IMG/VR virus record: IMGVR_UViG_3300021085_000152
Coordinates: 1 to 28,854 of that record
Direction: 5' to 3' (one strand)
Source of the DNA: a virus
Length of the DNA stretch: 28,854 bases
Shown piece after piece: positions 1 to 28,854 of this stretch. Each line of letters begins with the position of its first letter. The first letter of the stretch is position 1. The notes beneath the pieces are model-generated. The model searched no databases. It was not told where the DNA came from and worked only from the letters and a program-made list of their open reading frames with translations. The position numbers were made by a program, and so were the translations under genes.

Positions 1-50
1 ACATTGCTGCTAAAGCTATGGACGAGGATTGTTTAGCTTGTGATGGCTAA
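1..50 (+). CDS. 3' end of a rightward CDS, product unknown (partial)
   Basis: In the frame beginning at base 3 the plus strand reads IAAKAMDEDCLACDG and stops with TAA at 48-50. Only 15 codons are visible, so the product cannot be named. Two cysteines three residues apart (CLAC) lie close to the C-terminus. It is the only plausible plus-strand gene in the window and converges on the leftward late operon. A terminator hairpin begins 17 bases after the stop, which supports this being a genuine gene end. It may belong to the early or middle gene block on the other side of the genome, but that is inference. Confidence 0.55.
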   Translation, partial: IAAKAMDEDCLACDG

Positions 51-66
51 GCAATGTATTAAATTT

Positions 67-100
67 AAAAAAGCCGATGCAATTAAGTATCGGCTTTTTT
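67..100. terminator. bidirectional intrinsic terminator between convergent transcription units
   Basis: The arms AAGCCGAT (71-78) and ATCGGCTT (89-96) are perfect inverted repeats around a 10-base loop. An A run on the left (67-72) and a T run on the right (95-100) extend the pairing and give a U tract on both strands. It lies 17 bases after the stop of the rightward gene and about 40 bases past the last leftward small gene. It can therefore end transcription arriving from either side. Confidence 0.85.
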
Positions 101-141
101 ATTATAGAATATTCGAGGTGTGGTCGCCTGTTTTGTTTATT

Positions 142-222
142 CTATTTGTTTTTCTTTTTAAACATTAGGAAATATAATAATGAGTTCCATTCGTGTTTAA
201 TCTTTGCAATAATTTTTTTCAT
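142..222 (-). CDS. 26-residue basic peptide, last gene of the late operon
   Basis: A short open frame of 26 codons begins with ATG at 222-220 and ends with TAG at 144-142. Its start overlaps the stop of the holin-like gene as ATGA, a typical translational coupling arrangement. The peptide begins MKKIIAKIKHEW, has a short hydrophobic centre (SLLYFLMF) and ends in KKKNK. It therefore looks like a small amphipathic or membrane-associated cationic peptide. I do not recognise a family. The overlap and the position directly before the operon terminator argue for translation. The very small size and AT-rich sequence mean it could still be chance. A role next to the holin in lysis is only a guess. 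Confidence 0.4.
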   Translation of the reverse strand: MKKIIAKIKHEWNSLLYFLMFKKKNK

Positions 223-395
223 TTTTTTCTTTTTTTATATTTATCTTTGTTTTTGTTTAGCAACCACCACTTATGAGCGGTGTATCCAATACTTATAGCA
301 AGCAAAAGTATTTTTAAAACCATATCAACTTGTGACATTGACACGACTAGTGTTCCAAAGTTTAATGCGTAAATTTTCAAATCTGATATATTCAT
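219..395 (-). CDS. putative holin, small one-helix membrane protein
   Basis: This 58-codon gene starts with ATG at 395-393, overlapping the TGA stop of the giant gene as ATGA, and ends with TGA at 221-219. Residues 1-24 are polar to mixed. Residues 25-40 form a hydrophobic helix (MVLKILLLAISIGYTA). HKWW follows at about 41-44, and the tail from 47 to 58 is almost entirely lysine, arginine and asparagine. One membrane helix with aromatic interface residues and a strongly basic cytoplasmic tail is the usual look of small phage holins, which permeabilise or depolarise the inner membrane at the end of infection. Similar small proteins commonly sit at the end of late operons in marine flavophages, from memory. 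No endolysin is visible beside it. Coding status is well supported by the overlap and composition; the holin role is inferred. Confidence 0.72.
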   Translation of the reverse strand: MNISDLKIYALNFGTLVVSMSQVDMVLKILLLAISIGYTAHKWWLLNKNKDKYKKRKK

Positions 396-3300
396 TTTAG
401 GGAGTTTTTTCTTTTTTTATTTTGTAATTCTATTATCTTATCTATTCTGCTTTCTTCTGTATTTAACGCTCTTATTTGAGTTTTAGATAAGCCATTATTC
501 CATAAAAAATCTACTTGCTCTTTCTTACTAAGATCTTTTAAAACCTTTCTTTTCTTCTCCACTGCAGGTGTATACTGTTTTTTTTCTTTTTTAGGCCTTT
601 CAATTTTAGGCATTTCCTCTATATCTTCGCCTTTGCTAAGAGCCTCCATGTCTTTATCAAATTGCTTTTTATCTTGAAGCCCCATGATCTTATCTATTCT
701 GTCGGATTCTTTTGAAAGTTTTTTAATTTCTGTTTTAGATAAGCCTGAATTCCAAAGTATGTCAATTTGTTCTTTTTTACTAAGCTTTTTTAATACTAAC
801 CTTCTTTGCTCGGTAGGATTAAGCTCTTGAAACTTTTTGTCAGCTTCTAGTTCTTTGAACCTTTCTTTATTTTCTTCTCTTTCTTTTTTCGTATCCTCTT
901 CCGACATCAGCTGCCACTTGGGCCAGCCTAAAGCTATTAATGGTTTCATCCACGTTTCCGTTTCATCGCTAGCTATATCAGCCGCATCTATAGCCATACC
1001 TTGCGCGCGATCTAATGGCAGACCAGTTAGGGCAGCAACAGTATTTGTAGCAGCTGTTACATAAGGGTGCTTTAAAGACATTTTGTCAAACTCTATTTCT
1101 TTTTTTCCCCATTCAAAAGCATTACCAACCTTTCCCGCTTTACTTAACTTACTTGATATAGGAGGAGATATTTTCATTACCTCATCTTTTATAGTTGCTG
1201 CCAAGTCTTGATTCCTGGTTTTTTGACTTCTCTCATATAGTTTTATAGCTAAATTTTTTGCTACAGAAACAACAGCTCCCGCTACACCAATACCTCTTAA
1301 TATACCGTCAGTCATAGAATTAGCAACTTTGAAGCTTTTCTTAGCTATATTAGCTTCTTTTGCTTTTGTAAGTTCTTCAGTTTCTTCGTCTTCATCATCT
1401 CCCATCATAGCAGCGAACATAGCCTGTTGCAAGAAGTTAAACATAACATTTTGAAGAACGCCATAATATACTATCCTAGATAGATGTGTCTTAGCATCTC
1501 CTCGGCCATTCTTAAGATCCTGAGCGGCTCTTTTTATTATCCTAGCATATTGCGACGGCGTGTTAGCAAAAGCTAATATAATGCGTCCTATTGGCTCCGC
1601 TTGTTGTTTGGATATCTTACTTGGATCACTTGATTGCTGAGACACTTCCGCGGTGGCTACAAAATCCTGCATCGCTTGTTTCTCAGCTTGCTCTAACGTA
1701 TATCCGGTCCCATTAATAGTTTTCTCGTTTAAGTAAGTGTTAACCCTGTTTCTATAGAATGAAGCTCCCCCTGTTGCAATAGCGGCGCTATCTGCCATCT
1801 TAGTTGGTATAAATCCTACTTGCAAAATCTTTGCTAATACACCTTGAAATCCGTTTTCTTTAGCTGTCGTAGCAATATCTGCTTCATTAACGTTAATCTT
1901 TAATCCGTCTCTTCTGTCAACCAGATAATCCGAGTTCATTAGCATTGTCCAATCTTTCCAGTATTGCGGCTGATTAGCGAATGCTTTACCCGCTTGGTAA
2001 AGATTATTACCTTCAAAGTTAATAAAGTTAGTAAAAGATATTAACTGCAGCACAGCGGATCTTCTGTTCAAGAACATGATATTACCTACAGCAGCGTTTA
2101 ACCATCTAACAATGCCGTCTGTAACGTTGTTGTTCGTAGGTGTAGAATTTCTACCTGTACGCATTCTTCTTAAAGAATCTTTCAATGCGGTTACATAAGA
2201 TTTACCATAAGCAGCCTCTAGCTTATTTAAGTTAGTAGGTGTAAATATAGCGTCAACATTTTGTTGCCATACTTCTAACAACTGTTTTCTACCATCGGTA
2301 TTTAATGTATTAAGTAAATCGGACGTTATCGTTCCCGCCGGCCAACTTTCTGTTGGTGCTTTTGGATCAACATTTTTATTAAGACCCAATAGTTTGTCAG
2401 CAAAAGCTTTTAAATCGGGGTTGGAGTTAACATAATTAACTAATACGGGTAGATCAACATTAGATAAACCGGGAATTTCAAATCCCTGTGCATCCCAAGT
2501 GTATACTCTTATAGCATCCTCTTTAGTAAAAAGACTTTCTTTCATGTTGCCATTTTCGTCTTTATACTTAAAACGCTTTTTAAGCTTTCTAGGTACAATA
2601 CCTAAATCCTTTTTAAGGGCTCTATAGTTTTTACCAATAGTTATTCTACCTGTTCTTAAACCACTAATTGCTTTGCCGTAAGGATCTAATAAGTGCTCTT
2701 TGTAAAAGGCCATAGCTGATTCACCTTTCTTGCCTTTAGGCAGTGTAGTATATAACAAGCCTAAGAAGTCTTCAGCAGTTGGAGGCACAAAGAATTTAAA
2801 CCTACCTTTTCCAGCACCTTTTTTAGCCGCTTTAACAGATTGATATTCTTTAAATGATTCTATTCCGGATTCTTCTTCAATTATTTGATTGAATCTTTTG
2901 CTGAGATCAGTGCTAAGACTAATCCTTGCTTGCTGAACTTTACTTTTTACATCGAGCTGCGACAGAACATCTTTAACAGCTTTTACATTACCAATATGAT
3001 CGTCCGCAAAATAAAAGTCGTTGTAGCCTTCTGCAAATTTATTAACCACCCAGTTAGCTTTTGCCTGCGGGTCTGAGTTGGCAAGGCCAGTAATGTTAGC
3101 AAGAGGTATGTCAAGGCCAATACCTTTTAAAAATTCGTGTATAGCAAGAGCACTGTTAGCGGGTCTAGCTGTTAATATGAATACATTTTCATTACCAAAC
3201 TTCTTATTTCGAGCCATAGCTTTTTCAAAGAATGGTCCTTTTTCGCCTTTAACAACTTTACTAAATTCACTGAAATCAAATTCAGCTCCTTGTGCCAATA

Positions 3301-6300
3301 ATTCGTCTCCGTATTTTGCAAATTCTTCAGCGTTCAGTTTATTTTGTTTTACAGCTACCGCAGATTCTTTTACAATTCCCTCGTTGCGTTGCTTATAATC
3401 CGCAGATCCTATTAATTTTTTTGCGCTATCAAAAGGAATAACAGCTTCTGCCATCAAACTTTTTTTGTTAGGATTATAACTGGGCCCCTCTTTATAAGTT
3501 ATGGAATCAAACCCTTCGCTTTTTAAGATGCTTAAATATTCTTTATTTCTTTCAGAAATAGATATATCTTTATTTTTAACAGTACTTTTAATGTCATTTA
3601 AAAGATCTTGGTAGGTCTTAAATTGTTTAGGATTATTAGCAGATATAGATACAGCTGCAACTGTTCCCGTGTTATCTTTTCTGTTTCTATGATCTATAAA
3701 AGACTTTGCATTATCTAAACTTTTTGTATAATGCTTGCCCAGCCCTTGCATTTGAACACTAAACGAGGATGCTCCCTCTGGAAAATCTTTAACTATTTCT
3801 TTATTTACAAATTTTTGGTCTACTACTGCAGAGGTGCCATGGTAGTACACTGTTTTTTGCTTAAATAAATTATTAAATTCCTTTTCTGTAACTTTAGATG
3901 GAGCCCCAGGCATTGTATATAATACACTGCTTTTAGTTTTAGCTAAAGTATCATCAAAATCCCAAACGCTAATTCCTCTAGTTTCTTGATCTAAGCTGTT
4001 ACCTAAGGTTATCGCTTTATCAAATGCTTCCGCATTTTTTAAAAACTCAGAATTAGATTCGCTTTTGCTAATAAGAGCTTTAGGCATTAGCTTTTGATTA
4101 CCTAATGTACTTGCATTATTTGTTTTTAGCAATAACGCTGCTTCTTTGCTTTTAGCCAAGTTTAAATTTGTTTGGCTAGCTAAAACTTTTTGAGATTCGG
4201 TTGAAAGCTCAGGTGTAGCTGTTCTTGTTATTGTAATTCTTTTGTTGTTTTTAAAGTAAGGTCTCCAATATGTTTTAACACTAACATCTACTCCTTTTTG
4301 TTCAAGATTTGGTGCTTGAAACATATTTTTATTTCCTACGTTAAATAATCCTACATCACCAAAATTAATAGCATCCCCTTTTTTTCCGGCGTAGTACTGT
4401 GAAACATAAGCAACGGGCAAATCTGTTTTTATTTGAGACTCTTTAAACCAACCTCTTTTCTTTAGCCCAAAGTAAGCATCATAAGTTACCTCTATTTTTC
4501 TTCGACGTGATTTAGTATTGTATGTAACAAATATATCGTTAGGATATAACGCAATTGCTTCCGTTAAAGACTCTTGCGTGATTTTTGTTTCGTTTTTTAT
4601 TAGCTTCTGTCTATATTTTCCGTCAATGCCGTTATATTTTTCATCAAGATAATATCCTTTTTTAGCATCAAAATGTATTCCCAAAGAGCCTAGTCTAGCC
4701 TTTAGATTCTTTTTAACTTCTAAATTAACTTCTTTCCCGTCAATTTTAAAAGTATAATCTAGCTTTGAAGAATCTTTGTTTAACTCTGTTTGTGTTATTT
4801 TTAATCCAGGAATTGATTTTTCAAGATCTTTAAATACATCTATAATTTTTTGTTCTGCATCGGGCCATTCAGCTTTTTGAGAGCGTTCCCACTCTTTTTT
4901 ATAGTTGTCTATAAAGGGTTTTAACCTAGCGTAAACGCCTGGCTCAGAATTTTCTTTTAAATCAGTAATATTATTATTTATAGCCGTTATATTTCTTTCA
5001 TTTGTTATGCCAGCAAGAAGAATTATTTCTTGATCTGTGAGGCTATTAACTATGTTGTTAGAAAGATTTATACCTTTTTCCGCTAGGCTAAACATCATTT
5101 CGTTTTTACCCGCAGCAATATCTTTTTTAGTCATAGGATCAAGGTCAGTTTCCGTTCTACTGAGCTCGTTGGTAACCATTCTACCTGTTAACTTTATTAA
5201 TCCCAATAAAGTTTGACCTTCTCTATCTCTACCGCTAATACTTGGTTTTTTTACAACATTACCATCTGCATCCACGGTTGCTCCAATAGCCTCATATATT
5301 TCTTCAATAGTAAGTTTTTGTGCCGTTCTTTCTACGTTACCAATACCTGTAGTTTTTCTACTCTCAATTTTATAAGCTAACTCCATTAAATTTTTAGGTA
5401 ATCCAGTAGATTTACCTGAGAATCTACCTTTACGGCCGCTTGCATAAACATAATCATCCGCACTTGTTTTAGGTAAAAATCTTATCAACGCTTCCGCTAT
5501 AGATTCGTTAGCTTCTCTTTTAAAGCTAAAATCTTTATTAGAGGCTCTTTGTTCGTTTAATCTATCCTGGAATGCTCCAACTTCAGATATAGGAACTCTG
5601 ACCTCTTTTTTCTTACCATCTTCTTTTATTGTAAATACAGCTTGCTTTCCCGTGAACGCTTCAATAGCATTACGATAATCGCCTTTGTTTAGGTTACCTG
5701 ACCTAGCAGCTAAAGTGCTTTCTGTAACACCAAACATTTCTGAAAGAATATTGTTTATAAGGTTAGGCAGCTTTTTAAAGTTTTCAACTTTAGTATTACC
5801 TTCGTTTTCTTTCCAAAATTCTTGAATCTGTTCTTTTGCTTGGCTGTATCTGCCTTCTCCAGCAAGTAGAGCCGACACTTTGCGTTTTTCGTCGCTGGTA
5901 ACGGAATCTGCATCGGAGCTATCAAAAGAAGTGTCAACGTCGTCCGCTGCTATTTTAGTTAAAGCCTCTGCTCCCCTAGCAACTCCTTGATCTCTGCCTA
6001 CAACACCTAATCTTTCAGCTAAGTTTCTAAGGCGTAGTCCCCCTCTTTGAAATACAATATCTTCAATGTCATTAATGATATTTTCACCTTGTCTGTTTAT
6101 CGTTTCGGGTTTAAATTCATTTATGGTTATACTCGTAATTTCAGCTCTTGCAGATTGCATAAACTCTTCTCGAGTTACCGCAGTTTTAGCATTATCAGAA
6201 ATCCTATCATAATAAAGTCTGGTGAATAAATTAACAGCTTTGTCAATAGGCGTTTTTAAAGCTTCAGCTATTTCTTTTTCAAGCTTATTAAGATCAGCCG

Positions 6301-9300
6301 GCTTTGCAACCCTTCTTGGGTTGTTTTTAAGTTCAGCTATTCTTTTATCCTTTTCAGTTCTTTTTACTTCCTTATCAGGTATTGCTTCGATGTCAGCTAT
6401 TAGCTTTTTGTTCAATTCTTTCTCCTGTTCAATTAGCTTTTTATTCGCTGCCTGAGCTTTAGCTATTTTAGGCTCTAACCCTTTTTTAACCTCCGTATCC
6501 AACGAATATCTTCTTTTGGACTTATCAGCCTTTGGTCTTTGTATTTTCTCCTTAGGAGCAGCTTCTGTAGCCTCCACAGGTGCATCAGCAGCTACTTCTG
6601 CATCTTCCTCTGCATTCTGTTCTTCAATCAATGCTTGATCATAAGCGGCTTCCGCTTTCTCAACGTTTTGCTGTAAAGTAGGGTTGTCAAAATCCTCGTC
6701 TCTTAAAGCTTCTGCTTCTTCTAACGCAGCTAAAGCCGCATCTGATTTAGTTGTATCTAAAGATAATGCAATAGGCGTTGGAGGTGTTTTCTTAGGAACT
6801 GTTGGTCTTTTAGCAATTAAACTTTCTACTTTTCCAGTACCCTTTGCTTCTGCTAATTTACCTTTAGCCCCTTGCTTTATTGTAGCCTTAATGCTTTTGC
6901 TTAATCCTTTTCCTTTTACTACACTCTTGTTATAATCCTCAAGAAACTTAAATAAATCGTCTTCTGTGTTAAATTCTATAGGTTTACCCGTAATGGCTTT
7001 GTATGCATCACTAATTAAATCCTTTATTTTTTGTATAACGCCTACATTTTCTTTAACTAAGCTCATGTCTCCATCAAGCATAGCCTCTCCTAAAACAGTA
7101 AATACTTCTTCAGCTAGTTGAGCCTGAGTGTAGTCTCCTCTGTCGGCCATTCTTTGGTACTCAGCCATTCGCTTACCAAATACACTTGATTCAAATGAAG
7201 CTACATCTCCGTACGCGGATTGAACAGCTTGCAGTAAGTTTGTACCTAAGTTTATTCTTTGCTCAGGAGTCATAACGTCTTGTAATACCTTGTGCAATAT
7301 TTCATGTGCAGCTGTATTATTTTTCAGTTTACCCCCTTGCTCTGCTTTTTCAAATAACAATTGCTCATTTATTATAACAAAGGGTTTTTCCCCTTTTTTA
7401 GCTGCGGGTGCATAAGCTCCATAAGCGGTTTTTACTCCATCTGCTTGGCTACTTGAATATCCTTTTTTCTTTATTATAGTCTCAAGTTCTTCGTTCGTTC
7501 CAACAGATACATACTCTGTATCGGAGTCAATATCAGCGCTTTTTAGTAAAGATTTTCCTCCTTTGTTCATTTTATCAACAGCAGCAATATTGCCTAGTTC
7601 TACGTCAATAGCTTTTATTCTATCTTTTTGAGATGTAACCATTTCAGGGGCAACGCCTTCTATATCATTCTGTATTTTTTGTTTTTCAAGTAATAGATCA
7701 AATGCTTTTTCTCTACTTGTTTCACTTAAATTTTTAGGTAATTTAAACCCGGTGGTTCTAGCTAAATTTAAAGCTTCAAGCTCTTCTTGGTATTCTTCTT
7801 CGGTAATTTCATTTAGCTCGAATTTGTCTTTTAAATTTGTTTCTGCTTTTTTGAAAAACCCGTTTACGGCTTTTAATTGATTACCATACTTTCCGAAATC
7901 AAATCTAGTAGCAACAGCCCTTGCTGAATTTCTTAATTCTATTCTTGACTGAGCCATTACATTACCTCCAAAAGGCAATACAAAACCTAATGCTCCACCC
8001 GCTATTGCGGATTCTTTTATTTCTTCAAAGTTTAAATACTTTCCGGCTCCATCTAATTGAGATCCCAAAGTAACTTGACTAGCTACAGTTTGGCCTACCT
8101 CTGTAAGAGCTTCACCTAAACCACTTTTAACGTTTTCAAACGCTTGCCTACCTCCTTGCTTTACTATCTTTTTTATTTCCCCTCTAAATAAACTAGCGCT
8201 TCCCTTAACAATGTTTTCTCCTAAGTTAAGAGCTTTTAGTGTTCTTTTAGCTACCTTAAGACCTCCTATTTGCTCTAGTCCAGCAGAAATAGCTGCTCCA
8301 GCTACAGCCGTGGCTTGATTAGCATACTTGCCTTCTTCAAGTGCTTTAATTATATTTTCATCGGTAACTTCAATTTTGTCGTTTATTAATCCCTGCTCAA
8401 TAGCTCCTATATAGTTTGCGCCGTATTCTGTGGTAAACATAGACATGAAACCTAAAGCCGCAAACATAGGGTTGCCTGTTAAAGTTGTTGCAGCTGTACC
8501 GGCTATAGCAGCCGTCATTTGCGGAAGAGATTCACCTAAAAGCATGGTCATATCATCGAAACTTATTCCATCTTTTAAGTCAGCAGCATTGAACAAAGAA
8601 ACATATTTATCGACTTCCCCAGCTTCCTCAAGGTCAAAAACTATAGAATCCATAGCCTTTTTTTGTTCTTTCTTAAGCCATGCTAATTTTTCTTCTACAG
8701 TTCCACTAAAAGTACGTTGACCGGTTTTTGGATTTACATTTCCCCAGGTAGCTTTATCGGTAAGATTTATACTACCGCCTTTTAAGCCTTTTTCAATTTC
8801 TCCAATTCCCCCTACAGCTTCTTTTAAATTATCTTGAGCAAATCCTACTTGGGCTCGGTTAAAATCACCTTGCATCATTTTAATACCCTTGTAGACCGAC
8901 TCAGTAAGCACCATAGCTGTACTGGATTCTCCACCTCTTGCAGCTGCTACTCTATCAACGTAAGATAAAAAAGAATCTTTACTTCTTCCAAATTGCTTTT
9001 TATTATCAGCAGCTACTTCATCTATAACTTTATAAAGCTGAGATCTTGTATTTTGGTATGTTGGTGAATTATATACCGGCTCTAAAACTAATTCATTTAA
9101 TGCCTCGTTATATTCTTTAACAGCTTTTTCATACTGAGCAGGGTCGCTAGTATCGTACTTTTCTTGAAGTTTTTTTACAACTTCAGTCATTTTATCTTTA
9201 CTAGCGGCTATATTTACATTAATATCAAATTGCAATATAGGATCCTCTTGCATTACCTTAGCAATAGCTACATCAGTAGCTTTATCAAATTGCTCAGGAG

Positions 9301-10039
9301 TGTTATACGAGCTAAAATTGCTTGGAAGTGCTTCTTTCACCATTGCCGTAGCATCAGCAGTAGGCACTAACTCATACTTGTCTGTTTGTTGGTTGTATTG
9401 CTTTTTAACAAGAGTTGGTTTTGGAACTAATTTATCTGCTAGGTATTTTCTTTCAGCAATGGATTTATCTTGTAAATAAGCAAAATTACCTGATCCAGTG
9501 ATCGCATCAAGATAAGTGTTTTTATAGTTACGCATTTGATCTTCATACGGCTCTTCTATGAAATCAATTTCTCCATTTTCATTTAAAACACGTCCATATA
9601 CAGGCTTGTCGTTTACAGGTGTACCTCCTAAAAGTTCTGTAATTTCATCGTCTTTTCGGCTAGCAACAAGAGCTTGATAATCTTCGTATTCTTGCTTGGT
9701 TACATCGATGCCTTCTATACTATAGGTTTCTTCTGGTAAATCCGAAGAAGTATCTTCCGGCGGCAATTCCATACCGACTTGTGCTGCAGTTTCTGACGCT
9801 GCATCCGCACTCTTTACAGGGTCTTGTGTAAAATTTTCTTTTGGAGCATTAGCTTCGATGCTAGCAAGTATTGGATCTTTTTCCCCTTGCTTTTCCTCTT
9901 GCGTTTGTTCTTGCTGTTCCTCTGGCTCTGACACCAGTTCTATAGAGTAGCCTAGCCCTTCCGCCTCAGAAATTCCTTTAGCTCTTTCGGATTCGTTTTT
10001 AAAAGTAACCGATTTCTCGTTTATTAAATATTCCCACAT
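392..10039 (-). CDS. giant multidomain polyvalent / internal virion protein (zincin, nuclease-like, HAD split by ART)
   Basis: One uninterrupted frame of 3215 residues, the largest gene in the window. Visible parts in order: an E/Q-rich N-terminus; hydrophobic stretches near 500-540 and 678-695; a zincin motif HEILH at 912-916 with E977/E978 as possible third ligand; an Ala/Glu-rich linker at about 1095-1175; a candidate PD-(D/E)XK fold with D1761, E1774 and K1776; and a HAD hydrolase with DFDDT at 2027-2031, T2290, K2327 and D2346/D2347. The HAD is interrupted by an ADP-ribosyltransferase-like domain of about 2062-2212 (H2067, Y2104, E2198 candidates). A long C-terminal region follows, with hydrophobic segments near 2853-2880 and 2912-2935 and a duplicated C-terminal repeat. 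The gene sits last among the internal virion genes, so the protein is probably packaged and ejected with the DNA. The architecture fits the polyvalent protein class. The start ATG at 10039 follows an A-rich leader without Shine-Dalgarno. No virion RNA polymerase motif was found. Confidence 0.85.
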   Translation of the reverse strand: MWEYLINEKSVTFKNESERAKGISEAEGLGYSIELVSEPEEQQEQTQEEKQGEKDPILASIEANAPKENFTQDPVKSADAASETAAQVGMELPPEDTSSDLPEETYSIEGIDVTKQEYEDYQALVASRKDDEITELLGGTPVNDKPVYGRVLNENGEIDFIEEPYEDQMRNYKNTYLDAITGSGNFAYLQDKSIAERKYLADKLVPKPTLVKKQYNQQTDKYELVPTADATAMVKEALPSNFSSYNTPEQFDKATDVAIAKVMQEDPILQFDINVNIAASKDKMTEVVKKLQEKYDTSDPAQYEKAVKEYNEALNELVLEPVYNSPTYQNTRSQLYKVIDEVAADNKKQFGRSKDSFLSYVDRVAAARGGESSTAMVLTESVYKGIKMMQGDFNRAQVGFAQDNLKEAVGGIGEIEKGLKGGSINLTDKATWGNVNPKTGQRTFSGTVEEKLAWLKKEQKKAMDSIVFDLEEAGEVDKYVSLFNAADLKDGISFDDMTMLLGESLPQMTAAIAGTAATTLTGNPMFAALGFMSMFTTEYGANYIGAIEQGLINDKIEVTDENIIKALEEGKYANQATAVAGAAISAGLEQIGGLKVAKRTLKALNLGENIVKGSASLFRGEIKKIVKQGGRQAFENVKSGLGEALTEVGQTVASQVTLGSQLDGAGKYLNFEEIKESAIAGGALGFVLPFGGNVMAQSRIELRNSARAVATRFDFGKYGNQLKAVNGFFKKAETNLKDKFELNEITEEEYQEELEALNLARTTGFKLPKNLSETSREKAFDLLLEKQKIQNDIEGVAPEMVTSQKDRIKAIDVELGNIAAVDKMNKGGKSLLKSADIDSDTEYVSVGTNEELETIIKKKGYSSSQADGVKTAYGAYAPAAKKGEKPFVIINEQLLFEKAEQGGKLKNNTAAHEILHKVLQDVMTPEQRINLGTNLLQAVQSAYGDVASFESSVFGKRMAEYQRMADRGDYTQAQLAEEVFTVLGEAMLDGDMSLVKENVGVIQKIKDLISDAYKAITGKPIEFNTEDDLFKFLEDYNKSVVKGKGLSKSIKATIKQGAKGKLAEAKGTGKVESLIAKRPTVPKKTPPTPIALSLDTTKSDAALAALEEAEALRDEDFDNPTLQQNVEKAEAAYDQALIEEQNAEEDAEVAADAPVEATEAAPKEKIQRPKADKSKRRYSLDTEVKKGLEPKIAKAQAANKKLIEQEKELNKKLIADIEAIPDKEVKRTEKDKRIAELKNNPRRVAKPADLNKLEKEIAEALKTPIDKAVNLFTRLYYDRISDNAKTAVTREEFMQSARAEITSITINEFKPETINRQGENIINDIEDIVFQRGGLRLRNLAERLGVVGRDQGVARGAEALTKIAADDVDTSFDSSDADSVTSDEKRKVSALLAGEGRYSQAKEQIQEFWKENEGNTKVENFKKLPNLINNILSEMFGVTESTLAARSGNLNKGDYRNAIEAFTGKQAVFTIKEDGKKKEVRVPISEVGAFQDRLNEQRASNKDFSFKREANESIAEALIRFLPKTSADDYVYASGRKGRFSGKSTGLPKNLMELAYKIESRKTTGIGNVERTAQKLTIEEIYEAIGATVDADGNVVKKPSISGRDREGQTLLGLIKLTGRMVTNELSRTETDLDPMTKKDIAAGKNEMMFSLAEKGINLSNNIVNSLTDQEIILLAGITNERNITAINNNITDLKENSEPGVYARLKPFIDNYKKEWERSQKAEWPDAEQKIIDVFKDLEKSIPGLKITQTELNKDSSKLDYTFKIDGKEVNLEVKKNLKARLGSLGIHFDAKKGYYLDEKYNGIDGKYRQKLIKNETKITQESLTEAIALYPNDIFVTYNTKSRRRKIEVTYDAYFGLKKRGWFKESQIKTDLPVAYVSQYYAGKKGDAINFGDVGLFNVGNKNMFQAPNLEQKGVDVSVKTYWRPYFKNNKRITITRTATPELSTESQKVLASQTNLNLAKSKEAALLLKTNNASTLGNQKLMPKALISKSESNSEFLKNAEAFDKAITLGNSLDQETRGISVWDFDDTLAKTKSSVLYTMPGAPSKVTEKEFNNLFKQKTVYYHGTSAVVDQKFVNKEIVKDFPEGASSFSVQMQGLGKHYTKSLDNAKSFIDHRNRKDNTGTVAAVSISANNPKQFKTYQDLLNDIKSTVKNKDISISERNKEYLSILKSEGFDSITYKEGPSYNPNKKSLMAEAVIPFDSAKKLIGSADYKQRNEGIVKESAVAVKQNKLNAEEFAKYGDELLAQGAEFDFSEFSKVVKGEKGPFFEKAMARNKKFGNENVFILTARPANSALAIHEFLKGIGLDIPLANITGLANSDPQAKANWVVNKFAEGYNDFYFADDHIGNVKAVKDVLSQLDVKSKVQQARISLSTDLSKRFNQIIEEESGIESFKEYQSVKAAKKGAGKGRFKFFVPPTAEDFLGLLYTTLPKGKKGESAMAFYKEHLLDPYGKAISGLRTGRITIGKNYRALKKDLGIVPRKLKKRFKYKDENGNMKESLFTKEDAIRVYTWDAQGFEIPGLSNVDLPVLVNYVNSNPDLKAFADKLLGLNKNVDPKAPTESWPAGTITSDLLNTLNTDGRKQLLEVWQQNVDAIFTPTNLNKLEAAYGKSYVTALKDSLRRMRTGRNSTPTNNNVTDGIVRWLNAAVGNIMFLNRRSAVLQLISFTNFINFEGNNLYQAGKAFANQPQYWKDWTMLMNSDYLVDRRDGLKINVNEADIATTAKENGFQGVLAKILQVGFIPTKMADSAAIATGGASFYRNRVNTYLNEKTINGTGYTLEQAEKQAMQDFVATAEVSQQSSDPSKISKQQAEPIGRIILAFANTPSQYARIIKRAAQDLKNGRGDAKTHLSRIVYYGVLQNVMFNFLQQAMFAAMMGDDEDEETEELTKAKEANIAKKSFKVANSMTDGILRGIGVAGAVVSVAKNLAIKLYERSQKTRNQDLAATIKDEVMKISPPISSKLSKAGKVGNAFEWGKKEIEFDKMSLKHPYVTAATNTVAALTGLPLDRAQGMAIDAADIASDETETWMKPLIALGWPKWQLMSEEDTKKEREENKERFKELEADKKFQELNPTEQRRLVLKKLSKKEQIDILWNSGLSKTEIKKLSKESDRIDKIMGLQDKKQFDKDMEALSKGEDIEEMPKIERPKKEKKQYTPAVEKKRKVLKDLSKKEQVDFLWNNGLSKTQIRALNTEESRIDKIIELQNKKRKNSLK
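410..796 (-). repeat. duplicated 45-residue C-terminal repeat in the giant protein
   Basis: Residues 3082-3126 (bases 662-796) and 3166-3210 (bases 410-544) align without gaps, with 30 of 45 residues identical. Shared blocks are LSKKEQ, LWN.GLSKT, RIDKI and LQ.KK. A Lys/Glu/Pro-rich spacer of about 39 residues separates them. Each unit looks like a helix-turn-helix pair of charged helices, perhaps a docking or packaging tag. The function is not known. Confidence 0.85.
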
Positions 10040-10049
10040 ATATTTTTAT

Positions 10050-11606
10050 TTAGTTTGATTGTTGGTAAGCTAATATTTTTTTTCTAAGTTCTTTAATCTG
10101 CGATTCTTGCATGCCCGTAGTTGCTCTTATAAAGTTATATAACTGTACAGAATCACTTAAGTCGTAGTTAACTATATCTCTATCTTTGCCATCTTGAGTT
10201 TCTCTGTCCGGCTTACCTGTTTTTGTTATAGTTACTAAGCCATCATTAATCTCCATTCCTATAGGAGTGTAATATCCAGAGCCTATTCGTATTCTTCTGT
10301 TATCACCCACTTGCAAAGTATTAACGATAAGCTCGTCTCTAGTTAAATTATTTTGAACGGATAAATTAAAATCTTCTAAGTAGTTATTAAGCAATGCTTG
10401 AGATTTTTGTGCTGTCATAGACTTGTTAGGTGCTCTATCTACTGAAGTCTTGCCTTCTTTTATATAGTCGTATCCTGTAACCTGGCTATTAGCATCTAGT
10501 ATAGGTTTAGCCTGTAACCCAAACCGTCCGGCCACCTGCTTATTTACAGCTTCGTTGACTATCGCTTGAGCTTTTTCATCGCCAGCCTTCCAGGCTTTAG
10601 CTGTTTCTTCGTCTATGTCAAATTGATTTTGCATAGTTGTCAAATAATTCGGCTGGCCTTTTAAAGTTTCTAGGTCCGCTGTGGCTAATTGTACCGCTCC
10701 TAATATATTGCTTTTAGCTTTCTGGTTTACCTTATTATAACTTGTTACTTGGTAATCGCCTGTCCATACACCATTTTCTAGTATCTTTACTCTTTCGTCA
10801 ACAACCTCTGGAACTTCAGTAACCCTACCTTGAGCGTCGACGCTCGATGTTCTAAAGAAAGAAGGATCCAAGTTATTGCCTTTCATCATTTTTTTAGTTG
10901 CAGCAGCAGTAGCATTTGTTGTTACCTGGGATATGTCGTTAGTTAATCTAAAATTTTCATTATTAAAAGATTCAATACTTTGCGTCATACTACCACCTGT
11001 GTAAGTACCGTTTAAAAATAGGTTACCCGCAGCATCGTAGCTCATTAGTAAAGACGTTCCCTTCATGTTGTCCAAGGCAGCTCCGAAGCCAATAGTGTCC
11101 TCTTTTTTGTAGTTGCCAATAGCTTTGTAGGATTCAGTAAAACCAAGTATTGTATTCCCGTCTTCTCTTAGATCCCTAGCTTTTTTGCTTAAGGTAGCTA
11201 CTTGTGGAATATGGTCATTTATTTTTAATAACTGGCTTTTAGCAAAAGTCATTTTATCCCTTAGCTCCGCTGTTTGTTTATTAGTTAAAGAACGGTTTGT
11301 GTACACAACTCTTTTTGCATCAAAATACATTTGATTAAAATGATCCTGCGCATCTCTAACACTTTGTTGGTAAGCTTCGCTACCCTTTAATTTCGTTTTA
11401 CCTAAGTCTTCTAAAGAATTTTGTTCTTCTTCATCTAATTTAAACCCTAGGTCGGCTAGTCTTTTAGCCTCTAGCTCATTAGCTTTTTTCTGTGCTGCAA
11501 ATCTTGTATCAAAAGCAGTCGCTATGTCGGCAACTCCTTTCATTATAGCCTGCGGAACCAGTAAGCCTGATTTATTGTCAATTATTTTTGGATCTCTATA
11601 ACTCAT
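10050..11606 (-). CDS. probable internal virion protein, function unknown
   Basis: A 518-residue soluble protein with no signal peptide and no membrane segment. The first 100 residues are highly charged and helical (KKANELEAKRLADLG), suggesting coiled coil. The centre is rich in Asn, Thr, Ala and Gly (around NDISQVTTNATAAATKK), and the C-terminal third looks more globular. I do not recognise a named family or catalytic motif. It lies between the gp14-like internal protein and the giant ejected protein, 10 bases from the latter and 13 from the former. In podoviruses this position usually holds proteins stored in the capsid and ejected to extend the DNA channel, which is the basis for the call. 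The start at 11606 is preceded by an A/T-only leader. A structural search would be needed to go beyond 'virion-associated'. Confidence 0.7.
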   Translation of the reverse strand: MSYRDPKIIDNKSGLLVPQAIMKGVADIATAFDTRFAAQKKANELEAKRLADLGFKLDEEEQNSLEDLGKTKLKGSEAYQQSVRDAQDHFNQMYFDAKRVVYTNRSLTNKQTAELRDKMTFAKSQLLKINDHIPQVATLSKKARDLREDGNTILGFTESYKAIGNYKKEDTIGFGAALDNMKGTSLLMSYDAAGNLFLNGTYTGGSMTQSIESFNNENFRLTNDISQVTTNATAAATKKMMKGNNLDPSFFRTSSVDAQGRVTEVPEVVDERVKILENGVWTGDYQVTSYNKVNQKAKSNILGAVQLATADLETLKGQPNYLTTMQNQFDIDEETAKAWKAGDEKAQAIVNEAVNKQVAGRFGLQAKPILDANSQVTGYDYIKEGKTSVDRAPNKSMTAQKSQALLNNYLEDFNLSVQNNLTRDELIVNTLQVGDNRRIRIGSGYYTPIGMEINDGLVTITKTGKPDRETQDGKDRDIVNYDLSDSVQLYNFIRATTGMQESQIKELRKKILAYQQSN

Positions 11607-11619
11607 ATTTTATATTTTA

Positions 11620-12468
11620 TTAACTAGGTCTCCCTATACCATCAGAGCCTCCTAGCCTTGTTTCTGTGTTAGAGCCTGTTCCTGGTTTTGTTCCTGTTCC
11701 TGTTTCTGGTACTGGAGGTTGAATAACATCATTATCTGTAACCGGATTATCTGAAGGGGTAACTCCGGAGGATTTTATTTTAGCCGCGGCCATTGAGCTT
11801 ATTCCTGAAATCATTGCGGCGTCAGCTGCTGACTGGGACATTTGAGCGTTAGCTATATCTTGTCTTGTTTGGCTTTCTTGACCAGACATTCTATCTAGTG
11901 TGACCATATCTCTTGCTTCTTGAGCATTAAACATGAATTGTGCCCCAGCAGCCTGAGCATTTTGAACTCTAGCAGATTCCGACATTTCCATCTGGGTTAA
12001 CTGCATTTCTTTTGCTTGTAGATCTTGCTCTCCTTTTGCCCTTAGCTTTTCGTTCTGCGCTTCTTGTTGCTCTATATTAGCAGAAACTTCTTTCTTGCTT
12101 TGTTTAGCCGCTTGAGCTAAAGCAGTGGCTCCTCCTGCGCTAGCTCCAGTAGCCTGCAGTGTGTCTAAGGTGTTTGCTAAAGCAATATCTGTTTGTTCCA
12201 TTTGTATCTCGGCAGCCTGAGTAGCTACGCCCAGATTAGCAAAGGGATTTGAGAGATCATTACGCATTTCTTCTATCATAGCCTCATTAGAGGTAACACC
12301 CGCATAAGGATTTGTAATTGCTTGTCTGTTTGCTTCAAAAGCCGCCATTTGTCGGGCAATTCTTTCTTGCTCTCGCCTAGCTTTTTTTTCTGCTTTTTTT
12401 GCGGAACCTTTGCTTACCATACCGCCTATAACGGTTACAGCTGCTCCCGCTGCCATTGCCCAACTCAT
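11620..12468 (-). CDS. internal virion protein, T7 gp14-like in character
   Basis: The 282-residue product starts with a small-residue hydrophobic segment (about 4-19, AMAAGAAVTVIGGMVS), then a basic helix (KKAEKKARREQERIARQ). A long Ala/Gln/Glu/Met-rich helical region covers about 85-215, and a second small hydrophobic patch lies near 217-232. The tail is a Thr/Gly/Pro/Asn-rich disordered segment. Ala/Gln-rich helices with an N-terminal membrane-active segment are typical of gp14-type ejection proteins of podoviruses, which insert in the outer membrane during DNA delivery. The start overlaps the stop of the upstream cupin gene as ATGA, so the two are translationally coupled. The family call rests on composition, length and position rather than on a specific motif. 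Confidence 0.65.
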   Translation of the reverse strand: MSWAMAAGAAVTVIGGMVSKGSAKKAEKKARREQERIARQMAAFEANRQAITNPYAGVTSNEAMIEEMRNDLSNPFANLGVATQAAEIQMEQTDIALANTLDTLQATGASAGGATALAQAAKQSKKEVSANIEQQEAQNEKLRAKGEQDLQAKEMQLTQMEMSESARVQNAQAAGAQFMFNAQEARDMVTLDRMSGQESQTRQDIANAQMSQSAADAAMISGISSMAAAKIKSSGVTPSDNPVTDNDVIQPPVPETGTGTKPGTGSNTETRLGGSDGIGRPS

Positions 12469-12914
12469 ATTGTTATGTTTTTTATTAAGTTATTTTTATA
12501 TTCTATATATTTTTTCTTATCATCTGTAACAGTACGTTCCTCAATAACAGCCAAATCTTCTGTATTATCTTTATTTTCGTGTACGGTAGTCCATACTGTA
12601 TCCGTTACCGCATAACCTATTCTTTGTGTACCCGGCTCGGAAACTACCATTAAAGGAGCTTGTAATAGCTCTACGCCTTTAGATTCTGTAAGAACTATAA
12701 TAGATCCTTTCATTAAAAAATTATGATGTCTATGTTTATGTATTTTACCTATTAACAAGGATCCTTCGGGTATAGTCATTTCTCTAGCGTATATGCCTGG
12801 GGCAAATGAATGCTTTATAGGCAAATCTGCTTTTTCAGTGGTAGGATCCATTAAGAAATTTTTAATTTCTTCCATACCCTGAGCTATAGTTTTATTATTT
12901 GTTTTTAATTCCAT
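12465..12914 (-). CDS. small cupin-fold phage protein
   Basis: A 149-residue protein with a short helical N-terminus and then alternating beta strands from about residue 34. The HxH cluster IHKHRHHN at 58-65 matches the metal-binding part of cupin motif 1. A turn PGTQR at 94-98 and H112 in TTVHEN would sit where cupin motif 2 closes the barrel. The glutamate usual in motif 1 is not evident, so metal binding or enzymatic activity is uncertain. From memory, similar small proteins with the phrases APG.Y.RE and K.H.H are widespread in tailed phages, often near tail genes, with unknown role. Here it is squeezed between a tail protein (4-base gap) and the gp14-like gene (ATGA overlap), suggesting a virion or assembly function. 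Confidence 0.7.
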   Translation of the reverse strand: MELKTNNKTIAQGMEEIKNFLMDPTTEKADLPIKHSFAPGIYAREMTIPEGSLLIGKIHKHRHHNFLMKGSIIVLTESKGVELLQAPLMVVSEPGTQRIGYAVTDTVWTTVHENKDNTEDLAVIEERTVTDDKKKYIEYKNNLIKNITI

Positions 12915-12918
12915 TTAA

Positions 12919-14490
12919 TTACGATGATTTTACAAATCCTGTGCTTACAGCAAATAATTCTTTTTTACCTGCGTTTAAATTATTTATGCCCATTTTTACC
13001 TCTCCAAAAAAGCCTTTAACCCCTGAAGATGAACCGCCAAAAACAACTTCTCCGTTCTGTGAGGGTGTTGTGTTTACTAGATCCGCATAATATTTGTCTT
13101 CTTTTAATTTAAAATTATTTATTAATAAAGAATTTTGCATTTCAGCTAACGTGGTTGCAAAGGTGGCTTCGGATATAGGCAAAGCATTGTCGGTGTTAGT
13201 CGCAAAGCTTCTCATTCTCCACCCGGTATCACCTTCGTAATTTATTGTTTGGAAGTTTTTAACTACAGATGATGCTGCGTTAAATACAAGCGTTACAGTT
13301 GAATTATACGTTGTTCCATAAAACGTGGCCATTGATTGACTATTAGTGGCAAGTTTATAGTGCTGATATATTTTACCTCCCTTTGTTGTAAAATAATTAT
13401 TGTTTAAACTAATTATTTGATTAGGTTTATAATCAAATCTACTAACCCACCCTTTCGATGTCTCATCAAAAGCCAATGTTTCGTAGTTTTCAGGTTCTCC
13501 AATTACCTCAGGCTGTGGTATCGTTAATACATATTGCTTGTTATGTGCATCCCACCCACCTATTATATTAGCGGTTGCATTAGAAAGTTTGTCTCTAAAG
13601 AAATCCGTCATACCATAATTAGATATAGGAGTTATGCCGTCCATAGATAACCTACAAACAACATTTTGATCTCTATCTGTAAAGTACTTTCTGTATCCGT
13701 TAACTGCAAAAGATTCAGGATCCGTGCTTATGCCGTATTCTCCAGCATAGGCTACGTTTTGCCCTATAACCAGATTACGGCTAGTAACGCTAGCATTACC
13801 TTCCGCTGAGTATATTGCATCTTTATCAATTAAAGATTTGCTTACTTTGCTTTCTTGAAATATAATTAAGTTTGTATCTTCAGCATATAGCTTTTGTATT
13901 GAGCCATTAGCAGGATCTATTGTTCTAGTTATATCCTCTGCTACAGAAAACTGGTTAGTTTGATTAACGCCTGTTCTTGAATTAAAAATACCAGAATGAA
14001 TTAAGGAACTAAATCTATGCAATTGATTAGGCTCGTTGTCAACTAGATATGCTTTAACCCCAAAATCAACTGTAGTATTATTGTATCCCCCTCTAATTCT
14101 TGACTCTTCTATTATCCAGTCATTGGCAGCGCTATCAGAATAACTTTGAGGAATATTATCAAAGTTAATTATTTTACCAAAAGTTAACACAGGGGTTATC
14201 GTAGTATCCACCGTGCCCGCCAGCGCATCAGCGGCTTTAAACTTAAAATCCGTAATTCTTTCTACTATATAGCTGGAATAAAATTGGCTATCACCGTTTC
14301 CGTCAATGTAAGGCATAGTCACTTGTTGCCCTACGTTCATTTCTAATAAATCAGTTTGTCCAGGAATTGTAAATGTATCACCAACATGGCTTCCGTAATT
14401 TCTGGTTGTACCAGGAACTACATCAGCCACTGATTTAATTCTTTTAAGCCAGAAAGTGTTAAAGTATTTTAATTCTATTAGTGCCGACAT
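12919..14490 (-). CDS. tail protein resembling the C-terminal half of crAss-like 'muzzle' proteins
   Basis: A 523-residue beta-rich protein without transmembrane segments. Repeated short strands such as NLIIFQESKVSK (about 210-222), the region KYFTDRDQNVVCRLSMDG near 268-285, and the sequence GWVSRFDYKPNQIISLNNNYF near 347-367 followed by GGKIYQH are typical of tail proteins that close the tip of the tail tube in crAss-like and marine flavophages. Its start codon overlaps the stop of the larger tail gene by one base (TAATG), so the two are very likely co-translated and assembled together. A beta-propeller-like fold is plausible. Role as tail nozzle or muzzle is inferred from resemblance recalled from memory and position. 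It could alternatively be a separate tail-needle or receptor-contact subunit. Confidence 0.62.
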   Translation of the reverse strand: MSALIELKYFNTFWLKRIKSVADVVPGTTRNYGSHVGDTFTIPGQTDLLEMNVGQQVTMPYIDGNGDSQFYSSYIVERITDFKFKAADALAGTVDTTITPVLTFGKIINFDNIPQSYSDSAANDWIIEESRIRGGYNNTTVDFGVKAYLVDNEPNQLHRFSSLIHSGIFNSRTGVNQTNQFSVAEDITRTIDPANGSIQKLYAEDTNLIIFQESKVSKSLIDKDAIYSAEGNASVTSRNLVIGQNVAYAGEYGISTDPESFAVNGYRKYFTDRDQNVVCRLSMDGITPISNYGMTDFFRDKLSNATANIIGGWDAHNKQYVLTIPQPEVIGEPENYETLAFDETSKGWVSRFDYKPNQIISLNNNYFTTKGGKIYQHYKLATNSQSMATFYGTTYNSTVTLVFNAASSVVKNFQTINYEGDTGWRMRSFATNTDNALPISEATFATTLAEMQNSLLINNFKLKEDKYYADLVNTTPSQNGEVVFGGSSSGVKGFFGEVKMGINNLNAGKKELFAVSTGFVKSS

Positions 14491-17400
14491 TAGTTTGTAT
14501 TTTTTCTAATTCTTAATGTTCCTCTTACTTTTCTGTTTTCTTCACGTATTCCCTGTAATGGATTATATGAAGGCAATGTTCTGATGGCATTAACCCCCCG
14601 AACGTCTGCAGGGTTTTCTTTTCTGTACCCATTAATATGTGAATATCCTGCAACCCATTGTAAATCTTGAGGTGTTTCATTTAAAGGAGGTAATGGAGTT
14701 GGACCATCCATTGGGGTTTGGGTCCAGGTCGTCCATGAATCTAAATTTATTAAACTTCTATCTAATTTTAAGTTAATGTATATACTTCCTGCGCTAGCCG
14801 GTATGAAGGGTTCATAATTTGTACTATCTGTAAAAAAAGTATTAACATAATCTCCGTAGGGGCTTCTAGCCCAAACCTCCGTATTAAAAGGTGCATCTAG
14901 GCTTTGGTAATTATCACTACTTGAAGAAGCGTTAGATCTAAAATACTTAAACAAATTACCAGCTCCGTTTTGTGTAACGGCATTTTTGCCCAGCCAAGGG
15001 ACGCAAGCCGGATAGTTTAAATCATCAACTTGTATCCACGTTCTTACCATACCATCCGGGCCATACCCTCCGTTTATCTGTTCTTGCCCGTGCACAAAAA
15101 TTGCATACTCTATACCTAAATTAGCGGGAGCACCCGACGATGCGCTTCCCTGCGGAAAGTCTTGGTAATCAAACGACCTAACCGTCTGTACCCAAACAGG
15201 ATTTACGCCCTGATCTATAACAACCCCTTTATCACCGGTAGTTATAGTGTTAGGGTTAGTCTCGGTGTTCACGTAGCTGCTTGTAGGCAAGGGTACGTCA
15301 TTAAAAGGACTTTGTATTTCTGTTCTAACGTAGGACTCTCCAGCTATAGGCGTTGTGTTGTTTCCGTCATTTTCATTACCTACGCTATTTTGCTCTACTA
15401 AAAATTTAGGGAAATTCCATTGTTGTCTAGGCAGTTGTCTCCACCCTACGCCGCCAAAATCATTTTCATATCTCCAATAAAAATCTACAATTGGTATTCT
15501 GAATATGTTGGCATTGCTTAGATCAGAGGTATTGCGTGGCGAAAAAGTATTTATAGAAAAAGATATAGTACCACTTTTATGTGATTTCGTTCCTATTCTA
15601 TTTGCTCCAGTATTAATCCACCCGGTATCATTCGTAGGTATATTTAGCTGTATACCTTGGTTAGTAAATGCTTGTTCTAGCGCAAGCTTGGAATTAGCAT
15701 TGTTTGACCCAGGCCAGCCAGGGGTAATATCTTGCTCGGTTAAATAATAAAAACAATTGGTTACCTGCAGCCTAGACCAACCTCCGAAAATATTAGAATT
15801 GGAACTTGGATCCGTAACAAGACCGGTATCAGATATATTTGTATAACCTCCTTGCTGGATAGCCCCAGGCGTAATAACACAGTCAGTACTTAATGCTCCT
15901 GTATTAACATGAGCGGGCTCTATGCGTACATAAAGATTTTGTTTTGCAACCAATGAACTATAACCAGTAGCCGCCTCTAATACAGGGGGTGTGCTGGCTG
16001 CGTCTTCTAGCAATAATTCTAATCTGTATATTCCTTCTGGAGTAGTGTATGCCCCGGTTGTAACTTGCTCTAGCTGTCCGGTATTTTCATCCATCGACCA
16101 GGTTGGTTCCCCCGTGCTTGAGTCTATAGGTATAGGTAGCCCAGAACTTAAAGCCCTGAACGAATACTTTAACTCTGATTTTTCATTGCCAAATAATGTG
16201 GTACCATTCCTAGGGAAAGCTGCTTCCCAAGTTGCTGCACTTATAATTATTTTTTCAGCAGGATTTGTTACTACAGCACTAATAGTGTTAAAAGCTGGCT
16301 GTAAATTTTCAAACGCTCCAAAGCCCCCTTCTTCTCCAATAAGCTGAACAGTAGATTCAATCCCATCTGCCGTAACACAATTAATAGTAAAGGTGTAAAT
16401 ATCTCTTATTGCACTATCCGCTTCAAAAACTTTCCCAAAGCCTCTATAAAATATTTTAAATTGGCCTTCTTCGGAAGTGCCGTCTAGGCCTCTTTCTAAA
16501 CTAAAATCATCTGTAACAATGTTCGTGCTGGTTCCAGTTGCAAAGCCTCTATCCGTTACCGAAACTAAACTAGCAGATTCAATTGGAGTTGTAAAAGGCT
16601 GCCCCTGGTTATCTATAGGGCTAAACCAAGCTGTAGTAACCGCTGTATTAGGCAGCGTATCTTCTCTAAATTCCCATACTAGGTTTTGAAAAGCCGCTAC
16701 GCCTCCATTTGTGGAAGCAACATCCGCATTAAGATCTACTATCAGACCTTCCGACGATGTTTCCCAATATATATCTAATACAGATTCCGTAGGCGCGGTC
16801 TCGTAAACAGCTAAGTAAGGGAGCATGTTAAAAGGCTCTCCTGTGTTGCTTGAGTTGTTATTAGGCCATCCGATTGATTTTTCTGTAGTTGACAAGCGTG
16901 CTATTAATGGGTTTGTATCAATTTGATAATATACTAAATTACCGTTGTGCGCTTGACCACCCCCTCCTGTATCATCAGATAATTGGTCATAGCCCATGTC
17001 TAAATCCCTTGCTGTAGCAATTGTTGTAGCGACATGCTTAACAGCATTTTTTCCGGAATAATCTAGCCTTGGATAATACTGAGTATTGTAAGGTGTTCCT
17101 GGTACATTACCAGTGCCTTCCATCGTGTTTGTTACAACACCATAAAGTGTAACTGAGCTTCTAAATTGTTTTTGATCCGGCCCAACCTCTGCTAAATCCC
17201 TAGGTATTTTATTTATATTGTCATTAAATAAAACGGTATGAGCTGTTAAATTTTCTTCGCTTGTAGGAAAAGGGCCGTTTTCTTCTCCTCCATCGCTTTG
17301 CCCAGGATAGCCGTTTAGTATTCCAGGTAAATATACATTATAATAGTCTTGCTCTGTTTGCTTAACTACAATTTTGTAGCTATACCATCCCAAATCATTT

Positions 17401-19478
17401 ATTGTATATGCAAATTTTAAATCAGGTGCATTGCTAGGTAAATCTATATTTCTTAAGTAAACATCACTAACTCGCCCTTCTGTTGTAACAACATATTCGT
17501 CGGATGCATTTGGGCCTGTCCTATTTGTTACTTCTACAAAATCAGTATACGCCCCCCTCATTGAGTCGCCTACGTTAGGTATGTTTATATTATTAGGAAA
17601 CCCGGTAGTTGGATCATCATCCAGTCTAAATGTAAACGTGCTGTTAGTTATAGGAGAAGTACCAACAGCTGCGAGCCCTTGTGCTTTTATAGCAAATCCT
17701 TCTCCTGTAGATTCATCTTGCTGTTTTATTGCGTAAAGACCAGGGGTCCCTTCCTTCAAATTAATTTCAGATTGTATAGGCTGATTAACTAAAACCTGTA
17801 TTGCGTCGCCAAACCATGTTGCTGGATTAGTATCTGTACTTACAATGTCGTAAGGAGAATATATTGTTGAACCAGAATAAAATAAACCGTCTTCAGCAAC
17901 ACCGGTGTCATTAGAGGAAAGTATTACAGGAGATTGCCTGCCGAATTTGTCTGCTAAGACAAAACCTACTTGATAGTTTCTGTTTTTTTTAACAGAATGG
18001 TTAGGGTATTCTATCCAGTTATTAAATAGTCCTGTAGATATTTTTGGCTCTATTTTACAATTATAATCAATAGACGCAGGAGGCGTATGCTTGTCTCTAA
18101 AATTGCCGTACATAATTCTATTACCAGCGCTCTCTTGAGCCAATGCTCTTACAGGGACCTTGTCGTAAACCCTTACTGTTTGAGCTTCTGGTAATGTTCT
18201 ATATGGCTTTTTTGATTGATACTCGTACGTGTAATAATCGTATTGGCTACTTGCTGCAGATATTTCTCCAACCGGTATAGTTGTTAAAACCTTTGCGGCA
18301 ATAGAATCGCTTTCTCTAAAAAGAACTTCTAGCTCTGTAATTTTATATTCTGAAAACAATCTATTGGCAGAAGAAGGTAATGGTATAACTAAGCCTATGT
18401 TTTGCACTTGGTTCTCCATAAAATCTACAATAGTAGATTGATAAGCGGCATCTTCATCACCATATACGAAATAACCGTTTTGTTTTGGGATGTACGCTAT
18501 TTGCGTAAAAGGGGCCATCAATGAATACTCGTTGTCATCAAATTTAAACCTATAGCTAAATCTAGCAAATTTATCCTCTAAAAAGTCAGGATCACCCGGC
18601 CAAGTGCTATCATCACTTTTGTTGCTCATTGTGGAAGTAATCAGCGAAACTATATCATTACCTGCAGGGGCTGCGGCCATAGGTGGAGATACAGTCACTA
18701 TCGTTACATCGGGTGATACAAAAGAATTTGATATACTAACAACTTTTACGTAATCTGTTCCCTGGGTTGGTGGAGCAGTATCGGTGCATACAACTGTTGC
18801 TCCTATGTAGTTGGACAGTTCATTAGCCCTGTGCCCTGTTAATTCGAATACGGTTGTAGTTGCTGCGCCTCTTACTTGCAGATCTGCTCTATTATATAAA
18901 TTTATTGTTTTATATGGATTATATTTAGCAACAGATATTTGATGTTCTTTAGTATAATAGTCGCCCGCGGAAGTAGCTACTCCCCCTGATTCGAAAGCAA
19001 CGGCTAGTGAGGCATTAATTTTTCTAGGCTGATTTCTATTATCTGTCCAAAATAACAAGTCTTCAATAATGTTTATGCCTATTATTCTGTTTGTTGTTGA
19101 AAAGTTTAAAAACTCACCCTGCACTAGTCTTTTGTAAATTTTAGAAACAGTATTGTATACGTATATATAATGTTTTGAACCTACGGGCGCATTGGTGGGG
19201 TTCGCGGGATCTAAATCCGTGTAATCAGTTAAAAAAACAAACAATGAATCAGAAGAGTTTTCTTCCTTAATACCTATAACAACTAAACCATTTCCAATAT
19301 CTGTACCGCTAACTAAATCGTTACCAACAATATTTTCTAAGGCACCAACGTCATTATCTTCGGATCTACCAACTGATATATTCCGAGCATCTCTATATTC
19401 GCCGTTAGGCAATATTCTATCATCAAGATCTTTATTCATCTTGGATTTTAGAAATGTGTTTTTAATTTCTTGCGCCAT
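14490..19478 (-). CDS. very large tail protein, probable tail muzzle / adhesin with N-terminal beta-propeller
   Basis: A 1662-residue, almost entirely beta protein without membrane segments. The N-terminus (about 8-55: FLKSKMNKDLDD, LPNGEYRDA, DVGALENIVGN) is a signature shared with large tail proteins of marine and crAss-like phages, from memory. A YWTD-like propeller blade appears at about 141-155 (LLFWTDNRNQPRKIN), and a conserved FSYRFKFDDNEYSL segment lies near 308-321. The rest consists of Thr/Ser/Asn/Gly-rich beta modules, including an immunoglobulin- or cadherin-like stretch near 1110-1190. The C-terminal part (1200-1640) is rich in Trp, Tyr and Asn, as in receptor-binding regions, and the last 20 residues are basic. 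Position after the ring proteins and before a muzzle-like partner supports a distal tail role, possibly including receptor contact. No chaperone or hydrolase motif was seen. Confidence 0.68.
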   Translation of the reverse strand: MAQEIKNTFLKSKMNKDLDDRILPNGEYRDARNISVGRSEDNDVGALENIVGNDLVSGTDIGNGLVVIGIKEENSSDSLFVFLTDYTDLDPANPTNAPVGSKHYIYVYNTVSKIYKRLVQGEFLNFSTTNRIIGINIIEDLLFWTDNRNQPRKINASLAVAFESGGVATSAGDYYTKEHQISVAKYNPYKTINLYNRADLQVRGAATTTVFELTGHRANELSNYIGATVVCTDTAPPTQGTDYVKVVSISNSFVSPDVTIVTVSPPMAAAPAGNDIVSLITSTMSNKSDDSTWPGDPDFLEDKFARFSYRFKFDDNEYSLMAPFTQIAYIPKQNGYFVYGDEDAAYQSTIVDFMENQVQNIGLVIPLPSSANRLFSEYKITELEVLFRESDSIAAKVLTTIPVGEISAASSQYDYYTYEYQSKKPYRTLPEAQTVRVYDKVPVRALAQESAGNRIMYGNFRDKHTPPASIDYNCKIEPKISTGLFNNWIEYPNHSVKKNRNYQVGFVLADKFGRQSPVILSSNDTGVAEDGLFYSGSTIYSPYDIVSTDTNPATWFGDAIQVLVNQPIQSEINLKEGTPGLYAIKQQDESTGEGFAIKAQGLAAVGTSPITNSTFTFRLDDDPTTGFPNNINIPNVGDSMRGAYTDFVEVTNRTGPNASDEYVVTTEGRVSDVYLRNIDLPSNAPDLKFAYTINDLGWYSYKIVVKQTEQDYYNVYLPGILNGYPGQSDGGEENGPFPTSEENLTAHTVLFNDNINKIPRDLAEVGPDQKQFRSSVTLYGVVTNTMEGTGNVPGTPYNTQYYPRLDYSGKNAVKHVATTIATARDLDMGYDQLSDDTGGGGQAHNGNLVYYQIDTNPLIARLSTTEKSIGWPNNNSSNTGEPFNMLPYLAVYETAPTESVLDIYWETSSEGLIVDLNADVASTNGGVAAFQNLVWEFREDTLPNTAVTTAWFSPIDNQGQPFTTPIESASLVSVTDRGFATGTSTNIVTDDFSLERGLDGTSEEGQFKIFYRGFGKVFEADSAIRDIYTFTINCVTADGIESTVQLIGEEGGFGAFENLQPAFNTISAVVTNPAEKIIISAATWEAAFPRNGTTLFGNEKSELKYSFRALSSGLPIPIDSSTGEPTWSMDENTGQLEQVTTGAYTTPEGIYRLELLLEDAASTPPVLEAATGYSSLVAKQNLYVRIEPAHVNTGALSTDCVITPGAIQQGGYTNISDTGLVTDPSSNSNIFGGWSRLQVTNCFYYLTEQDITPGWPGSNNANSKLALEQAFTNQGIQLNIPTNDTGWINTGANRIGTKSHKSGTISFSINTFSPRNTSDLSNANIFRIPIVDFYWRYENDFGGVGWRQLPRQQWNFPKFLVEQNSVGNENDGNNTTPIAGESYVRTEIQSPFNDVPLPTSSYVNTETNPNTITTGDKGVVIDQGVNPVWVQTVRSFDYQDFPQGSASSGAPANLGIEYAIFVHGQEQINGGYGPDGMVRTWIQVDDLNYPACVPWLGKNAVTQNGAGNLFKYFRSNASSSSDNYQSLDAPFNTEVWARSPYGDYVNTFFTDSTNYEPFIPASAGSIYINLKLDRSLINLDSWTTWTQTPMDGPTPLPPLNETPQDLQWVAGYSHINGYRKENPADVRGVNAIRTLPSYNPLQGIREENRKVRGTLRIRKNTN

Positions 19479-19482
19479 TTAA

Positions 19483-20691
19483 TTATGATTTAATCCATTT
19501 AGACTTACCTCTCATTACTTGAACTATTTCGTTTAGTTTAATGTTAGATAATCTTATCTTAGCATTTCTCAGCTTAGCTGCTCTATCGCGTTTTAAACGC
19601 TGTATAACGTACTCTGGTTGATTTATTCTGCTAGCTAGTATAGAATATAGTATGTGAGCATATAATGCATCCTCGGCCATCTTAGGTATCCTAGCGTCCA
19701 AGTCATAAGCTAATCCATCGGATATATATTCAAGTACTATTAAATTACCTTTTAAGTTTGAAGAAAAAGCTATTGTACCTTCTCTTTCGTTCATATTAAA
19801 CCAGCCATTTCTTTGAGCATATTGAGGCTCGTTGCCGTATCTTTGCCCAAGCAATGGATTGCCAGTTAAATAACTACCATAAGCATAATAATCTTCCGCT
19901 GTTATATTACCATTTAAAAGCCTATCATTGGCATTAGCCCATCTTTCATTTGTTATAGAGTTAGCTTCAAGGTTATCGCCTATGTTATCCTGAGTAGGTT
20001 GACCGCTCTCGTCTTGCAATGGAACTTCATAAGGACTAGTTGTTAAATTGTTTGCTGGATATATAGGATGTTTAACTCCCATTGTATCTATGTAACATAT
20101 ATTAGTGTAGTTAACATAATCCTGTGGGATAGCCACGCTTAGGCTAGGTGGTATGTTTAATTCTTGAGACTTAACGCTTTTTAATGTATCGTAGCTAAAT
20201 TCCTGTAAACCCCTTTTAGCGTGGAATATAACATCGGTTCTTTTAACGTCACCAATTAATTTATGCTCTCCTACATACGTTGCTATAAAACCATTGATAA
20301 CATCATTTAAAGATGTATAAGCGTAGCTTCCGTAGTTTTCTTGCACCGCATCCCCGTAAGCGTCCTCATTGCCAAAGTTGCCGCCATTTAAGGCTTTTAG
20401 CTGAACAACTATATAAGGGCCTATTACAGGGCTTATCCCAAAATCTATAGTATTATTCGCTACAGCGTATATTCCTGTGTACTCAGTGTAATTTCCAGGA
20501 ATGCCATCAGGACTTGTGTATAATTTAAAGTTGTTTAATGCGTAATCAGCATTTGCTGGATCGTAGGATCCGAACACTAGGTCTGTATTAAACGTAGTTG
20601 TAACCGTGGATCCGCTTAAAATAAATCGCTGTGCTCCAGCGTAATATTGTTCATTAGTTTCGGTTATTAAACCGCCATTAGGTATAGGCAT
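19483..20691 (-). CDS. connector/tail ring protein with extra N-terminal beta domain
   Basis: A 402-residue protein in two parts. Residues 1-123 (MPIPNGGL..., then strands and turns around DLVFGSYDPAN and GPYIVVQLK) form a beta-rich domain. From about 124 a helical core begins with YTSLNDVINGFIATYVG, then FHAKRGLQEFSYD and the beta segment IPQDYVNY, and it ends with basic helices (VIQRLKRDRAAKLRNAKIR). This core resembles the tail tubular/ring proteins found downstream of the capsid gene in crAss-like and marine flavobacterial podoviruses. They stack below the portal to form the DNA channel. The gene starts 3 bases after the stop of the other ring protein and ends 4 bases before the large tail gene. 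Role inferred from core signature and synteny. Confidence 0.72.
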   Translation of the reverse strand: MPIPNGGLITETNEQYYAGAQRFILSGSTVTTTFNTDLVFGSYDPANADYALNNFKLYTSPDGIPGNYTEYTGIYAVANNTIDFGISPVIGPYIVVQLKALNGGNFGNEDAYGDAVQENYGSYAYTSLNDVINGFIATYVGEHKLIGDVKRTDVIFHAKRGLQEFSYDTLKSVKSQELNIPPSLSVAIPQDYVNYTNICYIDTMGVKHPIYPANNLTTSPYEVPLQDESGQPTQDNIGDNLEANSITNERWANANDRLLNGNITAEDYYAYGSYLTGNPLLGQRYGNEPQYAQRNGWFNMNEREGTIAFSSNLKGNLIVLEYISDGLAYDLDARIPKMAEDALYAHILYSILASRINQPEYVIQRLKRDRAAKLRNAKIRLSNIKLNEIVQVMRGKSKWIKS

Positions 20692-20694
20692 ATC

Positions 20695-21612
20695 TTACAT
20701 TATTGAGCGTTGATTTTCTTGTTGCACTTGTTGTGCTGCTACGTTTATTATAGCTGGGTCTCGTATCACAACCCCCGAATAAAGTAATATTTTTAATATA
20801 ATATTTGCTTGTTCTGTTTTAGATAACTCAAAATTAACCGAGTTAGTAGGATTGTATTGATAATAGTTTTGACCCGAAGGTATTGTAAAGTTCCAGATCA
20901 CATCTACTGGTTTTCTTAAATAGCTTACACTTACATCCGATGTAATTGTTTTCGGGTATAAGTATAATTTACTATCCTCATATAAATATATAGGATATGT
21001 TTTTGTAGGTGCTACTAAAGGATTGTTGTTTAGGTATAGAAGCTCGTTTCGCTGAGATAGCTGCGCTTCTGTTGAATCTTTATATATAACGGTACCCAAC
21101 TTGTAAAAGTCCTCTGGAGTAGCCGTAACAACTATAGCGTCGTTTAAGGCTGGTATACTGTTAAATATTATGTTAGCCCCACTGATCGTGAAAGCCGTAG
21201 TAGATACACCGTTTATTGTAACTGCAATTACGCTAGTTTGTAACTGCGAAGATGTTATCGATGTAAATGGAAACGATATAGAAGTTCCGTCTCCTAGAAT
21301 TGATTGAGTGGCTACGCCTGCTCCTGAGATTGTTGGTAAACTAAAGTACCCGCCTGTTGGAACATAAGTTGCATCACCGTATGTTTTAAATACAGCTATA
21401 TTATGATCTACGTTTTTAATGCGATCGCCATACTCTGTATCGTTATCTGGTCTACGTAGTTGTTGATTAAGCGTATCAAAGTAACTCTCAAATATTTCCA
21501 ACTGTACCTGCGTAGCAACTTTGTTGAACTCATCCGGAGTTAAATTACCTCTCTGCTCTTTATTCAGAATAAGCAATACGGTTTTATAAACTATATCTAC
21601 ATTTACTGCCAT
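20695..21612 (-). CDS. connector/tail ring protein with inserted fibre-like beta domain
   Basis: A 305-residue protein. Residues 1-93 are mainly helical (VYKTVLLILNKEQRGNLTP, FNKVATQVQLEIFESYF) and, together with 167-305 (DFYKLGTVIY, YPIYLYEDSKLYLYP, VSYLRKPVDVIW), match a ring/connector protein recalled from many marine flavophages and crAss-like phages. It probably binds below the portal. Between these halves, residues 95-166 form a compact beta module (GDGTSISFPFTSI, VIAVTINGVSTTAFTISG) of the type usually seen in phage tail-fibre N-termini. The C-terminal helix ends QVQQENQRSIM. A hairpin and A-rich leader lie upstream of the start. The next gene begins 3 bases after the stop. Function is inferred from position and family resemblance. 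Confidence 0.72.
   Translation of the reverse strand: MAVNVDIVYKTVLLILNKEQRGNLTPDEFNKVATQVQLEIFESYFDTLNQQLRRPDNDTEYGDRIKNVDHNIAVFKTYGDATYVPTGGYFSLPTISGAGVATQSILGDGTSISFPFTSITSSQLQTSVIAVTINGVSTTAFTISGANIIFNSIPALNDAIVVTATPEDFYKLGTVIYKDSTEAQLSQRNELLYLNNNPLVAPTKTYPIYLYEDSKLYLYPKTITSDVSVSYLRKPVDVIWNFTIPSGQNYYQYNPTNSVNFELSKTEQANIILKILLYSGVVIRDPAIINVAAQQVQQENQRSIM
21115..21330 (-). other. fibre-like beta domain inserted in the ring protein
   Basis: This encodes residues 95-166 of the 305-residue ring protein. The pattern is GDG followed by FPF, a strand VIAVTINGV, TTAFTISG, and then a strand IIFNSIPALNDAIVV. It has the strand order of the small beta-sandwich module at the start of T7-like tail fibres. 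It begins directly after GGYFSLPT and ends directly before EDFYKLG, segments that look contiguous in simpler relatives. Confidence 0.6.
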
Positions 21613-21635
21613 TTTATTTCTTTTTATTATAAATA

Positions 21636-21664
21636 TTAACCGGCCCCGTGATGAAGCCGGTTAA
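21636..21664 (-). terminator. stem-loop before the ring protein gene, possible weak terminator or processing site
   Basis: TTAACCGGC (21636-21644) and GCCGGTTAA (21656-21664) form a perfect 9-base-pair stem with an 11-base loop, inside the 97-base gap between two late genes. On the transcribed minus strand the stem is followed by an A/U mixture rather than a clean U run. It is therefore more likely a leaky terminator, an RNA-end stabiliser or a processing site than a strong stop. Confidence 0.5.
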
Positions 21665-21709
21665 AATTAATTGACCATCTATAATATAATCACATAGTTT
21701 TTTAAGAAA

Positions 21710-22549
21710 CTACTGATTAATTTTCTTTTCTATAGATCTAAATACCTCTCCACCTTCGTCGGTTTTAAAATAAGCCGCCATTGCTGAGTAAGGATTCTCG
21801 TCAAAGGGCACATTCATTAGCTTTCTTCCGTTAGAAGCCCAAGAAAATGTTCTTTGGTCTTGAGATAGCTCAATAATGTTTGCCTCTGTAGCTTTAATAG
21901 CTGTATTCCTAAGCCCAACATTCTCATCCTGTGCTAATTCTAAAAATAAGTAAGGGTTGTTTCTAGCGAATAATCGCAAATCTCTTTTTATTTCTTTTGA
22001 AGATAATTGATTTACTGAGGTACCTATTTCAACTCTTAATATTGCCTCGGCATCATCTATATTCATTTCTCTTGCAAATACCGCTGCATCTGTTTGCATG
22101 TCCAGTAGCTCTAAATCATCATAAGCTTCTTCTACAGCATTGTATTCTTCGTATCTATTTCCCTTCATAGGGTGATACAATGAAAGCAATTTTTGTAGGT
22201 TTTGCATATTTTTAGGAACGGTCAGCGCGCCGTCTTTAAAAATTATATGTCCTAAGGTTGCTTCCCCGTTTTGTTCCTCTTTAAACGGTGAATTTTGGTT
22301 AGTAGCATATCTAATCTCTTTTTGCGTATTTTTTTCTTCGTCAAAATATAACAGAGAGTGCTTACGCGTGTGCTTGCCTGGTATTGTAAAAGTTAATGGT
22401 GTTTTGCTGCCTATTAGATAATAGGTTCTATCCCTAATTTCCCATTCAGGTTTTTTAGGTTCTTGTTTTTTTATTATCGGCGCTGCAACTTCTTGTACAG
22501 CTACCTCTTCTTTTTGGACTTTTTTAGCCTCTTGTTTTTTACTTGCCAT
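21710..22549 (-). CDS. conserved phage protein of unknown function, between capsid and ring genes
   Basis: A 279-residue soluble protein. The first 35 residues are Lys/Glu/Val/Gln-rich and probably disordered. About 36-120 form a beta region (WEIRDRTYYLIGSKTPLTFTI, KEIRYATNQ). Residues 120-230 are helical and acidic (EEAYDDLELLDMQTDAA, AEAILRVEIG). The end region carries FSWASNGRKLMNVPFDENPYS. From memory, proteins of this shape and with these phrases are common in uncultured marine phages at exactly this place, always without assigned function. Between the capsid terminator and the connector genes, likely roles are head completion, capsid decoration or a tail-assembly factor, but no motif decides. 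It has hairpins on both sides, so its level may be tuned separately from the capsid protein. Confidence 0.75.
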   Translation of the reverse strand: MASKKQEAKKVQKEEVAVQEVAAPIIKKQEPKKPEWEIRDRTYYLIGSKTPLTFTIPGKHTRKHSLLYFDEEKNTQKEIRYATNQNSPFKEEQNGEATLGHIIFKDGALTVPKNMQNLQKLLSLYHPMKGNRYEEYNAVEEAYDDLELLDMQTDAAVFAREMNIDDAEAILRVEIGTSVNQLSSKEIKRDLRLFARNNPYLFLELAQDENVGLRNTAIKATEANIIELSQDQRTFSWASNGRKLMNVPFDENPYSAMAAYFKTDEGGEVFRSIEKKINQ

Positions 22550-22569
22550 GATATAATATAATTTAATAA

Positions 22570-22606
22570 TTAAAAAGTAAAGTAAGAGTGCCCGAAGGCA
22601 CCCTTA
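22570..22606 (-). terminator. intrinsic terminator with UUCG loop just after the capsid gene
   Basis: On the minus strand TAAGGGTGCC, TTCG and GGCACTCTTA form a 10-base-pair stem (one G-U pair) capped by the very stable UUCG tetraloop, at 22606-22583. It is followed by CTTTACTTTTTAATT (22582-22570 and on). It begins 22 bases after the capsid stop. It probably ends most transcripts there, giving excess capsid mRNA, with read-through into the downstream tail genes. Confidence 0.82.
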
Positions 22607-22627
22607 TCTCTACATTAATTTGAGCAA

Positions 22628-24079
22628 TTATGCTCCTTTGAATAATACAAAGTTGTTAGCTGCTTGAGTTACTAAACATCTTTCAGATAGGAAGTTTACT
22701 TCCATCGCATCAAGAGTTGAGTTGCTCGCTCCACCAACAGATCCTGTTAACCAAGATTTCATTCTACGGTCGTCAGTCTGAGAAGCTCTGTATCGTACGT
22801 GCAAGAATGGACGTCTGATATTTGTTCCTAACACTTGATCGTAAACAGTTGATGTCCCAGCTGGTACCAATACTCCCTCAATAGGACTTACGTCTACTAC
22901 TGGAGTCTGACCAAGATCAAATCCTCCACGCGTAGAAGCATCATTTAGGTATTTCCAGTCAGTCTTATAGAAATCGTAAGATCCTCTACGGAATCCTGAG
23001 AATCCTAAGTTAAGCGCCATATCTTCTGAGTTTTCAAATAAACCGTAAGCAACTCCACCAGCTGCTCCGCTAGAGATTGCAGCTAGCATATCGTCAAAGT
23101 CAAGAGAAGTTTGACGTTGTAAAAACAGCATGTTCTCTTCAATTGCTCCTTGAGTATCTAGGTTTCTAAGAATAGCGTCAAAATCAGCTAAACCATCTCC
23201 TGCAGTAAACCCAACATTTACATTACCTCTTTCTTCAATAGCAGCAAATAAACCTTCAGTTCCTGGTTGATTTGGATTAGCAGCCGAAGTATTTAATTCT
23301 CCTTCTACCATAGCCATTTCTAAGTAATCGTTAAAACGTAAACGAGTTTCAGATTCTGCTTTTAGGTACCATAGGTATCCGTCAGTTCCGTCTTCTGTTG
23401 CTACATTTACCCATCCAATCTGCGCCGTGTCTGATCCAGATACAACATATTGATTTCGGATAATAATAGGAGAATTGTGGTACTGAGTCATTGTTGGCTC
23501 AACGCTTATTCTTGGATTAGTTCTCGTATCTGATCCTTTCGCATAGTCAGATCCGTAAACGAATATCTTAAGAACAGCTGCTCCTCCGAATACAGATGTA
23601 ACTGTATCTGCTCCGTTGAAAAGTTGAACAGTTAAAGTTCCGTTTGCTGGTGCACTGTATGCCCCTGATGCAGTTACGATACCTTTAGCTTCTTTTCCTG
23701 TAGCAGCCTCCATAATAACAATGGTATCATTTATTGATATAACATTGTCTATAGTTCCTGCTGCAACTGGAATTGTCAACTGTGTTGCTCCTGTAACGGT
23801 TACGTTGTCGTAAGATATGTGCAAACGATTTTGTTCAGACCAAATTACTTGATCAGATGTCATTGGCATTTCAGCGCCAACCATGTTTAAAAACCCAGAT
23901 AACGTTCTGTTTCCATAACGCTCTACTTCAGCTTCGTAGATTTCTGGTAAATATTGCTGTGCAAAATCAGAGAAATTATCTCCGGCCTTATCGGTCCATT
24001 GTAAATAATTGCTATCTAATATTTGCGGTTGTTGTGTTGGGATTAAACTCCCAAATCGTGGTGTTAATGTACTTGCCAT
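22628..24079 (-). CDS. major capsid protein (HK97-fold)
   Basis: A 483-residue protein, mixed helix and strand, no membrane segment. The N-terminal arm (MASTLTPRFGSLIPT) and the helix with QYLPEIYEAEVERYGNRT precede a beta-rich part (about 90-200) that likely contains the extended loop. Then come helices around residue 245-265 (LWYLKAESETRLRFNDYLE) and a domain ending in MKSWLTGSVGGASNSTLDAM and LSERCLVTQAANNFVLF. These features and the position straight after a scaffold gene are those of capsid proteins of marine flavobacterial and crAss-like podoviruses. No prohead protease or decoration protein is obvious nearby. The gene is followed by a strong terminator, as expected for the most abundant virion protein. 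The start lies 2 bases after the scaffold stop, in an A-rich context. Confidence 0.85.
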   Translation of the reverse strand: MASTLTPRFGSLIPTQQPQILDSNYLQWTDKAGDNFSDFAQQYLPEIYEAEVERYGNRTLSGFLNMVGAEMPMTSDQVIWSEQNRLHISYDNVTVTGATQLTIPVAAGTIDNVISINDTIVIMEAATGKEAKGIVTASGAYSAPANGTLTVQLFNGADTVTSVFGGAAVLKIFVYGSDYAKGSDTRTNPRISVEPTMTQYHNSPIIIRNQYVVSGSDTAQIGWVNVATEDGTDGYLWYLKAESETRLRFNDYLEMAMVEGELNTSAANPNQPGTEGLFAAIEERGNVNVGFTAGDGLADFDAILRNLDTQGAIEENMLFLQRQTSLDFDDMLAAISSGAAGGVAYGLFENSEDMALNLGFSGFRRGSYDFYKTDWKYLNDASTRGGFDLGQTPVVDVSPIEGVLVPAGTSTVYDQVLGTNIRRPFLHVRYRASQTDDRRMKSWLTGSVGGASNSTLDAMEVNFLSERCLVTQAANNFVLFKGA

Positions 24080-24105
24080 TTTTAATAATTTTTAAATTTT
24101 TTAAT
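24080..24105 (-). promoter_or_regulatory. A/U-only translation initiation region of the capsid gene
   Basis: Upstream of the capsid ATG the minus strand is only A and T for more than 20 bases (ending AAAAATTATTAAAA) with no purine-rich Shine-Dalgarno. The stop codon of the scaffold gene lies within it. A-rich, unstructured start regions instead of Shine-Dalgarno are characteristic of Bacteroidota. The same pattern precedes the portal gene, the ring protein gene at 21612, the 518-residue protein gene and the giant gene. Confidence 0.6.
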
Positions 24106-25215
24106 TTTTAGTTTTGACGAGTCCGCTCCAGAAACTGATTTTACGGTATATGCACCAAACTTAGCCGCTCCCGTAGGCGCCGCTTTTCTAGCAACACTTG
24201 ATGTATTATTAGATTTGTTTACAACATCTCTAATAGCATCTGCTTTGCCTTGTTCATAAAAGTGATTTGCTATCTTATCAGCATTTGCACCTGCGTATAA
24301 CGCTTTATGATATCCTGCGGTATCTTCAATCGTGCCGTCTTCTCCAAGAAACCTTCCTATGAAGTTGTTAAAATCCGATTGTTTTTCTGCTACCTGCGAA
24401 GGGTTTTGTATGCCATATCTAAACTTCTTATCACCTAAACTAAAATCGAAACCTTCGAATTGTTCATTAAGTAATTGATTAGTGTTGGCTTTAAACTTTT
24501 CATGGTTATCAGCGTTTCTTTTTTGGTCCTCTTTATATCGATTAAAAAAGTCCGAAGCTTCTTGTTGATTTCCAGATAATTTAGGCGAGTTCAACTTGAT
24601 CTCATCATAATACTTATCTTTGGTATCATTTAAAAACTTACGGGCTTTTGCAACCTCTTCTTTATATGCGAGTTTTTTTCTTCGGATGTCTCGCTCCTCG
24701 TCTATATCCTCATCAAACGCAAAGCCGTCATCAATCATAAAATCAATTTCTTCTGCGCTCAAATGTGGTTTAGTGCTTTTATAATATTCTTTAACCAACA
24801 CATCACGATCTACATCATCGTAATTGGTATTTAACCTAATGTAGTCCTGCATCGTGCCACCTGTTTCTTCCATAAAAGATACTAGCTTAGTAATATTTTC
24901 TGGTAGCACAGGTTGTTGCGTTACCGGTTCAGGCTTTATTTCTTCTTTTTCTTTTTTACTTTCTTCGGTAATTTCTTTGATGACTGGCTTGGGTACTTCT
25001 TGGACCACCTCTTTGCTATCTTCGGAAGATTCATGTACATCCACTTTCTTTGCGATTGGCTCTTGAATGGCATCTTGTGGTTCTTTAGGAATTACTACTT
25101 TTGTTATATTACTAGGAACGTCCACTAAAGGTTCTTTGTTTTTAGCGCCTAGCTCTTGATCTGTTAATTTTTTTTTAGACTTTATTTTAAAAGTCCCTTC
25201 TGTTTTTTCACTCAT
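24082..25215 (-). CDS. probable capsid scaffold protein
   Basis: A 377-residue, highly charged protein between portal and major capsid genes, the classic scaffold position. Residues 1-105 are low-complexity Lys/Glu/Val/Pro (for example EVPKPVIKEITEESKKEKEE) and likely disordered. About 105-215 are helical and acidic with conserved-looking FMEETGGTMQDYIRL, EYYKSTKP and EEIDFMIDDGF. About 230-340 continue with helices (ASDFFNRYKEDQKRN, DKIANHFYEQGKADAIRD). The last 20 residues are basic (SKLKIKKFKNY). Basic C-terminal tails of scaffolds commonly bind the inner capsid surface. No protease motif (Ser-His or Asp pairs) was seen, so it is not evidently a scaffold-protease fusion. The stop lies in the A/U leader of the capsid gene, implying coupled expression. 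Confidence 0.75.
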   Translation of the reverse strand: MSEKTEGTFKIKSKKKLTDQELGAKNKEPLVDVPSNITKVVIPKEPQDAIQEPIAKKVDVHESSEDSKEVVQEVPKPVIKEITEESKKEKEEIKPEPVTQQPVLPENITKLVSFMEETGGTMQDYIRLNTNYDDVDRDVLVKEYYKSTKPHLSAEEIDFMIDDGFAFDEDIDEERDIRRKKLAYKEEVAKARKFLNDTKDKYYDEIKLNSPKLSGNQQEASDFFNRYKEDQKRNADNHEKFKANTNQLLNEQFEGFDFSLGDKKFRYGIQNPSQVAEKQSDFNNFIGRFLGEDGTIEDTAGYHKALYAGANADKIANHFYEQGKADAIRDVVNKSNNTSSVARKAAPTGAAKFGAYTVKSVSGADSSKLKIKKFKNY

Positions 25216-25247
25216 GATATGATATTATATAATTGTTAAATACTTAT

Positions 25248-27659
25248 TTATTGAGGATTAAATTGAGATAAATCAAATCCTCCTAAGTTGTCGTTGCCTG
25301 CTGATTCAAAATTCTTAGGTAATCCCTGAGTTTGACGCTGCTCTATTAATTCGCTTTGTTGCGTACCCTCTTTTTCTATTCTTTTGTCTTTACGATCCTG
25401 CGCCTCGGCTTCTTTAATGTTAGCTTCTTTCGCTTTCATTTGAGCTAGCTGTAAGTTGTACTGAAATTCCGTTGCCATTAATTCCTTTTTAATCTGTGCT
25501 TCGGTTTGCATTCTTTGCATTTCAAAGTTTGATTTAGCTTGCTCTATTGCTACTTTTTCAGCTGTTAAAGCCTGTTGTTTTTGCACTTCAGCCATAGCCG
25601 CTTTTTCAGATGCTTGAGCATTTGCCTGTGCCTGTGCTTGTATATTTTGCTGAACCAAAGCTTGCTCTCTTTCTTTTTTCTTTTTGCGCTTAAGCTTAAG
25701 CATTTCGTTTGCCAACTTAATATTCTTAATTTGATTAATGTCTATTGAATCCTCAATATCAATTTCTTTTGTTTGAAGAGCAATTTGTATGTTTTTTTGT
25801 AACTCCGCTTTTTCTTCATCATCTGGCTCCATTTCTAAAAATATACCAAAATCATGAAGATTAAGATTTTCCACTTCTTTTAAAGTTTCTACATTAAAAG
25901 TAGATATACTATTCATTAATGAGTTCTTAGTCAGCGGGAAGTTTAATACATCCGCTATCTTCAAAGAAATATTTTCGCAAGTGCTTAATGTTAGTTGAAT
26001 ACTAGCGTCTTGTATATGCTTGGTAGCAGTGTTAGACGTGTTCGCCGCCATTTTCTGTAATCCAACTAAAGCGTTTGCATCAGGCATGCTACCATCACGT
26101 GCCTCGTTTAATCCTGTTACATCTCTAATCATCTGCATATTGTAATTGTACGCAGTAATTAAAGATTGTATCTTAGATATACCGGACGAACTAGATAGCT
26201 CTTGTATAGGAACTTTACCACGGTTCAAATCCCCCTCCTGCGTCATTGATCTACCAACAACAGAACCTGTTTGGAAATACATATTCAATGCTTCCTGAGG
26301 ATTATAATTTGTGCCATTACCTAGATCGACCTCGGCTAACCCATCAACATCTAAGAATACACCATCAGGAACCATTCTGGATAGTACCTGTTGTATCTTT
26401 AAATGAGTTAACTGTATAACATCGGCAAATCCGATACACTTGCTTATAAGTGATTGTATAACCCCTTTATACATTCTAGGGGCTACTATAGAGTAGCTCA
26501 TTTCGACTCTAGTGGTATCTGCTAATGGTCTGGTCATGTTCTCAGACATTTCCCATTTAAGCATTATATCCGTGCCTATAACTTTAGCCCCTTCATACAG
26601 AACTTCTATTGATCTGGCTACTCTATCAAAATTATCGTTAGGCGGCGGATTAAACATATCTGTTTTTTCAATCGCTTTTTCTAAACCGCTATCTGTCTTT
26701 TTTATCTTAAATACTTGATCCGTATATGTCTTGTACTCAAAGTAAAGTATTTGTACTGTATTATTGTCGTAATTTTCAAATCCACGTATCATCCTTTGAT
26801 TACCTGGAAATTTTTGGATTCTTTGCAGCTCTTCGTTAGATATAAAAGGAAATTCTTTTTTAAGTTCCGGTATTGATATAGACTTAACTTCACCTACGTA
26901 ATATATATCATCAAAGTTAGGATCTTCCGTATAAGACCATACGCAGTAAGCTGGATCAACATAATCAACTACAATTCCCTCCGCAGGATTAAAAGATGTT
27001 TTTGTTATACCTATCCCTATATTAACTAAATCTTGATTGACCCTTGCTTTTGTTAAATGGTATTCGTTAGTAGCCAGCACTGTGTTTATAGCCTCTTCCT
27101 CTGCTATCTCTATAGCGGGCTTGTAAGCTAGTTGCATGTGCAAATCCCTTTCCTCCATGGACTCAGGTAAATCTGAATCTTGCATTCCAGTTCTGCTTAA
27201 ATCAGTACCCGCAAGCTTACCCGCAATTGCTCGGGTTTCCTGAGTTAGCATGTCAAAAAGAAGATTCTCTGCGTAATCTGTTCTTTTCTTTAAAGACTGA
27301 GGGTCTTGAGCATAAGAAGTTATATCGTATTGCTTTTGTGTAATACCATTAGCCACGATGTTTGAAAACTTTGAAAGTATTGGAACTGGCTTCCAGTCTA
27401 AATTAAGATAAGATAAATCCCCATTAATAGCCAACTCATCTTTATACTTCTGAACACTTTGCTCACCTCTAGCGTATAATCTAAGGTTATGAAAGTTATT
27501 CCAGTTAGCAGCATATCTGTTTGACCCGGCACCGCCATAGTTAAACCACTCCTGCTCAATAGCTCTTGACACCTGCAATCCATACTCCAACGTCGCTTTT
27601 TCAGCGTCGCTAACTACCTGATCAGGAAATGGGCTATTAGTATTTGTACTTACATTCAT
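25248..27659 (-). CDS. portal protein
   Basis: An 803-residue protein directly downstream of the terminase and upstream of the scaffold. The N-terminal and central regions carry the mixed alpha/beta body of large portal proteins (RLYARGEQSVQKYKDEL near 59-73, YLNLDWKPVPILSKFSNIV near 84-102, IGITKTSFNPAEGIVVDYVDP near 215-235). Then comes the long helical region with IRDVTGLNEARDGSMPDANALVG near 515-540, a hallmark of crown/stem helices in this portal type. The last 150 residues are a Gln/Ala/Glu/Lys coiled coil (about 640-770), fitting the helical barrel that projects into the capsid, with a Gly/Asn/Phe tail. It forms the dodecameric vertex through which DNA enters and leaves and which docks the terminase. 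It starts 3 bases after the terminase stop. Confidence 0.85.
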   Translation of the reverse strand: MNVSTNTNSPFPDQVVSDAEKATLEYGLQVSRAIEQEWFNYGGAGSNRYAANWNNFHNLRLYARGEQSVQKYKDELAINGDLSYLNLDWKPVPILSKFSNIVANGITQKQYDITSYAQDPQSLKKRTDYAENLLFDMLTQETRAIAGKLAGTDLSRTGMQDSDLPESMEERDLHMQLAYKPAIEIAEEEAINTVLATNEYHLTKARVNQDLVNIGIGITKTSFNPAEGIVVDYVDPAYCVWSYTEDPNFDDIYYVGEVKSISIPELKKEFPFISNEELQRIQKFPGNQRMIRGFENYDNNTVQILYFEYKTYTDQVFKIKKTDSGLEKAIEKTDMFNPPPNDNFDRVARSIEVLYEGAKVIGTDIMLKWEMSENMTRPLADTTRVEMSYSIVAPRMYKGVIQSLISKCIGFADVIQLTHLKIQQVLSRMVPDGVFLDVDGLAEVDLGNGTNYNPQEALNMYFQTGSVVGRSMTQEGDLNRGKVPIQELSSSSGISKIQSLITAYNYNMQMIRDVTGLNEARDGSMPDANALVGLQKMAANTSNTATKHIQDASIQLTLSTCENISLKIADVLNFPLTKNSLMNSISTFNVETLKEVENLNLHDFGIFLEMEPDDEEKAELQKNIQIALQTKEIDIEDSIDINQIKNIKLANEMLKLKRKKKKEREQALVQQNIQAQAQANAQASEKAAMAEVQKQQALTAEKVAIEQAKSNFEMQRMQTEAQIKKELMATEFQYNLQLAQMKAKEANIKEAEAQDRKDKRIEKEGTQQSELIEQRQTQGLPKNFESAGNDNLGGFDLSQFNPQ

Positions 27660-27662
27660 TTA

Positions 27663-28854
27663 TTATATTATTTTTGAAGTAGTTCCCTCGTTATTGTATT
27701 TCTTAAATCCTAAAGAATAAACTTTTCTTTCAGTAGCGGCCTTAGGCGTGTACCTGTGCTTATTGCAGGCCATCAAAGCTAAGCCAGAACTTATTGATGC
27801 ATCATGTTTCGTTCTATTGTTTATATCAAACTTGGCCCAGTCTTGCAATGTTCTTTGTAAATAGACATCACCGTATCCATCTACTTTTTCTCCCACAAAA
27901 TCTTCTATATATGTTTCAATAGCGGAAGCATGAGCTTGTTTTATATCTTCACTTGAATTAGGTATTCCACCTACTTCTCTTTCTGATACTGACAATTTAT
28001 TATATGTTTTATCTGGCCTATTAATACTAAACCCTCTATATCCTCTTCTTTTTATATAATAAAGTAATCTTGGTTTATTGTTTTCCGCAAGTATTGGCAT
28101 GCCGTAAAATACCATAGCCATAAGTACATCTTCAAAAAACATCTCAGCTGTTGAAGGTCTTGCAATGTATTCTAAAAAGAAATGATTTGGAGGCGCATCC
28201 TCCATCGAAAATTTAGTTAATCCATGTAAAGCTCCGTTAGAGCCACCGCCGCCAACGACACCACTAATATCGTAGCTATCGCAACCAAAGGCGCCCATGT
28301 GCTCGTTACCTGGATATTTAATACCATTCTTTATTATTATATTGTTTTGTTGCTGTTGATCTGGCACCCATGTAATATAAAACCTACCGTCTTTATTAGG
28401 GTAAAACATTACCTCGGTATCTTTAATGCCGTTTTTCCATTGAAAATTGCCCTGGGTAACCATAGTATTGTTTTTTAACTCTTCGTTATAATCTATCTGT
28501 TGATATATTTTTGTTAAGTTAAATATAGATTGCTTTGATTCATCTCTGAATGCGTGCTGCTCTGTTCTTGGAAATTGACGGTAGTATTCATTTAACGCAT
28601 CTGGATCGTCTTTTAAACCTTCAACTTCATTTTCCCAATGATTTATAACACCTTCTTCTATTGTGTTTCCGTGAGGGCCCACTGTTTCTTTTTTAGGTGT
28701 TTCAAATACAGGCCAACCATATTCATCAATAAAACCCTCGTAGTTCCACTCCATTGGAATAAACAGTTTATATAGACCGCTTTTTGTTTGACCATTCTTG
28801 TTCCTATTTGCTACGTCAGAACTATCGTATAATTTTTTAAAGTTTTTACCTCCT
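27663..28854 (-). CDS. terL: terminase large subunit, nuclease-containing C-terminal part (partial)
   Basis: The frame stays open to the right edge, so the gene is truncated by the window. The ATG at 28754 is an internal methionine: the 33 codons before it read in frame (including SGLYKLFIPMEW) and match the usual terminase run into EGFIDEYGWPVF. Visible downstream are the linker EYYRQFPRTEQHAF and the RNase H-like nuclease core, with the acidic strand FGCDSYDISG (about 28260-28290) and a late aspartate in KHDASISSGLAL (about 27775-27815) as candidate metal ligands. The ATPase motor with Walker motifs lies outside the window. The enzyme cuts concatemeric DNA and pumps it into the prohead through the portal encoded next. 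Sequence character is close to that of crAss-like and marine flavobacterial phages, by recollection. Confidence 0.85.
   Translation of the reverse strand, partial: GGKNFKKLYDSSDVANRNKNGQTKSGLYKLFIPMEWNYEGFIDEYGWPVFETPKKETVGPHGNTIEEGVINHWENEVEGLKDDPDALNEYYRQFPRTEQHAFRDESKQSIFNLTKIYQQIDYNEELKNNTMVTQGNFQWKNGIKDTEVMFYPNKDGRFYITWVPDQQQQNNIIIKNGIKYPGNEHMGAFGCDSYDISGVVGGGGSNGALHGLTKFSMEDAPPNHFFLEYIARPSTAEMFFEDVLMAMVFYGMPILAENNKPRLLYYIKRRGYRGFSINRPDKTYNKLSVSEREVGGIPNSSEDIKQAHASAIETYIEDFVGEKVDGYGDVYLQRTLQDWAKFDINNRTKHDASISSGLALMACNKHRYTPKAATERKVYSLGFKKYNNEGTTSKII

Follow-up and report, generated by a model that had tools for sequence, protein, structure and literature searches.

In enzymes of the HAD superfamily the C0 and C1 caps sit between the two strands of the flap, and it is the caps that set substrate specificity (PMC12632274). 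ADP-ribosyltransferases (ARTs) are divided into H-H-h, H-Y-[EDQ] and R-S-E clades, the first of which consists mainly of RNA-repair and small-molecule enzymes (PMC9503650), and the ARTs of polyvalent proteins are of the H-Y-D type (PMC5512222). HAD phosphatases also occur joined to kinases in bacterial Pnkp1 and in the T4 polynucleotide kinase-phosphatase, where the two domains lie in tandem. Among phage ARTs, T4 Alt is a head-borne enzyme of the R-S-E clade that acts at entry and is not itself nested in a HAD. Nested enzymes are uncommon. C1 caps, polyvalent ARTs and kinase-phosphatase pairs are each already known; in the open literature that we searched, we found no report of an ART nested in a HAD flap, of a kinase nested there, or of such a swap site in phages.

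Here we analysed a DNA stretch of 28,854 bases (the window), a virus record whose source is a marine bacterial virus and which encodes a giant protein of 3215 aa. Sequence comparisons and structure models show in this protein a Pnkp-like HAD with an ART-like domain nested in its flap, which is a slot for exchangeable cassettes; as an overall reading we consider likely a chain with two putative activities, predicted to be delivered with the virion.

The giant protein and its HAD domain

The genes upstream of the giant ORF were typed with PHROGs as terminase, portal and other virion structural or tail families (Table 1). The portal is 40-50% identical to those of Flavobacterium, Cellulophaga and Maribacter phages and of the uncultured record MW202828.1, which has a 3859-aa giant protein at the same gene position. 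Its giant size, its gene position and the ART, the HAD and the HExxH and nuclease-like motifs found in it suggest that the window's protein may be a polyvalent protein; a Pfam scan of the insert, the HAD and other segments of it returned no match above cut-off. Moreover, tblastn searches of isolate phages with the window's insert (insert A) and with an uninterrupted HAD matched nothing, and such a HAD was not seen in the stretches examined from three cultured or named relatives of the capsid module.

Table 1 Positions in the window of the giant protein, its HAD and the ART-like insert
Feature	Residues	Window positions	Strand	Basis
Giant polyvalent-protein-like protein, 3215 aa		392..10039	-	ORF translation; follows the terminase, portal, capsid and tail genes as the last gene
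HAD first half: strand 1 with motif I DFDDT, first flap strand VLYTMPG	2027-2031 (motif I)	3905..3976	-	Alignment, model
Insert A: ART-like domain, 188 aa, at the tip of the flap hairpin	2046-2233	3341..3904	-	Absent in 232 of 290 homologues; profile-profile comparison; model and fold searches
Histidine of ART strand 1 (YHGT)	H2067	3839..3841	-	Aligned with His in 21 of 21 rows, 18 of them fetched with a pattern that already included this His
ART tyrosine column and the next residue	H2103, Y2104	3728..3733	-	Alignment
Candidate ART acid, column uncertain by one	E2198	3446..3448	-	Alignment
HAD second half: second flap strand KLNAEEFA, motifs II, III and IV	T2290, K2327, D2346/D2347	2945..3340	-	Alignment, model

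A first-pass annotation, made from the letters alone, had proposed that an ART splits a HAD inside this protein. The motifs that it quoted were found at the residues it gave, with DFDDT at 2027, VLYTMPG at 2039, YYHGTS at 2065, GLGKHYTKS at 2099, AEAVIPFD at 2197 and NKLNAEEFAKYGDELL at 2233. In an alignment of 49 rows (residue numbers are alignment numbers plus 1999) D2027, D2029, T2031, T2290, K2327, D2346 and D2347 are invariant, and the patterns of all four HAD motifs were present in 283 of the 290 distinct HADs among the loci listed.

In an AlphaFold2 model of a 401-residue segment the HAD was predicted confidently (core pLDDT mostly >90), and the matches returned by VIA were mostly HADs, which bears out a Rossmannoid HAD fold. 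Its best match among solved structures was 4xru_D, the phosphatase part of Pnkp1 (Z 10.5), with other HADs next. Specifically at the sequence level, the polynucleotide kinase family phrog_415 matched both an uninterrupted copy of the HAD (E 1.9e-7) and the second half of the window's HAD (E 2e-6). Foldseek with the whole-segment model gave nothing significant, and sequence profiles against the PDB gave chance matches only. The fold is thus nearest to Pnkp1, with a modest similarity at the profile level, suggesting a predicted role in the processing of nucleic-acid ends together with an exchangeable second enzyme. We also noted about 27 extra aa after HAD motif IV in the other carriers of insert A, L001 and L002, a segment that the window does not have.

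The flap slot in related viruses

Residues 2000-2400 were used as the query of a family search that returned at least 80 loci from viral contigs, and further scans with other family members brought the number of distinct HADs measured to 290. As one of these scans was aimed at a kinase insert and others at different insert-bearing members, each scan being limited to at most 80 loci, the insert counts given here describe the loci fetched and not prevalence. Among the loci listed, 232 of the 290 HADs were uninterrupted and 58 carried inserts. The uninterrupted HADs have a loop of 4-5 aa (12 aa in two of them) where the window has 188 residues, and the spacing from motif I to motif II was 75 residues in most of the 80 loci listed by the first search versus 259 in the three ART-bearing relatives, the latter being about the same as in the window. 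On both flanks of the insert the 49 rows align cleanly, the uninterrupted copies reading ...VLYTMP-DGTxG-KLNAxEFA..., with the loop replaced by the insert in the window. The proposal that the flanks are halves of one HAD was thus borne out by those 232 homologues. In the AlphaFold2 model the insert is flanked by strands at segment residues 39-44 and 232-237, and by alignment and model the insertion loop is the tip of the HAD flap, the known position of C1 caps. The four HAD motifs and an insert between the two flap strands are what this family shares with HADs that carry C1 caps; it differs from them in that the inserts appear to be complete enzyme-like domains of unrelated folds, exchanged between phages.

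Besides versions with and without the window's insert, which the annotation had suggested surveying, at least five other types of insert were found at the same slot. Type A, the ART-like insert of 188-189 aa, is present in the window, in L001 and in L002/L003, which were counted as one. Type B (203-207 aa, 30 copies among the loci listed) is a P-loop kinase, and the two copies scanned matched AAA_33 (E 2.7e-11 and 1.1e-14) and Zeta_toxin (E about 1e-10) above the curated cut-offs. Like Pnkp1 and the T4 enzyme, the type B relatives join a P-loop kinase to a HAD phosphatase, but with the kinase nested in the flap of the phosphatase and not in tandem; the window has an ART instead. In several of the kinase inserts (for example L109, L112, L110 and L020) Walker A ends in GSGKG instead of GSGKS, and some type B kinases may therefore be altered.

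Type C (136-144 aa, 10 copies among the loci listed) is a second ART family, which matched a viral ART profile with a probability of 96 and, in four of the five members scanned, PF18760 at E 9e-4 to 0.046, below its cut-off. Most copies keep the His, the Tyr and the acidic residue; in L115, L120 and L154 Asn and Phe replace the His and the Tyr, and the acid is missing from L012 and L154. Because some type C copies lack catalytic residues, an ART-like domain in this slot can apparently become inactive. The remaining inserts are type D (48-52 aa, helical by eye, 14 copies among the loci listed), type E (152 aa, L143, with a weak match to DUF6934) and type F (74 aa, L318). The type D segment was also seen some 30-80 residues before motif I in giant proteins whose slot is empty, in L009 (residues 1534-1573) as well as at other loci, which gives the impression of a segment that has changed places within these proteins.

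By sequence comparison the flap slot is a cassette site, and as related viruses have it either empty or filled with different domains, the phosphatase has the look of a socket into which interchangeable modules fit. The sharp ends of the insert inside one domain are what an assembly chimera or an intein would also produce, an origin to which we give almost no credence, since the frame is open throughout and several unrelated inserts occupy the same site. A chimera was rejected on finding the same architecture in the window and in three other contigs, two of them distinct, and an intein on the lack of Cys or Ser at position 1 and of a His-Asn end followed by Cys, Ser or Thr.

The window's insert as an ART-like domain

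Insert A alone had no match in Pfam at E up to 10, so that the curated cut-off of PF18760 (ART-PolyVal) was not reached, and a genome-contig scan for it found no relative. A DNA pattern built from its YHGT and GxGx[HY][YF]T motifs retrieved 35 viral loci, and all four of the ARTs fetched in this way that were scanned were PF18760 members above cut-off. Against a profile of nine such viral ART sequences insert A scored 45.5 with a probability of 92, the maximum over 100 column-shuffled versions being 19. As the search pattern had come from insert A itself, the part after the selected motif was tested separately, and it scored 29 against a shuffled maximum of 19.

The insert was poor in the first AlphaFold2 model (pLDDT about 27-52), for which only near-identical relatives were to hand. 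With ART rows added, a model of the insert alone reached pTM 0.69 and pLDDT 68, large parts of its core lying at 80-95; its 50 best Foldseek rows against the PDB were all PARP/ART catalytic domains (best E 4.9e-4), VIA matched it to PARP10 (Z 8.0), followed closely by other PARPs and by the catalytic domain of diphtheria toxin, and several of its best matches among predicted viral structures are annotated as PolyVal ARTs. As the added rows had been fetched with the motif pattern taken from insert A, the fold evidence leans partly on them; the profile evidence is independent of the model. Together these comparisons support an ART-like nature for insert A. The prediction for residues 2000-2400 that the annotation had suggested gives a confident HAD, and the separate model of the insert with ART rows added is PARP/ART-like; the annotation's placing of an ART-like domain at the flap (C1) cap position agrees with the uninterrupted homologues, the profile-profile comparison, the models and the fold searches. 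With ART-PolyVal the insert shares a setting in a viral multidomain protein, the YHGT, GxGx..T and GFDS motifs and a PARP-like fold, whereas its nesting in a HAD, a His in the tyrosine column and the lack of a Pfam match of its own set it apart.

The annotation had read the catalytic residues as H2067, Y2104 and E2198. Of these H2067 stands, as does E2198 to within one residue of the PolyVal acid column, on which the alignments disagree; in all four alignment modes it is H2103 that stands in the column where PolyVal ARTs have their tyrosine (GxGxYFT, the counterpart of GIYFA in PARP1), and Y2104 falls in the next, Phe, column. By the H-Y-[EDQ] pattern the His is present in insert A and the Tyr is not, and the triad reads H2067-H2103-E2198 by alignment, with the acid uncertain by one residue. 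NAD activity is therefore not assured.

One reading to be weighed is that catalysis by the ART fold has been lost or altered and that the phosphatase uses this domain as a lid, which gives it substrate specificity or senses a ligand. The His in the tyrosine column of all A inserts and the type C copies with Asn and Phe would fit such a role, as would the general part played by caps in HAD specificity (PMC12632274). We find it rather doubtful, given that insert A retains H2067 and an acid, that most type C copies keep all three residues, and that insert A is only slightly diverged between distant phages.

The H-H signature read from the alignment also raises the idea of a KptA-like ART that clears 2'-phosphates while the HAD clears 3'-phosphates in RNA repair. 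ARTs of the H-H-h clade are mainly RNA-repair or small-molecule enzymes, and in some phages the gene of an ART-like sirtuin repair enzyme adjoins that of a HAD phosphatase (PMC9503650); moreover, the HAD is Pnkp1-like and kinases are inserted at the same slot. The third residue of insert A is however a Glu and not hydrophobic, its closest sequence profiles are PolyVal ARTs, and KptA was absent both from the listed fold matches of the insert model (Foldseek and VIA) and from a Pfam scan of the insert (PTS_2-RNA, no match at E up to 10, one scan and so a weak test). We regard this RNA-repair pairing as unlikely.

Exchange of the inserts between phages

L001 and L002 carry inserts that are 92% identical to the window's, versus only about 57-67% for the flanks and 67% for the second half of the HAD. 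At third codon positions the window agrees with the same two loci at 87-88% within the insert, at 43-45% in the second half of the HAD and at 34-44% beyond it. The nearest relative of the window's HAD among the matches listed is instead L004, 88% identical in the second half, whose slot is empty; nucleotide matches between the two cover positions 94-3289 and 3907-4049 of the window, with only the insert region between them. These sequence comparisons show that the insert passed horizontally from one phage lineage to another; the two conserved halves of the HAD probably served as arms for homologous recombination.

Exchange is also apparent across the family. A FastTree tree of the HAD second half, built from the sequences available before the last scan, requires 20 changes of insert state, at least 13 of them on well-supported branches, with 2 changes for type A, 3-4 for B, 7-8 for C and 3-5 for D, counts that are rough because of the few columns (132) and the method used.

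This mobility is what would be expected if the flap tip merely tolerated recombined modules, the ART working independently of the HAD and sharing its delivery. Unrelated modules at the same site, an insert history uncoupled from that of the HAD and the description of polyvalent proteins as multidomain effectors (PMC5512222) all agree with this reading, whose chances we put slightly short of even. Set against it is the place of the inserts, which were found in the flap loop, the site on which the survey centred and the canonical cap position adjoining the HAD active site.

Predicted function of the two domains

Under the reading that we favour, a HAD and an ART delivered in one chain, the giant protein would be carried in the virion and ejected together with the DNA. 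The HAD would strip phosphate from nucleotides or from the ends of nucleic acids. The inserted ART, dependent on NAD, would act in the early phase of infection on a target close by: a nucleic-acid end, a nucleotide or a protein of the host. A single delivered chain could in this way supply two end-processing or modifying activities, the second of which would be swapped as hosts and their defences change. Delivery, phosphatase action, NAD-dependent action and the cooperation of the two domains are all steps that we infer.

Since kinase inserts adjoin a Pnkp1-like phosphatase, end processing is the most economical common theme. A published proposal on the repair of RNA in phages connects HAD phosphatases to NAD-dependent enzymes (PMC9503650), whereas PolyVal ARTs are thought to modify host proteins, which counts against a shared end-processing theme (PMC5512222). 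A wider proposal, that the flap is an enzyme socket into which unrelated catalytic folds are swapped to work with the phosphatase, including an inside-out polynucleotide kinase-phosphatase, is one that we put forward only tentatively. For the study of how modular proteins evolve, a single cap slot that takes several enzyme-like domains of unrelated fold and bears traces of their recent exchange amounts to a natural experiment. Whether caps can be catalytic partners could be tested on it directly, and it hints at how phages may renew delivered effectors while the carrier stays.

Other features of the giant proteins

The N-terminal third of the window's giant protein has a metallopeptidase-like HExxH motif, AHEILHK (residues 911-917, window 7289-7309, minus strand). 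Upstream of the HAD lies a sequence resembling a PD-(D/E)XK nuclease core, DYTFKIDGKEVNLEVKKN (residues ~1738-1784, window ~4690-4830, minus strand), and a similar stretch also precedes the HAD in L071. In four relatives (L015, L016, L024 and L033) a second copy of the stretch that directly follows the HAD (query residues 354-401) lies about 460 aa downstream, a sign that a further large insertion may separate the HAD from the remainder of the protein. Finally, two similar units with the pattern LSKKEQxDxLWNxGLSKTxI (residues ~3082-3214, window ~395-800, minus strand) suggest an internal duplication in the C-terminus of the window's giant protein.
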